Shown: positions 1 through 64,000 of the stretch, piece after piece
Layout of the letters: the number at the start of each line of letters is the position of its first letter
How positions within the stretch are numbered: the first letter of the stretch is position 1
Assembly (NCBI RefSeq): GCF_900143245.1
Contig: NZ_FRDK01000001.1
Span: 496,001 to 560,000, forward strand
Direction: 5' to 3'
Origin: Flavobacterium fryxellicola
Lineage (GTDB): Bacteria > Bacteroidota > Bacteroidia > Flavobacteriales > Flavobacteriaceae
DNA: 64,000 nt
Position numbers and translations under genes: made by a program
Notes under the pieces: generated by a model
Databases searched by the model: none
Told to the model about the DNA's origin: nothing
The model's input: only the letters and a program-made list of their open reading frames with translations

Positions 1-522
1 ACCATTGATGAGCTGTTGAAACCGTTTAAAAAAGATACATTATTAAATGTAGAATCGGTTTCTATTATGGGGAAAGCAGGAATTCTGGAAGGTGGAAAAG
101 GAGATATTATGATTCCAAATGCACATATTAATGAAGGAACAGCGGATAATTATTTTTTCGAAAATGAATTAACAGCTGCTATGTTTGAAGGAAATGATAT
201 TGCTGTTTTTGCAGGTCCAATGGTTACTGTATTAGGAACGTCATTACAAAATAGGGATTTATTGAAGTTTTTCCACGAATCAACTTGGGGAATTATTGGG
301 TTGGAAATGGAAGGATCCTATTATCAAAAAGCCATTCAATCTGCTTCCAAAATTAGAAAGAGTGTACCTCACGATGTCAAGGTAAGATATGCCTATTATG
401 CATCAGACAATCCCTTAGAAACAGGAAGCACACTGGCTTCAGGCGGACTGGGAACAACCGGTGTAAAGCCAACTTATTTGATTACTATTAAAATATTGGA
501 ACAAATTTTCAACACAAAATAA
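1..522 (+). CDS. C-terminal part of a nucleoside-phosphorylase-like protein (5' end outside window)
   Basis: The frame is open from base 1 (it reads T-I-D-E-L-L-K-P before the first possible start), so the gene begins upstream and only about 173 C-terminal residues are visible. The segment GLEMEGSYY followed about 30 residues later by YYASDNPL resembles the substrate-binding MEG motif and the catalytic SD/DN motif of the purine/uridine phosphorylase superfamily. That is a motif-level inference; I do not recognise a named family. It lies 8 bp upstream of a Wzz-like gene on the same strand, so it may be the first visible gene of the polysaccharide operon. The function in that context is unclear. 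Confidence 0.6.
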   Translation, partial: TIDELLKPFKKDTLLNVESVSIMGKAGILEGGKGDIMIPNAHINEGTADNYFFENELTAAMFEGNDIAVFAGPMVTVLGTSLQNRDLLKFFHESTWGIIGLEMEGSYYQKAIQSASKIRKSVPHDVKVRYAYYASDNPLETGSTLASGGLGTTGVKPTYLITIKILEQIFNTK

Positions 523-530
523 TACTATAA

Positions 531-1523
531 ATGAGTACAAACGTGCCCAATAATTCAGAAGAACAAGAAATAGATTTAACTCAAATTTCAAAAAAAATTG
601 GCAATTTGCTGCAAGATTTTAATACTTTCTTATTCAGCTGCATTGGGTTTTTTGTAAAGAATGTGAGAGTAATTTTGATTTTGTTTGTAGTTGGTCTTGC
701 TTTAGGACTGTTTATAGACCACAGAAATAAGAGTTATAAAAGTGAGGTTATTGTAGCTCCTAATTTTGGCAGTACGGATTATTTATATTCGAAAATTGAT
801 TTATTAGCAGCAAAAATAAAAGAAAGAGATACTGTTTTTTTGAAATCAATCGGTATTCTAGAGCCAACGAAAATAACAAAAATCTCTATTGAACCCATTG
901 TTGATGTTTATAGCTTTATCAATAACAGCGATCAAAATTTTGCACTGCTAAAGTTAATGGCAGAAGATGGAGATTTAAAATCCATTGTGAAGGAAACGAC
1001 CACTAGTAAGAATTATGCTTTTCATACCATTACTTTTTTAACAAAGGGAATAACTAATAATGAAAAGGGGATACAACCAATTTTAAACTATTTGAACACG
1101 AGCGATTACTATAATAAAATTCAGAAAGTGTCCGTGAGTAACATTCAAGAAAGGATAAAGACCAACCAAGGAACTGTTTCTCAAATAGACGGAATCTTAA
1201 ACGAGTTTTCAAATGCTACAGCTGGAAACAATCAAAAAAGTGATAAATTAGTATACTACAATGAAAATACGCAGTTGAATGATGTCATTAAAACAAAAGA
1301 AGCCTTGCTTACAGAGATTGGAAACTTAAAAATTACGTTATTAACTTCGGATAAAATCATAAAAGAGAATAGCACCGCGATAAATATTGAAAATACAGCC
1401 TCTATTAATGGCAAGATGAAATTAATACTGCCATTTTTATTTATTTTTATTTTCATTTCTATTTCATTTTTCATCGCTTTTTATAAAAAACAAATGTTAA
1501 AGGCAGAACAAAAAGCAATATAA
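531..1523 (+). CDS. Wzz-like polysaccharide chain-length determinant / co-polymerase
   Basis: This 330-residue protein has a hydrophobic segment near residues 43-63 and another near residues 298-318, enclosing a hydrophilic, partly helical domain. That two-TM topology with a large extracytoplasmic loop is the hallmark of polysaccharide co-polymerases (Wzz family), which set the length of O-antigen or capsule chains made by Wzy. It ends with a short basic cytoplasmic tail (KKQMLKAEQK). No kinase domain follows, so it is a class-1-like PCP rather than a tyrosine-kinase fusion. It sits directly before the dTDP-rhamnose genes in the same direction. The call rests on topology and context; sequence identity to Wzz is not obvious by eye. 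Confidence 0.7.
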   Translation: MSTNVPNNSEEQEIDLTQISKKIGNLLQDFNTFLFSCIGFFVKNVRVILILFVVGLALGLFIDHRNKSYKSEVIVAPNFGSTDYLYSKIDLLAAKIKERDTVFLKSIGILEPTKITKISIEPIVDVYSFINNSDQNFALLKLMAEDGDLKSIVKETTTSKNYAFHTITFLTKGITNNEKGIQPILNYLNTSDYYNKIQKVSVSNIQERIKTNQGTVSQIDGILNEFSNATAGNNQKSDKLVYYNENTQLNDVIKTKEALLTEIGNLKITLLTSDKIIKENSTAINIENTASINGKMKLILPFLFIFIFISISFFIAFYKKQMLKAEQKAI

Positions 1524-1544
1524 TTTAAACTAAAATTGCAATCT

Positions 1545-2402
1545 ATGAAAGGAATAATATTAGCAGGAGGATCAGGAACCCGTTTGCATCCACTGACATT
1601 AGCTGTAAGCAAGCAATTGATGCCTATTTATGATAAACCCATGATTTACTATCCACTATCATCCTTGATGTGGGCAGGAATTAGAGAAATACTTATTATT
1701 TCTACACCCCATGATTTACCACTATTTAGACAATTGCTGGGTGATGGGTCTAAGTTAGGCTGTCGTTTTGAATACGCCGTGCAGGAACATCCAAACGGTT
1801 TAGCAGAGGCCTTTATCATAGGCAAGGATTTTATTGGCAAAGATAAAGTAGCTTTGGTTTTAGGAGATAATATTTTTTACGGAACGGGTTTGTCAGGCTT
1901 GTTGCAAGCTAATAATGATCCAGATGGCGGGATAATTTATGCGTACCATGTGAATGATCCGGAGCGTTATGGCGTGGTTGATTTTGATGCCAATGGTAAC
2001 GTACTTTCTATTGAAGAAAAGCCTTTGGTACCTAAATCGAACTATGCAGTACCGGGTATTTATTTTTATGATAATGACGTTGTTGAAATTGCAGCCAATA
2101 TTAAACCGAGTCACCGCGGAGAAATTGAAATTACGGATGTGAATAAGGAATATCTTAGAAGAGGAAAATTAAAAGTCAGTATTCTGGATCGAGGAACAGC
2201 TTGGTTTGATACCGGAACCTTTAATTCTTTGATGCAGGCATCCCAGTTTGTACAAGTTATTGAAGAGCGCCAAGGACTTAAGATAGGCTCTATCGAAGAG
2301 GCTGCTTATACCATGGGGTACATCAATGCCGAACAGTTAAAAGCAATAGCACAACCGTTACTAAAAAGTGGCTACGGCACGCATTTGTTAGATATCATTT
2401 AA
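1545..2402 (+). CDS. rfbA: Glucose-1-phosphate thymidylyltransferase RfbA/RmlA
   Basis: This enzyme makes dTDP-glucose from glucose-1-phosphate and dTTP, the first step of dTDP-L-rhamnose synthesis in the cytoplasm. The N-terminus [16 protein letters not shown] is the nucleotide-binding loop of the family, followed by [15 protein letters not shown] and VLGDNIFYG. The length (285 aa) is normal. I chose the ATG at 1545 because it places the glycine-rich loop at the very N-terminus; an upstream TTG at 1536 would add three residues. rfbC follows after 8 bp and rfbD overlaps rfbC, so the three are co-transcribed. The rfbB (4,6-dehydratase) gene needed for the second step is not in this window. Confidence 0.96.
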
Positions 2403-2410
2403 AATAATTT

Positions 2411-2962
2411 ATGGAATTTATACCTACTACACTCGAAGGATGTTATATTATAGAACCTAAAATCATTAAAGATGAAAGGGGCTATTTTATGGAAAGTTTC
2501 AACGAGAATACCTTTCAAAAAGGAGTCCATCAAGACGTTCATTTTGTTCAGGACAACCAATCCTTTTCAACTAAAGGCGTACTTAGAGGATTGCATTATC
2601 AAACCGGAATCCATGCACAAGCTAAATTAGTACGCGTTTTACAAGGCGAAGTTTTAGATGTTGCGGTCGATATTAGACCGGATTCTTTGACTTTTGGACA
2701 GCACATTTCGGTGGTACTTTCTGGCGAAAATCAAAGGCAGTTTTTTGTACCAAGAGGTTTTGCGCATGGATTTTTAGTATTGAGCGAAACAGCCACGTTC
2801 TTTTATAAATGTGATAATTTTTACAACAAGGATTCAGAAGGTGGAATTATGTATAATGATGAGCAACTCAATATAGATTGGCAATTTCCAGCAACGGAAT
2901 TAGTTATTTCTGAAAAAGACCACCTATTGCCAACCTTAGAGAACGCAAAATGCGCCCAGTAG
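2411..2962 (+). CDS. rfbC: dTDP-4-dehydrorhamnose 3,5-epimerase RfbC/RmlC
   Basis: This cupin-fold enzyme epimerises C3 and C5 of dTDP-4-keto-6-deoxyglucose. Its 183 residues match the usual family size. The GVLRGLHYQ segment places the catalytic His at residue 62, and DIRPDSLTFGQ, FVPRGFAHGF and YKCDNFYN are characteristic family blocks. It starts 8 bp after rfbA and its 3' end overlaps the start of rfbD by 13 bp in another frame, which suggests tight translational coupling. Confidence 0.96.
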   Translation: MEFIPTTLEGCYIIEPKIIKDERGYFMESFNENTFQKGVHQDVHFVQDNQSFSTKGVLRGLHYQTGIHAQAKLVRVLQGEVLDVAVDIRPDSLTFGQHISVVLSGENQRQFFVPRGFAHGFLVLSETATFFYKCDNFYNKDSEGGIMYNDEQLNIDWQFPATELVISEKDHLLPTLENAKCAQ

Positions 2963-3798
2963 TGCTTGTAACAGGTGCGAATGGACAATTGGGGCAATCC
3001 CTTCGATTTGTTGCCGATAAATACTCTCAAATTGATTTTGTTTTTTGTGATTCTAAAGCACTCGATATTACTTTAAAAGTAGAAATAGCGTCCGTTTTCA
3101 ACACAATTAAACCTGATTTTTGTATTAATACAGCTGCGTACACGGCCGTTGATAAGGCCGAAAGTGAACCAGATAAAGCAACTGCAATCAATGTGACCGG
3201 TGCCAAAAATTTGGCGGAAGCCTGCAAAGAGTTTAAAACCAAATTAATTCATGTTTCTACGGATTTTGTCTTTGATGGAAACGCAAAAACACCGTACACA
3301 GAAGAAGCAATTCCAAATCCACAAAGCGTTTATGGACAAACTAAATTAGATGGAGAAGAAGCGATTCAAAGCATTTTACAAGACTATTTTATCGTAAGAA
3401 CATCCTGGGTTTATTCACAATTTGGGAATAATTTCATGAAAACAATGTTGCGATTGGCCAGAGAAAGAAACGAATTAGCGGTGGTTGATGATCAAATAGG
3501 AACCCCTACACATGCGGTGGATTTAGCGAATGTATTGGTACAGATTATTTTGTATACTTCTAAAAATCCAGAAATTAACACTTACGGTATTTACAATTTC
3601 AGTAACGAAGGAGCATGCAGCTGGTTTGATTTTGCCCAAAAAATATTTGAAGTTAACAACATCAAAATTGATTTACAACCAATACCAAGCTCAAAGTATC
3701 CAACCCCTGCACACAGACCTCGCTACAGTGTTTTAGATAAAAGTAAGATCAAAAAGACATTTGATATTGAAATTAAAACATGGGACGAAACAATTTAG
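2950..3798 (+). CDS. rfbD: dTDP-4-dehydrorhamnose reductase RfbD/RmlD
   Basis: This NAD(P)H-dependent short-chain reductase performs the last step to dTDP-L-rhamnose. The Rossmann motif TGANGQLGQSL lies at residues 8-18. STDFVFDG and the YxxxK catalytic pair in VYGQTKLDGEEA are visible, as is WVYSQFGNNF typical of RmlD. At 282 aa it has normal length. The start ATG lies inside the 3' end of rfbC (13-bp overlap). Together with rfbA and rfbC this points to rhamnose, or a related 6-deoxy sugar, in the surface glycan, provided rfbB is encoded elsewhere. Confidence 0.95.
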   Translation: MRPVVLVTGANGQLGQSLRFVADKYSQIDFVFCDSKALDITLKVEIASVFNTIKPDFCINTAAYTAVDKAESEPDKATAINVTGAKNLAEACKEFKTKLIHVSTDFVFDGNAKTPYTEEAIPNPQSVYGQTKLDGEEAIQSILQDYFIVRTSWVYSQFGNNFMKTMLRLARERNELAVVDDQIGTPTHAVDLANVLVQIILYTSKNPEINTYGIYNFSNEGACSWFDFAQKIFEVNNIKIDLQPIPSSKYPTPAHRPRYSVLDKSKIKKTFDIEIKTWDETI

Positions 3799-3828
3799 TC
3801 TAAGGAAACACAACTAATTTGAAAGTAA

Positions 3829-5073
3829 ATGTGGAGAAAAATATACCTATCATTAAGTAATGAAGTCGCACATAACTTCTTTTATTTTAGCGTTATTAAG
3901 TTTACCAATATACTTTCAAAGTATATCTTGTTGGGTTATTTAATAAGGACTTTAGGAGAACATGGTTATGGCATTCTTACTTGGGTTGATTCCTTTACGC
4001 AATACTTTTTAATACTGGTTAATTTTGGGTTTGACATGTATGTGGCAAAATATATTGTTGAAAACAAACAAAATAAGGCTAAAATTGACGAAATTATTTC
4101 TGCCATTTTCACTATAAAAACAGGATTATTTGTCTTTGGTTTTGTGCTTCTGGGTTTATTTTCTTTCAATGATGAAATAGCGAAAGTTATCCACCTGCTA
4201 TTTTTTATGTTACTGATGGGAATTGGAGAAATTTTATTTCCAATTTGGTATTTTCAAGGAATCGAAAAAATGAAACCCATTGCCATTGTTAGCGTTATTT
4301 CAAGATCTTTATTGGTTATTCTTACAATACTGTTTGTAAAAAATGCTAGTCATATCTTAGTCTATATATTTATTTTGGTACTTTCGAACTTAGTTTGGGG
4401 AGGATTGGGATTTTATTTCCTGAAAAAAGTATCCAACTTTAAATTCATAGTCGTTCCTCTAGCGACGCTGAAATTGTACCTAAAAGAAGGATACTTATTT
4501 TTTTTAGGACGATTTTCAACACTTTTTTTAAATTTCGGGACCATCTTTTTGATTGGTTATTTCTGTTCTAAAAATTTAGTCTCCGGTTTTGACATTGCGT
4601 CTAAAATAATTTTCGCTTTCATTTTTCCATTTGAAGTCATTCAACAAGCTGTTTTTCCTTCTATTGTTCGCACTAGGAATAAACTATTCTTACAAAAAAT
4701 AGTTCTTTTTACTATCTGCTGCTCTTTGTTGTTTGCAGGAAGTATTTATTATTTTTCCGAAGAATTAATGGTGTTTTTTGGTGGGATTTCCATGGGGAAG
4801 TATGCCTATTTACTGAAATCATTGGTAGTATTGATACCAGTGATCAGTAGTTCCATTATCATAGGAAGTTGTTCATTGATTGCTTTTGGGGCATTAAAGC
4901 ACTATAATTATGCTCTTGTTTTTTCTTGTTTGATTTATATTTTTGTAGTATTACTGCTGTACTTAATGGGACAAATGAGTTTTAAAAATTTGGTGATTCT
5001 TCGCATTAGCGTAGATATAATTATGGTTTTGCTTATTTTTTATTTTGCTGTTAAAAAGAAAACTTTGTTATAA
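3829..5073 (+). CDS. Wzx-type polysaccharide flippase (PST/MATE-like)
   Basis: A 414-residue polytopic membrane protein with roughly 12 hydrophobic helices and short basic loops. The N-terminal region (ILLGYLIRTLGEHGYGILTWVDSFTQYF) has the RTLGxxGYG pattern of RfbX/Wzx polysaccharide transporters. These flip undecaprenyl-linked repeat units across the inner membrane. Its position right after rfbACD and before a Wzy-like polymerase fits a Wzx/Wzy-dependent pathway. The ATG at 3829 is 30 bp after the rfbD stop. Confidence 0.88.
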   Translation: MWRKIYLSLSNEVAHNFFYFSVIKFTNILSKYILLGYLIRTLGEHGYGILTWVDSFTQYFLILVNFGFDMYVAKYIVENKQNKAKIDEIISAIFTIKTGLFVFGFVLLGLFSFNDEIAKVIHLLFFMLLMGIGEILFPIWYFQGIEKMKPIAIVSVISRSLLVILTILFVKNASHILVYIFILVLSNLVWGGLGFYFLKKVSNFKFIVVPLATLKLYLKEGYLFFLGRFSTLFLNFGTIFLIGYFCSKNLVSGFDIASKIIFAFIFPFEVIQQAVFPSIVRTRNKLFLQKIVLFTICCSLLFAGSIYYFSEELMVFFGGISMGKYAYLLKSLVVLIPVISSSIIIGSCSLIAFGALKHYNYALVFSCLIYIFVVLLLYLMGQMSFKNLVILRISVDIIMVLLIFYFAVKKKTLL

Positions 5074-5159
5074 TTAGAGCATAAAAATAAGATACAGGAA
5101 ACGATAGTAAAAGGTGATGATTATAATGTGATTTAATAATGAAAATTAAAAATAGCTAC

Positions 5160-5167
5160 TATATTTG
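5160..5167 (+). promoter_or_regulatory. Candidate Bacteroidota promoter -7 box (TATATTTG)
   Basis: TATATTTG fits the TAnnTTTG -7 consensus of Flavobacterium/Bacteroides primary-sigma promoters. It lies 30 bp before the ATG of the small lipoprotein gene at 5198, inside a 124-bp AT-rich spacer. No clear -33 TTG was found at 17-23 bp upstream, so this is tentative. Confidence 0.4.
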
Positions 5168-5197
5168 TGCAAAATCTGATTTAAAAAAAACTAAAAA

Positions 5198-5608
5198 ATG
5201 AAAAAGTATATTTGTTTGATATTTGTTTTAGCGTTGGTTGTATCCTGTAAAGAAGAGGAAAAGAAAACGGATTCTTTCAGTTTAAAAGAAGTTGTAAACA
5301 AACAAAAATATCAAATGGAACTCTACCAAGTAGAGGCTAATGAGTATACTTTAGTAGTTTTAAACCGGTTAACAGGAAAAGTATTTGTAGGAAAGAATGC
5401 TTCTGGATGGTATGAAGCTACAAATGCCGATAGTATTCCGGTTTATAAAACACCAACGTATTCTATTAAAGTATTCAAAGGACCAGAATCCAGTCCTCAA
5501 ATTTCCTTAATGGACGAGAAAGAGGGCGAGCTCTACATGTATATTGTAGGGCATACAGCCAATTTTTACAATACAAACGCTGCAATTAAAGCACTCGAAA
5601 GAAGCTAG
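5198..5608 (+). CDS. Small hypothetical lipoprotein
   Basis: A 136-residue protein with a lipoprotein signal (MKKYICLIFVLALVVSC) and acidic/lysine residues right after Cys17 (KEEEKKTD). Charged residues there are common in lipoproteins exported to the Bacteroidota surface. The mature part contains no domain I recognise. It lies between the Wzx and Wzy genes with its own candidate promoter at 5160. It could be an envelope accessory of the glycan locus or an unrelated insertion; the sequence does not decide this. Confidence 0.7.
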   Translation: MKKYICLIFVLALVVSCKEEEKKTDSFSLKEVVNKQKYQMELYQVEANEYTLVVLNRLTGKVFVGKNASGWYEATNADSIPVYKTPTYSIKVFKGPESSPQISLMDEKEGELYMYIVGHTANFYNTNAAIKALERS

Positions 5609-5628
5609 TATTTCCAAAATATAGAGTG

Positions 5629-6915
5629 ATGATTGTAATTTTATTTTTTTTGTTCTTGCTGGTAGGGATGCTCTATTGGAAGCGAAAAATATTTTTGCTG
5701 TCTCCAGTTGATGTTTTTCTGTTGTTCTTTATCGGAGTTTTGGTATCGACGGTTTTGTATCATAATTTCTATCCTAGGCATGAGAAATTTAATTTTTTTC
5801 AATTTGATTTTATTGGAAATAATAAGTTTAACCGAACCTTTTTAGTTTATATCAAAATGCTTTTGCTGTTTTTGATAGGCGTTTTTTTATATTCCAGTTT
5901 TAATAAATCGTATTTCAATGTCGCTAAACAGCGGATCAAGATCATAAACGTTCAAAATATAAAGCTCAATACCAATCAAATTTCCATCGCACTATTTGCG
6001 ATAGCTATTGTTTGCATCGTTTTGGTTTACATTGATTATGGGTCGTTGTTGTTCTATCGGGTCGAATACATCCCTAAGGATAATTCAATTTTTAAAATTA
6101 TCTATCAAAATTTATTTATTGTTCTGTGCCTTCTTTCAGGAACGCTTTACAGGCAAAATAGATCACTTGCGCTAGCGGCTTTTTTTATTGCTATGACTGT
6201 TGGGATAGGAGTGGGGAGTAGGTCTGCAACAATTTATCTAGTAGCATTTGGATTAAGTTATTCGGTATTTTTGAATTATAAGCGTGCCAAAAGATTTTTT
6301 GTTTTCTTTATTCCTTTTGTTATTGTTTTTTTTGGGTATAATATTTCGCTGCGATTGGAGTCCAACACGCATGGGCTTATTCCCTATTTGAAGGCAACGG
6401 TTTCTAAACCGGAGATTCTGTTCAAGTATACAATCATGAATATTTATTATACGTTTATTTTTGGATTTTATGCGACTTCGGAGACCATTCACCTTTATAA
6501 AAATGCTTCTATACGTAATTTAGTCACCACATTAAACCCATTACCTGGAAGGTTGACAAACTGGTATGCAATTGCCTCAAAACTCAGGATAAATGAAATC
6601 GCTCCCTATACAGCCATAGGTGAACTGGCTAGATACCCACTTTTCAGTATTTTTTATTATTCGGTATTGGGTTATTATTTTGCTGCAGTAGATTTTTTTA
6701 TAAAAACCCAAGTCCTTCATAAAAAATACTTTTGGGCAGTACTCCAATTTTTGGTATTAGCTTTATATGTAGTTCATAGTTTTGAATACAACCTTAGGTC
6801 TTCCCATCGCTTTATCTACTATTCGATGGCGCTTTATGTGCTTTATTTTATTTTAAAAAGAGTTAAAATTAAAATGCCTCTTAAAACAAATTCTAGTAAT
6901 TTCCAGAAACAATGA
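5629..6915 (+). CDS. Wzy-like oligosaccharide repeat-unit polymerase
   Basis: A 428-residue, strongly hydrophobic protein with about 10-12 predicted membrane helices and a large extracytoplasmic loop between about residues 225 and 330. This is the usual architecture of O-antigen/capsule polymerases, whose sequences are poorly conserved. The context (after Wzx, before an O-antigen ligase-like gene) supports the call. ATG 5629 is preferred; an overlapping GTG at 5626 would add one residue. Its stop overlaps the next start as ATGA, implying translational coupling. Confidence 0.7.
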   Translation: MIVILFFLFLLVGMLYWKRKIFLLSPVDVFLLFFIGVLVSTVLYHNFYPRHEKFNFFQFDFIGNNKFNRTFLVYIKMLLLFLIGVFLYSSFNKSYFNVAKQRIKIINVQNIKLNTNQISIALFAIAIVCIVLVYIDYGSLLFYRVEYIPKDNSIFKIIYQNLFIVLCLLSGTLYRQNRSLALAAFFIAMTVGIGVGSRSATIYLVAFGLSYSVFLNYKRAKRFFVFFIPFVIVFFGYNISLRLESNTHGLIPYLKATVSKPEILFKYTIMNIYYTFIFGFYATSETIHLYKNASIRNLVTTLNPLPGRLTNWYAIASKLRINEIAPYTAIGELARYPLFSIFYYSVLGYYFAAVDFFIKTQVLHKKYFWAVLQFLVLALYVVHSFEYNLRSSHRFIYYSMALYVLYFILKRVKIKMPLKTNSSNFQKQ

Positions 6916-8126
6916 GGATGAAAATAAAAGATTTCACACTTGAAAAAATAGGGACTTATGTTGCTTTTTTTTGTGGTTTATTCGTTTTATTGCCTTTTAA
7001 ACTAAAGCCTTTAACGGTATTTGTTTTTTTTGTTTGGAGTCTTTTTTCGCTTTTTAAAAACAGAAAAACCATTAAAATTGAAATAAAAACGCTAATTATA
7101 GGCAGTATTTTCTTCATTAGCTATGCAGTCAGCCTACTGTTTTCGGAAAATATTCAAAGGGGTTTTACAATTATAATTCGGTGTATTCCCATTGTCCTCA
7201 TTCCACTTGGATATTCTTTTTTGACTTTGGAAACAAAAATTATTTTTAATAAACTATTCCGGAAAACGTTTATTATTGCTGCTAGTATTTACTCAAGTCT
7301 GCTATTTATTTATTTATTCCAATTGGGTTATTCTAGCCAAAAACTGGATTTGTATACTTACTATTCCTATATAACGTATGAATTTTGGGGTTTGAATGAA
7401 CATCCTATTTATAGCTCCATCTTTTTTTCAATCGCCTTGTTTTTTATTTTGATAGAAGGATTCAAAAACAAGATTTTCAATTCTATTTTGTTTTTGATTT
7501 TAATTTTTGGACTTTTAATACTATCTAGGAAAGGTGTAATCGCTTCCTTTTTTGTTCTATCCGGAATTTTTTTATTCCTTAAAAAGGATAAAAAATACAC
7601 GGCTAAATTGGTGTTTGTTTTTATCGGATTATTTCTTTTATCACTTTGTGTTACTGAAATCAGAGGCCGTTTTTTAGAACTATTCGACAGCAGTAAAGTG
7701 GTAAATAACAAGGAAACATCCACTGGAATTCGGTATATTCTATGGAATACAAGTGAAAAGGTAATTCAAAATTCAAATTATTTGGGATATGGCATTGGAG
7801 ATGCCCAAGAAGTTTTAAGCAAACAATTGGCTTTGGATGGTTACGATTTTTTATCCAAAGAAAATTATAATGCGCACAATCAATTTCTTCAAATAGCGAT
7901 CGCTACTGGTGTTATTGGTGTTTGTTTGTATTTCTTTTCGTTACTTTATTTCATTCAAAAGTTTATTAAACGAAAGAATCCGGAAGCAATCGTTTTTTTA
8001 TTATTTTTTATTTTTGTTTTTCTTTTCGAAAGTGTTTTGGAACGGCAAAACGGAATAATCATTTACTCCTTTATTAGCAGTATGTTTATTTACAGTTCAG
8101 AGTTTGATAAAAACAGTTCAAAATGA
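6912..8126 (+). CDS. O-antigen ligase / polymerase family membrane protein (Wzy_C-like)
   Basis: A 404-residue polytopic protein. A loop near residues 270-325 containing TGIRYILWNTS and the NAHNQFLQIAIATGVIGV block is characteristic of the O-antigen ligase (WaaL/Wzy_C) family, with the conserved His in an NxHNxFLQ context. Members join glycan to lipid A core or polymerise repeat units. With two Wzy/WaaL-like proteins next to each other, one may be the polymerase and the other the ligase. Both ends overlap neighbours by 4 bp (ATGA). Confidence 0.82.
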   Translation: MRMKIKDFTLEKIGTYVAFFCGLFVLLPFKLKPLTVFVFFVWSLFSLFKNRKTIKIEIKTLIIGSIFFISYAVSLLFSENIQRGFTIIIRCIPIVLIPLGYSFLTLETKIIFNKLFRKTFIIAASIYSSLLFIYLFQLGYSSQKLDLYTYYSYITYEFWGLNEHPIYSSIFFSIALFFILIEGFKNKIFNSILFLILIFGLLILSRKGVIASFFVLSGIFLFLKKDKKYTAKLVFVFIGLFLLSLCVTEIRGRFLELFDSSKVVNNKETSTGIRYILWNTSEKVIQNSNYLGYGIGDAQEVLSKQLALDGYDFLSKENYNAHNQFLQIAIATGVIGVCLYFFSLLYFIQKFIKRKNPEAIVFLLFFIFVFLFESVLERQNGIIIYSFISSMFIYSSEFDKNSSK

Positions 8127-9214
8127 GACAGAACGTGCTTATCATTGGCCCTTTTCCAGGTCCACCAAAAGGAATTAGTTTGTCGAACGAAGTTGTTGCA
8201 AATGGCTTGTCCAAGAGGGGTTGGAATGTAAAAAAAATAAATACGGAACTTTCAGATGCTGTCAATAGCGCCATTGGTGATTTCTCGTTTGAGAAGTTGT
8301 CCTTCCTAAAGACTTATTTTCAGAGCTACAAAATTTTTACAGCTGATGCTGTTTATATCACGATTGGTATTACATTTTTTGGCGTTGTAAAATACGCACC
8401 TTTCATCATTTTGGCGAAAATTCTAAACAAGAAGACACTCCTTCATTTGCACAGCAACCATCTAAAAAAAGAATATCAGTCATTACATGGAATAAAAAAA
8501 GCCCTTTTTTTTAAACTCATTGCTTCATTCGATACAGGAATCGTACTTTCTAATTCATTAAGAGATAATTTGACTCCATTTATTGCGGAAGATTCTGTTT
8601 GTGAATTGTATAATTTTGTGGAAGATAAATTATTGCTTTCTGAGAAAATAGTGTTGCAGCAAAAAGATTTTTCAGCAATACGACTTTTCTTTTTAAGTAA
8701 TCTATTAGAGGAAAAAGGGATAAACCTGTTGCTTAAAGTGATAAAAAGACTGAATGAAGAGGGTCTATTTCTTGAAGTTAAAATCGCAGGAAATAAAATC
8801 AAAGACAATAATGTAGATGCATTGCTGGCAGAATTAAGTAATGTAGCCTATCTGGGAATTGTCTCCGGCACAATCAAGCAAGACTTGTTGATTTGGGGAA
8901 ATGTTTTTTGTTTACCCACTTTTTTCAGTATGGAAGGACAACCCATTAGTATTCTGGAGGCAATGGCTTTCAATTCCTTAATAATTACTACAAAACATGC
9001 CGGAATTCCAGATATTTGTTCAGAGGAAAACGCTATCTTTTGCATCGAAAAAAGTGAAGAAGATCTGTATTCAAAATTGAAATACGCAATTTCAAATTGG
9101 GAGGAATTGCAAAAAAAAGCAATAGCAAACGGCGCGTATGCTAGGCTTAGGTTTACTGAAACTAAATTTATTTCTACTCTAGAAAGTATAATTTTAGAAA
9201 CAATAAGGAAATAA
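8123..9214 (+). CDS. Glycosyltransferase (GT-B fold, GT4-like)
   Basis: A 363-residue protein starting with MRQNVLIIGPFPGPPKGIS, an N-terminal GT-B beta-strand and loop. A C-terminal donor-binding domain contains IRLFFLSNLLEEKGINLLL and the EGQPISILEAMAFNSLIITTKHAGIPDI block with the conserved ExxxxxEAMA pattern of retaining GT4 enzymes. It would add a sugar to the lipid-linked repeat unit at the cytoplasmic face. Donor and acceptor cannot be told from sequence. It overlaps the previous gene by 4 bp. Confidence 0.9.
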   Translation: MRQNVLIIGPFPGPPKGISLSNEVVANGLSKRGWNVKKINTELSDAVNSAIGDFSFEKLSFLKTYFQSYKIFTADAVYITIGITFFGVVKYAPFIILAKILNKKTLLHLHSNHLKKEYQSLHGIKKALFFKLIASFDTGIVLSNSLRDNLTPFIAEDSVCELYNFVEDKLLLSEKIVLQQKDFSAIRLFFLSNLLEEKGINLLLKVIKRLNEEGLFLEVKIAGNKIKDNNVDALLAELSNVAYLGIVSGTIKQDLLIWGNVFCLPTFFSMEGQPISILEAMAFNSLIITTKHAGIPDICSEENAIFCIEKSEEDLYSKLKYAISNWEELQKKAIANGAYARLRFTETKFISTLESIILETIRK

Positions 9215-9223
9215 ACGGCACCT

Positions 9224-10432
9224 ATGAAAATTACTATAATTGGGCATAATTATTTTCCAGAGGACAGCGGGATTGGTTTATACACTACAGGTATGGCCGA
9301 ATTTTTGGCGCTCAAACATGAGGTTAGCATTATAACTGGCGTTCCTTATTATCCGCACTGGAAGGTTCATGCTGATTATGTTGATAGCCCCCTTTTTTCG
9401 AAAGAAACGATAAACCATGTCACGGTATATAGATTCAAGCAATACACGCCCGCGAAACCAACTTTTTTTAAGAGAGTCCTTCAAATGGTTCATTTTTTTA
9501 TTGGTTCTCTTGTTAATGGTTTAAAAATAAAAAAATCAGATGTGATCATTGTCGTTGTGCCTTTCACAGTTTCCATTATCTTGGGTTGGTTTTTAAAAAT
9601 AAGTACAGGAGGTATGTTATGGATTCACATTCAGGATTTTGAATTTGATGCCGCCTTTAAGACTAAGATGCCGTCGAAGCATCAGATCACCTCTACGATT
9701 TTATTTCAAATTGAAAAATGGACATTAAACCGAGCGGACTGTAGCAGCACCATCAGTAAAGGCATGATGATTAAATTAGCGCAAAAATCTAAGGTTAATC
9801 CAATTTACTTTCCTAATTGGATCGATTATTCTATGATAAATCCTGAAACTGCCCAAGAGAACAAGACCTTTAGTAGTCCTACTACGTTCAACATTCTTTA
9901 CTCTGGTAACATTGGTGAAAAACAAGACTGGGATTTCTACATGGAGTTTGTAACAGCAATGCAGGTTCATCCTGAATTCCATTTTTATTTGGTTGGTGAA
10001 GGAGCAAAACGAGAGGAGATTGTGGGGCAGTTGCAACGCCTTGGGAATTTTACCTATTGTCCACCAGTACCTTACAATCAGTTAAATGATTTGTTGTGTC
10101 ATGCAGATGTTCATGTATTGTTCCAAAAACCAGAGTTCAAAGACCTAGTGATGCCTTCAAAAATTTTGGGAATGATGGCAAGCGCAAAGCCTTCCATAGT
10201 TACTGGACATGGAGATTCTGAGATAAAAAATAACTTTGAGCATTCTCAAGGTGGATTTTATTTCCATGAAAACAATATTGAAATCATAAAACAACTATTG
10301 TTTAGGATAAAAAAAAATCCAGAAATGGCAAAATCAATGGGATTAAAAGCCAGACAATACGTGGTAGAAAATTTTGCTCTCGAAAGTATATTGCCGCAGT
10401 TTGAGAAAGATTTGATAAAAAAAAGGAATTAA
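9224..10432 (+). CDS. WcaI/WbuB-like glycosyltransferase (GT4)
   Basis: A 402-residue GT-B enzyme. The N-terminus MKITIIGHNYFPEDSGIGLYT, followed by ITGVPYYPHWKV, is the pattern of WcaI/WbuB-type transferases (colanic acid and O-antigen N-acetyl-sugar transferases). The C-terminal domain has LYSGNIGEKQDWDF, LVGEGAKREEI and VMPSKILGMMASAKP. It starts 9 bp after the preceding glycosyltransferase. It is the last gene of this co-directional block; a 302-bp gap follows. Confidence 0.9.
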   Translation: MKITIIGHNYFPEDSGIGLYTTGMAEFLALKHEVSIITGVPYYPHWKVHADYVDSPLFSKETINHVTVYRFKQYTPAKPTFFKRVLQMVHFFIGSLVNGLKIKKSDVIIVVVPFTVSIILGWFLKISTGGMLWIHIQDFEFDAAFKTKMPSKHQITSTILFQIEKWTLNRADCSSTISKGMMIKLAQKSKVNPIYFPNWIDYSMINPETAQENKTFSSPTTFNILYSGNIGEKQDWDFYMEFVTAMQVHPEFHFYLVGEGAKREEIVGQLQRLGNFTYCPPVPYNQLNDLLCHADVHVLFQKPEFKDLVMPSKILGMMASAKPSIVTGHGDSEIKNNFEHSQGGFYFHENNIEIIKQLLFRIKKNPEMAKSMGLKARQYVVENFALESILPQFEKDLIKKRN

Positions 10433-10734
10433 GTTTCTTGATGTATTTTTAATTTATTTATAAAATGTACCATCAACTTCCAGCCGGTCCCTAATAAATT
10501 TTTCATAGAATCCGTTTTCTAATGCTCGTAAATGGAACCCTAAATGCTTCAATTGATCTTTTATTTCTTGATAAACCACACAATATTTATAGCAGTAAAC
10601 CCTTAAAATCAGTGGGTATCTTTAATTAAACAATAAAAGCAAAATAGTAGTGTTAAACAGGATATTGTTTAGGTTTTATTTTACCTTGCACTATTAAAAT
10701 TAAGTTAATAGAAGCGCTAGACAATTAAAAAATA
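10433..10734. other. Intergenic stretch with a possible decayed minus-strand gene fragment
   Basis: This 302-bp gap has no complete gene. On the minus strand, about 10470-10620 reads as an open stretch of roughly 50 codons ending in TAA, with protein-like composition (EIKDQLKHLGFHLRALENGF) but no ATG. It may be the tail of a lost gene. The 3' half is AT-rich and contains TACCTTGC near 10683, a weak -7-like box before the FkbM gene. Confidence 0.3.
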
Positions 10735-11481
10735 ATGAGGTATTCTACACTGATCAAACAGCTATTTATTGTTGCAAAATCTAAATGGGCTTTACAATTA
10801 GTTAAAGGAAAACTCTTTTCTATAGCTTCTTTTGAAGTAGTTTCTAATTTAAAAAAAATGGTACCCCAATTGGATACGATTATTGATGTAGGTTCTAATT
10901 CAGGCCAGTTCTCTAAAGTCGCTAGCCATTTTTATCCTAACGCAGAAATAAACGCCTTTGAGCCATTACCAGATTTGTATTTAAAAATCGAAAAATTATT
11001 CGATTCCAATAAAAAAGTCAAAACATACAACCTTGCTCTAGGAAACGAAGTGGGTGTAATCAATTTCAACAAAAACAAATACGGTCATATTAGTTCTATA
11101 TTGGATATCAGCTCGGACAATATTCACTACCCAAAACAAGAGAATGACTTATCGCAGATTAAGGTAGAAATAAAAACACTAGATTCTCTTTTATTAACAA
11201 ACAGTTTAAAGGCTGAAATTACGTTGTTGAAATTAGATGTTCAAGGTTATGAATTAGAAGTATTAAAAGGGGCTGAAGAATCATTAAAAAACATAGATTA
11301 TATTATAATTGAAGCTAATTTAGAGCAACTTTATACAAATCAACCTTCGTTTACTGAAATGAACACGCATCTCATGAGTAAGCATTTTGAACTTTCTGGA
11401 ATGCTTGATTTTAATTTAGGACATAAAAATAAATATATTGAAGTTGATTTATTGTATAAAAAAACAACAAAAAAGGATTAA
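10735..11481 (+). CDS. FkbM family SAM-dependent methyltransferase
   Basis: A 248-residue methyltransferase. IIDVGSNSGQFS (residues 49-60) is the SAM-binding loop, followed by FEPLPDLY and IKTLDSLL. LLKLDVQGYELEVLKGAEESL is the FkbM signature. In polysaccharide loci such enzymes usually O-methylate a sugar. It starts a new block after a gap, with an SDR enzyme 5 bp downstream. Confidence 0.9.
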   Translation: MRYSTLIKQLFIVAKSKWALQLVKGKLFSIASFEVVSNLKKMVPQLDTIIDVGSNSGQFSKVASHFYPNAEINAFEPLPDLYLKIEKLFDSNKKVKTYNLALGNEVGVINFNKNKYGHISSILDISSDNIHYPKQENDLSQIKVEIKTLDSLLLTNSLKAEITLLKLDVQGYELEVLKGAEESLKNIDYIIIEANLEQLYTNQPSFTEMNTHLMSKHFELSGMLDFNLGHKNKYIEVDLLYKKTTKKD

Positions 11482-11486
11482 TTCTA

Positions 11487-12449
11487 ATGGTTAAGATTCT
11501 AGTAACAGGAGGTTCAGGTTTTATAGGTTCAAATCTTGTTGAATATTTGAGCTCAAAAAACCATCAGGTTATCAATTATGACATTAAAAAACCCAGAAAT
11601 AAATCATTTATAAAAAACTGGGTCAAAGGTGATATTCTAAATCAAAAAGATCTTGCAGCATGTTTTGAGTCGTTTAACCCGGATTATGTGATTCATCTAG
11701 CAGCGCGAACAGATTTAGATGAAAAACAATCCATTGTTGGTTATGCCACAAACATTGAAGGTGTCGAAAATGTAATCGACCTCATAAATAAATATCCAAC
11801 AATCAAAAGAACGATTTATGCCTCTAGTAGAATGGTGTGCAGAATAGATTATGTGCCTGAATCATTTGACGATTTTTGTCCTCCTAATTTATATGGAGAA
11901 AGTAAAGTGATTGGAGAAAAAATAGTAAAAGAAAAAGCCAACCATGATTTTGTAATTGTCCGACCTACTTCTATTTGGGGACCATATTTCGAAATTCCAT
12001 ACCGAACTTTTTTTGATGCTGTTCGAAAAAAGATATTTTTCATTCCCCGAAACCATAACCCTAAAAAATCATTTGGCTTTGTGCATAATACGACTTTTCA
12101 AATAGAAAAAATACTATTTGCGCCAAAAGAAAAGGTTGACCAAAATTACTATTTAGCGGATTATCCAGCCTTAGAATTAAAACTATGGGCTACTATGATT
12201 GCTGTAGAATTTAATCAAGAACAGATAAAAACGATACCCATGTTGCCCCTAAAAATAGCTTCTAAAATGGGCGATGCGCTTCAAAAGGTAGGTTGGAAAA
12301 ATCCACCGTTGACGACTTTTAGATTAAATAATTTAATCACAAATATGGTATATGATACTGCCTCATTAGAAAAACTATGTGGAGAGTTGCCTTATAAATT
12401 AAAGGAAAGTGTCGCAATAACGACTTCTTGGATGAAAAATAATTTTTAA
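11487..12449 (+). CDS. NAD-dependent epimerase/dehydratase (extended SDR)
   Basis: A 320-residue extended SDR. The GGSGFIGSNL Rossmann motif is at residues 8-17. The catalytic Ser region is YASSRMV and the YxxxK pair is in NLYGESKVIGEK. The last ~120 residues are the variable substrate domain. It may act on a nucleotide sugar or a lipid-linked sugar; the exact reaction is not predictable. It lies 5 bp after the FkbM methyltransferase, so the two probably modify the same residue. Confidence 0.85.
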   Translation: MVKILVTGGSGFIGSNLVEYLSSKNHQVINYDIKKPRNKSFIKNWVKGDILNQKDLAACFESFNPDYVIHLAARTDLDEKQSIVGYATNIEGVENVIDLINKYPTIKRTIYASSRMVCRIDYVPESFDDFCPPNLYGESKVIGEKIVKEKANHDFVIVRPTSIWGPYFEIPYRTFFDAVRKKIFFIPRNHNPKKSFGFVHNTTFQIEKILFAPKEKVDQNYYLADYPALELKLWATMIAVEFNQEQIKTIPMLPLKIASKMGDALQKVGWKNPPLTTFRLNNLITNMVYDTASLEKLCGELPYKLKESVAITTSWMKNNF

Positions 12450-12562
12450 AGTTGATTCCATTCATGATACTTTTTATTAAGTAAGACTGAAGTAAAATGG
12501 ATACCCATTTTGCCTTTGCTAACCAAAAGTTAAATTAACCAAAGCTTTAAAATCAGCATGAA

Positions 12563-12577
12563 ATGAAACGGTTTCAT
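12563..12577. promoter_or_regulatory. Perfect 15-bp palindrome (possible operator)
   Basis: ATGAAAC-G-GTTTCAT is a perfect dyad with 7-bp arms. It lies in the 270-bp gap about 145 bp before the UDP-glucuronate decarboxylase gene. Its shape resembles LacI-type operators, but no such regulator is nearby. Confidence 0.3.
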
Positions 12578-12719
12578 ACTGACCTATTTATTTCACGCTT
12601 TCATAGGTACGGATTTTAAGTTGCCGTTACAGTTTTTGAAAAAAGAGGGCGTAATATAATTCTATAATTCGCTCTTAAAAACGAGCATTTTTTATATATT
12701 GCGGGCACAAAATTATATT

Positions 12720-13703
12720 ATGAAAAGAATACTTATCACTGGAGCAGCCGGATTTTTAGGATCACATCTTTGCGACCGTTTTATTAAAGAAGGTTATTTT
12801 GTCATTGGAATGGATAATCTCATCACCGGAGATTTAAAAAATATTGAACATTTATTTAAACTGGAGCATTTTGAATTTTATCATCATGACATCACTAAGT
12901 TTGTTCATGTGCCAGGTAACTTAGATTATATCTTGCATTTTGCTTCACCGGCAAGTCCAATCGATTATTTGAAAATCCCAATTCAAACCTTGAAAGTAGG
13001 TTCATTAGGAACGCACAATCTTTTAGGATTGGCTAGAGTAAAAAAAGCCCGAATTCTTATCGCCTCTACTTCTGAAGTTTATGGAGATCCATTGGTGCAT
13101 CCACAAACCGAAGAATATTATGGTAATGTTAACACGATAGGACCACGAGGCGTTTATGATGAAGCCAAACGGTTTCAGGAGTCAATTACCATGGCCTATC
13201 ATACGTTTCACGGTGTAGAAACCAGAATTGTGCGCATTTTCAATACCTACGGACCAAGAATGCGACTCAATGATGGACGTGTGATTCCAGCATTCATTGG
13301 TCAGGCAATTCGTGGCGAAGATTTAACAATTTTTGGTGACGGAATGCAAACGCGCTCCTTTTGTTATGTCGATGATCAGGTAGAAGGTATTTTCAGATTA
13401 CTGCATTCAGATTATGTTTTTCCAGTAAATATTGGAAATCCTGACGAAATTACGATCAAGGATTTTGCAGACGAAATCATAAAATTAACGGGAACCAATC
13501 AAAAAGTGGTTTATCATCCGTTACCAATAAACGATCCTTTGCAGCGCCAGCCGGACATTACTAAAGCTAAAAATTTATTGGGTTGGGAAGCCAAAGTAGG
13601 TAGGGCCGAAGGAATGAAAATTACTTACGATTATTTCAAATCCTTATCTAAAGAAGAACTGTCTAAAGAAGAACACAAGGATTTTTCAAAATATATTTTT
13701 TAA
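12720..13703 (+). CDS. UDP-glucuronate decarboxylase (UDP-xylose synthase-like SDR)
   Basis: A 327-residue extended [24 protein letters not shown] is the NAD-binding start; ASPASPIDY and [11 protein letters not shown] (Tyr146-x3-Lys150) are signature segments of UXS enzymes, which convert UDP-glucuronate to UDP-xylose. The downstream block [21 protein letters not shown] is also typical. I chose ATG 12720 because the Rossmann strand then begins at residue 3; an in-frame upstream codon at 12699 would add seven non-conserved residues. The gene stands alone between gaps of about 270 and 290 bp, so it likely has its own promoter. Confidence 0.92.
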
Positions 13704-13864
13704 AGTCATGATTTAAACGCAAGAATAATTTGTCAGCAGCCAGGTATGTTTTTAGTATACACTGTTTAATTTTTTTTGGTACTAATATAAACCACCTTTA
13801 CACACTGCATTGTGAACGATAAATGAGGAATGAATGAATTTAAAATTTAGCCAACCCACTGCGT

Positions 13865-13872
13865 TATTTTTG
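13865..13872 (+). promoter_or_regulatory. Candidate -7 box (TATTTTTG) upstream of the sugar-phosphate transferase
   Basis: TATTTTTG matches TAnnTTTG and lies about 120 bp before the start of the polyprenyl glycosylphosphotransferase gene. A 23-codon ORF (13895-13966, beginning MKIVLFTATYYW) sits between them. It could be a leader peptide or the stump of a lost gene. Confidence 0.35.
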
Positions 13873-13992
13873 TTTTAAAAAGTATAATTTAGGTATGAAA
13901 ATAGTGCTTTTTACAGCCACTTATTATTGGCGTCGGAGTGTAATCATAGTAGTAAAAGAAAAGTAGCATGACTTTTCTAATTGTATAAAATA

Positions 13993-15345
13993 GTGAAAAC
14001 CAAAACGGGAAGATATTCAGGCTATATTCGCCCTTTTTCATTTGTCATAGACTTAATTGTTATCAATGTACTTTCAGTATACTTGACCGACTTTCCTGTA
14101 GATAAGATTTTTTATCCTTTGTTTATCAGTGTCAGTTGGTTTGTCATCGCTGCAAACCTTGGCTTTTACGAAGTTTACAGATATACTAAAGTGATATCAA
14201 TACTAAACTGCGCCCTAAAGCAAGGTGTTTTGTTTACTCTTTTTTGTCTCGCCTTAGCTTTTTTTGATTCGGAAAATTCTAGTTTTAAAAAAGTTGTCCT
14301 TTTTACTACGCTATCACTTGCAGTAATCTTACTGGTTAAATTATGTATTTATTACTTTCTAAAGAAATTCAGAGTTCTTTTCGGTGGGAATTTCAGAACG
14401 GTTATCTTATTAGGAACAGCTAAAAGTATTGAACCCTTACAGCATTTCTTTACGGAGAATCCAGATTATGGATATAAGTTAGAACGTGTTTTTGATCTTG
14501 AAAAGGATAAGACCCGCATTCTTCGAGAGAGTTTTGACTATGTTTTAGAGCAAAAAATAGATGAAATGTATTGCTCGATGCGTGATTTAACACAAAATCA
14601 GATGAATGAGATCGTTTATTTTGCTGATAATAATCTGAAGACGTTAAAGTTCATTCCTGATGAAAAGCAAATTCTTTCTCGAAATTTCACTTTTGAATAT
14701 TACAATTACATCCCGGTAATTTCGTTGAGAAATATCTTGTTAGATGATACTTTGAATAAGATAATCAAACGCGTTTTTGATCTTTTGTTTTCGGTCGTAG
14801 TCATATGTGGTCTGCTTTCTTGGCTAAGTATAATTCTTGCAATTTTAATTAAGTGGGAATCGAAAGGACCTTTGTTTTTTATCCAAAAGCGAAACGGATT
14901 AAATTACAAAGAATTTAGCTGCTACAAATTCAGATCGATGGAGATTAATGAGGAGGCACATTTAAATCAGGTTTGTAAAAATGACATTCGCGTTACTAAA
15001 ATAGGGCGCTTTATACGAAAGACAAGTATTGATGAACTTCCACAATTTTTCAATGTATTATTTGGAGATATGTCTGTTGTTGGGCCTAGACCGCACATGG
15101 TAAGTCATACCCACATGTATGCCCTGAAAATTGATAAGTTTATGGTGCGTCATTTTGTTAAACCAGGAATTACGGGGCTTGCTCAAACTAAAGGATTTCG
15201 CGGTGAAGTAGAAACAGATGGGGATATTATCAACCGCGTCAAGTTTGACATATTTTACATGGAAAATTGGTCTATTTTATTAGACATAAAGATCATTTTT
15301 GTCACAATATACAACACTTTAAGAGGTGACAAAAAAGCATATTGA
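13993..15345 (+). CDS. Polyprenyl-phosphate glycosylphosphotransferase (WbaP/WcaJ type)
   Basis: This initiating transferase moves a sugar-1-phosphate from a nucleotide sugar to undecaprenyl phosphate. The N-terminal half has about four to five membrane helices and a CoA-binding-like domain (TVILLGTAKSIEPL). The C-terminal catalytic domain (from about residue 250) has KRVFDLLFS, ESKGPLFFIQKRNG, YKFRSM and the RKTSIDELPQFFNV plus GDMSVVGPRP signature. A TAA at 13978 limits the start to TTG 13981 or GTG 13993; no in-frame ATG precedes the first helix, so a non-ATG start is certain. The glycosyltransferase gene downstream starts 3 bp after this stop. Confidence 0.92.
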   Translation: MKTKTGRYSGYIRPFSFVIDLIVINVLSVYLTDFPVDKIFYPLFISVSWFVIAANLGFYEVYRYTKVISILNCALKQGVLFTLFCLALAFFDSENSSFKKVVLFTTLSLAVILLVKLCIYYFLKKFRVLFGGNFRTVILLGTAKSIEPLQHFFTENPDYGYKLERVFDLEKDKTRILRESFDYVLEQKIDEMYCSMRDLTQNQMNEIVYFADNNLKTLKFIPDEKQILSRNFTFEYYNYIPVISLRNILLDDTLNKIIKRVFDLLFSVVVICGLLSWLSIILAILIKWESKGPLFFIQKRNGLNYKEFSCYKFRSMEINEEAHLNQVCKNDIRVTKIGRFIRKTSIDELPQFFNVLFGDMSVVGPRPHMVSHTHMYALKIDKFMVRHFVKPGITGLAQTKGFRGEVETDGDIINRVKFDIFYMENWSILLDIKIIFVTIYNTLRGDKKAY

Positions 15346-15347
15346 AA

Positions 15348-16121
15348 ATGGAAAAACCACTTGTATCAATAATCACACCCTCTTTTAATTCTGAAAAATT
15401 CATTGCAGAAACGATCCAATCGGTGCAAAATCAAACCTACTTGAATTGGGAAATGATCATCGTCGATGATGCCTCTAGTGATAAAACGGCTTCGATTGTT
15501 ACCACAATGGCGCTACAGGATCAAAGAATTCGTATGTATCAACTTCCCACAAACTCCGGCACAGGAATTGCCAGAAATACGGCTTTATCAATGACTAAGG
15601 GACGCTATATTTCTTTTCTGGATGCTGATGATTTGTGGAAACCTACGAAGTTAGAAAAACAAATTAATTTTCTCATAAACAACAAGGTGCCTTTTACTTT
15701 TTCATTTTATGATTGCATCGACGAAGCAGGAAAACCTTTGAACAAAAGAGTAGAAGCACCGTTAAATCTTTCCTACAAGCAACTATTTTTTTGTAATTAT
15801 GTTGGTAATCTTACGGGTATTTATGATGTCAATTATTTTGGGAAGATAAGTATTTCAGCGATCAGAAAACGCCAAGATTGGATGCTTTGGCTCACCATTC
15901 TCAAAAATATTAAAAAGGCAAGTCCCCTTCCAGAAAGTCTGGCCTTTTATAGGATTCGAAAAAATTCGATTTCGGCCTCTAAAATCGATTTAGTAAAACA
16001 TAATTTTGCGGTTTATAGAAAATTTCATCGCTTTAACGTGCTGAAATCCCTGTTTTGTATGATTGGTTTTTTATGCACGCAATTCCTCCTGAAACCGCGG
16101 TACATCAAACCATTAAAGTAG
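15348..16121 (+). CDS. Family 2 glycosyltransferase
   Basis: A 257-residue GT-A enzyme. PLVSIITPSFNSEKFI, WEMIIVDDASSD and the metal-binding FLDADDLW (residues 90-97) define GT2; RQDWMLWLTILK is the catalytic QxxW-like region. ATG 15348 is taken, two codons after a TTG that overlaps the preceding stop. It lies directly after the initiating transferase, so it may add the second sugar. Its 3' end overlaps the convergent capK-like gene by 9 bp. Confidence 0.92.
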   Translation: MEKPLVSIITPSFNSEKFIAETIQSVQNQTYLNWEMIIVDDASSDKTASIVTTMALQDQRIRMYQLPTNSGTGIARNTALSMTKGRYISFLDADDLWKPTKLEKQINFLINNKVPFTFSFYDCIDEAGKPLNKRVEAPLNLSYKQLFFCNYVGNLTGIYDVNYFGKISISAIRKRQDWMLWLTILKNIKKASPLPESLAFYRIRKNSISASKIDLVKHNFAVYRKFHRFNVLKSLFCMIGFLCTQFLLKPRYIKPLK

Positions 16122-17435
16122 AGAGGTAAACTGTTTTAATTTTCCACGATTGCTTCTCTTTAAAGTGTTTCTACGGATAAATTTAAAATGTAAATTGGGT
16201 TCTAAATACAGGGCAATCGCCTGTTCTATTTTTTGAATTTGTTCCCAATTTAATTCGTTTTCACTAACGTATTCAATATCAAAAGAATCAATTTTTGTTT
16301 GTTTGATCAGGAATTCTTTGACCTTTCCATCATCTTCAATAATGCTTTTTGTCACGTAATAAAAGGTCAATCCAGGAGCTTTTTTGCCGCTGGGTAACAC
16401 AGCCACATCATTGGTGCGGCCCACTAATTTCTTGAGAATCGGTTTTTGTAACGTGCTTTTTTCATCCAGAAGCCCAATATCACCAATATCATATCGTATA
16501 AACGGATGTGCTTTGTTGAACAATGAAGTAATCACGATACGACCTTCTTGACCGTAAGGTAACACTTGATTATTTTCGTCTAAAATCTCGACAAATAAGG
16601 TTTCTGAATTCACTTGCCATTCGCCTTCTGTCCCGACGCTTCGGGATTGAAAAGCAATCAAATCCAATTCTGAAGCGCCGTATTCATTGACAATAGGAAT
16701 GCCAAACTGTTTTTCTAAAAGGATTTTATCTGCTTCAAAAAGCATCTCAGAAGTGACCATGCATACTTTCAAACTAGGACAAATTGTTTTTAACACGATG
16801 TTTTTTTGTTGCAAAAACTTAGCAAATAAAACAATAGAACTAGTGTACCCGTTGATATAATCAAATTTTTTAGTTTTAAAATGATTTAAAAATCCTTCTA
16901 AGACAACATCCGATAAATCAAAAATCGAAAATCGAAAACGATGACTTAAAAAGTCCTTTAACCGTTCTTTTTTGTTGCCGATGAAATCCATGGGAATGCC
17001 ATAAAACCGTGCTTGATACGAAGTGTTAAAATCAATATCGTACCAGCTAAAACGGTACATATTGGAAGCCCAAGTCAGCGCATGACAGTATTTGTCTTTG
17101 GCAAAAATGAAAGGAGTTCCGCTTGAACCAGACGTTTTATTTACGTAACATTGTTTTAAAGAATACTCTTTTGAAATCCTTTCCTGTAGTGGTATTTGTA
17201 AGTTTTTTTTATTTAAAACCGGTACGTCTTCCCATCTTGTAAAAGGGTTCATTCCAAATAAATTGCTGTAAAAAGGATTGTTTTCCAAATGGTAATTAAC
17301 AATTTCTTGTTTTTTATAGGCTACAAATTCGGCGTGTTCTTTTTCAGTAAAGGTGACAATTTTGCGTATTTCGGCTTTAGCTTTTTTCATCTGGAAGCCA
17401 TTTAAGTGCAGCGATAAGTCGAAAAGTGGAAACAT
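16113..17435 (-). CDS. CapK/PaaK-like adenylate-forming enzyme
   Basis: A 440-residue member of the phenylacetate-CoA ligase/CapK family. The nucleotide-binding TSGSSGTPF (residues 101-109), NEYGASE and RYDIGDIG motifs are present. CapK-type members occur in capsule and O-antigen loci, where they are thought to activate or attach acyl/amino-acid substituents. The segment FQSRSVGTEGEWQ is encoded across a dispersed palindromic repeat (see 16631-16646), an unusual insertion next to the adenylate-binding region. It begins immediately after the HigA stop codon with no intervening base, so it is probably co-transcribed with higBA. Confidence 0.85.
   Translation of the reverse strand: MFPLFDLSLHLNGFQMKKAKAEIRKIVTFTEKEHAEFVAYKKQEIVNYHLENNPFYSNLFGMNPFTRWEDVPVLNKKNLQIPLQERISKEYSLKQCYVNKTSGSSGTPFIFAKDKYCHALTWASNMYRFSWYDIDFNTSYQARFYGIPMDFIGNKKERLKDFLSHRFRFSIFDLSDVVLEGFLNHFKTKKFDYINGYTSSIVLFAKFLQQKNIVLKTICPSLKVCMVTSEMLFEADKILLEKQFGIPIVNEYGASELDLIAFQSRSVGTEGEWQVNSETLFVEILDENNQVLPYGQEGRIVITSLFNKAHPFIRYDIGDIGLLDEKSTLQKPILKKLVGRTNDVAVLPSGKKAPGLTFYYVTKSIIEDDGKVKEFLIKQTKIDSFDIEYVSENELNWEQIQKIEQAIALYLEPNLHFKFIRRNTLKRSNRGKLKQFTSLL
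16631..16646. repeat. REP-like palindrome inside a coding sequence
   Basis: TCCCGA-CGCT-TCGGGA forms a 6-bp GC stem with a 4-nt loop. This CCCGAAGCGTCGGGA-type element is familiar to me from intergenic regions of flavobacterial genomes; here it is read in frame within the capK-like gene as part of QSRSVGTEG. Confidence 0.5.
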
Positions 17436-17738
17436 CTAAGCTGTTTTTTGAGTATTAAAACGTTTGATAGATTGCAGTTCTTGTGCTTTATTTTCTTGTT
17501 CCTCTTCAATATCAAAATCATCCTGAAGTCCTAACCAAAATTTTGCAGAATTACCAAAGTACTGACTCAAACGCAAAGCGGTATCAGCCGTAATTCGTCT
17601 ATTTCCCTTAATGATTTCTGAAATTCGGGTTTGCGGTATCTTCAAATCTTTAGCCAAACGGTACGCCGTTATTTCCAGAGGAATAAGAAATTCTTCCAAT
17701 AAAATTTCACCAGGATGTATGTTTTTTAATTTTTCCAT
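17436..17738 (-). CDS. higA: HigA-type antitoxin (XRE family)
   Basis: A 100-residue HTH protein. NIHPGEILLEEFLIPLEITAYRLAKDLKIPQTRISEIIKG is the conserved HigA N-terminus and helix-turn-helix (about residues 5-45), followed by TADTALRLSQYFGNSAKFWLGLQ. It neutralises the HigB mRNA interferase and normally represses its own operon. ATG 17738 is preferred; a GTG at 17747 would add three residues. The toxin gene ends 11 bp upstream, the toxin-first order typical of higBA. The acidic tail is normal for the family. Confidence 0.93.
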   Translation of the reverse strand: MEKLKNIHPGEILLEEFLIPLEITAYRLAKDLKIPQTRISEIIKGNRRITADTALRLSQYFGNSAKFWLGLQDDFDIEEEQENKAQELQSIKRFNTQKTA

Positions 17739-17749
17739 TTTCAGCACAT

Positions 17750-18031
17750 TTAATGGTAATCTACAATTTCGACATTAGCAACGTTTCCATTTTCCCAAAT
17801 AAAAATAATCCGCCATTGGTTGTTAATTCGAATGCTGTAATAAGCATTCAAGTTACCTCTTAATTTTTCTAATCTGTTGGATGGGGGAATTCTTAAATCT
17901 ATTAAATTGGTAGCGTTGTTAAGCATTCTAAGCTTTCTTCGGGCTAGTTGTTGTATCTCTAACGAAGGTTTTTTTACGACAATTCCATTCCATATTTTTT
18001 CAGTTTCTTTAGATCCAAATGAAATTATCAT
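17750..18031 (-). CDS. higB: HigB-type toxin (RelE/ParE superfamily mRNA interferase)
   Basis: A 93-residue protein. RKLRMLNNATNLIDLRIPPSNRLEKLRGNLNAYYSIRINNQWRIIF is the HigB/RelE core, with basic residues for ribosome-dependent mRNA cleavage, and it ends VEIVDYH like canonical HigB proteins. It is the first gene of a minus-strand unit higB-higA-capK-like and is divergent from purD with about 115 bp between starts. Confidence 0.93.
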   Translation of the reverse strand: MIISFGSKETEKIWNGIVVKKPSLEIQQLARRKLRMLNNATNLIDLRIPPSNRLEKLRGNLNAYYSIRINNQWRIIFIWENGNVANVEIVDYH

Positions 18032-18094
18032 ATCCTTTGCGTTACTAACGTCAAAAGTAAGTATAAAAAATTATTATTTCAGCATAAAACTAAC

Positions 18095-18102
18095 TATTTT
18101 TG
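18095..18102 (+). promoter_or_regulatory. Candidate -7 box (TATTTTTG) for purD
   Basis: TATTTTTGC matches the TAnnTTTG consensus and is 45 bp before the purD ATG, in the divergent spacer with higB. Confidence 0.45.
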
Positions 18103-18146
18103 CACCATCCTCAAAAAGGCGGATACGCAACTAAACACAACTACAC

Positions 18147-19421
18147 ATGATAATTTTACTACTGGGTTCGGGCGGAAGAGAACATGCTTTTGCATGGAAA
18201 ATGATTCAAAGTCCGCAATGTGACACACTTTTTGTAGCGCCAGGAAATGCTGGTACGGCTTCTATAGCGACTAATGTTGCGATGAGTCCAACCGATTTTG
18301 AGGCTATAAAAACGTTTGTAATTCAGGAAAAAGTGGACATGGTTGTGGTAGGACCGGAGGATCCTTTGGTAAAAGGGATCTATGACTTTTTTCTAAATGA
18401 TCCAGCCTTAAATCATGTACCAGTTATTGGTCCGTCAAAAATAGGTGCTCAATTAGAAGGTAGTAAAGAATTTGCCAAAGAATTTTTAATAAAACACAAT
18501 ATTCCAACGGCTGCTTACGATAGTTTCACTGCTGAAACGGTCGAAAAAGGCTGTAAATTCTTGGAAACATTGCAACCACCGTATGTGTTGAAAGCAGATG
18601 GTTTAGCTGCCGGAAAAGGAGTGCTTATTATTCAGGATTTGGCAGAAGCTAAAGAAGAATTACGGAACATGTTAGTACATCAGAAATTTGGTGCTGCGAG
18701 TTCTAAAGTTGTAATCGAAGAATTTCTTGACGGTATAGAATTAAGTTGTTTTGTTCTGACTGACGGGAAAAACTACAAAATATTACCTACGGCAAAAGAT
18801 TACAAGCGCATTGGTGAAGGTGATACAGGATTGAATACAGGCGGAATGGGAGCCGTTTCTCCAGTTCCTTATGTTGATGCCGTTTTGATGGAAAAAATAG
18901 AAACGCGCATTGTAAAACCCACTATTGAAGGTTTTCAAAAAGACGGAATTTCCTATAAGGGATTTGTTTTTATTGGTTTGATTAATGTCAATAATGAACC
19001 CATCGTAATTGAATATAATGTAAGAATGGGCGATCCGGAAACGGAAGTCGTGATTCCTAGATTGAAAACAGATTTAGTCGAATTGTTTTTGGCTGTAGCC
19101 AATGATAAACTGGATGAAATCACATTAGAAATTGACCAAAGAAGCGCCACTACAATTATGGTCGTTTCTGGAGGTTATCCAGAGCATTTCGAAAAAGGAA
19201 AAGTAATTTCTGGATTAGAAACTATTGAAGATTCGATTGTTTTCCATGCCGGAACCAAACTGGATAACGGAACGGTAGTGTCAAATGGCGGAAGGGTTTT
19301 AGCGGTAACGTCCTATGGAAATGATTTTGAAGAGGCCATAAAAAAATCTTACCAAAACATAGCTAAGCTAAATTTTGATAAGATGTATTTTAGAAAAGAT
19401 ATTGGAAACGACCTTAAATAA
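18147..19421 (+). CDS. purD: Phosphoribosylamine--glycine ligase (GARS) PurD
   Basis: This enzyme catalyses the ATP-dependent ligation of glycine to phosphoribosylamine in purine synthesis. MIILLLGSGGREHAFAWKM is the conserved N-terminus; GPSKIGAQLEGSKEFAKEF, KADGLAAGKGV (ATP-grasp), TGGMGAVSP and EYNVRMGDPETE are all present. The length of 424 aa is standard. It is a stand-alone purD, divergent from higBA and convergent with the small membrane protein at 19462, separated from it by a GC-rich hairpin. Confidence 0.98.
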   Translation: MIILLLGSGGREHAFAWKMIQSPQCDTLFVAPGNAGTASIATNVAMSPTDFEAIKTFVIQEKVDMVVVGPEDPLVKGIYDFFLNDPALNHVPVIGPSKIGAQLEGSKEFAKEFLIKHNIPTAAYDSFTAETVEKGCKFLETLQPPYVLKADGLAAGKGVLIIQDLAEAKEELRNMLVHQKFGAASSKVVIEEFLDGIELSCFVLTDGKNYKILPTAKDYKRIGEGDTGLNTGGMGAVSPVPYVDAVLMEKIETRIVKPTIEGFQKDGISYKGFVFIGLINVNNEPIVIEYNVRMGDPETEVVIPRLKTDLVELFLAVANDKLDEITLEIDQRSATTIMVVSGGYPEHFEKGKVISGLETIEDSIVFHAGTKLDNGTVVSNGGRVLAVTSYGNDFEEAIKKSYQNIAKLNFDKMYFRKDIGNDLK

Positions 19422-19439
19422 TGTAAGCACCTTTTTATT

Positions 19440-19460
19440 CCCCCTCGGGGGTTAGGGGGC
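19440..19460. terminator. GC-rich hairpin between convergent genes
   Basis: CCCCC-TC-GGGGG followed by TTAGGGGGC forms a stable hairpin in the 40-bp spacer between purD (+) and the convergent minus-strand gene. A T-rich stretch flanks both sides, so it could terminate both transcripts. The string CCCCCTAACCCCCGAGGGGG also resembles a dispersed Bacteroidota intergenic repeat. Confidence 0.5.
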
Positions 19461-19461
19461 T

Positions 19462-19692
19462 TTATTTTAAGAAAGAGTGAGCGGTAGTATCTTGCTTCTC
19501 TGTTCCAGCGTCTTCAAAAATTTTCAATTGTTTGATCCAATACACCATGGCAGAGGCACAAATAATCATGAAAATCCAGTTGATTGTATTAGCAACAAAC
19601 CAAGAAGATAGCTCCAATGAGCGTAAAAAGTCTAGAGGAGCAAATAAAATATTTACAAATAAGTATTCTATTCCTTCGAAAAATGCTTTCAT
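19462..19692 (-). CDS. Small conserved membrane protein (DUF6341-like)
   Basis: A 76-residue protein with two hydrophobic segments (about residues 8-24 and 32-52) and a polar tail (QLKIFEDAGTEKQDT). Its place between purD and upp, beside a DUF6427-like membrane gene, matches a conserved flavobacterial neighbourhood where small proteins of this kind are annotated DUF6341. The function is unknown. Confidence 0.7.
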   Translation of the reverse strand: MKAFFEGIEYLFVNILFAPLDFLRSLELSSWFVANTINWIFMIICASAMVYWIKQLKIFEDAGTEKQDTTAHSFLK

Positions 19693-19835
19693 AATGTATA
19701 AAATTAATTTTATTAATTGTTTTTGAGGAACTCTGGGAAGTAAAAAGACTTATTTAAAAGAATCTTTTTGAACTTGCACGGTTTACTTTTTAAACAAGTA
19801 TTATATTTACGAACACAAAAGTATAAAATATCCTT

Positions 19836-20765
19836 ATGATAACAAGCGTTTTTAGAAAATCTACACCATTAAATTTTTCATTGGTCGTAATTTTAATGCT
19901 GATTTTCTTTTTACTGTTTCAAATTCAAGATTTGTCTTGGACCAACTCCTTTTTATTATTGTTAAAAAAGGGTGGATTGTTGTGTCTTTTATTGGCTTCC
20001 ATTTTCATTACAGATTTTGTAGCTAAGAAGAACGGATTGAGTAAAGACAGTACCTACACGATCTTTTTTTATTTTTTATTGTTGCTTTTTTTTCCATCCG
20101 TATTGGATAATTTAAGCCTGATTTTGTCTAATTTCTTTATTCTATTAGCACTACGCCGATTGATTTCGTTACAATCTTTGAAAGCGTCCAAAGAAAAAAT
20201 ATTTGATGCTTCCTTATGGATTTTTCTGGCAACATTATTTCATTTCTGGAGTATAATTTTTATTGTGTTGGTTTTTATATCTATAATTTTCCATGTTTCC
20301 AGAGATTATAGAAACTGGATACTGCCCTTTATTGCTTTTTTTATTACTTCAATTATTTTCTTGGTGTATAGTACAGTTTTCAATGTTAATGTAGTGGAAT
20401 ACATATCTAAAAGTGTGACAACGAACTTTAGCATTGATTATTTTACCAGTAATTATCAAAATGCGGCCTTGTCAATCTATGCTACAATCGCTTTGTTTTT
20501 TCTAGTTTCCATGTTTGCCACATTATCAGGCAGGCCGCAACTATTGCATACTTCTTTCAAAAAAATCATTGCTTCTTTTTTTATTGGAGTACTTATTTTC
20601 CTGATTTCATCTAATAAAAGCAATGACCTGCTAATTTTTACGGTTGCGCCTTTAGCAATAATGGCAACTAGTTATATCGAAATACCACAGCTTAAATTGA
20701 AGCAAGAGATGGTACTTTCGGTGCTTATTATCTGCAGTTTATTCACCTTTTTTAGCCAGTTATAG
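19836..20765 (+). CDS. Polytopic membrane protein (DUF6427-like)
   Basis: A 309-residue protein with about nine to ten hydrophobic helices and almost no soluble domain. MITSVFRKSTPLNFSLV at the N-terminus and the position directly convergent with upp match the DUF6427 family of Flavobacteriia as I remember it. No function can be assigned. Its 3' end overlaps the upp stop by 6 bp tail to tail. Confidence 0.75.
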   Translation: MITSVFRKSTPLNFSLVVILMLIFFLLFQIQDLSWTNSFLLLLKKGGLLCLLLASIFITDFVAKKNGLSKDSTYTIFFYFLLLLFFPSVLDNLSLILSNFFILLALRRLISLQSLKASKEKIFDASLWIFLATLFHFWSIIFIVLVFISIIFHVSRDYRNWILPFIAFFITSIIFLVYSTVFNVNVVEYISKSVTTNFSIDYFTSNYQNAALSIYATIALFFLVSMFATLSGRPQLLHTSFKKIIASFFIGVLIFLISSNKSNDLLIFTVAPLAIMATSYIEIPQLKLKQEMVLSVLIICSLFTFFSQL

Positions 20766-21413
20766 CTTATTGCCATAGGCAAGATCACCTGCATCACCTA
20801 ATCCTGGAACGATATAACGGTGTTCATTTAATTTTTCGTCTAAGGAAGCCACCCAAAGATGACAGTGTTCTGGCAAATGTTCCTCAAGATAAGCAATTCC
20901 CTCTGGCGCGGCAATCACAACTGCAATGTGAATTTCTTTTGGTGTCCCATTTTCCATTAATTTATTATAAACAGCAACGATGGATTGACCTGTGGCAAGC
21001 ATCGGATCTACCAGTAATAAATTTTTCCCATTGATGTCAGCGATGGCTTGGTATTGAACTAAAATATCAAAGTAATCATCCTGATTAGGATGGTGTCTGA
21101 AGGCAGAGACAAAGCCGTTTTCAGCATTGTCAAAATAATTCAAAAAACCTAGATGCAAGGGCAAGCCAGCCCGTAAAACAGAACATAAAACCAATTGATC
21201 CTTAATCTCGGTTGTTTGTTTTATGCCCAATGGTGTTTGGATTTCAATCGTTTTATAATGCAATTGTTTACTTAACTCGTATGCCATTATCTCGCCAATA
21301 CGCTCAATATTTCTTCTAAAACGCATGCTGTCCTTATGAATAGTTATATTCCGTATTTGACCTAGAAAATGATTTAGGACGCTATTTCCTTCTGATAAAT
21401 AATGAATTTGCAT
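20760..21413 (-). CDS. upp: Uracil phosphoribosyltransferase Upp
   Basis: This enzyme salvages uracil to UMP using PRPP. The PRPP-binding motif LLLVDPMLATGQS (about residues 132-144) is clear, with CSVLRAGLPLHLG upstream and the C-terminal VPGLGDAGDLAYG. The length of 217 aa is normal. The start lies 86 bp from the divergent DUF4254 gene. Confidence 0.97.
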   Translation of the reverse strand: MQIHYLSEGNSVLNHFLGQIRNITIHKDSMRFRRNIERIGEIMAYELSKQLHYKTIEIQTPLGIKQTTEIKDQLVLCSVLRAGLPLHLGFLNYFDNAENGFVSAFRHHPNQDDYFDILVQYQAIADINGKNLLLVDPMLATGQSIVAVYNKLMENGTPKEIHIAVVIAAPEGIAYLEEHLPEHCHLWVASLDEKLNEHRYIVPGLGDAGDLAYGNKL

Positions 21414-21472
21414 GTTTTTATATTTGTAATTAAACTTCTAGTTATTTTTATATGGTATAAAAGTATAAAAAG

Positions 21473-21480
21473 TATCTTTG
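21473..21480 (+). promoter_or_regulatory. Candidate -7 box (TATCTTTG) for the DUF4254 gene
   Basis: TATCTTTG fits TAnnTTTG and lies 20 bp upstream of the ATG at 21500, in the divergent spacer with upp. Confidence 0.45.
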
Positions 21481-21499
21481 TCTTTTAATATATAAAGAT

Positions 21500-22105
21500 A
21501 TGTTTTCAAAATTAGCTTACTCCGTATTTGAACAAAGCATCAAAGATTATCATCAGTTTGATAACGTTGATCAGCCTATTAATAATCCTTTTCCAAAGGA
21601 TAAATTTGAACATTTGTTGTACCACAAAAACTGGATTGATACGGTTCAATGGCATTTTGAGGATATTATCCGTGATCCAAATATTGATCCTGTTGCTGCT
21701 TTGACCTTAAAAAGAAGGATTGATGCTTCTAATCAAGAACGTACGGATATGGTGGAATATATTGACAGTTATTTTCTTCAAAAACACAGTCATGTGAAAG
21801 TAAAAGACAATGCGAAAATTAATTCTGAAAGTCCGGCTTGGGCCTTTGACCGATTGTCAATTTTAGCTTTGAAAATTTATCACATGAAGGAAGAAGCCAA
21901 TCGTAATGAAGCTTCCCAAGATCACAGAGATAAATGTCAAGCAAAATTGAATATTTTATTAGAACAAAGATCTGATTTGTCAACCGCAATAGATGATTTG
22001 TTAACAGACATCGGAAACGGTGATAAATTCATGAAAGTGTACAAGCAAATGAAAATGTACAACGATGATGATCTGAATCCTGTTTTGTATCAGAATAAAA
22101 AATAA
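21500..22105 (+). CDS. DUF4254 domain protein
   Basis: A 201-residue soluble protein. The HLLYHKNWIDTVQWHFEDIIRDPNI and LKRRIDASNQERTDMVEYID segments match DUF4254, a conserved Bacteroidota family often next to glycosyltransferase 9 genes. Here the GT9 gene lies about 1.95 kb downstream, separated by an AlbA_2/HATPase gene that looks inserted between them. The biochemical role is unknown. Confidence 0.88.
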   Translation: MFSKLAYSVFEQSIKDYHQFDNVDQPINNPFPKDKFEHLLYHKNWIDTVQWHFEDIIRDPNIDPVAALTLKRRIDASNQERTDMVEYIDSYFLQKHSHVKVKDNAKINSESPAWAFDRLSILALKIYHMKEEANRNEASQDHRDKCQAKLNILLEQRSDLSTAIDDLLTDIGNGDKFMKVYKQMKMYNDDDLNPVLYQNKK

Positions 22106-22126
22106 TTTTTAGAATTGAATTTGTCT

Positions 22127-23905
22127 ATGATAACAATTGATATTTTAAAAAAACTCAAAGAGTCAGAAGACAAAGTTGAATTTAAAAAAGGTGAAGGAGG
22201 TAATATATCCTACGATGGCGGTTCTAAACCTAAACCAAGTGATAGGAGAAGGTGTATTTTAGGATATGTTACTGCTTTTTGTAATGAAGGAGGCGGTTAT
22301 TTAGTTATTGGAATGAGTGATAATTATCCTCATGAAGTAATTGGTACAAAACAAAATCTAGGTGCTGTTGGGGAGTTAGAAAGTAAAATATATGCTGACA
22401 CGGGTATTAGACCAAAATTATATGAACTTTACGAAAACCAAAAAAGAGTATTGGTTGTTGAAGTTCCTTGCCGTCCAGCTGGAAAAGTTTTTAAATTTGA
22501 AGATGTTGCTTTAATGAGGGTGGGTGAAGAATTAAAGCCTATGTCTGATGAAGTTTATTTAAAAATTATTCAAGAACAAGAGCCTGATTTTTCACAACAA
22601 ATATGTGAAGGCTTAACTATTTCTGAATTAGATGATCGCGCTATATTTTTACTAAAAGATAAATATTCAATAAAACAAAATAATCCAAAGTTCAGATTAT
22701 TACCAAACGAGCAAATTCTTTCTGATTTAGAGCTTTATAAAAAAGGAAAACTAACGAATGCAGCACTAATTCTTTTGGCAAAAAAAGAAATTCTACAAAA
22801 AAGACTACCGCAGTCTAAAGTAATGTTGGAATTTAGGAATTCTGAAAGCCAAATACCTTTTGATAACAGAATAGAATTCGTTGAACCTTTTTTTCTTTTG
22901 ATAGATGATCTTTGGAAGACTATTAATATAAGAAACGGTAGTGTACCCATTCAAGATGGAGCATACATTTTTAATATTTCCTATTTTAATGAAGAAGTTA
23001 TTAGAGAATCTGTAAATAATGCAATAACTCACAGAGATTATAGAAGAAGTTCAGAAATTGTCATTAAACAGTTCCCACAAAGACTCGATGTGATTAATGC
23101 AGGAGGATTTCCTGTGGGGGTAACTTTAGAAAATTTGATCAAAACACCAAGCACGCCTAGAAATCGATTATTAGCCGAGATTTTACAAAAAACTGGAATT
23201 GTTGAACGTTCAGGTCAAGGAGTTGATAAAATTTACTTTAATACACTTTCTGAGGGAAAGGCTGAGCCAGATTATTCGAAGTCAGATAATTTTCATGTCA
23301 ATTTAAAATTATCGGCAGTTATTGAGGATCGTGCTTTTGCTCTATTTATAGACCAAGTTCAGAAAGAATTACCTGAAAACGAAAAATTATCTGTTTTGGA
23401 GATAATTACACTGAATAATATTAAAAAAAATTGTCCTAAAAAAGATTTAGATTCAGAACAGGTAAGTAAGTTGTTGGATAAAAAGTTAATTGAAAAAAAA
23501 GGTAAAACAAATGCTGTTTTTTATATTTTATCTAAAAATTATTTTGATTTTACGGATGAAAAAGCAAAATATTATAATCTTCAAGAAATCGATGATAATC
23601 AGGTATTAAATACTATTTTATCTTTTTTATCCAAAGAAGAAATAGCTAAAATGAAAGATTTTGTAGGGCTTTTTGAAGATAAATTATCTAGAAGACAAGT
23701 TCGATTTAGAGTAGATAAATTAGTTTCGAATAAAATATTAGAGCAGCAAGGAGAAGGCTCTACTTCAATCTATAAGTTAAGTGATGATTATATTAAGCAG
23801 ATTGAAGTATTGTCAGAAGCTTTACATATTGGAATGAAGGAAATGGAGAAGAAACAAAATCCGCAGAATCAAATGTCCAAAGAAAGGCCAAAGAAAAAGG
23901 AGTGA
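22127..23905 (+). CDS. AlbA_2 (Schlafen-like) DNA-binding / HATPase_c_4 protein
   Basis: A 592-residue protein. The N-terminal AlbA_2 domain (about residues 5-130) shows ESEDKVEFKKGEGG, GYVTAFCNEGGGYLVIGM and VEVPCRPAGKVFKF. A central RecG-C/HATPase_c_4 region has ESVNNAITHRDYRRSSEIVI and KTGIVERSGQGVDKIYF. The last ~170 residues look like winged-helix repeats. Such proteins are regulators or accessory factors, some in defence islands. The codon usage is AT-rich and the gene interrupts the DUF4254-GT9 pair, suggesting acquisition. ATG 22127 is used; an upstream TTG (22115) is possible. Confidence 0.85.
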   Translation: MITIDILKKLKESEDKVEFKKGEGGNISYDGGSKPKPSDRRRCILGYVTAFCNEGGGYLVIGMSDNYPHEVIGTKQNLGAVGELESKIYADTGIRPKLYELYENQKRVLVVEVPCRPAGKVFKFEDVALMRVGEELKPMSDEVYLKIIQEQEPDFSQQICEGLTISELDDRAIFLLKDKYSIKQNNPKFRLLPNEQILSDLELYKKGKLTNAALILLAKKEILQKRLPQSKVMLEFRNSESQIPFDNRIEFVEPFFLLIDDLWKTINIRNGSVPIQDGAYIFNISYFNEEVIRESVNNAITHRDYRRSSEIVIKQFPQRLDVINAGGFPVGVTLENLIKTPSTPRNRLLAEILQKTGIVERSGQGVDKIYFNTLSEGKAEPDYSKSDNFHVNLKLSAVIEDRAFALFIDQVQKELPENEKLSVLEIITLNNIKKNCPKKDLDSEQVSKLLDKKLIEKKGKTNAVFYILSKNYFDFTDEKAKYYNLQEIDDNQVLNTILSFLSKEEIAKMKDFVGLFEDKLSRRQVRFRVDKLVSNKILEQQGEGSTSIYKLSDDYIKQIEVLSEALHIGMKEMEKKQNPQNQMSKERPKKKE

Positions 23906-23982
23906 ATTGTTAAAAACTAAAGCTGTTTGTTAATAAGTATTATTCTAACCTCTTTATTTACAGTGTTTTTTTTTAATATGAA

Positions 23983-24004
23983 ATGGCCAAAGAATGGCCA
24001 AAGA
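23983..24004. repeat. 11-bp direct repeat, two copies
   Basis: ATGGCCAAAGA occurs twice back to back, followed by a third partial copy (ATGCCA). A diverged version is seen in the 3' end of the preceding gene (ATGTCCAAAGAAAGGCCAAA), so slippage or duplication of that gene end is likely. Confidence 0.4.
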
Positions 24005-24056
24005 ATGCCACATTTTATAATTTTTCGCCAAATTTCTAAATATTAAGATCTAAAAT

Positions 24057-25094
24057 TTGAATCCGAAACACAAACACATAGCCATCATGAGACTTTCCGC
24101 AATGGGAGATGTCGCCATGACGGTTCCTGTTTTACGCGCTTTTGTCAATCAGTATCCAGAGGTGAAAATCACCGTTATTTCTAGGCCTTTCTTTAAACCT
24201 TTTTTTGATTCTATCCCCTCAGTTACTTTTTTTGCTTTCGATGAAAAAGGGAGGCACAAAGGATTTAGTGGATTGTTGCGTTTGTTCCAAGATTTAAACG
24301 GACTTTCTATCGATGCTTTTGCCGATTTACACAATGTTTTGCGGTCTAAAATTATCAGATCGCTTTTTGCCTTGAGCGGAAAAAAAGTTGCCGCGGTCGA
24401 TAAAGGGCGTCAAGGTAAAAAAGAACTCACTCGTGCCGAAAATAAAGTGTTTCAGCAATTGCCCACTATGTTTGAAAGACAGGCAAAAGTTTTTGAAAAG
24501 CTGGGATTTCCAGTAGATTTATCCCATCCTAAATTTCCTCAAAAAGCAGTTTTAAACCCAGAGATTTTAAGCCTAAGTGGATTTCCAAATCAAAAATTAA
24601 TAGGCATTGCTCCTTTTGCACAATACGAAGCTAAGGCGTATCCAGTAGATTTAATGCACAAAGTGATTGATCAATTAGCTGGAAATAATTCCTATACCAT
24701 TTTACTATTTGGTGGTGGAAAAAAAGAAATCGAAATTTTAGATACGCTTGCTAAAGCTCGTAAAAATGTTGTAAATGTAGCCGGAAAAATCAAACTGCAG
24801 CAGGAATTACAGCTGATTAGCAATCTGGATGTCATGCTTTCAATGGACTCTGGAAACGCCCATATTGCTGCCATGTTTGGTGTAAAGGTGATTACACTTT
24901 GGGGTGCTACACATCCATTCGCGGGATTTATGCCTTTCAATCAACCGATGGAAAACGCTTTGGTTTCAAATAGAAATCAGTTCCCGAAATTACCTACCTC
25001 TGTTTACGGAAATAAAGAAATAGAAGGATATGAGGAAGCGATGAGAACTATTTTACCAGAACAAATAGTATTAAAAATCCAGTCAATGTTGTAG
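24057..25094 (+). CDS. Family 9 glycosyltransferase (heptosyltransferase-like)
   Basis: A 345-residue GT-B enzyme. HIAIMRLSAMGDVAMTVPVLRAF is the heptosyltransferase-type N-terminal strand and loop; IGIAPFAQYEAKAYPVD and the SMDSGNAHIAAMFGVKVITLWGATHP donor-binding block are diagnostic. It would act in LPS core or lipid-linked glycan assembly. A stop lies at 24051-24053, so the TTG at 24057 is the only start that keeps the first beta strand; the next ATG (24087) would cut it off. Confidence 0.93.
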   Translation: MNPKHKHIAIMRLSAMGDVAMTVPVLRAFVNQYPEVKITVISRPFFKPFFDSIPSVTFFAFDEKGRHKGFSGLLRLFQDLNGLSIDAFADLHNVLRSKIIRSLFALSGKKVAAVDKGRQGKKELTRAENKVFQQLPTMFERQAKVFEKLGFPVDLSHPKFPQKAVLNPEILSLSGFPNQKLIGIAPFAQYEAKAYPVDLMHKVIDQLAGNNSYTILLFGGGKKEIEILDTLAKARKNVVNVAGKIKLQQELQLISNLDVMLSMDSGNAHIAAMFGVKVITLWGATHPFAGFMPFNQPMENALVSNRNQFPKLPTSVYGNKEIEGYEEAMRTILPEQIVLKIQSML

Positions 25095-25142
25095 ATGTGT
25101 AGTTTTTTACAACTTTATATAATGTGAATTCTATTGTTAGAT

Positions 25143-25451
25143 TCAAAGCCAAATTCCATTTTCTCTACATCTTACAATCAAAAAACGCTTTAAATTAGAA
25201 ATTGATGCTTCAAAATCAGGTTGTTCAAGTCCAAAACGTAGAAATTCTTTTTGTTGTTTTTCGGTTTCTTCACATGCTTTGATAATTTCTTTGAGTATAT
25301 CAAGCATAATCAATTGTTTGTTGTCGTTTTGTTGGAACTTCAAATCAACCAATTCATCTTGTAGTTTTTCGCAATAATCTAAAAGTTGTTCGACTTCTAT
25401 TTCTTCCAAAAGATGCGGTTTGTTTTTAAAAAGTTCGCGAGGTTTTTTCAT
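25143..25451 (-). CDS. Small helical hypothetical protein
   Basis: A 102-residue, charged, mostly helical protein (MKKPRELFKNKPHLLEEIEVEQLLDYCEKLQDEL). I do not recognise the family. ATG 25451 is chosen over a TTG at 25481. It is minus-strand, convergent with the GT9 gene and downstream of the ferredoxin-reductase-like gene, with about 100 bp between them. Confidence 0.65.
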   Translation of the reverse strand: MKKPRELFKNKPHLLEEIEVEQLLDYCEKLQDELVDLKFQQNDNKQLIMLDILKEIIKACEETEKQQKEFLRFGLEQPDFEASISNLKRFLIVRCRENGIWL

Positions 25452-25553
25452 AGGATTTGATTTCAAAATTAAAAATTCCAAGTTGGATATTCAAAATTAA
25501 AAAGGTTGAATATCCAACTTGGAACTTAGAACACAAAATGAATTCAGGGAAAC

Positions 25554-26606
25554 CTATACATCATCATAATCTACATAAATCGACTCTGATGTTGGATGCG
25601 CTTGACAGGTAAGAATCAAACCTTCGGCGATTTCTTTATCGGTTAAAATCGAATTTTTAGTCATTTCGGCTGTTCCAGACGTAACTCGAGCCAGACAGCT
25701 GCTGCATATTCCGCCTTGGCAAGAATAAGGAGCATCAATACCTTGTTTTAAAGCAGCATCCAGAACGGTTTGTTTTTGAGACATTTCAAAAGTGGTTTCT
25801 TCATCATCGACCATAATGGTGATTTTAGAATGTCCACCTAATGATTTTTCTATTTGATTTTCTTTTGTAGAAGCAGCAAACAATTCAAAATTAATGTTAG
25901 ATTCTTTAACGTTATGTTCCTTTAAAACGCCAGTAACCAGATTAATCATTTCCTCAGGACCGCACAAATAGAATTTATCAAATGCTAGCTCTTTGTGTTT
26001 GTTATTCAAAACAAAATTTACTGTTGATTTCTCGATGCGTCCAAATAAGGCAGTATCTACTTTGGTTTGACTATAAACATAATGCACAAAAAGGCGACCC
26101 ACATAGTGCAATTGTAAATCGTGTAATTCTTGTTGAAAGATCGTTTCTTCGGGAGTTTTGTTACCATAAACCAATACAAAAGAACTTTTAGGTTCGTTTT
26201 TTAATACTGATTTTAAGATGGACATTACTGGAGTAATTCCACTTCCAGCTACAAAAGCGGCATAATTTTTTTGACGCTCTGCTTGTGGATCAAAGGTAAA
26301 TTTTCCTTCTGGTGTTCCTACTTCTAATGCATCACCAACTTTAAGTTTTGTGTTTGCAAACTGAGAAAAAGCCCCGTTTTTTACATATTTTACTGCAATT
26401 CGCAATTCACCGCTATCGGGCGAAGAACAAATCGAATAGGCGCGACGAATTTCTTCACCATCAAGCGTTAATCTCAAATTTAAGTATTGGCCTGCAATAA
26501 ATGCATAGTTGGCTTTTAATTCTTGAGGAACGTTAAAAAGTATGGAAACAGCATCTTTGGTTTCGCGTTTTACTTCTTTTATAATTAATTTTAAAAAGGA
26601 TGACAT
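25554..26606 (-). CDS. Ferredoxin-NADP reductase family flavoprotein with C-terminal 2Fe-2S domain (PaaE-like)
   Basis: A 350-residue three-domain electron-transfer protein. The FAD-binding barrel has RRAYSICSSP, the NAD(P)-binding domain has FVAGSGITPVMSILKSV and FYLCGPEEMI, and the C-terminal plant-type [2Fe-2S] domain has YSCQGGICSSCLARV with the fourth Cys in LTCQAHP. It resembles PaaE and related oxygenase reductases. No oxygenase or paa genes are nearby, so the partner is unknown; in Flavobacteriia this is often a stand-alone gene. Confidence 0.92.
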   Translation of the reverse strand: MSSFLKLIIKEVKRETKDAVSILFNVPQELKANYAFIAGQYLNLRLTLDGEEIRRAYSICSSPDSGELRIAVKYVKNGAFSQFANTKLKVGDALEVGTPEGKFTFDPQAERQKNYAAFVAGSGITPVMSILKSVLKNEPKSSFVLVYGNKTPEETIFQQELHDLQLHYVGRLFVHYVYSQTKVDTALFGRIEKSTVNFVLNNKHKELAFDKFYLCGPEEMINLVTGVLKEHNVKESNINFELFAASTKENQIEKSLGGHSKITIMVDDEETTFEMSQKQTVLDAALKQGIDAPYSCQGGICSSCLARVTSGTAEMTKNSILTDKEIAEGLILTCQAHPTSESIYVDYDDV

Positions 26607-26729
26607 CTGATTATTTTTTTACAAAGATAGGAAACACATTAGGTTTCTAAAAAAATAAAAAGAGCGAAATTTACATACCTAATGAAGTTATGTATAAGAA
26701 TCTTATGTATATTTGTGTATCAATAGGAG

Positions 26730-26752
26730 ATTGCTTCGTGTCTCGCAATGAC
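26730..26752. repeat. Dispersed palindrome-like repeat (GATTGCTTCG...CGCAATGAC type)
   Basis: GATTGCTTCGTG-TCTCGCAATGA is one half of the widespread CATTGCGAGGAACGAAGCAATC-type intergenic repeat that I know from many bacterial genomes. Here it forms the 5' leader just before the PadR start. Confidence 0.45.
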
Positions 26753-26758
26753 AAAACC

Positions 26759-27100
26759 ATGAAAAATTCACAATTATATAAGGGAAGTCTTAATACCATC
26801 ATCATGAAATTGCTAGAGGAAAACGGCAAAATGTATGGATACGAAATCACCCAAAAAGTAAAAGCGATCACGCTAGGTGAACTTAATATTACAGAGGGCG
26901 CGCTGTATCCAGCCTTGCATAAACTAGAAGCCGAAGGCATACTAGACGTGGAAATGGAGAAAGTAGACAACCGCATGCGCAAATATTACAAACTCACGGA
27001 AAAAGGAACCACTGAAACCGTAAACCGATTATCAGAACTAGAAGATTTCATACGTAACATGCAAAGTTTAGTAAGCCCAAAACCGAATTTAGAATTTTAA
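26759..27100 (+). CDS. PadR family transcriptional regulator
   Basis: A 113-residue winged-helix repressor. QLYKGSLNTIIMKLLEENGKMYGYEI and LTEGALYPALHKLEAEGIL-like blocks (here NITEGALYPALHKLEAEGIL) are the PadR DNA-binding core, with a C-terminal dimerisation helix. ATG 26759 gives the canonical start; the upstream extension is the repeat element at 26730. It heads a co-directional set of membrane proteins and an ABC transporter, the usual arrangement in which PadR represses membrane or efflux genes downstream. Confidence 0.94.
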   Translation: MKNSQLYKGSLNTIIMKLLEENGKMYGYEITQKVKAITLGELNITEGALYPALHKLEAEGILDVEMEKVDNRMRKYYKLTEKGTTETVNRLSELEDFIRNMQSLVSPKPNLEF

Positions 27101-27110
27101 TTTTTTTACG

Positions 27111-27770
27111 ATGAAATTAACTCAAGAACAAATAATATTTATAGATTCGATTTTAATTTTGAACGGTATTAAATTCGATGATATAAAATTGGAGATGATG
27201 GATCATATTGCTTCAGAAATAGAAATTTTAATGGATGAAAATGAACTTTCATTTGATGAAAATTTTAAACTTGTTTTAGAAAAATGGTCCGAAGAATTGC
27301 AACCTTCTAGCTCTTTTTTTACAGGAATTAACGTAAGCTATCCAAAGATTATTTTAGAGAAAAAGCTTGTGCTTGTAAAGAAACAAATGTTGTTTGGTTT
27401 TTTATCAAGTATAGTAGCTTTATTAGTTTTTATGAGTCTAACTGAATTTTTTGATGCCAAAATAATTACAAATAATTTTCAAGTTGGGGCTCGTTATGTA
27501 TTTGTCATTGGATATTTACTTCTGATTTTTAATACAATAAGGATTTGGAGATCTAAATTAAACACTTCATTTTATATGAATCATAAATCTAGATTGACGG
27601 TATACATATCTATGATTTATCCTTTTTGTTTTATAAACACCACGCCAACGCTGTTACATAATCAGGTTTTATTCGTTGTATTAAGCACTTTTATGCTTTT
27701 TCATTTGTTATTTAGCTCACAACTGGCTCTGAAACATTTTCAATTTGAAAAAAAATTATCAAATAGTTAA
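27111..27770 (+). CDS. Paralogous membrane protein, array copy 1
   Basis: A 219-residue protein starting MKLTQEQI with a ~75-residue acidic cytosolic domain (LEMMDHIASEIEILMDENELSFDENF) followed by about four to five membrane helices. The same plan repeats in the next genes. The D-H pair in the (E/D)xxDH motif is invariant among copies. I do not recognise a named family. The gene begins 10 bp after PadR, so it is likely under its control. Confidence 0.8.
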   Translation: MKLTQEQIIFIDSILILNGIKFDDIKLEMMDHIASEIEILMDENELSFDENFKLVLEKWSEELQPSSSFFTGINVSYPKIILEKKLVLVKKQMLFGFLSSIVALLVFMSLTEFFDAKIITNNFQVGARYVFVIGYLLLIFNTIRIWRSKLNTSFYMNHKSRLTVYISMIYPFCFINTTPTLLHNQVLFVVLSTFMLFHLLFSSQLALKHFQFEKKLSNS

Positions 27771-27772
27771 GG

Positions 27773-28438
27773 ATGAAATTAACTCAAGAACAAATAACGC
27801 AAATAGAAGAAACTTTAGTTTTAAACGGTCTTAATTATGACGATTTAAAACTGGAAGTTACGGATCATATGGCCTCAGAAATAGAAATTCTAATGGATGA
27901 AAACGACCTTTCATTTGAAGAAAACGCACGAATGGTTTTTGAAAAATGGAAGCCACAATTACAGCCTTCTTTTTCATTTTTAATTGGTTTTACGAATCCT
28001 AAAATAATGACTTCCAAATGTCATGAATTAGTAAAAAAGCAGTTGTTAATTGTAATTTCTGTAGCTGCTTTGATTGCAAGTTCAGTACTGATATTAGTAA
28101 GAAATTCAAGTTTTATAACCGTTCCCACCAACATTGAACAAGTTTTTAAATCTTTTATTCTTGTCGAATTTTGCTTGGTTATTTTAGTTTGGGCTTTAAT
28201 TTGGAAATCAAAGAGACAAACAACGTACAGTTATTTGATGAAGAAGAAAAGCGCTGGTCTGATCATTTTTCTTCTATTGCTAGGAATTGGCGGATTTCCA
28301 ATTCGTTTGAACCATCCAGACACGAAAATTGCTTTTGTATCTATTTTTTTTGCAATAATTTACGTTTTATTAGCGGGATTTTATTTGCAATTGGCGCAGA
28401 AACACTTTCAATTTGAAAAAAAACTATTCAATACGTAA
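27773..28438 (+). CDS. Paralogous membrane protein, array copy 2
   Basis: A 221-residue protein, closest to copy 1: the N-terminal stretches MKLTQEQI and DHMASEIEILMDENDLSFEENA are nearly the same, and both end ALKHFQFEKKL or AQKHFQFEKKL. It has about four helices after residue 85. It starts 2 bp after copy 1. Copies 1 and 2 clearly arose by a recent tandem duplication. Confidence 0.8.
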   Translation: MKLTQEQITQIEETLVLNGLNYDDLKLEVTDHMASEIEILMDENDLSFEENARMVFEKWKPQLQPSFSFLIGFTNPKIMTSKCHELVKKQLLIVISVAALIASSVLILVRNSSFITVPTNIEQVFKSFILVEFCLVILVWALIWKSKRQTTYSYLMKKKSAGLIIFLLLLGIGGFPIRLNHPDTKIAFVSIFFAIIYVLLAGFYLQLAQKHFQFEKKLFNT

Positions 28439-28440
28439 GC

Positions 28441-29112
28441 ATGAAATTAACTCAAGAACAAACCGATTATATTTTTAACTACGTTGCTTCATTTGATATT
28501 AAATGGTATGAATTGCAAGTAGAAATTACGGACCACATGGTTTCTAGAATGGAAGGAATTTGGGAAAAAGATCCAGAGCTTACTTTTCACCAAGTTAAAC
28601 AATATGCTGAGAATGAATTTGGACGTAATGGTTTTAAAGCTATGGAGGAGCAAAGAAAACGTATTTTACAAAAAGAATACAATAGAAGTCAACGAAAAAT
28701 GGTATCTCAGTTTTTAAAATTTCCTAAAATTATAGGAAGTATTTTGTTGGGATTTCTAGCTTATCAAGGTTCTTTTTTATTCGAAAATCTTAATACATAT
28801 ATTTTAGTTTTGTTTGCATTACTGTTTTTATTTATAATTCCGGGTTTTTACCAGTGGATTAAGAATCGCAAGATTCAAGGCAAACGTTTTTTAGCAGTAA
28901 ATTATCCTTCCTTGACTTTAACAAGTTTATTGCTATTCCCTCAATTAGGAATGAACTTAACTAGTGTTTTTAAAGAGGAAATCGCAAAGAATCATCTATT
29001 ACTAATACCATTTATTTTTCTATGGGTTTTTGGAGTTCTATTTTGTGTCACAGGAATACATCTCGACACAAAAAATGTATCGAAAATCAAAAAACAATAC
29101 CAACTTTCATAA
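28441..29112 (+). CDS. Paralogous membrane protein, array copy 3
   Basis: A 223-residue paralogue with the WYELQVEITDHMVSRME motif near residue 20-36 and four to five membrane segments. It differs from copies 1 and 2 by a longer linker (RNGFKAMEEQRKRILQKEYNRSQRK) before the first helix and a basic tail (KKQYQLS). It starts 2 bp after copy 2. Confidence 0.8.
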   Translation: MKLTQEQTDYIFNYVASFDIKWYELQVEITDHMVSRMEGIWEKDPELTFHQVKQYAENEFGRNGFKAMEEQRKRILQKEYNRSQRKMVSQFLKFPKIIGSILLGFLAYQGSFLFENLNTYILVLFALLFLFIIPGFYQWIKNRKIQGKRFLAVNYPSLTLTSLLLFPQLGMNLTSVFKEEIAKNHLLLIPFIFLWVFGVLFCVTGIHLDTKNVSKIKKQYQLS

Positions 29113-29121
29113 AAGTATACA

Positions 29122-29793
29122 ATGAAACTAACTAGCCAACAAATAGAAATCATAACAAATTATATTGCTTCTCGCGAAATCAAGTGGTATGAATTGCAGG
29201 TTGAATTCACGGATCATGCAGTTTCGAGTGCGGAAGATTATTTTTCAGATGAAACGCAACTTAATGACCAACAGTTAATAGATTTTACAGGGAGTGAGTT
29301 AAGAAAGACAGGTTTTTTATTAATGGAAGAACAACGAATAAAAATCTTAAGAATGGAACATAAAAAAAAGCAATCTAAAATGGTTGTAGAATATTTTAAA
29401 TTACCAAAAATTCTTTTGAGTTTATTAGCGGTTTTTTTGGTTTATAAAGTTTCTTTCTACTTTGATGATGACGTATTTTATGTTAGACTATTGTTTGGAA
29501 TTTTACTCGGATTGTCAGTAATTTCAATTTTAAATTGGTACCGCTTTAGAAAGATAAACGAGAAACGATTTCTAGCTTTAGAAGCGGCTTATGTATTAAA
29601 TAATAGCACAATAATGCTTTGCATGTATGCAATAATGATGGCAGAAATTGTCCAAGAATGGATTGGAGATAGTCCAACGTTTATTCTTTCTTTTTGTTGC
29701 ATTTGGGTATTAGGTATTTTAGTTCAAATGTGCGGTAGGCACCTAACAAATATGTTGATTTTTGATATTAAGAGAAAATATCAATTAATCTAG
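29122..29793 (+). CDS. Paralogous membrane protein, array copy 4
   Basis: A 223-residue paralogue, closest to copy 3 (WYELQVEFTDHAVSSAED; linker RKTGFLLMEEQRIKIL; tail IKRKYQLI). It starts 9 bp after copy 3. The reading frame continues open past its stop into the truncated copy 5. Confidence 0.8.
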   Translation: MKLTSQQIEIITNYIASREIKWYELQVEFTDHAVSSAEDYFSDETQLNDQQLIDFTGSELRKTGFLLMEEQRIKILRMEHKKKQSKMVVEYFKLPKILLSLLAVFLVYKVSFYFDDDVFYVRLLFGILLGLSVISILNWYRFRKINEKRFLALEAAYVLNNSTIMLCMYAIMMAEIVQEWIGDSPTFILSFCCIWVLGILVQMCGRHLTNMLIFDIKRKYQLI

Positions 29794-30117
29794 AATTTTA
29801 ATTATTTTATAACAACACTTGTAGCGATTTTTGTAGTAGGTTTATTGCAGTTACTTCCTTTTAGAAAACTAATAAAAAGAGAAGGGCTTTTTATTTTGAA
29901 AACCCAATCAATCTTTTTGTATTTTAACCTGTTGATGGTAGGCATGCATATAAATAATGCTTTGGCAATTATGGGTAAAGACGTGATAGATTTCCAAAAT
30001 GTATTTATCAGAATCTTTATGGCTACTGTATTCACTTGCACGTTAATGACCTACTTCATATTTATGAAAATGCGAAAAACAACCCTCCTTGAACTTAAAC
30101 AACAAATTTTTGCCTAA
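29794..30117 (+). pseudogene. Truncated membrane paralogue, array copy 5 (N-terminal domain missing)
   Basis: From 29794 a 107-codon frame is open in the same phase as copy 4 (ITTLVAIFVVGLLQLLPFRKL ... MRKTTLLELKQQIFA). It has two to three hydrophobic helices and a basic end like the other copies, but no MKLT start or DH domain and no ATG near its beginning. The simplest reading is a remnant whose 5' two thirds were deleted. A short protein from the TTG at 29845 cannot be excluded. Confidence 0.6.
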
Positions 30118-30118
30118 C

Positions 30119-30826
30119 ATGAAACTAACCGCTTCACAAATTGACCAACTTTTTACTTTCACCCGCCAGCATTACGTGGAATGGTATGATTTGCAATCAG
30201 AATTGGTGGATCATTTAGCAAATGCTATTGAAACGCAATGGCAAGAAAATCCCAAGCTCATTTTTGACGAGGCTTTAAATCGAGAATTCAAAAAATTTGG
30301 TGTCTTTGGCTTTATGGATGTGGTCGAAAAGCGACAAGCCGTTTTGTGTAAAAAATACAACGGTTTGGTTTGGCAACATTTTAAAATTTTTTTTGGCATT
30401 CCAAAAATTGTATTGACAATCGCCATGATGCTAGTTTTGTACAGTATTCTAAAAGTAAGCACTTACAGCGAATGGATTGTTATAAGCCTATACTTTATTT
30501 TAATAGGTTTTACGTTTTACGAACTTTTCAAAAACAATAGAATCAGAAAAAGAAAAAAGCAAACCCAAGAAAAAAGATGGCTTTTTGAAGAAATAATAAA
30601 TCAATATGGCGGTTTTTCAGGGGTTGTTATTTTTCAGTTTAATATTTTCGTCCAAATATTTAATCATTCCGAAAAGTATTTAAGCAATGATTATTGGATG
30701 ATGGGATTGAGTTTCTTTTCAGTGGTGGTCATCTTAGTGCTTTTTATCATTTTTAAAATCATTCCAGCCAAAGCCGAGGAATATCTACAAACAACTTATC
30801 CAGAATATAAAGTAGTAAAACTGTAA
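30119..30826 (+). CDS. Paralogous membrane protein, array copy 6
   Basis: A 235-residue paralogue: MKLTASQIDQLFTF, then EWYDLQSELVDHLANAIE, the FGVFGFMDVVEKRQAVL linker and four to five helices. ATG 30119 restores the MKLT start shared with copies 1-4. It is the last array member before the ABC permease gene at 30875 and probably belongs to the same PadR-controlled unit. Confidence 0.8.
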   Translation: MKLTASQIDQLFTFTRQHYVEWYDLQSELVDHLANAIETQWQENPKLIFDEALNREFKKFGVFGFMDVVEKRQAVLCKKYNGLVWQHFKIFFGIPKIVLTIAMMLVLYSILKVSTYSEWIVISLYFILIGFTFYELFKNNRIRKRKKQTQEKRWLFEEIINQYGGFSGVVIFQFNIFVQIFNHSEKYLSNDYWMMGLSFFSVVVILVLFIIFKIIPAKAEEYLQTTYPEYKVVKL

Positions 30827-30874
30827 CGTTTTCCTACTTTCAGTTACTTACTATTAAACCAAAATAACCAAACT

Positions 30875-32344
30875 ATGATTCAAAAATTTCTTTATCTCGA
30901 ATGGAAAGCATTTATAAGATCGGCTTCTTTCGCTACGAATTTGGCTCTAAAAATCCTGATGGGTTTTGTTGCTGCTTATTTCATTCTGATTTTCTTAGCA
31001 TTGGGAGTATTAACTTTTTACATCCTGAAAAAAGAAAATTTCGACCCCATTGTTACCGTAAATAAATTCTTGATTTACTATATATTAATCGATTTAGTCA
31101 TCCGATTGCTGCTGCAAAAAATCCCGGTGATGAACATTCGCCCAATGCTAGTTTTCCCAATCAAAAAATCGACAATTGTGCATTTCTCTTTGGGGAAAAC
31201 TATTTTGTCTTTTTTTAATTTAGTGCATGGTTTTTTCCTAATTCCATTTTGTGTTGTACTAATCATTGAAGGCTACGATGCGTTGTCAGTAGTACTTTGG
31301 TTTACAGCCGTGTATTCGTTGTTGTACTGTAATAATTTCATTAATATTATACTGAGTAATAAAGATAATTTATTTGCCATTTTCTTAGGAATAGTAGCCG
31401 TTCTAGGTGGATTACAGTATTATGGCTTATTTAACATCACGGATTATACCGCTCCATTTTTCAATGCAATTTTCAACACCTATTGGGCTTTTGCTATTCC
31501 GATACTCGTTTTATTTGCTTTCTATTATGTTACTTTCCACTATTTCAAAAACAATTTATACTTAGATGCGGGCTTGTCTAACAAACACGATATTGCAACA
31601 ACAGAGGATTTGACTTGGTTGAACCAATTTGGAACTATAGGAACCTTCCTTAAAAATGATATTAAATTAATCAAAAGAAACAAACGTTCTAAAACTACAG
31701 TAGGATTAAGTGTTATGTTTTTATTTTATGGCTTTTTGTTCTTTACTAATGGGATCGCAATGTACAACAATCCAGTAATGCACATCTTTGCTGGTATTTT
31801 TGTCTCCGGTGGATTCTTAATCACTTTTGGGCAGTTTGTACCGAGTTGGGACAGTGCCTATTACCAGCTGATGATGACACAAAACATTCCGTACAAAGGC
31901 TACTTGAGTTCGAAGTGGTGGCTGATGGTAATTGCTACGGTAATTACAACAACGATTGCGTCTTTCTATCTTTATTTTGGCGTGCAGGTGTATTTAACCA
32001 TTGTTGTAGGGGCTCTTTATAATATTGGTGTCAATTCACATTTGGTTTTATTAGGTGGAGCATATACTAAAACACCTATCGATTTGAGTTCTGGAAAAGG
32101 TGCTTTTGGAGACAAAAAAGCCTTTAATATCAAAACCATGCTAATATCAATTCCGCAATTGTCCTTGCCTGTTTTGTTGTATTGGCTAGGTTCTAAATAT
32201 GGGAATCCTACTGTTGGACTAGCCTTAGTGGCTTCGGCGGGAGTAATTGGTTTTGCATTCAAAGAGAAAGCGTTCTCCGTAATTGAAAAAATATATAAAT
32301 CAGAGAAATACGCGACCATTGCCGCCTACAAGCAAAAAGGATAA
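30875..32344 (+). CDS. ABC transporter permease (DUF5687-like)
   Basis: A 489-residue protein with roughly 11-12 hydrophobic helices. MIQKFLYLEWKAFIRSASFA at the start and the long polar loop TTEDLTWLNQFGTIGTFLKNDIKLIKRNKRSK before a second helix bundle match the DUF5687/ABC-2-like permeases of Bacteroidota. The ATPase gene follows after 195 bp. Substrate unknown; export is likely, since no binding protein is nearby. Confidence 0.82.
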   Translation: MIQKFLYLEWKAFIRSASFATNLALKILMGFVAAYFILIFLALGVLTFYILKKENFDPIVTVNKFLIYYILIDLVIRLLLQKIPVMNIRPMLVFPIKKSTIVHFSLGKTILSFFNLVHGFFLIPFCVVLIIEGYDALSVVLWFTAVYSLLYCNNFINIILSNKDNLFAIFLGIVAVLGGLQYYGLFNITDYTAPFFNAIFNTYWAFAIPILVLFAFYYVTFHYFKNNLYLDAGLSNKHDIATTEDLTWLNQFGTIGTFLKNDIKLIKRNKRSKTTVGLSVMFLFYGFLFFTNGIAMYNNPVMHIFAGIFVSGGFLITFGQFVPSWDSAYYQLMMTQNIPYKGYLSSKWWLMVIATVITTTIASFYLYFGVQVYLTIVVGALYNIGVNSHLVLLGGAYTKTPIDLSSGKGAFGDKKAFNIKTMLISIPQLSLPVLLYWLGSKYGNPTVGLALVASAGVIGFAFKEKAFSVIEKIYKSEKYATIAAYKQKG

Positions 32345-32539
32345 GTAGCAGTGGGGTAACCGGCAAGGCTAACACTGACAACAATTTTTAGACTTAAAAA
32401 ACTGGAACTATTAAGTCATTAAGGTTCAATACCCCTTGATTTTTCTTAAAACAGTACTGGTTTAAAAAATGGTTTCAAATTTTTTTAAACTTAAGCACTA
32501 AGTAACCAATAACCAATTAAACGAATAATCTTTTCAAAC

Positions 32540-33235
32540 ATGATCAAAGTAAACAACCTTTCGAAAACATACAACGGAACAACCGTATTAAAAATAGATA
32601 CTTTAGAAATAAAAAAAGGCGAAAGCTTTGGATTAGTAGGTAATAACGGCGCCGGAAAAACTACTTTTTTTAGCCTTTTATTGGATTTAATCCAGCCTTC
32701 CACAGGAAATATTGTCAACCAGGGCGTACAAGTAAATACCAGCGAAGGTTGGAAACCTTTCACTGCGTCTTTCCTAGATGAGAGTTTCCTGATAGGCTAC
32801 TTGACTCCCGAAGAATATTTTTACTTCATAGGTGATTTACGCGGACAAAACAAAGCCGATGTCGATGCATTATTAGCCACACACGAAGAATTTTTTAATG
32901 GTGAGATCCTGAAAAACAAGAAATATTTACGTGATTTATCTAAGGGAAACCAAAAGAAAGTGGGAATTATTGCCACACTGATAGGAAATCCCGAAGTAAT
33001 CATTCTAGATGAACCCTTTGCAAATCTAGACCCAACTACCCAATTTCGTTTAAAGAAAATAATCAAAGACCTAGCCGATAATCCAGAGGTGACCGTACTA
33101 GTTTCCAGCCACGATTTGCAGCACACCGTTGAGGTAAGCGATAGGATTGTTGCCATGCACAAAGGCGAAGTCGTTAAGGATATTCAAACATCACCAGAAA
33201 CATTAAAGGAATTAGAATTGTTTTTTGCCGTTTAA
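32540..33235 (+). CDS. ABC transporter ATP-binding protein
   Basis: A 231-residue ATPase. Walker A GNNGAGKTT (residues 34-42), signature LSKGNQKKVGI, Walker B VIILDEPFANLDP and the switch SSHDL are all intact. It is the short, single-domain type used by ABC-2-like exporters and pairs with the DUF5687-like permease upstream. Confidence 0.95.
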   Translation: MIKVNNLSKTYNGTTVLKIDTLEIKKGESFGLVGNNGAGKTTFFSLLLDLIQPSTGNIVNQGVQVNTSEGWKPFTASFLDESFLIGYLTPEEYFYFIGDLRGQNKADVDALLATHEEFFNGEILKNKKYLRDLSKGNQKKVGIIATLIGNPEVIILDEPFANLDPTTQFRLKKIIKDLADNPEVTVLVSSHDLQHTVEVSDRIVAMHKGEVVKDIQTSPETLKELELFFAV

Positions 33236-33324
33236 AAAAAAGTTAATTTAGACTGCTGATTCGCTGCTTTTAGTAATCATTTCAATCAAAAAAACAGCGG
33301 TTTTAAGCTACTGATTATTCCTTT

Positions 33325-33386
33325 TGTCACGCTGGAAGCGTCTCTAAACTCGAGAGTAACTTAATTGAGATGCTTACAGCATGACA
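33325..33386. repeat. Imperfect 20-bp inverted repeat
   Basis: The left arm TGTCACGCTGGAAGCGTCTC (33325-33344) pairs with the complement of GAGATGCTTACAGCATGACA (33367-33386) at 16 of 20 positions, around a 22-nt loop. It resembles a decayed mobile hairpin element. It lies in the 427-bp gap between the ABC ATPase and sprE. Confidence 0.6.
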
Positions 33387-33447
33387 AATTAATGGGAAAG
33401 GAATACTGTAAAACCTTTAAAATCCATTAGAAATTTAAGTTTTATTT

Positions 33448-33556
33448 GGGCGTGACCCTTCGTGAAAAACTTCGGGTCGGGCTGTACGCTGTATCTTTAT
33501 TTTCTTAAAGAAAGAAAATAAAGGATGCCGCTTCCATCCCTCACGCACGCGAAAGA
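33448..33556. repeat. Flavobacterial intergenic repeat (GGGTCGGGCT...CATCCCTCACGC type)
   Basis: The block beginning GGCGTGACCC and containing CTTCGGGTCGGGCTGTACGC, a TTTATTTTCTT / AAGAAAATAAA inverted repeat, and CTTCCATCCCTCACGC is familiar to me as a dispersed GC-rich repeat of Flavobacterium genomes. It carries no coding frame. It contrasts strongly in base composition with its AT-rich surroundings. Confidence 0.65.
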
Positions 33557-33662
33557 GTCAAATAAACCCGGATAATTTTCACGATGTCAAAAAGAAACGT
33601 ATTTTTACCAGTCAGTATACTAAAAAGCATATTTAAAAGTTAATTGATAAAAACGTTTCCCC

Positions 33663-36290
33663 TTGAAAATCAATATATTTAAAACATTACCCTTCTTGTT
33701 GTTTTTTGCTTTTTTGGTAGCTTGTTCTACTAAGAAAGATACTTTTTTGGCACGGAATTCTCATGCCTTGAGTACCAAGTATAACATTTTATACAATGGT
33801 AAAGTAGGCTTAGACAAAGGTGTTCAAACCTTAAAATCCAATGATGATGATGACTTCTGGCAACTTTTACCTCCAGAAAAAATGCAAATTGTAGAGGACT
33901 TCACCGCTACCACAAAACCAATAAATGCTGATTTTGAATTGGCTGAAACCAAAGCGACCAAAGCCATTCAGAAACACTCCATGAATATTGGAGGTAGAGA
34001 AAAAAACAGTCAAATCGATGAAGCGTATCTCATGCTTGGAAAAGCGAGATATTATGACCAACGGTTTGTGCCGGCTCTCGATGCATTCAATTACATTCTC
34101 TATAAATACCCCAACAGCAGCAAGATTTACGAAGCTAAAATATGGCGAGAAAAAACCAATATGCGTCTGGGAAATGATGCTTTAGTCATAAAAAACATTA
34201 GTAAATTATTAGAAGAGCACCAAGTGAAGAAACAGGTTTTTGCAGATGCAAACGCCCTTTTAGCGGCCTCTTTTTTAAACTTGGAAGAAAAGGATAGCGC
34301 CGTGGCCAAAATAAAAAAAGCCATCGCATTCACTAAAATAAATCAGGAAAGAGCGAGATACCGTTTTGTATTAGGACAATTGTATCAAGAGCTCGGGTAT
34401 AAAGACAGTGCTGTCGCAGCATACCAACAGGTAATTAATATGAACCGAAAAGCGGAGCGAAAATTTGTCATTCAAGCACATGCTAAAAAAGCGGAGTTGT
34501 TTGATTACCAAATTGGAGATACGATTTCTTTTGTAAAGACCTTTAATAAACTGATGCAAGACCGGGAAAATCGTCCCTACAAAGATTTGATTTTTCATCA
34601 AATGGCGGTGTACCATGACAAACAAAACAATTGGGAAACGGCAATGGATTTATACAACGCCTCCTTAAAAACGAATTCGAAAGACAGCTATCTAGTAGCC
34701 TCAAATTATAGAAATTTAGGAAACATGTATTTTAGAAACGCGAAATATCCGTCGGCGGCAAAATACTATGACAGTACTTTGGTCAAGCTAAATAAGAAAA
34801 CAAGAGAATTTGGTAAAATTCAAAAAATTAGAAGCAATCTCGATGAGGTGATTTTATACGAGGCATTGGCAAAGCGAAATGACAGTATTCTAAATGTAGT
34901 GGCAATGAATCCTGCTGACCGAATAGTCTATTATGAAAAGTACATTACTACACTGCAGAAAAAAGAAGAACTAAAAAGGCTCTTAGACGAAAAAAATAAA
35001 GCGATACAAGAAAATAGCGCGCGTAACAATGCACCATCTTCTATTGATCCCGTTTCTACTCAAGATCCGATAAGACCAAACCGCAAATCAACACTGACTC
35101 CACCTACAATGGCGTCTGTTAATTCGCAGGCTGCAGCGAGTACATTCTACTTTTATAATTTTACAACCGTAGCTTTTGGTAAATTAGAATTTAAAAAAAC
35201 ATGGGGAGACAGAGTTCTAAATGGCAATTGGAGACTTTCATCAGGAAATATAAATGCAGCAGTTGCTGATTCTTTGACCGCGGATAAGAACGGTACAGCA
35301 AAGGAATCGGCCAGCATCATAGTTGCAGAGCAGTACACCACGGATTATTATTTAAAACAACTTCCTACAAAGCAAGTAGAACGAGACAGTATTCATAAAG
35401 AACGCAATTTTGCCTACTATCAATTGGGGATTATTTACAAGGAAAAATTCAAGGAAAATGATTTGGCAATTGCCAAACTGGAATACCTATTGAAAAATAA
35501 TCCAGAGGAAAAACTGATTCTTCCTGCTATGTACAATTTGTACAAGTTATATCAAATCAGCGATACCAACAAAGCAGAGGCGATGAAAAACAGAATCGCA
35601 ACTCAATATTCAGATTCCCGCTATGCCCAAATTATAAATAACACCAATCCAAGTGCGATTTCAGCAATTGATTCGCCAGAAAGCGTCTATAACAAGTGGT
35701 ATAAACTGTTTCAACAAGAGCAATTTGTTTTGGTTTTAGAGAATTCCGATGCACTTATTGCTCAGTTTTCGGGCGAAGAGATAGGATCTAAATTTGAACT
35801 ACTCAAAGCTGCTGTAATAGGCAAACTAAAAGGGGTTACCGCTTACAAAAACGCGCTGCAAGTGGTTGCAGATAATTATCCAAATAGTGAAGAGGGGAAA
35901 AATGCCCTGTTGATATTGAATGATCAAATTCCGTTTTTAGAAAAAATGGAATTCGTTACAACAGATTCAAATAACTGGAAAATTTTATATCAAGTGGGTG
36001 CGCGCGATGCTAAAAATACCAAAGCGCTAGAAGAAAAAATTAAATTATTCCTGGCTAGTGAAAACCTGCAAAAAATGTATTATTCGTATGATATTTACAC
36101 GGATAAAGAAAATTTCATCACGATACATGGAATACAATCAAAGGGTTACGCAGCGGATATTGCATTGGTGTTAAATGAAAACATAAAATATAAAATTAGT
36201 GATGCTGCTATAGTAGTTTCTGGCGAAAACTATAAAGTAATCCAAATCAAGAAAAATCTTGAAACGTATTTGGCCTCTAAAAAGCAATAA
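33663..36290 (+). CDS. sprE: SprE/PorW-like TPR lipoprotein of gliding motility and type IX secretion
   Basis: An 875-residue lipoprotein (signal FLLFFAFLVAC, Cys21) with TPR-like helical repeats throughout (ARYYDQRFVPALDAFNYIL, GQLYQELGYKDSAVAAYQQV, GNMYFRNAKYPSAAKYYDS) and a C-terminal segment after about residue 760. Size, lipobox and repeat layout match SprE of Flavobacterium johnsoniae (PorW in Porphyromonas), an outer-membrane-associated factor needed for T9SS and gliding. No ATG precedes the signal peptide, so TTG 33663 is the start. A bactofilin gene follows after 2 bp. Confidence 0.85.
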   Translation: MKINIFKTLPFLLFFAFLVACSTKKDTFLARNSHALSTKYNILYNGKVGLDKGVQTLKSNDDDDFWQLLPPEKMQIVEDFTATTKPINADFELAETKATKAIQKHSMNIGGREKNSQIDEAYLMLGKARYYDQRFVPALDAFNYILYKYPNSSKIYEAKIWREKTNMRLGNDALVIKNISKLLEEHQVKKQVFADANALLAASFLNLEEKDSAVAKIKKAIAFTKINQERARYRFVLGQLYQELGYKDSAVAAYQQVINMNRKAERKFVIQAHAKKAELFDYQIGDTISFVKTFNKLMQDRENRPYKDLIFHQMAVYHDKQNNWETAMDLYNASLKTNSKDSYLVASNYRNLGNMYFRNAKYPSAAKYYDSTLVKLNKKTREFGKIQKIRSNLDEVILYEALAKRNDSILNVVAMNPADRIVYYEKYITTLQKKEELKRLLDEKNKAIQENSARNNAPSSIDPVSTQDPIRPNRKSTLTPPTMASVNSQAAASTFYFYNFTTVAFGKLEFKKTWGDRVLNGNWRLSSGNINAAVADSLTADKNGTAKESASIIVAEQYTTDYYLKQLPTKQVERDSIHKERNFAYYQLGIIYKEKFKENDLAIAKLEYLLKNNPEEKLILPAMYNLYKLYQISDTNKAEAMKNRIATQYSDSRYAQIINNTNPSAISAIDSPESVYNKWYKLFQQEQFVLVLENSDALIAQFSGEEIGSKFELLKAAVIGKLKGVTAYKNALQVVADNYPNSEEGKNALLILNDQIPFLEKMEFVTTDSNNWKILYQVGARDAKNTKALEEKIKLFLASENLQKMYYSYDIYTDKENFITIHGIQSKGYAADIALVLNENIKYKISDAAIVVSGENYKVIQIKKNLETYLASKKQ

Positions 36291-36292
36291 TT

Positions 36293-36685
36293 ATGTTTGA
36301 TAAAAAAAAGAAACCGTATACAGATCTATTGGGGAAAACCAACCGAATTGTAGAGGGAACAAAAATAAAAGGGGATATTATTTCAAAAGCTGATTTTAGG
36401 CTTGATGGAGAATTGATTGGCAATTTTGAAACGAGTGGTAAACTTGTTATAGGGCCAGCGGGAATTGTAACTGGAGATATAATTTGTAATAATGTGGATA
36501 TAGAAGGGAAGTTTAGTGGCATTGTTCAAGTCACAGAATTGCTTAATGTAAAAGCAACTGCTAGCGTAAAAGGCGAAGTTAAAGTAGGGAAATTATCAGT
36601 AGAGCCAGGCGCTGATTTTAGTGCAATCTGTGTTATGAGTACTACCGAGAAACAAACAATTGCAGTCGATGAGCAAAAACAATAA
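36293..36685 (+). CDS. Bactofilin (polymer-forming cytoskeletal protein)
   Basis: A 130-residue protein with the beta-helical bactofilin core (IVEGTKIKGDIISKADFRLDGELIGNFETSGKLVIGPAGIVTGDII), seen as a run of G-D-I/L repeats, and short disordered ends. Bactofilins form non-nucleotide filaments that place envelope machinery. It sits 2 bp after sprE and its end overlaps the AtpI-like gene by 17 bp, so sprE, the bactofilin and the ATPase accessory genes appear to be transcribed together. Confidence 0.93.
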   Translation: MFDKKKKPYTDLLGKTNRIVEGTKIKGDIISKADFRLDGELIGNFETSGKLVIGPAGIVTGDIICNNVDIEGKFSGIVQVTELLNVKATASVKGEVKVGKLSVEPGADFSAICVMSTTEKQTIAVDEQKQ

Positions 36686-36893
36686 TTTAAAACAAACTAA
36701 TAAATGGCTGGTGATGATGAATATTCCTTTTCAAATGGGAATCATTATTTTTTGCTTTACTTACTTGGGAATTTGGTTAGACGAAAAGTATACCAATTCC
36801 TCAATTTTCACTATTATTCTATCACTTTTTGCAGTTTTTATAGCATTATATAATGTTATTAGGCAAGTCAAAAACTTAAACAAAGACGATTAA
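36669..36893 (+). CDS. AtpI/AtpZ-like F0F1 accessory membrane protein
   Basis: A 74-residue protein with two membrane helices (about residues 12-34 and 44-64) and the family-like FTYLGIWLDEKYTN segment between them (compare GxWLD in AtpZ/AtpI). These proteins help assemble the c-ring or handle Mg2+/Ca2+. ATG 36669 is used; it lies within the bactofilin 3' end. The next gene starts at its final base. Confidence 0.82.
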   Translation: MSKNNNLKQTNKWLVMMNIPFQMGIIIFCFTYLGIWLDEKYTNSSIFTIILSLFAVFIALYNVIRQVKNLNKDD

Positions 36894-37273
36894 TGCAGCA
36901 ATTTTATAAGTTTTCAATCATTATAATTCCGATTTCTATTATATTATTTTTCATACAAAATTTAACTATTGGCGTATTTTTTGAAAATACTTCTTTCTTT
37001 TATTCTACTTGGATCATTTATGTTTTTCATCTTATTTTGACTTTAATAAGCTATGGTTTTCTACTATTTGTAAACAAAACATTTGCTGATAAAACAGGAT
37101 TTGCCTTTATGGGTTTCAGTCTTCTTAAAATGTTGGCCGCAATTGTTTTTTTGATTCCGCTTCTCCAGTCGGATGTGGTGAGCAAAATTCCTGATGTAAG
37201 CGCGTTTTTTATTCCGTATTTTCTATTTTTATTTACAGAGACATTTTTCGCTGTTAGATTATTAAATAAATAA
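36893..37273 (+). CDS. Four-helix membrane protein in the atp locus (DUF6168-like)
   Basis: A 126-residue protein with four hydrophobic helices and no soluble domain. In Flavobacteriia a protein of this type usually sits between the AtpZ-like gene and atpB, and may play the AtpI role. The sequence gives no catalytic motif. It overlaps the preceding stop by one base. Confidence 0.75.
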   Translation: MQQFYKFSIIIIPISIILFFIQNLTIGVFFENTSFFYSTWIIYVFHLILTLISYGFLLFVNKTFADKTGFAFMGFSLLKMLAAIVFLIPLLQSDVVSKIPDVSAFFIPYFLFLFTETFFAVRLLNK

Positions 37274-37360
37274 TAAACGATAAAACAGTTTATTGGTTTT
37301 TTAATTAGAATTTAATGGTTAAAAAGAAAATGATAAATTTTCAGTTCTGAATAATTTATG

Positions 37361-37368
37361 TACCTTTG
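37361..37368 (+). promoter_or_regulatory. Candidate -7 box (TACCTTTG) for the atp operon
   Basis: TACCTTTG is a close TAnnTTTG match, 42 bp upstream of atpB in a 136-bp AT-rich spacer. Confidence 0.5.
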
Positions 37369-37409
37369 CAAAAAATTTTGAAACGTAGAATTAGACACAC
37401 AATTTAAGA

Positions 37410-38552
37410 ATGGTATTTTCAAATAAACTTGTTCAGTTCGTATTAGTTGCCTTAATAGCAAGTATTCCTTTTTTTGCATTTGCAAATCCTGAAACTGCTA
37501 ATGTTTCTGTTGCTAATGAAGCGGTGACAGATTATAAAGCAGCAGCAGATCATGAAAAAGAAGCATTCAATGCTACTGAATTGATTAATGATCACATTGG
37601 AGATTCGCATGAATTTCATATTGCCGATTGGAATGGACATCCCATTACTTTTTATCTTCCTGTAATTTTGTGGACAAACAATGGTTTGGAAATTTTCTCT
37701 TCTGAAAAATTTCATCACGATAACAAAGCCGAACATGTAGTGGATCAAAATGGTCAAAAGCTAGTTCGAAATAATGAAATTATTTTTTACGCAGATAAAT
37801 TTGAAACTCTAACTCAGGATCAAAAAGATCTTGGCGCATTTGAATTTGATGCAAGACCGTTAAACTTTTCCATAACAAAGAATGTGTTTTCTATGTTTAT
37901 GTCGGCTATTATAATGTTTTTATTATTTTTAGTGGTGGCACGATCGTATAAGAAAAATCAACTGGCACCAAAAGGTATTGCTGGTTTTCTAGAGCCACTC
38001 ATTACATTTGTTAGAGATGATATTGCGAGACCAAACATTGGAGAAAAAAAATACGCACAGTATATGCCGTATCTTTTGACTATCTTCTTCTTTATCTGGA
38101 TTAACAACTTGATTGGTTTAATTCCGTTTTTTCCTTTTAGTTCAAACTTGACTGGAAATATTTACTTTACTTTTGTTTTGGCTTTTATTACTTTTATTGT
38201 TACCACTTTAAGCGGAAACAAAGAATATTGGGGACATATTTTTAACACACCTGGAGTTCCAGTTTGGTTAGCGCCTATTATGATTCCAGTTGAAATTATC
38301 GGAATCTTAACAAAACCTTTTGCATTGATGATTCGTTTGTTTGCTAACATTACAGCAGGTCACATCATCATATTAAGTTTAATTTCATTGATTTTTATAT
38401 TTGAGAGTGTAGCGGTTTCTCCTATTTCTGGAGCTTTCGTAGTTTTCATGACAGTATTAGAAATGTTAGTTGCTGCCTTGCAAGCGTATATTTTTACGCT
38501 GCTATCAGCATTATTTATTGGTCAAGCTGTAGCAGAGCACGATCATCATTAA
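37410..38552 (+). CDS. atpB: ATP synthase F0 subunit a
   Basis: A 380-residue subunit a. The C-terminal two thirds hold the five to six helices with the essential Arg segment KPFALMIRLFANITAGH and the IFTLLSALFIGQAVAEHDHH tail. The N-terminal ~150 residues are an extension with a signal-like sequence (VLVALIASIPFFAFA) and a His- and Asp-rich periplasmic-type region, a known feature of Bacteroidota AtpB that makes it about 100 residues longer than E. coli AtpB. Confidence 0.97.
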   Translation: MVFSNKLVQFVLVALIASIPFFAFANPETANVSVANEAVTDYKAAADHEKEAFNATELINDHIGDSHEFHIADWNGHPITFYLPVILWTNNGLEIFSSEKFHHDNKAEHVVDQNGQKLVRNNEIIFYADKFETLTQDQKDLGAFEFDARPLNFSITKNVFSMFMSAIIMFLLFLVVARSYKKNQLAPKGIAGFLEPLITFVRDDIARPNIGEKKYAQYMPYLLTIFFFIWINNLIGLIPFFPFSSNLTGNIYFTFVLAFITFIVTTLSGNKEYWGHIFNTPGVPVWLAPIMIPVEIIGILTKPFALMIRLFANITAGHIIILSLISLIFIFESVAVSPISGAFVVFMTVLEMLVAALQAYIFTLLSALFIGQAVAEHDHH

Positions 38553-38574
38553 TTTGAGTTTTATTAATTATTAA

Positions 38575-38793
<219 letters not shown>

Positions 38794-38807
38794 TTAAAAA
38801 TTAAAAT

Positions 38808-38838
38808 TTCCTGTAGCGGTTGGCTGCAGGAAGTTTTT
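38808..38838 (+). terminator. Hairpin with T-run between atpE and atpF (partial terminator or processing site)
   Basis: TTCCTGTAGC-GGTTG-GCTGCAGGAA forms a 10-bp stem (one G-U pair) with a 5-nt loop, followed by GTTTTTA. It lies within the atp operon, 15 bp after atpE. Confidence 0.6.
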
Positions 38839-38875
38839 ATTTATAAAATGAAAAAAATATTTTAAATATACCTAT

Positions 38876-39367
38876 ATGAATCTTACAGCACCGGAGAGTT
38901 TAATTTTTTGGACAACGATCATTTTCTTTGTTTTCTTTCTACTTTTGAGAAAATTTGCTTGGAAACCAATTTTGGGAGCCGTAAAAGGTCGGGAAGAATC
39001 GATTAATAATGCTTTGGCATCAGCCGAATCAGCGCGTAGAGAAATGCAGAATTTAACTGCTGACAATGAGCGTATCTTAAAAGAAGCGAGATTAGAGCGT
39101 GACAACATGCTCAAAGAAGCGCGTGAAATGAAAGATAAAATGGTTGCTGATTCTAAAAAAGAAGCACAAGTTCAAGGCGAAAGAATGATTGCGCAAGCAA
39201 AAATTGCAATTGAAGCTGAGAAAAATGCAGCGATGGCTGAATTGAAATCACAAGTTTCAACCTTGTCATTGAGTATCGCAGAAAAATTATTGAAAGACCA
39301 ATTATCTAATAAAGAAGCTCAAACAAAATTGATTGAGAATATGTTAGGTGACGTAAAATTAAACTAA
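38876..39367 (+). CDS. atpF: ATP synthase F0 subunit b
   Basis: A 163-residue stator subunit: one N-terminal helix (LIFWTTIIFFVFFLLLRKFAWKPI), then a long charged coiled coil (ILKEARLERDNMLKEAREMKDKM) and the C-terminal IAEKLLKDQLSNKEAQ delta-binding end. It links F0 to F1. It is followed 4 bp later by atpH. Confidence 0.97.
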   Translation: MNLTAPESLIFWTTIIFFVFFLLLRKFAWKPILGAVKGREESINNALASAESARREMQNLTADNERILKEARLERDNMLKEAREMKDKMVADSKKEAQVQGERMIAQAKIAIEAEKNAAMAELKSQVSTLSLSIAEKLLKDQLSNKEAQTKLIENMLGDVKLN

Positions 39368-39371
39368 AATT

Positions 39372-39905
39372 ATGTCAGGAACTAGAGCAGCAATTCGGTA
39401 TGCAAAAGCATTTTTAGATTTAGCTATTTCTGAGGGAAATGAGCCAGATTTTTATAAAGATATGGCTTTGATTTCGTCCACGATAAACAGTAATGAAGAA
39501 TTGAGCGGTTTTATTCAAAATCCAACAATTTCTGTTAGTGTGAAACAAAGTGCCTTGGCAGAAGTTTTTGCAAGTACAACAGCATTGACTAAAAGTCTTT
39601 TCCGTTTATTATTTGAAAACAAGAGATTTGAAATTTTATCAGATATTGTTTCGCAGTACATTGTTATGTCCGATGAAAACAATGGTTTTCAAGTTGTTAA
39701 AGTGACAACTGCAATTGCTATGGATGCTGCGCTTGAAGCTAAAGTTTCTGCAAAAATAAAAGAATTTTCAGATAAGAAAATCACGATAGTAAATACAATA
39801 GATCCAGCTATTATAGGAGGATTTATTTTAAGAATAGGCGACAAAGAGTATAATGCTTCAGTTGCTAATAGATTACAAGTATTAAAAAGGGAGTTAAGTA
39901 ACTAG
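39372..39905 (+). CDS. atpH: ATP synthase F1 subunit delta
   Basis: A 177-residue delta (OSCP) subunit. ATRYAKAFLDLA-like start (AAIRYAKAFLDLAISEG), LFRLLFENKRFEIL and the C-terminal DPAIIGGFILRIGDKEYNASVANRLQVLKREL are conserved. It caps the alpha/beta hexamer and binds subunit b. Confidence 0.97.
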   Translation: MSGTRAAIRYAKAFLDLAISEGNEPDFYKDMALISSTINSNEELSGFIQNPTISVSVKQSALAEVFASTTALTKSLFRLLFENKRFEILSDIVSQYIVMSDENNGFQVVKVTTAIAMDAALEAKVSAKIKEFSDKKITIVNTIDPAIIGGFILRIGDKEYNASVANRLQVLKRELSN

Positions 39906-39943
39906 TTATATTGCACGTTAAAGTGTCTAAATTATAAATTAAG

Positions 39944-41521
39944 ATGGCGGAAATTAAACCTGCTGAAATATCAGCAATATTAAGAAAGCAAGTAGAAGGT
40001 TTTGAATCTGGCGCAACGCTAGAGGAAGTAGGAACGGTACTTCAAGTTGGAGATGGTATTGCTCGTGTTTACGGGCTTTCAAATGTTCAATACGGTGAGT
40101 TAGTAGAGTTTGACAATGGTCTTGAGGCAATTGTTTTGAATCTTGAAGAAGACAATGTGGGTGTGGTACTTTTAGGACCATCTACAGGAATCAAAGAAGG
40201 TTCAACTGCTAAAAGAACACAACGTATTGCTTCTCTCAAAGTAGGAGAGCAAATGGTGGGTCGTGTAGTAAACACTCTGGGTTTTCCTATTGATGGAAAA
40301 GGACCAATAGGTGGCGATTTATACGAAATGCCTTTGGAAAGAAAAGCTCCTGGAGTTATCTTCCGTCAACCCGTTACTGAGCCATTACAAACCGGTATCA
40401 AAGCAGTAGATGCGATGATTCCAGTGGGTAGAGGACAGCGTGAGCTAGTTATTGGTGACCGTCAAACAGGTAAATCAACTGTTTGTATTGACACCATCTT
40501 AAATCAAAAAGAATTTTACGATGCAGGGAAACCAGTGTTTTGTATTTATGTTGCCATTGGACAAAAAGCGTCAACGGTAGCAGGAATTGCAAAAATGTTA
40601 GAAGAAAAAGGAGCAATGGCATATACCATTATTGTTGCTGCTAATGCTTCTGATCCAGCTCCGATGCAAGTGTATGCTCCTTTTGCAGGTGCAGCAATTG
40701 GAGAATATTTTAGAGATTCAGGTCGTCCGGCTTTAATTGTTTATGATGATTTATCTAAACAAGCGGTGGCGTATCGTGAAGTTTCTCTTTTATTGAGAAG
40801 ACCACCGGGACGTGAAGCATATCCTGGAGACGTTTTTTACTTACACAGCCGTTTATTAGAGCGTGCTTGTAAAGTAATTGCTGATGATGGAATTGCTAGA
40901 AACATGAATGATTTACCAGATTCATTGAAATCAATTGTAAAAGGAGGTGGTTCATTAACGGCTTTACCAATTATTGAAACCCAAGCTGGTGACGTTTCTG
41001 CATACATCCCAACAAACGTAATTTCGATTACAGATGGCCAAATTTTCTTAGATGGAGATTTGTTTAACTCAGGGGTTCGTCCAGCAATTAACGTAGGTAT
41101 TTCGGTATCTCGTGTTGGAGGAAATGCACAAATTAAATCAATGAAAAAAGTAGCAGGTACCTTAAAACTAGATCAAGCACAGTTCCGTGAATTGGAAGCG
41201 TTTGCTAAGTTTGGTTCTGATCTTGATGCGGTAACATTGAACGTAATTGAAAAAGGGAAAAGAAACGTTGAAATCTTGAAACAAGGTTTGAACGATCCGT
41301 ATACTGTTGAAGACCAAGTTGCAATTATCTATGCTGGTTCTAAAAATTTGTTGAGAAATGTTCCGGTAAATAAAGTTAGAGAATTTGAGAAAGATTTCTT
41401 GGAATTCTTGAACAACAAACACAGAGCAACTCTTGACGCGTTAAAAGCAGGAAAATTAACAGATGAAATCACAGATGTAATTGAAACTGTAGCAAAAGAA
41501 TTATCAGCGAAATATAACTAA
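39944..41521 (+). CDS. atpA: ATP synthase F1 subunit alpha
   Basis: A 525-residue catalytic-core subunit. The non-catalytic nucleotide site has Walker [10 protein letters not shown], followed by [45 protein letters not shown]. The N-terminal beta barrel with [10 protein letters not shown] is present. The length is slightly longer than E. coli AtpA, as usual in Bacteroidota. Confidence 0.98.
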
Positions 41522-41528
41522 AAAGTAC

Positions 41529-41583
41529 TAAGTAAGAAGTATTAAGTATCAAGATTTTTTGAGTGCTTAATACTTCTTACTTA
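41529..41583. repeat. Perfect 18-bp inverted repeat between atpA and atpG
   Basis: TAAGTAAGAAGTATTAAG (41529-41546) and its exact complement CTTAATACTTCTTACTTA (41566-41583) flank a 19-nt loop. They lie in the 83-bp spacer, ending 22 bp before the atpG ATG. No T-run follows, so it is not a standard terminator. It could stabilise or process the transcript, or be a small mobile palindrome. Confidence 0.75.
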
Positions 41584-41604
41584 CATCTTCATACTTACAA
41601 AAAA

Positions 41605-42465
41605 ATGGCAAATTTAAAGGAAATCCGTAATAGAATTACTTCCGTTTCATCGACGATGCAAATTACATCAGCGATGAAAATGGTTTCTGCAGCAAAGCTA
41701 AAGAAAGCACAAGATGCAATCACAGCAATGCGCCCTTATGCCGAAAAATTAACGGAACTATTGCAAAATCTTTCTGCTACGCTTGAAGGTGATGCAGGGG
41801 GTCAATTTACAATACAACGCGAAGTTAAAAAAGTGTTGCTTGTTGTAATAACTTCTAATAGGGGTTTGGCTGGTGCTTTTAATACCAATGCCATCAAAGA
41901 AGCCAGAAGCCGTGCAGAATTTTATGCTGGAAAACAGGTGGATGTTTTTGCTATCGGTAAAAAAGGGAATGATGTGTTGAGTAAAACGTTGTCAGTTGTA
42001 GAGAATCAAAGTGCTGTTTTTGACAATTTGACTTTTGATAATGTAGCTAAAATTGCTGACCTGCTAACGGAGAAATTCGTTTCTGGTGAATACGATAAAA
42101 TTGAGTTGATTTACAACCAATTCAAAAATGCGGCAACACAAATCGTTCAAACCGAACAATTTTTACCATTGGCACCAATAAAATCAGATCTTACAGTTTT
42201 AACGGGAGATTATATTTTTGAACCTTCAAAAGAAGAAATCGTGTTGACTTTGATTCCAAAATCATTAAAAACACAATTGTATAAAGGGATTCGTGATTCA
42301 TTTGCCTCAGAGCACGGAGCGCGTATGACTGCCATGCACAAAGCAACGGATAATGCAACTGAATTGAGAAATCAATTGAAATTGACTTACAATAAAGCGC
42401 GTCAGGCTTCGATTACTAATGAGATCCTAGAGATTGTTGGTGGTGCTGAAGCATTGAATGGATAG
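41605..42465 (+). CDS. atpG: ATP synthase F1 subunit gamma
   Basis: A 286-residue rotor-shaft subunit. MANLKEIRNRITSVSSTMQITSAMKMVSAAKL is the canonical N-terminal helix and RMTAMHKATDNATELRNQLKLTYNKARQASITNEILEIVGGAEAL the C-terminal helix. ATG 41605 is chosen; the upstream frame extension (41563) reads through the inverted repeat. This is the last gene of the operon; atpD and atpC are not here and must be elsewhere. Confidence 0.97.
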   Translation: MANLKEIRNRITSVSSTMQITSAMKMVSAAKLKKAQDAITAMRPYAEKLTELLQNLSATLEGDAGGQFTIQREVKKVLLVVITSNRGLAGAFNTNAIKEARSRAEFYAGKQVDVFAIGKKGNDVLSKTLSVVENQSAVFDNLTFDNVAKIADLLTEKFVSGEYDKIELIYNQFKNAATQIVQTEQFLPLAPIKSDLTVLTGDYIFEPSKEEIVLTLIPKSLKTQLYKGIRDSFASEHGARMTAMHKATDNATELRNQLKLTYNKARQASITNEILEIVGGAEALNG

Positions 42466-42486
42466 GAAGGTATCTGAATTTATATA

Positions 42487-42526
42487 AAAAGGCGATTGAA
42501 AGTAGTTTCAATCGCCTTTTCTGTGT
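42487..42526 (+). terminator. Rho-independent terminator of the atp operon
   Basis: A perfect 15-bp stem (AAAAGGCGATTGAAA, loop GTAG, TTTCAATCGCCTTTT) starts 21 bp after the atpG stop and ends in the T-rich side of the stem. It also separates the operon from the decayed minus-strand genes beyond. Confidence 0.93.
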
Positions 42527-42540
42527 TTTTATGTTTAGTT

Positions 42541-42660
42541 TTATACGAATCCTTGTTTCTGCCATAAATCACAGTATTTCCTTTTTTGTTTTAACAAAAA
42601 ATATGCTTTCCGCTTTCTATTATTGTTCCATTCTCCATCACTAAAATTGTATCATCGTAA
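42541..42660 (-). pseudogene. C-terminal stump of a peptide-exporting ABC transporter
   Basis: Read on the minus strand, about 36 codons encode YDDTILVMENGTIIESGKH and, after a 1-nt frameshift, FLLKQKRKYCDLWQKQGFV then TAA. This is the end of an ABC exporter ATPase domain just beyond the H-loop (compare DxILVLxxGxIxExGxHxELL...YxxLWxxQ). It is fused directly to the HlyD remnant upstream of it, so a deletion removed the rest of the exporter and the adaptor's C-terminus. Confidence 0.75.
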
Positions 42661-43175
42661 GAAATAATATCTTTATCATACAATTGTTTATTACGGTCAT
42701 AAGCAATTTTAGCTTGGTTAATTTTACTTCGTAGTTCTTATTTTTTATTGGCATGGCTGAACCATTCCTGTTGAATTTCTGGAGTTTGTAGTGATCTGCT
42801 ATTACCACGAACCACAATTGCTAAATCGCTTATGCGGGCTTGTAAATCGTTTGACAATTCCTGGTTGGTTGCTTTCTCGGTATCTAGGTTTTCCTAAGTG
42901 AGTTTTACAAGCGTGTCACCTTGTTGTATAGCTTGATTGTTCTTGAGGTGTACAAAAGTTACTTTGCCATTGACTAAGCTACTATGGGGTACATTATCAG
43001 TAGTAGAACGAATTATTCCTCGACTTTGACTGCTTATGTCTACTTTAATTATTGGCAAGCCTATCAAGAAAACAAGCACAGCTAAAATAAGTGCGAAGTA
43101 AATAGAAAAACTCTTGGTTTTGTTTTTAGAGATAAGATTTTCTAGGGTATTTATGGGGTCTTCGGAGAAGGTCAT
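42660..43175 (-). pseudogene. HlyD-family adaptor remnant (module A), two nonsense mutations and 3' deletion
   Basis: ATG 43175 starts a protein closely similar to the adaptor of module B: DPINTLENLISKNKTKS, one membrane helix, then IKVDISSQSRGIIRSTTDNVP and VNGKVTFVHLKNNQAIQQGDTLV. Translation stops at TAG 42894-42896, where module B has Gln (TQENL versus T-stop-ENL). Homology continues past it (ENLDTEKATNQ) to a second in-frame TAA (42738-42740) and on to QAKIAYDRNKQLYDKDII, where it joins the ABC stump. The intact protein would bridge an inner-membrane exporter to an outer-membrane channel. It cannot work in this form. Confidence 0.85.
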
Positions 43176-43348
43176 GAGTATCTATTTAAGGACTAATTAA
43201 TCGATTATGTCGATCTCTTTTAGTAACTTTTTTTTTGAAAATAATATAATTTGATAAATACAATTGCTATTAAAAATCGATAACATCTGTAAAACCAAAT
43301 ATTAATAATCCATATAAATAATTCATGCGCACAATGTTTGTCAAATAA

Positions 43349-43993
43349 TTATTTATTTACGAAATATTGATAACAAATTACCATTAAAAAAGGAATGATA
43401 TTATTTACGCAATGCATTAGTATTGAATACATAATGCCATACTTATTGGCAATATAGCCAAGGTAAAATCCACCTAATATTCTAGGCAAAATTTTTAATA
43501 CTGTATGGGTGTCTAGTGTTTGATAATTTGTTAAATGTAGAAATCCAAAAACAACAGAAGTCAAAAATAAAAAAAGTAAGAAATAATTTGATATGAAATG
43601 ATTGAAAGCTTGCCTAAATTCAAAATTATAAAATAATAATAGACTTAAAGCGACTATTCCTAATAGTATTGGCATTAAAACCCAACGTTGTGAAATAAAG
43701 GTAAATAAAATTACAATTAAACAGACTGTCCATAAAATAATATTTAATTTATTATTTATAACAAACAAACCTCTCATCGAAAATTCTTCTATAATGGGTA
43801 TTATTATAACAAATATCAGTAGTTTTTCAGGCGTTCTTAAAAGTTTTAAGTCATCTGCATCAAATAATGGTTTATTAAATATCAGATACGTTGAAATTAA
43901 AAAAGCAAAACTTAATATAGTAACAATTAAAAAAAGGTATATAAAATCGAAAACAAAGTCTTTTTCTTGAAATTTATTGCAAAATATTTGCAT
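43349..43993 (-). CDS. CPBP intramembrane protease (module A)
   Basis: A 214-residue protein with six to seven hydrophobic helices. PIIEEFSMRG is the EExxxR motif, with FGFLHLTNY and the HCVNNIIPF His/Asn motif of the CPBP (CAAX protease / bacteriocin-processing, Abi) family. In bacteriocin loci such proteases give self-immunity or process the leader. Its place right after two double-glycine peptides (same strand) supports that use. It is not closely similar to the CPBP of module B outside the motifs. Confidence 0.88.
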   Translation of the reverse strand: MQIFCNKFQEKDFVFDFIYLFLIVTILSFAFLISTYLIFNKPLFDADDLKLLRTPEKLLIFVIIIPIIEEFSMRGLFVINNKLNIILWTVCLIVILFTFISQRWVLMPILLGIVALSLLLFYNFEFRQAFNHFISNYFLLFLFLTSVVFGFLHLTNYQTLDTHTVLKILPRILGGFYLGYIANKYGIMYSILMHCVNNIIPFLMVICYQYFVNK

Positions 43994-44061
43994 AGTTAGT
44001 GATTATTATTAGAAATCATTGTATTGTTAGTAGTGGTCAATATATTACATTACATAATAGA

Positions 44062-44085
44062 CTGCGTTCACCTTAAGTGACGCAG
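44062..44085 (-). promoter_or_regulatory. Hairpin between precursor peptide and CPBP gene (module A)
   Basis: CTGCGTTCAC-CTTAA-GTG-ACGCAG (plus-strand view) folds into a stem with one bulged base, located between the last peptide stop and the protease start. No T-run follows on the minus strand. It is the positional counterpart of the hairpin at 47056-47091. Confidence 0.45.
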
Positions 44086-44109
44086 CCCTAATTTTAGTAA
44101 TGCTATTAT

Positions 44110-44265
44110 TTAATCGAACCAACCAGATACTGTCTCTACAACTGTATTATATGCTTTTTTGATAGCGCATCCAACAGCATGAACAGCGTATCCTACATCT
44201 TCAACTAAACCGCCACCATTAATAGTGATCATTTCAACATGCGTCAACTCTATAAGATTTTTCAT
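44110..44265 (-). CDS. Double-glycine leader bacteriocin-like peptide A2
   Basis: A 51-residue peptide. The leader MKNLIELTHVEMITINGG ends in Gly-Gly, the cleavage site of C39-peptidase ABC exporters. The mature part (33 residues, GLVEDVGYAVHAVGC...) is small, hydrophobic and amphipathic with one Cys, like class II bacteriocins. It starts 19 bp after the A1 peptide stop and precedes a CPBP protease. No intact exporter is in the window, so export would need one elsewhere. Confidence 0.82.
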   Translation of the reverse strand: MKNLIELTHVEMITINGGGLVEDVGYAVHAVGCAIKKAYNTVVETVSGWFD

Positions 44266-44284
44266 GATATTTATTTAATATTTG

Positions 44285-44461
44285 TTAACAACCACAGTTA
44301 CCGTAAGAATTGTATCCGTCCATAAATCTTTTTTTGAGATTATCCCAATTTTTATCTAAGTCTTCTAAAGCTTTTTGGGCATCAGCAATCCAGCCACCCC
44401 CATCAACTTCTTGTACTTCCTGAGAATTAAGCTCTACTAAATTCAAACTATCTAAATTCAT
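44285..44461 (-). CDS. Double-glycine leader bacteriocin-like peptide A1
   Basis: A 58-residue peptide with leader MNLDSLNLVELNSQEVQEVD-GG and a 36-residue mature part rich in charged and aromatic residues that ends in NSYGNCGC (two Cys). The leader is nearly the same as that of the module B peptide (MNLNNLNLVELNAQESSKVD-GG), while the mature parts are unrelated, as expected for a shared export signal with diversified toxins. It is the first gene of the minus-strand module A unit. Confidence 0.85.
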   Translation of the reverse strand: MNLDSLNLVELNSQEVQEVDGGGWIADAQKALEDLDKNWDNLKKRFMDGYNSYGNCGC

Positions 44462-44527
44462 TTTTTTTAGTTTTTAAGACCTGTTTATAGAATGGCAAGA
44501 TTACACATTTATCTAAAATTAAAAAGT

Positions 44528-44537
44528 TTCTCGAGAA
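44528..44537. promoter_or_regulatory. TTCTCGAGAA palindrome upstream of peptide A1
   Basis: A perfect 10-bp palindrome 66 bp before the A1 start. The same palindrome with the same flanks (GTTTCTCGAGAACTTT) lies 48 bp before the module B peptide (47392-47401), so it is a conserved promoter-region element of the peptide genes. Confidence 0.6.
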
Positions 44538-44580
44538 CTTTTGTGCTTGTTTTTGTAGAGACTATAGCTTTAAAACTCTT

Positions 44581-44900
44581 TGCTCTGTTTTTTTGAAAGG
44601 GTCACAGTGCAGCTGAAGCAATCCCTAGTGCTTTGTTTTTTGAGGAACAAATAGCTTTACCTAAAACCTCATACTCTGTATTTTTGAAAGGGTTACGATA
44701 CAGCTGAATTATTCCCTTATGCTTTGTTTTTTGAGGAACAAATAGCTTTACCTAACCTCTTGCTCTGTTTTTTTTAAAGGGTTACAATACAGCTGAATTA
44801 TTCCCTTATGCTTTGTTTTTTGAGGAACAAATAGCTTTACCTAAAACCTTATGCTCTGTATTTTTGAAAGGGTTACAGTGCAGCTGAATTATTCCCTTAA
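44581..44900. repeat. ~90-bp tandem repeat, three full copies plus one partial
   Basis: Full copies run 44631-44721, 44722-44810 and 44811-44900, each from CTTTGTTTTTTGAGGAACAA through AGCTTTACCTAA, TGCTCTGT and GAAAGGGTTAC to CAGCTGAATTATTCCCTTA. 44581-44630 is a 3' half copy. Within each, AAGGG and CCCTT can pair around a CAGCTG core. The same unit occurs once in module B (about 47450-47543). The repeats lie upstream of the peptide genes and hold no plausible coding frame. Confidence 0.9.
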
Positions 44901-45019
44901 AATTGGCCAATTAATTTTAGAAAGTAATCGACATTTAAAAGTAACGTCTTACTCCAAACACTCTAACTTTCTTGAGGCCAAAACTAGAGTAGTAATTTGC
45001 ATTGTGCAAATTGTTGTTA

Positions 45020-45062
45020 ACGGAATTCACGGAATTCCGAGTTGTAATTCCGTGAATTCCGA
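45020..45062. promoter_or_regulatory. Tandem pair of 21-bp palindromic operators (module A)
   Basis: Copy 1: ACGGAATTC-ACG-GAATTCCGA (45020-45040). Copy 2: TTGTAATTC-CGT-GAATTCCGA (45042-45062). Their centres are 22 bp apart, two helical turns. They lie about 110-130 bp upstream of the remnant regulator start. The same paired layout is found at the intact regulator (47663-47705). Confidence 0.8.
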
Positions 45063-45173
45063 GATCTAATATTCTAAAAGATTAAAAATAAGCATGTTAA
45101 TAAACAAGCAAAAATCTTATTATTTACTACTAATTATTCGAGATACTGCATTTTTACACCAAAACAAACTATA

Positions 45174-45240
45174 ATAACTAACCTACAATTCATGAAAATA
45201 ATGCTTTTGGTACTGTTTCCGTATTTTTTATGGTCGCAAA
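45174..45240 (+). pseudogene. 5' stump of a TPR-AraC regulator gene (module A)
   Basis: 22 codons aligning with the start of the regulator at 47819: ITNLQFMKIMLLVLFPYFLWSQ versus MTNRQFIKIVFLVLFPFFLWSQ. The start codon position reads ATA. The sequence breaks off at 45240, directly against the truncated 3' end of the convergent HlyD gene. The conserved promoter region upstream (CACCAAAACAAACTA) is still present. Confidence 0.8.
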
Positions 45241-46086
45241 CTAAAAGTAGGATTTAAAATGATTTGGTAAAACTGAGCTTTCTACAATTAGTTTGTCTGT
45301 AGCCGAAATGGTAGCAATAGACTGCGAAGCATTCAAGAATGAGCCGTTTTGAATTCCCGAGAAATTCTCGATTGTTCCTGTTAGCGGTGCAATAATATAA
45401 TAGTTTTGAGCTTCCACTTTTATTTTTTGTAGCGTTCCGTTTAAGTTTTGGAGTTGCATTTCCAGTTCTTGTTTGTTGTTTTGCCAAAGGCTGCGTTGGC
45501 TTTTCTCTAAACTAGAAAGCGCTTGTTTTGTATACGTATAATCAAAACTGTATTTCTCGAATTCAGCCTTGGCAATTATTCCTTTGTCGTGTAACTGCTT
45601 GTTGCGGTCGTACACTATTTTAGCTTGTGCAATTTTACTTTGTAACTCTTCTTTTTTACTACTGTAGCTAAGCCACTCTTGCTGCATAGCTGACGTTTTT
45701 AAGCCTTCAGCACTGCCTTGTGCAACTTGAGTTAAATCATTAATTTGATCTTGAATAGTAGCTGCAGCCACTTGATTTGTAGCTTTCTCGGTATTTAAGT
45801 TTTCTTGTGTAATAGCAACTAAGGTATCGCCTTGCTGTACCACTTGATTGTTCTTGAGTTTTATAAAAGTCACTTTACCATTGACTAAACTACTTACAGG
45901 TACATTATCAGTAGTACTGCGGATAATACCGCGACTCTGACTGCTAATGTCTATTTTGATAATAGGTAATAATGCCAGAAAAATAATTGTAGCCAGAATC
46001 AATACCAAGTAAATAGAGATACTCTTGGTTTTGTTTTTGGTGATAAGATTTTCTAGGGTATTTATGGGGTCTGAACTTAGGTTCGT
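45241..46086 (-). pseudogene. HlyD-family adaptor, module B, start lost and C-terminus truncated
   Basis: The frame covers one membrane helix, the IKIDISSQSRGIIRSTTDNVP block, a lipoyl-like half motif (VNGKVTFIKLKNNQVVQQGDTLV), a long coiled coil and the second lipoyl half (YYIIAPLTGTIENFSGIQNGSFL), ending HFKSYF where the beta-barrel domain should continue. Three bases after the preceding stop the frame begins ACG-AAC-CTA, where ATG would be expected, and no ATG, GTG or TTG occurs before a TTG inside the membrane helix (46008). A protein of about 255 residues from that TTG would lack a proper anchor. It is probably non-functional, though the core is intact. Confidence 0.8.
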
Positions 46087-46089
46087 TTA

Positions 46090-46311
46090 TTACAGATTAT
46101 TATTGTTATAAACATCTATAATCTTTTTTGATTTTTCAAAATCGCTCTCATTAACCTTTAAAGTGGAATTCATATATCCACCAGAATTAACTATCCAAGG
46201 CGCTAAAGTAGACATTATTTGATTTTCTATGAATGAGATAATACCATTCTCTTTTAATAAATTATGTAACATTAATATTTTGTAATGTTCATCAGTATAT
46301 AGATTTATCAT
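46090..46311 (-). CDS. Small DUF2007-like protein
   Basis: A 73-residue protein. LLKENGIISFIENQIMSTLAPWIVNSGGYMNSTLKVNESDFEKSKKII follows the DUF2007 pattern (helix, xGIxxxxxN, then lxVxexdxexAxxil), a family of putative signal-transducing or regulatory-like proteins. It overlaps the CPBP gene by 4 bp (ATGA) and precedes the HlyD frame by 3 bp, so it belongs to the module B operon. Possible immunity role; this is inference only. Confidence 0.72.
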   Translation of the reverse strand: MINLYTDEHYKILMLHNLLKENGIISFIENQIMSTLAPWIVNSGGYMNSTLKVNESDFEKSKKIIDVYNNNNL

Positions 46312-47039
46312 TTTCTAGTTGTATTTGAAATAAATATATGTTTTACTTTGCTATATAAGAAAAAAAGTATTGTAAGCGTAACAATTAAATTAATTATAAA
46401 AAACAACCCTAAATACATGGAATTATTAAATTCGATTAAGATTAACCGTCCAATAAAACCAAATAAATTGACGAAAAAATGAAGTATAATAGTTACTGCT
46501 ATATTAAAATCTTTAGAAAAAATAAATCCAAAATATAGCCCTATAAAAAGACCTAAAATAATTTGTTGTAAATTTACATGTATGAGCGCAAAAATAAATG
46601 CGGATATAATAATTGATTTTTTACTACTATATGTTTGCAGAAGTGATTTTAGTAAAATATTTCTAAAAAGAATTTCTTCAAAAATGGGGGCAATCAATAA
46701 ACCAGCAAGAATGGATGATATATTTAATTTTGAAGTCTCAATAGGAAAAAAATAAAATCGTATCGGAAGTAAAATAACCACACTTAATAACCACACCATA
46801 ATTACCGAAAACAATAATTTTTTGTAGTCGATAGGATAAAATTTATAACTTGTTTTATTCTTTTTAATTCGATTTATTATATGATAAATTGCGATAAATA
46901 ATGTGTAAAAAATTATTGAGAAAATTAATACTTTTTGATTACCCTTACTATACTTATCTAATATATATATAAAAGGAGAAGAAATTAAAATAGCTAATAG
47001 AACAAGAAATATAAAATGGAAAATATTTTTTGGGAACAT
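46308..47039 (-). CDS. CPBP intramembrane protease (module B)
   Basis: A 243-residue protein with seven to eight helices. PIFEEILFRN (EExxxR), FALIHVNLQQ (FxxxH) and LHFFVNLFGF (HxxxN/D) are the three CPBP metalloprotease motifs. It is downstream of a double-glycine peptide and upstream of DUF2007-like and HlyD genes on the same strand. A hairpin with a T-run separates it from the peptide gene. Confidence 0.9.
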   Translation of the reverse strand: MFPKNIFHFIFLVLLAILISSPFIYILDKYSKGNQKVLIFSIIFYTLFIAIYHIINRIKKNKTSYKFYPIDYKKLLFSVIMVWLLSVVILLPIRFYFFPIETSKLNISSILAGLLIAPIFEEILFRNILLKSLLQTYSSKKSIIISAFIFALIHVNLQQIILGLFIGLYFGFIFSKDFNIAVTIILHFFVNLFGFIGRLILIEFNNSMYLGLFFIINLIVTLTILFFLYSKVKHIFISNTTRK

Positions 47040-47048
47040 AAACTAAAA

Positions 47049-47091
47049 TTTAAAAAAACATGTGTAAATAAATAATTATTTACACATGTTT
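47049..47091 (-). terminator. Perfect 16-bp hairpin with T-tract between peptide and CPBP gene (module B)
   Basis: On the minus strand, AAACATGTGTAAATAA-TTAT-TTATTTACACATGTTT (16-bp perfect stem, 4-nt loop, 47056-47091) is followed by TTTTAAATTTT. It sits between the peptide stop (47146) and the protease start (47039). It would let the peptide be made in excess over the downstream genes. Confidence 0.7.
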
Positions 47092-47145
47092 GATATTATA
47101 TATTCATATCGCGATACTTAATCAGCAATATGTTTTTGAGGAAAC

Positions 47146-47343
47146 TTAAAATTGATTGGCAATCCATGCTGAACCATTAACTGCCATAACACCCAAGTTC
47201 CATACTGCTTCGCCAGCATATTGTAATTCATTATCAGTTCCAGACCAATAAAGACTATAATATCCATATTTATCTGCACCACCATCAACTTTACTTGATT
47301 CTTGAGCATTAAGCTCCACTAAATTTAAATTATTTAAATTCAT
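47146..47343 (-). CDS. Double-glycine leader bacteriocin-like peptide (module B)
   Basis: A 65-residue peptide: leader MNLNNLNLVELNAQESSKVD-GG (22 residues) and a 43-residue mature part (ADKYGYYSLYWSGTDNELQY..., no Cys) rich in aromatic and small residues with a GxxxxNGSAW-like end. The leader is almost identical to peptide A1. It is the first gene of the module B minus-strand unit and has the TTCTCGAGAA palindrome upstream. Confidence 0.88.
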   Translation of the reverse strand: MNLNNLNLVELNAQESSKVDGGADKYGYYSLYWSGTDNELQYAGEAVWNLGVMAVNGSAWIANQF

Positions 47344-47391
47344 AATTTCTATTTTTTAAAATCAAACATTTATTGTTATCACAAAAGGAGT

Positions 47392-47401
47392 TTCTCGAGA
47401 A
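47392..47401. promoter_or_regulatory. TTCTCGAGAA palindrome upstream of the module B peptide
   Basis: Second copy of the palindrome seen at 44528, with the flank GTTTCTCGAGAACTTT preserved, 48 bp before the peptide ATG. Confidence 0.6.
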
Positions 47402-47449
47402 CTTTCTTTCTAATACATTCTTTTTTATCGGCAGCTGTATTTTCCGTAT

Positions 47450-47543
47450 TGCTTTGTTTTTTTTTAAGGAACAAATTAGCTTTACCTAACCTCACGCTCT
47501 GTTTTTTTTTGAAAGGGTTACAGTACAGCTGAATTATTCCCTT
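47450..47543. repeat. Single copy of the ~90-bp repeat unit (module B)
   Basis: It matches the unit of the 44581-44900 array, from GCTTTGTTTTTTTTTTAAGG through AGCTTTACCTAACCT and GAAAGGGTTACAGTACAGC to GAATTATTCCCTTG. Only one copy is present here, so the array in module A expanded after the modules diverged, or contracted here. Confidence 0.8.
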
Positions 47544-47662
47544 GTAATTGGCCAATTGGTTTAGGAAAGGAACCTACATTTAAATAACGTCTTACTCCAA
47601 ACGCTTTCACTTTCTTGATGCCAAAACTAGAGTAGTAATTTGTGTTGTGCAAATGGTTGTTG

Positions 47663-47705
47663 TCGGAATTCCGTGAATTCCGATACTGAATTCGCTGAAT
47701 TCCGA
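47663..47705. promoter_or_regulatory. Tandem pair of 21-bp palindromic operators (module B regulator)
   Basis: Copy 1: TCGGAATTC-CGT-GAATTCCGA (47663-47683), a perfect dyad with 9-bp arms. Copy 2: ACTGAATTC-GCT-GAATTCCGA (47685-47705). Centres are 22 bp apart. They lie about 115-155 bp before the regulator ATG and about 340 bp from the divergent peptide gene. Confidence 0.85.
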
Positions 47706-47794
47706 CTACTACAATTTTTAAACACTATTAAATCAGTAGATTACAGATTTATCAAAAACGAAAATTTTTACTACAAAACTCCTTAAAATACAGT

Positions 47795-47802
47795 AATTTT
47801 GC
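47795..47802 (+). promoter_or_regulatory. Candidate -7 box (TAATTTTG) for the TPR-AraC regulator
   Basis: TAATTTTGC matches TAnnTTTG, 17 bp before the ATG at 47819. The homologous position in module A reads GCATTTTTAC and has lost the match. Confidence 0.5.
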
Positions 47803-47818
47803 ACCAAAACAAACTAAA

Positions 47819-48859
47819 ATGACTAACCGACAATTCATAAAAATAGTATTTTTGGTACTTTTTCCATTTTTTTTATGGTCGCAATCTTCTCAAAAAATTA
47901 TTCAAACCGATTATTATGAGGATTTAAAACAAGCATTTATTAAGAGCCATGGCAATGATAAAAAGCAATTGCATTATGCTAATGCCTACATCAGAAGGGC
48001 AATAATAGAAAAAAGTAACATAAACCTTTCAAGGGGTTATTTTTTACTATCGCATTTATTTGAAGGAGCAAAATGCATACAGTATTTAAATACTTCCATT
48101 AAGTATGCTACAAATACAAATGATATAAAATTTCCAGCATTATCTTATTCCAAAAAAGGATATGAACTAAAAAAGCAGTTTCGATTTGATGAAGCATTAG
48201 CTAATTTTTTTATGGCTGAAAAGTATGCAAAAAAGAATAATTTAGATTTTTATTACAATGTCAAACATTCTATTGGAATGCTTCGTTCTGAAGAATTAGG
48301 TCAGGTCGAAGAGGCGCTTGTCCTTTACAGAGAATGTTTTAATTACTATAAAGGGAAAAATGTTAGGTCTCCTGAGTATGCAACTGAATATCATAATGTT
48401 TTATTCGCTTTAGCTGATGCTCACAAATCATTAAAAAATTTAGATTCCACAAGTTTTTATAATAAAATGGGTTATCAAGAGTCGAAAGCTACCAAAGACC
48501 AATACTATATTTCTTATTTCATTTTAAATGAAGGAGCTAATCAAGTATTAAAGAAAAACTATAAAGCTGCTTTAGATAGTATAAATAAGGCATTACCTCA
48601 AATAATATCAGATAAAAATTATGGCAATATACTTGCTTCCTACTTTTATTTAGGAAAGTCTTACGCTGGTATGGGTAATGAAAAAAAAGCGATTCAAAAT
48701 TATATAAAAGTAGATTCAATGTATGTTATAAATAAGAGAATCATACCTGAATTCGTTGGTGGTTACTCTTATTTAATTGAGCATTATAAACAAACTGGAG
48801 ACAAAGAAAAGCAGTTAAAATTCTTATCTAAATTTATGAAAATAGATAGTCTTTTGTAA
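47819..48859 (+). CDS. TPR sensor half of a TPR-TM-AraC regulator (cut off by an in-frame stop)
   Basis: 346 residues: a signal peptide (IVFLVLFPFFLWSQ), then TPR-like repeats (ALSYSKKGYELKKQFRFDEALANFFMAEKYAKKN; ALVLYRECFNYYKGKN; ASYFYLGKSYAGMGNEKKAIQNYIKV). Flavobacteria commonly have one long protein with periplasmic TPRs, one membrane helix and a C-terminal AraC domain. Here TAA at 48857-48859 ends translation, but the frame continues without any other stop into the AraC half at 48935-49522. So this is either a nonsense-mutated regulator or one that works as two pieces. Confidence 0.8.
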   Translation: MTNRQFIKIVFLVLFPFFLWSQSSQKIIQTDYYEDLKQAFIKSHGNDKKQLHYANAYIRRAIIEKSNINLSRGYFLLSHLFEGAKCIQYLNTSIKYATNTNDIKFPALSYSKKGYELKKQFRFDEALANFFMAEKYAKKNNLDFYYNVKHSIGMLRSEELGQVEEALVLYRECFNYYKGKNVRSPEYATEYHNVLFALADAHKSLKNLDSTSFYNKMGYQESKATKDQYYISYFILNEGANQVLKKNYKAALDSINKALPQIISDKNYGNILASYFYLGKSYAGMGNEKKAIQNYIKVDSMYVINKRIIPEFVGGYSYLIEHYKQTGDKEKQLKFLSKFMKIDSLL

Positions 48860-48934
48860 CGCGACTACAAACAACTAAGTAAAGTTTTACTCAAAGAATA
48901 TGATACCCCTCATTTATTTGCAAAAAAAGAATCC

Positions 48935-49522
48935 TTGATACAATCCTTGCAAAAAAAACAATCGGCCTCTTCGACCTGGATTTTGATTTTAATAGGTAGT
49001 CTCGGTGGGTTGATAGGTTATCAATATTATTTGAAAAAACAATATCGTAAACGATTTGAGGCTATTATTCATCCTGCTACACCTATACTAGCAAGTGGTA
49101 CTACAGCTGAAAAAAGCGATAGTGCAGCAGAGGAAAATAAAATGCAAGAGCAACAGTGGCTTCCAGTAGAGGTAGTTAATCAGTTATTAGAGAAGTTAGC
49201 CCAATTTGAACTTAACAAAGGATTCTTAGAAAAAACTATTTCCATTCAAAAAGTAGCTTTACAGTTAAATACAAACACCAAATATTTATCTAAAGTCATT
49301 AACGAACAAAAAGGAAAAATGTTTGTGCATTACATCAATGAACTCAGAATAAATGAAGCTGTGGTTCAATTGCAGGCCCAATCCATTTTGCGTAATTATA
49401 CTATGCCATACTTAGCTAATGAATTTGGTTTCAATTCTGCGGAAGCTTTTTCTACCGCTTTTTTTAAAAAATATAAAATTAAGCCTACTTTTTTCATCAA
49501 AGCACTAGAAAAAGAAAATTAA
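48935..49522 (+). CDS. TM plus AraC DNA-binding half of the split regulator
   Basis: 195 residues from a possible TTG start: a membrane helix (STWILILIGSLGGLIGYQYY), a linker, and a C-terminal AraC/HTH_18 domain with KVALQLNTNTKYLSKVINEQKG (first HTH) and MPYLANEFGFNSAEAFSTAFFKKYKIKPTFF (second HTH). It is in the same frame as the TPR half; the codons between (48860-48934, RDYKQLSKVLLKEYD) are open and protein-like. Without re-initiation it would not be made. It is the natural candidate to bind the 21-bp palindromes of this island. Confidence 0.75.
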   Translation: MIQSLQKKQSASSTWILILIGSLGGLIGYQYYLKKQYRKRFEAIIHPATPILASGTTAEKSDSAAEENKMQEQQWLPVEVVNQLLEKLAQFELNKGFLEKTISIQKVALQLNTNTKYLSKVINEQKGKMFVHYINELRINEAVVQLQAQSILRNYTMPYLANEFGFNSAEAFSTAFFKKYKIKPTFFIKALEKEN

Positions 49523-49565
49523 TTGTAATAGCTTTGTTTTTAAGGTATTGTGTTTTTTTTGACTA

Positions 49566-49586
49566 TCGGAATTCCGTGAATTCCGA
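49566..49586. promoter_or_regulatory. Single 21-bp palindromic operator before the lanthipeptide-like gene
   Basis: TCGGAATTC-CGT-GAATTCCGA, a perfect dyad identical to copy 1 at 47663, centred 88 bp before the ATG at 49664 and 53 bp before the -7 box. Confidence 0.85.
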
Positions 49587-49628
49587 GAACAACTTTTAAT
49601 TTTTATAGTAACAGTCAGCATAACCTTA

Positions 49629-49636
49629 TACTTTTG
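49629..49636 (+). promoter_or_regulatory. Candidate -7 box (TACTTTTG) for the precursor-protease unit
   Basis: TACTTTTGC matches TAnnTTTG, 28 bp before the precursor ATG. No -33 TTG is seen, in keeping with a promoter that needs an activator at the upstream palindrome. Confidence 0.5.
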
Positions 49637-49663
49637 CACTTCAATAATCAAAAACTGTATAAA

Positions 49664-49840
49664 ATGAAAGCCGAAAAAAAACAAAAAGAAAACAAATCAA
49701 AGTTTAATTTAGAAAAAATGAAAGTAGCCCAATTGGATAATTTACATTTGATAAATGGTGGTGATAGTGCTGCTATTGCAAATGGAGGCGATGATAAAAC
49801 TATTACTCAGTCAAATAAAACAATGACTACAACCTTTTAG
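49664..49840 (+). CDS. Lanthipeptide-like (GG-Bacteroidota type) RiPP precursor without cysteine
   Basis: A 58-residue peptide. The leader KFNLEKMKVAQLDNLHLINGG resembles class I lanthipeptide leaders of Bacteroidota (KLxLxKxxIAxLxxxxxxxxxGG). The 25-residue core (DSAAIANGGDDK, then TITQSNKTMTTTF) has two Ser and six Thr but no Cys, so lanthionine rings cannot form. It is followed 14 bp later by an S8 protease and then by a dehydratase stump, as in a class I lanthipeptide locus. It might be dehydrated only, processed differently, or a decayed precursor. Confidence 0.78.
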   Translation: MKAEKKQKENKSKFNLEKMKVAQLDNLHLINGGDSAAIANGGDDKTITQSNKTMTTTF

Positions 49841-49854
49841 TTTTTTACAAAATT

Positions 49855-51528
49855 ATGAAATCATTGATTCTATCTTTTTTATTACTTGCTATTTTAATAA
49901 GTTGCAGTTCGAGCAAAACTAATACAGACTTAAATTTAATTAAAGACAACGAAGTTTCCAGTTATAAAAATTTAGATTCTTTGAATTGGTTTCATAAAGA
50001 AATAGATAAAAATGGTAATACAGGAATGTTTCTCAGCAAATGGAAAATGCAGAACATCCAAAAATTGCGATCCAAAGAAATTATTGTTGCGATTATTGAT
50101 TCACCTGTAGATGTCAATCACGATTTAATAAAGAATAAATTATGGATAAACAAAACTGAAATTCCTAATAATGGACAAGATGATGATAAAAATGGTTACG
50201 TAGACGACGTTAATGGTTGGAATTTTATTGGAACAAAAGACAATGGATATTTAGTTTTTTCCAATTTTGAGTTTGTAAGGATCTTAAGAAAATGGGGGGA
50301 TTTGCAAACCGACCAATTAGTTAAAAACGAAGCTGGAAATGAAAAGGAATATGATCGAGCACTAAGAAAGTTTAGAGAACAGCATGTTTATTACGAAAAC
50401 TGGCTAAAATCATTAAAATATAGTGTAAAAACTTATCCATCCGCCAAAGATAGTCTAAGGCATTATTTTCCGAACGAGGATTATACCTATCAACAACTAG
50501 ATAGCATGTATAAAAAACACAAAATCAATGATAAGACCTTCAGACAAAGAAGGGAAGATCTTGATTTTGATCTGGGTACAATGATAGCTTTTATGAAAGC
50601 AAGACTCGATTTTGGTGAAAAGTCATTAAAAGATGTGGAAGATAGCAAGCAAGAGGTGGACTCCATCTTAAATAAATCCTTAAACTTTAAATTCGATGAG
50701 CGACTTTTAATAAAGGATAGCTCTGGTCAATTTGAGAAAGGATATGGTAATAATACACTTTCTAAAAACAGTACAGGAAAAACAACTACATATAGTCACT
50801 CTACGAAAGTTTCTGGAATAATTGCAATGATTGTACCTTCAAACGTAAAGATAATGCCATTGGTAATAGCGGCTAATGGTGATGAACACGATCAGGATAT
50901 TGCGATGGCAATTCGATATGCGGTAGATAATGGTGCTAAAATTATTAATATGTCATTCGGCAAAGAATTCGCTTTGAACAACGATTTGGTTTACTCAGCT
51001 ATGAAATATGCCGCTGATCACAATATTTTATTGGTACATGGAGCAGGAAATGATCAATTTAATGTAGATGAAAATCCGTACTATCCAACAGATATTGATT
51101 ACAATACTGAAGCTAAAGAAGTTTGTAACAACTTTATAAATGTTGGTGCATCTAGCTCTAAAACCGATACCACATTAGTAGCATCATTTTCTAACTATGG
51201 CAAGAAAAATGTAGACTTATTTGCACCCGGTGATCAAATTTATACCTCAGTTGGAGGCAACAGCTATGGATTTGACTCAGGAACTTCATTAGCAGCACCA
51301 ATGGTTTCAGGAACAGCCGCTCTAATCTGGTCGTATTATCCAAAACTTTCTGCAAAACAAGTCAAACAAATTATTTTAGAGTCTGGAACGGCGTATGACA
51401 TTGACGTTTTGGTTCCCGGAGGCGAAGGTAAAAAAGCAAAGTTTAGTGAATTGTCTAAATCAGGAAAAGTTCTCAATGTTTATAATGCGATGCAACTAGC
51501 TGAAAAAGTAAGTAAAAGCAAAAGATAG
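49855..51528 (+). CDS. S8 (subtilisin-like) serine protease lipoprotein
   Basis: A 557-residue lipoprotein (signal ending LLAILISC, Cys17). The catalytic triad is visible: Asp82 in AIIDSPVD, His315 in YSHSTKVSGI (normally HGTHVAGI, so the usual Gly is Ser) and Ser478 in SGTSLAAPMVSG. A large insert of about 200 residues between Asp and His, rich in charged helices, is unusual for S8 enzymes but seen in Bacteroidota lipoprotein subtilases. Its position after the precursor suggests leader removal outside the cytoplasm. Its stop overlaps the dehydratase fragment by one base. Confidence 0.9.
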   Translation: MKSLILSFLLLAILISCSSSKTNTDLNLIKDNEVSSYKNLDSLNWFHKEIDKNGNTGMFLSKWKMQNIQKLRSKEIIVAIIDSPVDVNHDLIKNKLWINKTEIPNNGQDDDKNGYVDDVNGWNFIGTKDNGYLVFSNFEFVRILRKWGDLQTDQLVKNEAGNEKEYDRALRKFREQHVYYENWLKSLKYSVKTYPSAKDSLRHYFPNEDYTYQQLDSMYKKHKINDKTFRQRREDLDFDLGTMIAFMKARLDFGEKSLKDVEDSKQEVDSILNKSLNFKFDERLLIKDSSGQFEKGYGNNTLSKNSTGKTTTYSHSTKVSGIIAMIVPSNVKIMPLVIAANGDEHDQDIAMAIRYAVDNGAKIINMSFGKEFALNNDLVYSAMKYAADHNILLVHGAGNDQFNVDENPYYPTDIDYNTEAKEVCNNFINVGASSSKTDTTLVASFSNYGKKNVDLFAPGDQIYTSVGGNSYGFDSGTSLAAPMVSGTAALIWSYYPKLSAKQVKQIILESGTAYDIDVLVPGGEGKKAKFSELSKSGKVLNVYNAMQLAEKVSKSKR

Positions 51529-51705
51529 TGTTAGCCTATACCATTAAGCCTTTTTCGCAATATGTATTGCGAACACGCTTATTGCCACTTTCTTTTTACA
51601 CCAAAATTATGGAAAAGGAAGCGGTGACTTATGTTTTTGAAGTCCTGAAAGATCCTCTAATTTATGAAGCCATAAGGCTGGCTTCTCCCGATTTGAGTGG
51701 GATTT
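51528..51705 (+). pseudogene. N-terminal stump of a lantibiotic dehydratase (LanB)
   Basis: Starting at GTG 51528, about 59 codons match the conserved LanB N-terminus: YTIKPFSQYVLRTRLLPLSF (compare vRTPLLPxxx) and IYEAIRLASPDLSGIF (compare EAixLASPxLyxxl). Complete LanB proteins have ~700-1000 residues. Homology ends at 51705, exactly where the sequence becomes identical to the region downstream of the neighbouring duplicated lipoprotein gene. So the duplication removed the rest of lanB. Confidence 0.82.
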
Positions 51706-51708
51706 TCG

Positions 51709-52686
51709 TTAAAACCCCACAACCTCAAATTTGCCATTACTGATGCTATGTAGCAGCATTCCATTATCATAAACTTGCAAATTTATTTGGCCTTTGGTTA
51801 CTTTTAGACCGTTTATAATCAAGTGTTCTTTTATGGTATAACTACCTGATGTTTGAAATTTTTTCCAGTCTTGGGGACGAATCCATAATAATTGAGTGGC
51901 TCTAAAAATTCCAATATATTGTTCTAAATCGATTCGGTTTTCTAGACTGTTCTGTTCAAAAGCATAAGTTCCTTTATCTAAATTCCATAAGTCCTTACTA
52001 GATTTGATGATGGCGCGGTATCCGTTAGTTGAAAGAAAAGAAAATTGGTAAGGGTTTGTTTTTAAATTTGGATCATGGGAAGCACAAGGTCTATTAGTAA
52101 AAAAAATTAAGGTGTTTGTTGTAAAATTTAATTGTGATATAAACGTATCGCACTTTATAGACTGGATATCATTAATAGTTACAACTCCATTAATTTTTTT
52201 TCTCGGTTGATTTTTATCTAAGGAATTAAAATCAGTTTCTACTTTTAATAGCTCACCTTCATACTCAAAATGCAGATACTTTTTGGCTTCATCATATTCA
52301 AAGTTAGAAACAGTTAATAATCCATCTGTTTTAAAATCAGGCGTTTCGTAAGGATTGTTATTAAAACGATAGTCGAATAATTGTACATTTCCAATTCCGC
52401 CATTTTTCAAAAGGTTAATCACTATTGTAAAATTTTCTTCAGCAGATTTGTCCGACTGTACACCCACAGAAATCCTTTCGCAATTTTCAATAGCACCTAC
52501 TGAGCCATTGGTAAATTTAAATTGGTCATTATCGATTTTAATTTCGAAAGAACTTGTTATTTCCTCTTTCTCTATGTCATCCTTATCGCAGGAAATAAAT
52601 AGTAGTAAAACACTTAAAAATATAACTTTGATTAAAAACCGCCCAAGGTTGTTGCTTTGAACGATTGTGTTTGTTTTGTTTATCAT
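51709..52686 (-). CDS. Hypothetical lipoprotein, duplicate 1
   Basis: A 325-residue lipoprotein (LSVLLLFISC) with beta-strand-rich sequence and no family I recognise. It is paralogous to the next gene over its full length, with the last ~120 residues nearly identical (DLWNLDKGTYAFEQN, NRIDLEQYIGIFRATQLLW, KKFQTSGSYTIKEH). ATG 52686 is chosen; the longer frame to 52767 reads through the 3' end of duplicate 2 in another phase. It lies 19 bp downstream of duplicate 2 and convergent with the lanB stump. Confidence 0.78.
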   Translation of the reverse strand: MINKTNTIVQSNNLGRFLIKVIFLSVLLLFISCDKDDIEKEEITSSFEIKIDNDQFKFTNGSVGAIENCERISVGVQSDKSAEENFTIVINLLKNGGIGNVQLFDYRFNNNPYETPDFKTDGLLTVSNFEYDEAKKYLHFEYEGELLKVETDFNSLDKNQPRKKINGVVTINDIQSIKCDTFISQLNFTTNTLIFFTNRPCASHDPNLKTNPYQFSFLSTNGYRAIIKSSKDLWNLDKGTYAFEQNSLENRIDLEQYIGIFRATQLLWIRPQDWKKFQTSGSYTIKEHLIINGLKVTKGQINLQVYDNGMLLHSISNGKFEVVGF

Positions 52687-52705
52687 TTTCAACCTTTGAT
52701 TTTCG

Positions 52706-53686
52706 TTAAAACCCCACAACCTCAAATTTTCCATTACCAACAGTATAAAGCAGCATTCCATTGTCATATACTTGCAAGTTCATTTCGCCTTTTGTTACTT
52801 TTAGACCATTTATCATAACCTGTTCTTTTATGGTATAACTGCCTGATGTTTGGAATTTTTTCCAGTCGATGTCTCTGACCCATAATAATTGAGTCGCTCT
52901 AAAAATTCCAATATATTTTTCTAAATCGATTCGGTTTTCCAGCGTGTTCTGTTCAAAAGCATAAGTTCCTTTATCTAAATTCCATAAGTCCTTACTAAAT
53001 TTGATGATGGCGCGGTATCCATTGTCAGAATAAAACCTAAAATCATACGGATTTACTTTTAAATTAGGATCATGTGATCCAGCGTGGTGGTTAGTGGAGA
53101 AAGTATAGGTATTTGTTTTAAAATTTAAGTCGCTAATAAAACTAGTACAAGTTGTAGCTTTTAACTTATTTACGATAATTTTCCCATTAATTTTCTTCCT
53201 TTTTTGGGGCTGATCCAATGAAGCAATGTTCGTTTCGACTTCTAGGAGTTCTCCGGAAAAATCAAAATTTAAATATTTTGTTGATTCGTCGTACACAAAG
53301 TTATTAACTGAAAGTAAACCTCTCAAATTAAAATCTGGAGTGTCAAATGGTTTAGTGCTCTCACCAAATCTAGTGTAACTAATTTTTCTGACAATTCCTT
53401 TCTTGGTAATAGATAATTCAAAAATAAAATGAGGCTCATTTTTCCCTCGATCATAAATAAAGGAAACAAAAATAGTGTTGCAGTTTTCATTTACAACAAA
53501 AGATTCATTTTCTAATTTAAATTTTTCATTTTCAATTTGTAGTTCGATAGATTGCTCTATTACCTTATCGATTGTTTCTTCTTTCTCACACGATAATAAA
53601 AACAAGAAGAGAACTAGAGAAGCTATTTGCATTAAAAACCGCGAAAGGTTCGTAGTTTGAGCGATTGTGTTTGTTTTATTTGTCAT
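52706..53686 (-). CDS. Hypothetical lipoprotein, duplicate 2
   Basis: A 326-residue lipoprotein (LVLFLFLLSC, then EKEETIDK). Same family as duplicate 1; start MTNKTNTIAQTTNLSRF versus MINKTNTIVQSNNLGRF. ATG 53686 is used. It is the first gene of its unit and has a -7 box (53729-53736) and a 21-bp palindromic operator (53770-53790) upstream, so it is tied to the bacteriocin island regulation. Role unknown; an immunity or surface-binding lipoprotein is conceivable. Confidence 0.78.
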   Translation of the reverse strand: MTNKTNTIAQTTNLSRFLMQIASLVLFLFLLSCEKEETIDKVIEQSIELQIENEKFKLENESFVVNENCNTIFVSFIYDRGKNEPHFIFELSITKKGIVRKISYTRFGESTKPFDTPDFNLRGLLSVNNFVYDESTKYLNFDFSGELLEVETNIASLDQPQKRKKINGKIIVNKLKATTCTSFISDLNFKTNTYTFSTNHHAGSHDPNLKVNPYDFRFYSDNGYRAIIKFSKDLWNLDKGTYAFEQNTLENRIDLEKYIGIFRATQLLWVRDIDWKKFQTSGSYTIKEQVMINGLKVTKGEMNLQVYDNGMLLYTVGNGKFEVVGF

Positions 53687-53728
53687 TGAACTTGTATTGC
53701 TTGAAAAAGCATTTTTAATTTCTGATCC

Positions 53729-53736
53729 CAAAACTA
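53729..53736 (-). promoter_or_regulatory. Candidate -7 box (TAGTTTTG, minus strand) for the lipoprotein pair
   Basis: TAGTTTTGG on the minus strand matches TAnnTTTG, 43 bp before the ATG at 53686 and 44 bp from the centre of the palindromic operator. Confidence 0.5.
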
Positions 53737-53769
53737 GATAATTCAGAATTATTTTACGAACACTTGTTA

Positions 53770-53790
53770 TCGTAATTCCGTGAATTCCGA
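53770..53790. promoter_or_regulatory. Single 21-bp palindromic operator before the lipoprotein pair
   Basis: TCGTAATTC-CGT-GAATTCCGA, one mismatch from the perfect dyad, centred 94 bp before the ATG at 53686. The fourth locus with this element. Confidence 0.8.
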
Positions 53791-53965
53791 TAAATTGTTA
53801 TACAAAAAAGCCTTTTTAGGCAATTTTTATGTTTCAAAAAAAGGTGGTAAGTAGCATTTGCATCCTCTTTACAAAAATAGTAGCCCATGGTAAAAATGAG
53901 TTCTCCCTTCTTTCTTTTTCTATTCCAGCGATTTTTTCTTTAATTTTACCCCTTTAAAATCAAAC

Positions 53966-54409
53966 ATGGCACTACAAATAATAGAACTCACCACAAAACA
54001 AGAAATGCTGGCGCAATACAACGTCATGCAATATTTATATACCAATTTCAGTTTAGATAAGTACGAGTCATATCTCGCTGAAATGATTCCGCACAATTAC
54101 AAACAAATTGCCGTATTTGAAAATGAGGTTTGCGTAGGGCTGTCGGGATTGTGGTCTGGGACTAAACTGTGGTCGGGAAAGTACCTGGAAATAGACAATT
54201 TTATTGTTCATCCGGATCATCGCATGAAAGGCATTGGCAAAATGTTGACTGATTATGTCGATGCCAAAGCCAAAGAGTTGGGCTGTACGATGATTGTTTT
54301 AGACGCTTTTACGGGAAATTATACCGCGCACCGTTTTTATTACAACCAAGGCTATGTGCCGAAAGGATTTCACTTCCTTAAGATTCTAAACGAAGAGGGA
54401 TTAAGCTAA
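53966..54409 (+). CDS. GNAT family N-acetyltransferase
   Basis: A 147-residue acetyltransferase. LEIDNFIVHPDHRMKGIGKMLTDYV contains the acetyl-CoA binding R/QxxGxG/A motif (motif A), and LDAFTGNYTAHRFYYNQGYVPKGFHF is the usual C-terminal block. The acceptor is unknown. It lies outside the bacteriocin island and is followed 10 bp later by a small exported protein. Confidence 0.93.
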   Translation: MALQIIELTTKQEMLAQYNVMQYLYTNFSLDKYESYLAEMIPHNYKQIAVFENEVCVGLSGLWSGTKLWSGKYLEIDNFIVHPDHRMKGIGKMLTDYVDAKAKELGCTMIVLDAFTGNYTAHRFYYNQGYVPKGFHFLKILNEEGLS

Positions 54410-54419
54410 ATTAGATAAA

Positions 54420-54881
54420 ATGAAAAGATATAAATTAATTGGTTTTTTATTGATCACTGCAATATGCCTTACTTTTTGTGCTATGAAACAAGAATTGCAA
54501 ACGGAATTTCCTCAGGAAATACAGTCGGTTTTTTATCAGAAAGTGGAAAACGGTAAAGAAAGCAGTAAAATCAATTTTTATATCGAATTCAAAAATCCAC
54601 TGTCAGCCAATATAAAATTGGAAAAAATCTATTTTCACAATCAAGAAGCTCCTCTTGAAGAAATTACACCAAAAGACTTTAAAGCTTCTTTTTTGCAAAG
54701 CATTACAAAAGAAGATTTGATTATGGATAGTAATCCTGCCAAGGAATATGGCAACAAAGCGCCCGTCCTAAAAAAGGCTATATTTGATTTAAACCCCAAC
54801 GAAGCAGTGTTAGAATACAAACAAGATAATAAAACCCACTTTTTTAAAATAACCAATGTTATCGAAAAACCATTGCGATAA
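54420..54881 (+). CDS. Hypothetical exported protein
   Basis: A 153-residue protein with an N-terminal hydrophobic signal (LIGFLLITAICLTFCAM). The residue before Cys is Phe, so a lipobox is doubtful. The rest is polar with beta strands (KINFYIEFKNPLSANIKLEKIYF). I do not recognise the family. It is probably co-transcribed with the GNAT gene. Confidence 0.75.
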   Translation: MKRYKLIGFLLITAICLTFCAMKQELQTEFPQEIQSVFYQKVENGKESSKINFYIEFKNPLSANIKLEKIYFHNQEAPLEEITPKDFKASFLQSITKEDLIMDSNPAKEYGNKAPVLKKAIFDLNPNEAVLEYKQDNKTHFFKITNVIEKPLR

Positions 54882-55002
54882 TTTTTATGAAGACAATTGC
54901 TTTTATCACTGATTGTGCTGTTTTAAAACAAAGCGGTACTTCAGTAGATTAAATCAACTAATTAGTTATTTTTGTTTCCTTAATTTTAATTGACACACCA
55001 TT

Positions 55003-56469
55003 TTGGGATTATATAAAAATCTTTTTAAACAGACTGCTATTTATGGATTGGCAACAGTAATTCCGAGGATGTTCAGTTTTTTATTGGTGCCCTTGTACAC
55101 AGACTTACTTCCTAAAGCCGAATACGGAAAGATTTCGATCATTTTTGCCTACATGATTTTTTTCAATGTTATACTTGCCTTCGGAATGGAAACGGCCTTT
55201 TTCCGATTTTATAACAAAGAAACCAATAAGAATGCCGTCGTAGAAACCACCTCTGTTTCTATTTTTTGGACTTCCATCTCCTTTTTATTTATATCCTTAT
55301 TGTTCCGCAACACCTTGTCACTTTGGTCCGGCATAGACGAGCAATACATAACCTATACCATTTGGATTTTAGTATTCGATGCGCTGGTGATCGTACCATT
55401 TTCTAAGTTAAGAGTCAATCAACAACCTATACAATACGCCATTATTAAAATAGGAAACGTAGTTGTAAATTTATTTCTAAATATATTCTTTCTAAGTTAC
55501 TTGCCTGATATAGCCAAGTCGACTCCAGATCATTTGGTAAGCAATTTATACATTGAGGATTTCCAAATAGGCTATATTTTCGTATCTAATATTGTGGCGA
55601 GCCTACTCACATTTTTAGTTCTCTCCCCTAATTACTTTAAACTAAAATGGCGCTTTGATTACGCTCTTTGGAAACGAATGATGCAATACGGCATGCCTAT
55701 AATGGTGGCTGGAATCGCATTCGCCATCAACGAGCAATTTGACAAAATTTTATTGGGTAAGCTACTTCCGGCGGATATCGCCGATGCTGAGGTTGGAGTC
55801 TATTCCGCCTGCTACAAATTAGGTTTATTCATGGTGTTGTACCGCACGGCGTACACGTTAGGAATCGAACCCTTCTTTTTCAGTCATGCCGCAAGCAAGG
55901 ACGCCCCACAAACCTACGCTACCATTACTAAGTATTTTGTCATTTTTGGTTCTTTTATTCTACTTTCGGTAATCGTTTTTGCCGATGTGCTCAAAGTGAT
56001 TATGATTCAAGACGAATCCTACTGGGAAGCCATGAAGGTAGTGCCTTTGATTATTTTGGCCAATTTCTTCCTCGGCATTTACACCAACCTTTCCGTGTGG
56101 TACAAACTGATTGACAAAACGTATATTGGCGCCTATATTTCTATAGTAGGAGCCGTCATCACGCTAGGACTCAATTATTTGTTAATTCCTACCATGAGTT
56201 ATTACGGCTCGGCAATTGCCACCATTGCGGCCTACGGTAGCATGATGAGTATTTCCTATTATTTCGGAAATAAATATTATCCCATTCCGTATGACATCAA
56301 TAAAATCGTCCTGTACCTCTTGCTTTCGATAGGATTTTCAGCGATTTCATTTTACGGTTTTAGAGAGAATTATTTCGTCGGAATTCCGTTATTACTAGTA
56401 TTCCTGTATTTTATATACCACAACGAAAAAGAATTATTAATCAAAATTTTAAAACGAAAACCAAGTTAG
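55003..56469 (+). CDS. Polysaccharide flippase / lipopolysaccharide biosynthesis protein (MOP superfamily)
   Basis: A 488-residue protein with about 12-14 helices. LFKQTAIYGLATVIPRMFSFLLVPLYTDLLPKAEYGKISII is the classic PST-type N-terminus, and IMVAGIAFAINEQFDKILLGKLLP begins the second half. No ATG precedes the first helix, so TTG 55003 is the likely start. It stands apart from the main glycan locus, so it may serve another envelope polymer. Confidence 0.9.
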   Translation: MGLYKNLFKQTAIYGLATVIPRMFSFLLVPLYTDLLPKAEYGKISIIFAYMIFFNVILAFGMETAFFRFYNKETNKNAVVETTSVSIFWTSISFLFISLLFRNTLSLWSGIDEQYITYTIWILVFDALVIVPFSKLRVNQQPIQYAIIKIGNVVVNLFLNIFFLSYLPDIAKSTPDHLVSNLYIEDFQIGYIFVSNIVASLLTFLVLSPNYFKLKWRFDYALWKRMMQYGMPIMVAGIAFAINEQFDKILLGKLLPADIADAEVGVYSACYKLGLFMVLYRTAYTLGIEPFFFSHAASKDAPQTYATITKYFVIFGSFILLSVIVFADVLKVIMIQDESYWEAMKVVPLIILANFFLGIYTNLSVWYKLIDKTYIGAYISIVGAVITLGLNYLLIPTMSYYGSAIATIAAYGSMMSISYYFGNKYYPIPYDINKIVLYLLLSIGFSAISFYGFRENYFVGIPLLLVFLYFIYHNEKELLIKILKRKPS

Positions 56470-56484
56470 ACACTAATTTTTAGG

Positions 56485-56640
56485 AGCTTATCGCGCACTC
56501 CGTTTCAAGCTTTTTCCTAAAATTGCTTTTTTCTAAGGCTAAAAAGGAGCTTCCTGCGGTCGCTCTTTTTATCCTAGAAAAAAATGCAATTTCATAAAAA
56601 AAGGCTTTTCACTGCGGTCACGGCTAGGACTTAGCATAAT
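56485..56640. repeat. Dispersed flavobacterial repeat region
   Basis: GCTTATCGCGCACTCCGTTT, GGAGCTTCCTGCGGTCGCTC and GGCTTTTCACTGCGGTCACG are segments I associate with a repeated intergenic sequence of Flavobacterium genomes. Inverted pieces (CTAAGGCTAAAAAGGAGC and related) give local hairpins. No coding frame. Confidence 0.6.
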
Positions 56641-56694
56641 AAACACATAATCACTGTGGAGAACTCGTTTTTTCATTCCCTTAAAAACAGAAAC

Positions 56695-57129
56695 ATGACC
56701 ATAAACATCATCAACAAATCGCAACATGCCTTGCCTAACTATGAAACCATAGCTTCCGCAGGAATGGATTTGCGCGCTAATTTAACAGCATCCATAACCT
56801 TAAAACCGCTGGAAAGAGCCATCGTAAAAACAGGCTTGTTTCTAGAATTACCTATTGGTTATGAAGCGCAAGTACGTCCAAGAAGTGGTCTGGCTGCCAA
56901 AAACGGAATTACAGTCCTGAACGCTCCCGGAACAGTAGATGCAGATTATCGCGGCGAAATTGGAGTTATTTTAGTAAATTTATCCAATGAAGATTTTGTA
57001 ATCCAAAACGGAGAACGCATCGCCCAACTCATCATTGCAAAACACGAACGCGCAACGTGGATTGAAGTACAAGAATTAACGGAAACCGTGAGAGGAGAAG
57101 GTGGTTTTGGTAGTACGGGAGTGAAGTAG
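56695..57129 (+). CDS. dut: dUTP diphosphatase Dut
   Basis: A 144-residue trimeric dUTPase. Motifs: AGMDLRANL (I), [12 protein letters not shown] (II), [20 protein letters not shown] (III), [10 protein letters not shown] (IV) and [11 protein letters not shown] (V), all intact. ATG 56695 gives the usual start; the frame to 56656 is non-conserved. Confidence 0.97.
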
Positions 57130-57261
57130 TGTTCAGTAATCAGTGTTCAGTAGTGTAGAGCTCAGTAGCAATCATTATTTTATAAACGAGCTTGTATTTC
57201 GCACCAAAGTCATTTTAAAAATCCGTGGAAATCGGTGTAATCTGTGGCAAAAAAAGCAAAA

Positions 57262-57303
57262 AAAATCTTCGTGAACTTTGCGAAAATCTTCGTGAACTTT
57301 GCG
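57262..57303. repeat. 21-bp direct repeat, two copies
   Basis: AAAATCTTCG-TGAACTTTGCG occurs twice in tandem (57262-57282, 57283-57303) between dut and the nucleotidyltransferase gene. It adjoins an ATCCGTGGAAATC...ATCTGTGGC stretch that recurs in altered form at about 58340-58390. Confidence 0.7.
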
Positions 57304-57320
57304 GTTAAAATCAATAATAT

Positions 57321-58331
57321 ATGAAAATAATTGTCCCAATGGCAGGCCGTGGATCGCGCCTTCGCCCACATACTTTAACCATTCCAAAACCATTAATTCC
57401 TATCGCTGGAAAACCAATCGTGCACCGTTTGGTCGAAGATATTGCAGGCGTATTGAATCAGGATATTGAGGAAGTTGCCTTTATTATCCATGAAACTTTT
57501 GGCAAAAAAGTTGAAGAGGAACTACTTGCTATCGCTCACAAACTAGGTGCCAAAGGCACTATTTACTACCAAAACGAAGCGCTTGGAACAGGTCACGCCA
57601 TTATGTGTGCCAAGGATTCTTTGAGTGGACCCGCAGTTATCGCGTACGCTGATACGTTAATTCGGGCTGATTTTGATTTAGATAAAGAGGCTGATAGTGT
57701 TATTTGGGTTAAACAAGTCGACCAACCAGAAGCTTTTGGGGTAGTGAAATTAAATGATGCTAATGAAATTGTCGAATTGGTAGAGAAACCAGCCACATTT
57801 GTGTCGGATCTTGCCGTTATCGGAATTTACTATTTTAAAGATGTTGCCGTATTAAAAAACGAATTGCAGTTAGTGCTTGACAATAACATTATCCATGGTG
57901 GCGAATACCAAATCAATGACGGGATTAAACAAATGATGGCCAAAGGCATGAAATTTGTTCCTGGTAAAGTAGATGAATGGATGGATTGTGGCAACAAAGA
58001 AGTTACCGTTGAAACTAATTCTAGAATGCTAGGCTTCTTGCATAGCGATGGAGAACATTTAGTAGACTTTGATGTCACATTAAAAAATTCGAAAATTATT
58101 CCGCCGTGTTACATCGGTAAAAATGTTGTTTTGATTAACACAACTGTTGGCCCAAATGTTTCCTTAGGGGATGGATGTCATGTACAAGACAGCACGCTAA
58201 AAAACAGTTTGGTACAAACCCATTCTAATATAAAAAATGCGAATTTGGACAATGCAATGATTGGAAATCACGCCAGTTTTGACGGTAATTTTACAAGTAT
58301 AAGCATCGGAGATTATTCCGTTTTAGAATAA
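57321..58331 (+). CDS. Sugar-phosphate nucleotidyltransferase with C-terminal beta-helix repeats
   Basis: A 336-residue enzyme. MKIIVPMAGRGSRLRPHTLTIPKPLIPIAGKPIVHRL is the nucleotide-binding loop of glucose-1-phosphate nucleotidyltransferases; VIAYADTLI and GGEYQINDGI follow. The last ~80 residues (PPCYIGKNVVLINTTVGPNVSLGDGCHVQDSTL) are hexapeptide-type left-handed beta-helix repeats. NTP and sugar are not certain. It lies upstream of a TPR-DUF4292-EnvC set. Confidence 0.93.
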   Translation: MKIIVPMAGRGSRLRPHTLTIPKPLIPIAGKPIVHRLVEDIAGVLNQDIEEVAFIIHETFGKKVEEELLAIAHKLGAKGTIYYQNEALGTGHAIMCAKDSLSGPAVIAYADTLIRADFDLDKEADSVIWVKQVDQPEAFGVVKLNDANEIVELVEKPATFVSDLAVIGIYYFKDVAVLKNELQLVLDNNIIHGGEYQINDGIKQMMAKGMKFVPGKVDEWMDCGNKEVTVETNSRMLGFLHSDGEHLVDFDVTLKNSKIIPPCYIGKNVVLINTTVGPNVSLGDGCHVQDSTLKNSLVQTHSNIKNANLDNAMIGNHASFDGNFTSISIGDYSVLE

Positions 58332-58442
58332 AATTCTGCCACCGATTCACCGATTTTTAAATTTGTTTTCAATCTGTGAATCTGTGGCTAAAAATTAAAT
58401 TTTTTTTATAAAAATTCTATACAATTGGGTTTAAATAAAAAC

Positions 58443-59795
58443 ATGAAAAAAAGCGCTTTCATAATTTTATTTCTCGTTTTGCAATGCAATTCGGCTTTGC
58501 TATGGGCACAAACGGAACCTGAGGAAATCAAGCTGGATGCGGATCAATTTCAAGAACTTTTTTACGAATCTTTGCTTCAAAAAGGGATTGAGAATTATGA
58601 TAAAGCCATCACAGCTTTGGATAAAGCAAATAAAATAAAGCCCAATGATGCCACAGTTTATTTTGAATTGGGAAAGAATTATTTAGCATTAAAAGACTAT
58701 AAAAACGCCTATAATTTCTTTGAAAGCGCCTCTAAAATAGATCCGAAAAACAAATGGTTTTGGATAGGGATGTACGATGTGAGTTACGAAACTAAAAATT
58801 TTACACAGGGAATTGCCACCATTACTAAATTAATTGAGTTTGATCCCAAGTACAAAGAAGACTTGACTTCCCTTTATATGGGGACCAATCAATATGAAAA
58901 AGCGTTGGCGTTGATTCAGGAACTTAATGAAACCATTGGAAAAACGGACCGCAGGGAATTGTATAAAAGCCAAATTTTATCGGAAGGTAAATTTCAGAAT
59001 ATTGAGATTACCAATTTGGTAGCGTTAATTGCTAAAAACCCGCAGGAGGAGGCTAATTATATCAGTTTGATGTTTTTATATTCCAAGAATAACGAAGAAG
59101 AGAAAGCTTTTGAAACGGTCAAAAAACTAGAGAAAGCAATTCCAGATTCGGAGTGGGCGCAAGTGAGTTTGTTCAAGAATTATTTGGATACTAATGATGC
59201 GCCAAAAGCCATCAAGTCCATGAATGTCGTTTTGGGAAGCGCCAAAATAGATTCGAAAATTAAACATAGAATACTGAATGAGTTTTTAATTTTCACGGAG
59301 AAAAACCCCCAATATGAAGCTGATTTAGAGAAAGCAGTTGGGTACTTCGAAAATGATAAATTGGTTGATGTAGCTAAGGAAATTGGAACCTTTTTTCAGG
59401 TCAAAAAGCAATGGAGCCAAGCCATCAAATACTATGAAAAATCGTTGAATAGTAGAACAACGGACACCGTAGAAACGAATTTACTTTTGCTTCAAGCGCA
59501 CACAGAGTTGAAACAATTTGATAGAGTATCGATAAAAGCGCTGGAAGCAATAGAGACTTTTCCAACGCAGCCCCAGTTTTATTTTTATGCAGGTTTGGCT
59601 AACAATCAGTTGAAACAATTTAAAAAAGCGAAGGACCAACTAGAAATGGGCATGGATTATGTAGTAGACAATAGGGAATTGGAAATAAATTTCAATATCC
59701 AACTTGGAGAAGCGTATAACGGCCTGGGAGATTTCAAGAAAAAAGACTTGTTTTTTTCTAAAGCCAGCCAATTATTAAAAGAAAAAAAACAATGA
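58443..59795 (+). CDS. TPR protein, exported
   Basis: A 450-residue protein with a signal peptide (AFIILFLVLQCNSALLWAQ) and many TPR motifs (AITALDKANKIKPNDATVYFELGKNYLALKDYKNAYNFFESA; QFYFYAGLANNQLKQFKKAKDQLEMG). ATG 58443 is chosen over an upstream TTG (58425). It overlaps the DUF4292 lipoprotein gene by 4 bp (ATGA), and an EnvC-like gene follows, suggesting a joint envelope function. Confidence 0.9.
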   Translation: MKKSAFIILFLVLQCNSALLWAQTEPEEIKLDADQFQELFYESLLQKGIENYDKAITALDKANKIKPNDATVYFELGKNYLALKDYKNAYNFFESASKIDPKNKWFWIGMYDVSYETKNFTQGIATITKLIEFDPKYKEDLTSLYMGTNQYEKALALIQELNETIGKTDRRELYKSQILSEGKFQNIEITNLVALIAKNPQEEANYISLMFLYSKNNEEEKAFETVKKLEKAIPDSEWAQVSLFKNYLDTNDAPKAIKSMNVVLGSAKIDSKIKHRILNEFLIFTEKNPQYEADLEKAVGYFENDKLVDVAKEIGTFFQVKKQWSQAIKYYEKSLNSRTTDTVETNLLLLQAHTELKQFDRVSIKALEAIETFPTQPQFYFYAGLANNQLKQFKKAKDQLEMGMDYVVDNRELEINFNIQLGEAYNGLGDFKKKDLFFSKASQLLKEKKQ

Positions 59796-60577
59796 AAAAA
59801 TTAGCACTATTAGCAGTACTTACTGTTTTTATGGTATCGTGTAAATCGAAAGCCATTGCGGTTGCAGCAAATAATGAAGCCATTGCTCCGGCAACCTATA
59901 TGACGGCCAAAAAAATAATAGAAAATCATTACAACAATAAAAATGAATTTTCTACATTATATATTAAATCAAGCGCCCGTTATGCTGATGACAAGCAAAC
60001 GCAAAACGTGACCGCCGAGATTAAAATCAAGAAAGATGAGCAGATTTTAGTAAGCATCCGTTTTCTAGGAATAACGATGGCCAAAGCTTTAATTACGCCA
60101 AATTCTGTGAGTTATTACGAAAAGATCAATGGCAAATATTTTGAAGGCAATTTCAGTAGTTTAAGCCAATGGCTGGGAACGGATTTGGATTACAATAAAA
60201 TTCAGAACATGTTATTAGGACAAGCCATTGATGACTTAACTAAAGGAAAATATTTAGAAACTTTACTGGAACAAACGTATCGCTTAGATGATACGTCCAA
60301 TAAAAACACTAAAAAATCTTTCTTTTTAGATGCAGATAAGTTTTTAGTTCAAAAGCAAGAAATCACGCAAACAGCCGAAGAACGAATGATCAAAGTGGCG
60401 TATGCTGATAACAAAATATATAATGAAACAACCTTGCCCACTAGTGTTGTAATTAATACGTTTCAGAAAAAAGGAAACACGGAAATTAATCTGGAATACA
60501 ACTCCGTATCTTTCAATGAAGAACTTTCTTTTCCATATAGTGTTCCAAATGGGTACAAAAGAATTATAATTAAGTAA
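59792..60577 (+). CDS. DUF4292 lipoprotein
   Basis: A 261-residue lipoprotein (LLAVLTVFMVSC) with beta-rich sequence: STLYIKSSARYADDKQTQNVTAEIKIKKDEQILVSIRFLGITMAKALITP is the DUF4292 pattern, a LolB/LolA-like fold in several Bacteroidota predictions. It may carry lipoproteins or glycolipids; this is inference. Coupled to the TPR gene upstream and 23 bp before the EnvC-like gene. Confidence 0.88.
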   Translation: MKKLALLAVLTVFMVSCKSKAIAVAANNEAIAPATYMTAKKIIENHYNNKNEFSTLYIKSSARYADDKQTQNVTAEIKIKKDEQILVSIRFLGITMAKALITPNSVSYYEKINGKYFEGNFSSLSQWLGTDLDYNKIQNMLLGQAIDDLTKGKYLETLLEQTYRLDDTSNKNTKKSFFLDADKFLVQKQEITQTAEERMIKVAYADNKIYNETTLPTSVVINTFQKKGNTEINLEYNSVSFNEELSFPYSVPNGYKRIIIK

Positions 60578-60600
60578 ATTAGCAAAAATATTTTTTCGAT

Positions 60601-61854
60601 ATGCCAAAATTTCTCCTAAGCCTAATTTTTATCTGTATGACTTCCTTGTTGTGGAGTCAGGAATCACAACAAGAAAAATTAGAAGAACGTAAAGCTCAAA
60701 TTCAAAAAGAAATTCGAGAAAATGAAAAGTTATTACAATCGGTAAAGAAAAAAGAAAAATCCGCGGTCAACGTGGTTATCGTTCAAAGCACTAAGATAAA
60801 GCTGAAAGAAAAATTAATAAGCACCACTGAAAAGCAAACTAAATTGCTTAATAATGACATGTATGTCAATCAGGTACAAATTAACAAACTCAAGAAAGAG
60901 TTAGCGGACCTCAAAGAGGATTATGCTGAAATGATTGTCAAATCCTACAAAAGTCGCTCTGCTGAAAGTCGCGCGATGTTCTTATTGTCGTCTGAAAACT
61001 TTTTGCAGGCTTACAAAAGGGCGCAGTATATGAAGCAGTACACCAGCTACAGAAAGGCACAAGGTGAAGAGATAAATATTAAATCCAATAAGCTTACGGA
61101 TTTTAATCAAAAGCTGGATGTGCAGAAAACAGCAAAGAAAAAACTGATTGCTGAAAACGAAAAAGAACGCCTTTCACTCGAAAACGAGAAAAGAGAGCAA
61201 TTGAAACTGGTTAGCGTACTCAAGAAAGATAAAAACAAGATTTCTGTAGAAATAAAGAAAAGACAACAAGAATACAGAACAATTGACAGACAAATCAATA
61301 AATTAATTCGAGAAGCAATTGCTGCGGCCAATAGAAAGGCAGCCTTGGAAAAAGCAAAAGCCAATCCAAGTGCTCCCGTTTCAAGAGCAGCAGTTTCCTC
61401 TTCAAAAATAGAATTGACTCCAGAGTCAAAAATAATTGCAGATAACTTTAGATCGAATAGAGGAAGACTGCCTTACCCTGTGGAAAAAGGGTACATATCA
61501 TTAGGATACGGAAACCAAACACATCCTTTATTTAATACCATAACGGTGCACAATAGCGGTGTAGAAATCACTACAGACAGCGGAGCAAGTGCAAGAGCTG
61601 TTTTTGGTGGAGAAGTCACCAGCGTGATTGTTTTGTCACCAGTAAACAAAGCGGTAATGATACAACATGGAGATTTTTTCACCGTGTATCAAAATTTGAG
61701 TTCGGTAAATGTGAGTAGAGGGGATAAAGTGAGTATTAAGCAGAGCCTTGGAAAAGTAAGAACCAATGGTGAGACGGGAAAAACAATTATTAAATTTTTA
61801 ATCCTTCAAAATACCACTTACAACGATCCTCAGAGTTGGTTGTCACCAAGATAA
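60601..61854 (+). CDS. EnvC-like murein hydrolase activator (degenerate LytM/M23)
   Basis: A 417-residue exported protein: signal (FLLSLIFICMTSLLWSQ), a long coiled coil (about residues 20-250) and a C-terminal LytM domain (YISLGYGNQTHPLFNTITVHNSGVEI...). The canonical HxxxD reads HNSGVE and the HxH region reads YQNL instead of YxHL, so zinc ligands are missing and it is probably an amidase activator like E. coli EnvC rather than a peptidase. It closes the nucleotidyltransferase-TPR-DUF4292 set and is followed by a terminator. Confidence 0.93.
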   Translation: MPKFLLSLIFICMTSLLWSQESQQEKLEERKAQIQKEIRENEKLLQSVKKKEKSAVNVVIVQSTKIKLKEKLISTTEKQTKLLNNDMYVNQVQINKLKKELADLKEDYAEMIVKSYKSRSAESRAMFLLSSENFLQAYKRAQYMKQYTSYRKAQGEEINIKSNKLTDFNQKLDVQKTAKKKLIAENEKERLSLENEKREQLKLVSVLKKDKNKISVEIKKRQQEYRTIDRQINKLIREAIAAANRKAALEKAKANPSAPVSRAAVSSSKIELTPESKIIADNFRSNRGRLPYPVEKGYISLGYGNQTHPLFNTITVHNSGVEITTDSGASARAVFGGEVTSVIVLSPVNKAVMIQHGDFFTVYQNLSSVNVSRGDKVSIKQSLGKVRTNGETGKTIIKFLILQNTTYNDPQSWLSPR

Positions 61855-61878
61855 AAACAGTTGTTTTCATAAAATAAG

Positions 61879-61916
61879 CACTATCGATTCTAAGGAATGT
61901 GATAGTGTTTTTTTTT
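61879..61916 (+). terminator. Rho-independent terminator after the EnvC-like gene
   Basis: CACTATC-g-ATTC-taag-GAAT-gt-GATAGTG folds into an 11-bp interrupted stem followed by nine T residues (TTTTTTTTT), 24 bp after the stop. Confidence 0.88.
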
Positions 61917-62384
61917 GTGAAACCTGTCTCTACCATGAAAAAAAATCATAAGCAAGTAAAAAAGTATAGGAATTAGCCATTTTTTGCCGCTGTATTCTGC
62001 AATCTATTATTAGTTTGAAAGTATCCTAATGGCGATTTTTATCGCTGTATCAAAAGTTCGTGAGACACTACCTTGCGCTGCATATCGTGCTGATTTTTTG
62101 TAACGGAATGTTTTGTACCAGCAGTGGTTTTAGAAAGAAAAAGAACGGAAGGGGTTTTATAAATTGCCACTATAGCTTACCTGCTATTTGATGAAGCTAA
62201 AAACTCAGAAAACTGCGCCTTTACTTTAAAATGGATAAAATCAGTAGAGAGCTGCAAAAGAAAGCGCACACAAACCGTCGTTTATTCCTATTGTTGTAAG
62301 CTATCAGTAAGCATCACGCTAAGACTATTTCAGGAATTAGAACCTTTGTAGAACAACGTTTCCCATTTTTTTGCAGCGCCTGAA
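61917..62384. other. Intergenic stretch without a recognisable gene
   Basis: About 470 bp between the terminator and the convergent phosphate-transporter gene. On the plus strand, about 62165-62350 reads as an open, protein-like frame (IATIAYLLFDEAKNSENCAF ... LRLFQELEPL, stop) without a start codon. It could be a decayed gene or transposase remnant; I cannot identify it. Confidence 0.3.
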
Positions 62385-64000
62385 CTACTCTTTATTGAGT
62401 TTATTAAATTCTTTGAATAATTCCAATAAGTTCATAATAGATTTTATTAAATCATTCGTTTCTAATAACAAAGCGAAGTATAACTTACTGTTTTTAGGAC
62501 TCGTTTCTGTGGTTCTTATTCTTATTATTTGTTTTGATATTAATTCAGAAACCGTGTCTAAAAGAACTTGTTTGTCATTTAATATAAGGTCAATCTTATA
62601 AAAATCCTCGGTCTTAAAACTGTCTTCTAACAGTCGCAACAACTGCTGTAATTGTTCGTCAACTGTTTTCAGGTCTCTAATTTGATTGAATTTTAATTGC
62701 TTGTGATTATTATTAACGTGTGAATAACTATTGGTTGTTATAAAATCAATGGATTGAACCATATCTTGCAAATAACCCAAAATCAATATGTAAAATTTAC
62801 TCGCTTCAACTGAATTGTCGTCCAGGTTTTTAATGAAGTAAAAAACGTTACTTTTTAATTCGTCAATTTCTTTTTCTAATTTCTTTTGGTCTTTTTTGTT
62901 CTCTTTTAATTTAGCCAAATCTTGTAAACTTAAATTGTCAATCAAATTACCGTATAATGCACTAGTTTTGCGAAATACTTTGGAAATTTGCGCAGAGCTT
63001 TCCGTAATCATTTCTTTGACAGTTCCAATATCTTCCTTCCGCAAGCTCTTTATTTCTGCTTCACTTTGCACCTTTTCTTTATGCTTTCTAGAGCTTCTAT
63101 ATAACATGATTCCTAGTAAAAGTAATAAGCCGACAAATGCGAAAACTTCTCCGATTTTTAAAATATAAGCAGTTATAAAAGCCAATATAAAAGCGACAAT
63201 TGCGGTAAAAAACCAACCTCCAATTACTTTAAAAACGCCAGCAATTCTATAAACCGCGCTCTCCCGATCCCAAGCTCTATCAGCAAACGAGGTTCCCATG
63301 GCAACCATAAATGTTACATAAGTGGTGGATAGGGGTAACTTTAAAGAGGTTCCTATGGCGATTAAAATACTAGCTACCATTAAATTAACCGAAGCTCTTA
63401 CCATATCAAAAGCGGGCTCATCATCTGTTTTCTTTGTAGGCTTCAATACATTTTCAAAGCGTCTGTCAATTTTTATTTGTAATTTTTTTGGTAAAAAGAA
63501 ATTGATGCCTTCGCCAATATACAAGCCCAATCTAACGATAAATCGCGAAGCTGTATTTGGTGCGAATTTTTCAATACCATCACCTTGTCTGGATAAATTA
63601 ACTCCTGTTTCTATAACACTTTTTGCTTTCTTTGAGGTCCAAAGGGTGATCACCATAATAACACCAGCTAATAATAAAAAGTAAAAGGGTGCTACAATAT
63701 CATCATTCGCTAAAGCGCCCATCATAAACGCATCTCCTGAAACACCACTGCCTTGGAAAATTTCATAAGAGTTGAACGCCGCAATGGGCACTCCAATAAA
63801 GTTGACCAAATCATTTCCTGCAAAAGCCAGTGCTAAAGCAAAAGTTCCTACAAGTATAATAACACGTAAAATATTGACTTTAAAGTAACTTATTAGGACT
63901 TGAGACAGTACTAAAAAAACAAGAAAATTTAAACCTAGAATCATAAATTGATGCTCATTGATCCAGTCAAATTGTTCTTTGGAGATAAAGGAAACTCCTT
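62385..64000 (-). CDS. PiT-type inorganic phosphate transporter with PhoU-like C-terminal region (5' end outside window)
   Basis: The frame stays open to the window edge (ISKEQFDWINEHQF precedes Met at 63944), so the N-terminus is missing. Visible are the PHO4 motifs LALAFAGNDLVNFIGVPIAA (GANDxxN type) and the second repeat SILIAIGTSLKLPLSTTYVTFMVAMGTSFADRAW, with about eight or more helices. After residue ~300 comes a ~220-residue charged helical tail resembling PhoU/DUF47 regulators. Such PiT-PhoU fusions are usual in Bacteroidota and probably couple uptake to regulation. Confidence 0.93.
   Translation of the reverse strand, partial: GVSFISKEQFDWINEHQFMILGLNFLVFLVLSQVLISYFKVNILRVIILVGTFALALAFAGNDLVNFIGVPIAAFNSYEIFQGSGVSGDAFMMGALANDDIVAPFYFLLLAGVIMVITLWTSKKAKSVIETGVNLSRQGDGIEKFAPNTASRFIVRLGLYIGEGINFFLPKKLQIKIDRRFENVLKPTKKTDDEPAFDMVRASVNLMVASILIAIGTSLKLPLSTTYVTFMVAMGTSFADRAWDRESAVYRIAGVFKVIGGWFFTAIVAFILAFITAYILKIGEVFAFVGLLLLLGIMLYRSSRKHKEKVQSEAEIKSLRKEDIGTVKEMITESSAQISKVFRKTSALYGNLIDNLSLQDLAKLKENKKDQKKLEKEIDELKSNVFYFIKNLDDNSVEASKFYILILGYLQDMVQSIDFITTNSYSHVNNNHKQLKFNQIRDLKTVDEQLQQLLRLLEDSFKTEDFYKIDLILNDKQVLLDTVSELISKQIIRIRTTETSPKNSKLYFALLLETNDLIKSIMNLLELFKEFNKLNKE

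Follow-up and report, generated by a model that had tools for sequence, protein, structure and literature searches.

The locus described here lies in the window, by which we mean the whole stretch of 64,000 nucleotides that was analysed (Flavobacterium fryxellicola, contig NZ_FRDK01000001.1, positions 496,001 to 560,000 of the forward strand). The source genome consists of 37 contigs and is given as 99.99% complete. A regulator gene, a short precursor peptide and an S8 subtilase lipoprotein are followed by the first part of a lanB gene, which ends against a gene on the reverse strand (Table 1).

Table 1. Features of the locus and its downstream border, in window positions
Feature	Position	Strand	Remarks
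Regulator gene	47819..49522	+	Predicted N-terminal hydrophobic (signal) segment, TPR repeats, membrane helix, AraC-type HTH_18
Precursor peptide, 58 aa	49664..49840	+	Leader ...KFNLEKMKVAQLDNLHLINGG, core of 25 aa
S8 subtilase lipoprotein, 557 aa	49855..51528	+	Asp82/His315/Asn399/Ser478 intact
lanB stump	51528..51695	+	First ~55 codons, Lant_dehydr_N-type; remainder and spaB_C missing
Junction, lanB / 3' end of reverse-strand gene	51696..51702		A relative of that gene follows spaB_C in ACAM 123
Gene of unknown function bordering the junction	51709..52767	-	81% identity to its counterpart behind spaB_C in ACAM 123
Second, diverged copy of the junction-bordering gene	52706..53731	-	52% identical to the ACAM 123 copy

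State of the locus in the window

The regulator reading frame is interrupted by an in-frame TAA (48857-48859) that leaves pieces of 346 aa and 220 aa, and it aligns continuously to an intact relative through the stop, at 55% identity. This break upstream of the precursor was absent from the sequence-only reading with which the locus was first described. The lanB stump starts with GTG at 51528, overlapping the stop codon of the S8 gene. Up to 51695 it corresponds to residues 1-55 of the LanB of Flavobacterium sp. ACAM 123 (45%, E = 3e-8) and to residues 4-56 of that of F. xanthum (72%, E = 7e-19), and from about 51701 the DNA is the 3' end of the opposite-strand gene; the earlier statement that lanB is destroyed was correct. 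Because a relative of the reverse gene follows spaB_C in ACAM 123, the simplest history is that a single deletion removed everything between lanB codon 55 and the end of that gene.

A genome-wide profile search found no LanB domain in the source genome. The genomes included as controls gave no match either, but the model used did match in 31 of 35 Flavobacterium genomes; since it missed the stump in the window, further short fragments could be missed as well. No LanC domain was found genome-wide in the source genome, and the C39 domain (PF03412), sought as the mark of a GG-leader exporter, had no match there, the control having matched in 8 of 14. The window copy is a relic with a conserved protease, in which lanB is deleted, spaB_C is gone and the regulator is stopped. 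As no LanB domain was found in the genome, a dehydrated product from the window copy is unlikely by the known route.

The composition first ascribed to the precursor, a Ser/Thr-rich and Cys-free core, was confirmed together with its open reading frame: the core of 25 aa that follows LINGG holds two Ser, six Thr and no Cys. A TTG at 49634 is also possible as its start. Ser and Thr make up 8 of the 25 core residues, whereas the S8 protein has a background of 13.5% and LanB one of 13.9%. The leader had been called class I-type. Against NCBIfam and Pfam, class I leader models included, the window precursor gave nothing at cut-off (the sole listed match was Imm61, E = 0.1), nor did the ACAM 123 precursor against known leader families, and one of four precursors from relatives matched the class I leader model NF038153, below its cut-off. 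Assignment to a known leader family was accordingly dropped. Because no family cut-off was reached, the term class I-type rests on synteny and the leader motif.

The S8 protein, described before as an intact lipoprotein with a catalytic triad, is just that. Its reading frame matches Pfam Peptidase_S8 with E = 2e-37, the triad residues Asp82, His315 and Ser478 stand where they had been placed, and these as well as Asn399 show no variation across 56 aligned S8 sequences. A structure model (mean pLDDT 85) has the subtilase fold with a long, largely helical insert predicted between Asp82 and His315, its helices lying within residues 139-285. Deseasin MCP-01 and Plasmodium SUB1 are the best structural matches, and the lanthipeptide protease 4zoq is at rank 17.

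Closest relatives and the Cys-less precursor

The closest named relatives of the S8 protein are found in F. xanthum DSM 3661 (90% identity) and ACAM 123 (82%), and the three form one clade of the S8 tree (SH-aLRT 100). The ACAM 123 locus consists of a regulator with a broken frame, the precursor, S8, a lanB of 732 codons, a spaB_C of 284 codons and the reverse gene, in that order. In F. xanthum, where the regulator is cut by the contig start, precursor and S8 precede a frame-broken lanB, and the spaB_C match stops before the contig end. Since orthologous precursor, protease and lanB occur in the same order in both, the arrangement in the window is not a chance one.

The precursors of the window, F. 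xanthum and ACAM 123 are all Cys-less and end in TITQSNKTxTxT(F/Y). Two origins had been envisaged for the missing Cys, namely that it was lost along with the enzyme or that it was never there, and a comparison with precursors beside intact lanB genes had been proposed. This comparison found an orthologous Cys-less precursor adjoining intact lanB and spaB_C in ACAM 123, which bears out the view that the peptide belongs with LanB. The absence of Cys is therefore older than the loss of lanB, and loss of the core Cys together with LanB was rejected. The other branch, a core that never had Cys and gave a dehydrated linear RiPP, fits the relatives (ACAM 123, and 8 of 28 precursors from lanB-intact relatives that are likewise without Cys), but a dehydrated product is unlikely by the known route in the window itself, in whose genome no LanB was found. 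As judged from these sequences, the window precursor is a member of a Cys-poor, LanC-less LanB family and not a lanthipeptide precursor whose Cys went together with the enzyme.

Relatives retain the LanB that the window has only as a 55-codon stump. In ACAM 123 the lanB product matches Lant_dehydr_N (E 4e-133) and can be aligned with MadB and NisB along the greater part of its sequence, and the spaB_C product matches Lant_dehydr_C and TIGR03891 (E 2e-65 and 2e-61) and aligns with MadB and 5ehk. Seven residues of SpaB_C (R51, H58, R60, R62, E104, R105 and H250 in ACAM 123 numbering) are invariant in 33 of 33 proteins and presumably correspond to the elimination residues of NisB; the assignment of catalytic residues in the LanB pair comes from work on NisB. 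The LanB motif R..R.TPFG is present in 32 of 32 sequences, R.TPFGLF in 29 and GRF in 30. PEARL-type ligases are not known to have an elimination domain. With glutamylation and elimination domains that are complete, and with conserved motifs, the LanB/SpaB_C pair of the intact relatives looks competent for dehydration rather than like a truncated PEARL-type ligase.

The lanB of ACAM 123 is 93% identical to that of F. hiemivividum whereas their S8 proteins are 56% alike, so that lanB must have been exchanged in at least one case. The gene breaks near residue 350-360 both in F. xanthum, by a frame change, and in F. anhuiense (L056), by an in-frame stop. As these interruptions differ in kind, a programmed break was rejected and decay is preferred.

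A locus type without LanC

A total of 55 loci, the window included, were compared by translated search. As a rule the regulator comes first, followed by the precursor, one to three S8 genes, lanB and spaB_C. A regulator match is present in 48 of the 55, with or without LanB, and a precursor, either intact or frame-broken, in 44; none was found in ten, and L052 stands outside this count. Among the 34 Flavobacterium S8-type LanB loci, 27 with intact lanB supplied 28 precursors, with a mean core of 25 residues and 5.4 Ser+Thr, for which core Cys could be counted: 8 have none, 18 have one and 2 have two, and the 20 that bear Cys often carry SSxxC near the C-terminus. Seven loci did not enter the count: L036, which has a Cys-less core but a broken leader frame; L063, where the leader frame is broken too; L065, in which no precursor was found; L052; L056 (one Cys, lanB with a stop); L085 (one Cys, no GG); and L093 (one Cys). 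Ten precursors at loci with broken or missing lanB divide into five without Cys and five with one; for L066, which is among these ten, the start used lies out of frame in the locus. The S8 protein by itself was discarded as a marker of the locus, since it is matched almost universally, in 297 of 299 genomes of the genus at E <= 0.001 and in 268 of 299 genomes of the family at E <= 1e-90. A close S8 (best E <= 1e-140) was found in 35 of the 299 genus genomes, the window's own counted.

LanB has been lost repeatedly. Remnants show the losses directly: the end of SpaB_C is left next to S8 in L066, L067 and L092, L074 retains part of lanB, and the window has its stump; S8 itself survives them. The S8 tree has 70 rows, and 8 changes are needed to account for the rows with intact lanB and those without it, a count that leaves out the remnant rows and takes tandem S8 copies of one locus separately. 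The sequence-only reading had tied the peptide to LanB. This stands for loci such as that of ACAM 123 but not throughout, since several loci have the peptide without LanB. Regulator and GG-type peptide occur without LanB in, among others, L087, L089, L091, L051 and L096, and in another genus L199 has the regulator, a Cys-less peptide and S8, with no LanB match in 17.6 kb. Loci without LanB are also the source of the S8 branches that fall outside the LanB-bearing portion of the tree (L051, L087, L095 and L096; support of the separating forks 84-88, not starred), and they have a GG- or AG-type peptide and a regulator similarity that ranges from 43% (L087) down to 27-30%. In L073, L080, L086 and L046, S8 is present without regulator or peptide.

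L078 alone among the 55 loci gave a LanC match, and this match belongs to a LanC-type cluster of its own next to the S8-type one. This local search relied on two good queries, from L098 and L103, which found LanC in all ten loci around Pfam LanC matches, two of these being the query sources. LanC is missing within 6 kb from 41 of the 42 LanB rows that have S8 within 6 kb, and the sole exception is the second, LanC-type LanB at L078. Genome-wide, LANC_like is absent from 13 of 23 lanB-intact Flavobacterium genomes and present in 10; none was found in the F. xanthum genome.

The same separation is seen in the rest of the family. A SpaB_C-anchored search of a family sample gave loci in 23 of 299 genomes, of which 22 belong to genera other than that of the window, and all 23 loci were read. 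LanC without S8 occurs in 11 (L137-L144, L146, L148, L169), S8 without LanC in 7 (L147, L150-L152, L154-L156), both in none and neither in 5 (L145, L149, L153, L167, L168); the Fisher exact test gives p = 0.005 when shared ancestry is ignored. The seven S8 loci have the order lanB, spaB_C, regulator, peptide, S8, with S8 in two pieces in L151. Regulator and peptide are present in L149 and L153 too, the latter ending at a contig edge. Over whole genomes, LanC is absent from 9 of 9 other-genera genomes with a regulator-type locus and present in 4 of 4 with LanC-type loci; four other genomes searched were without it (G060, G492) or with it (G400, G337). Peptides behind the regulator hold 0-2 core Cys in the nine regulator-type loci, and candidate cores of LanC-type loci mostly hold 2-10, the exceptions being L139 (1) and three doubtful ORFs (0). 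Three LanB rows from LanC-type loci have regulator matches as well, so the regulator alone does not define the locus type. Among the 68 rows of a quickly built LanB tree, a single clade (SH-aLRT 100) takes in all 34 S8-type LanBs from Flavobacterium; the deeper forks of this tree are poorly supported, and long branches come together in places. It is customary to read LanB as the mark of lanthipeptides. For a locus type that is without LanC even when intact, a lanthipeptide is the wrong expectation.

Interpretation and comparison with known systems

We consider it probable that the locus in the window is a degenerate representative of a separate kind of RiPP locus in the Flavobacteriaceae, with LanB but no LanC, the intact versions of which make linear dehydrated peptides matured by S8. 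This account builds on the gene content, order, distribution and conservation described above, from which we infer dehydration, export, S8 cleavage and function. Such loci comprise a TPR/AraC regulator, a Cys-poor precursor with a GG leader, one to three S8 lipoproteins and a LanB split into a glutamylation protein and a SpaB_C elimination protein, with no LanC. Domains and motifs suggest that the LanB pair of intact loci most likely glutamylates and dehydrates Ser and Thr of the core. The peptide would then be exported, although no exporter was recognised in the loci compared, and the lipid-anchored S8 protease, to judge from synteny, would remove the leader, giving a linear peptide with dehydro-residues and without LanC-made thioether rings. 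As the intact relatives have a dehydrating enzyme, Cys-poor peptides and a protease but no ring-forming enzyme, their products are probably open-chain dehydrated peptides. One or two Cys are kept by 20 of the 28 precursors, so a ring might form without LanC, and LanC genes elsewhere, present in 10 of 23 lanB-intact Flavobacterium genomes, could act in trans. The window copy has lost spaB_C entirely and lanB beyond about 55 codons, most simply through one deletion, and its regulator is divided by a stop. Any peptide made there could only be an unmodified one, precursor and S8 being the genes that survive intact.

Those two genes might still work together as an unmodified-peptide pair after the loss of lanB. 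The S8 gene has dN/dS of about 0.16 in all three pairs among the window, F. xanthum and ACAM 123, which indicates that it is overall under purifying selection, and the ratios of synonymous to amino-acid changing differences (37:26 in the window lineage, 33:20 in that of F. xanthum) give no clear sign of relaxation. LanB-less loci that recur on the S8 tree, and the remnants L066, L067, L074 and L092, also speak for such a pair. However, a 420-bp S8 tract (50264-50683) is identical to that of F. xanthum, which points to recombination and blurs these rates, and the loss of lanB may be too recent for decay to be visible. The precursor dN/dS exceeds that of S8, at 0.47-0.68 in the same pairs with few changes, the value of 0.68 against F. 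xanthum coming from four. With the regulator broken as well and the C39 exporter domain not found in the genome, we regard a working pair as improbable. The remnant of an ordinary class I lanthipeptide locus, with a core that once had Cys and a LanC since lost or acting from elsewhere, is very improbable and already disfavoured. LanB family membership, the leader features FNL(E/D) and GG, the one Cys kept by most relatives and the LanC genes elsewhere in 10 of 23 lanB-intact genomes would agree with it; yet the closest relative with intact lanB and spaB_C is Cys-less too, LanC lies within 6 kb of 0 of 41 S8-type LanBs and in 0 of 9 other-genera genomes with a regulator-type locus, and it is LanC-type loci of the same family that carry Cys-rich candidate cores, mostly with 2-10.

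A further proposal, compatible with the preferred account of a degenerate dehydropeptide locus and not exclusive of it, is that regulator, peptide and S8 form a conserved unit for a secreted peptide signal, decorated by LanB in some lineages. S8 would mature the peptide, and a TPR domain outside the inner membrane would bind it and switch an AraC-type output. Several loci do keep regulator, peptide and S8 without LanB (L087, L089, L091, L051, L096 and L199), so that LanB may be an accessory to the core and not part of it; the regulator match in 48 of 55 loci, LanB or not, and the S8 branches of L051, L087, L095 and L096, which have no LanB and lie apart from the LanB-bearing portion of the tree, agree with this. 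Another 29 S8 loci came from the family level, and 28 of them entered the comparison: three of the four that have a regulator match also have a leader-type peptide next to S8, while in the other 24 the pattern matched twice, in neither case leader-like by eye. These 24 include L170, a tandem copy taken from L150, which does have a regulator, and L173, for both of which no upstream region was shown, and L180 and L185, for which it was short. The regulator of L036 is modelled as a TPR superhelix (mean pLDDT 86) to which a long helix and an AraC-type domain are attached, and hydropathy predicts an N-terminal signal-like segment and a membrane segment, only one of which passed the threshold in the regulators of L065 and L075. 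The predicted fold is compatible with peptide sensing, and Rap-pheromone complexes (4gyo, 6t46, 8rtc) are among its structural matches. They rank behind eukaryotic LGN/Pins, so the TPR fold is generic and was not accepted as proof of peptide binding. RRNPP receptors are cytoplasmic. Moreover, the regulator is broken in the window and ACAM 123 while S8 is intact, and L073, L080, L086 and L046 keep S8 with neither regulator nor peptide. We therefore hold the signal unit to be a tentative possibility. The full scheme, in which Flavobacteriaceae would signal by a secreted, often LanB-dehydrated linear peptide that is matured by a lipid-anchored subtilase and read outside the inner membrane by a membrane-spanning TPR/AraC regulator, is unlikely as it stands. 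If true, it would be a Gram-negative peptide-signal system with a lanthipeptide dehydratase serving signalling without rings, and the window would show one such system decaying.

A search of titles and the starts of abstracts, covering few subscription papers, gave no description of a LanC-less, S8-linked LanB locus in Flavobacterium. Nothing on such a locus is contained in the accessible part of PMC9576775, and PMC9765709 had no match to terms on Bacteroidetes or membranes. According to the accessible part of the survey in PMC7268733, it was anchored on LanC and discarded ORFs without core Cys, so that S8-type LanB loci would have been missed on both counts; the screen in PMC3091789, likewise accessible in part, used LanC as its driver. 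In accessible sections of the respective papers, PMC10352776 finds Bacteroidales to be without LanB and notes genes with TPR domains close to some RiPP clusters, PMC7296275 mentions split LanB, PMC10885120 describes NisP and LicP, and PMC12241602 describes two domains of MadB. The locus shares with Bacteroidetes LanAs a GG-type leader with an F/LxLxKx5L-like motif, LxLxKx5L being the motif of Bacteroidetes GG leaders in the part of PMC7268733 available.

Should the preferred reading hold, Flavobacterium and some related genera would make linear dehydropeptides with an S8 maturation protease, and LanB would have been repeatedly lost, and at least once exchanged, around a unit of regulator, peptide and protease. 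A handful of genes would then suffice for testing the function of the peptide.

Goadsporin and the thiopeptides have a split LanB without LanC. LanB-type dehydration without LanC would be common to them and the present locus, but the gene set here is much smaller and the conserved order, from which alone this is judged and not from a family search, contains neither YcaO nor a pyridine-forming gene. The S8 protein has the subtilase fold and catalytic residues of the lanthipeptide leader proteases NisP, EpiP and LicP, and LicP (4zoq) and EpiP (3qfh) are among its structural matches; it differs in its lipid anchor, in the helical insert between Asp and His and in having deseasin MCP-01 as its top solved match. 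As in the RRNPP systems of Firmicutes, a peptide adjoins a TPR regulator in the relatives, with a subtilase near, whereas here the TPR domain is predicted from hydropathy to lie outside the membrane, with no cytoplasmic receptor and peptide re-import, the output domain is AraC-type and the host is Gram-negative. The pinensin type is a class I lanthipeptide pathway with a split LanB in Bacteroidetes. It resembles the present locus in having separate glutamylation and elimination proteins in the Bacteroidota; the locus described here differs in that LanC is missing from the locus and often from the genome, in cores with 0-2 Cys, and in an S8 lipoprotein and a TPR/AraC regulator that are built into it.

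Signs of exchange in lanB and the S8 gene

The LanB proteins of ACAM 123 (locus L035, 5221-7419) and F. hiemivividum (locus L039, 9713-11911) are 93% identical, despite which the S8 proteins of the same two loci are only 56% alike, which marks an exchange of lanB between loci. Within the S8 gene of the window, 420 bp (50264-50683) are identical to F. xanthum and the flanking sequence has clearly diverged; the segment is a recent recombination tract.

Small peptide ORFs

At three compared loci (L036, L063 and L066), the precursor leader, upstream of S8, opens with an A-rich segment that is out of frame with the remainder, and the break may reflect decay, sequencing error or slippage. Locus L147, from another genus, carries four further small ORFs of a similar kind, 65-67 aa long, on the opposite strand about 1 kb upstream of lanB; the core has two Cys in three of them and none in the fourth. 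Upstream of the window locus there are three small ORFs with bacteriocin-like leaders, and since a genome-wide search of the window's own genome found no C39 domain, these peptides look orphaned.

Features flanking the locus in the window
Feature	Position	Strand	Remark
CPBP-like membrane-protease ORF	43349-43993		near the three GG-leader ORFs; named by sequence reading alone
Small ORF, GG-type bacteriocin-like leader	44110-44265	-	upstream of locus
Small ORF, GG-type bacteriocin-like leader	44285-44461	-	upstream of locus
HlyD-like ORF, 255 aa	45241-46008		as for the CPBP-like ORFs
CPBP-like membrane-protease ORF	46308-47039		as for the first
Small ORF, GG-type bacteriocin-like leader	47146-47343	-	upstream of locus
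Tandem copies of one gene	51709-53731	-	beyond lanB junction

The tandem reverse-strand gene

The ACAM 123 relative of the tandem gene had no match in a Pfam search. Relatives also stand after spaB_C, the elimination protein gene, in L035, L061 and L065, and directly after S8 in L055.
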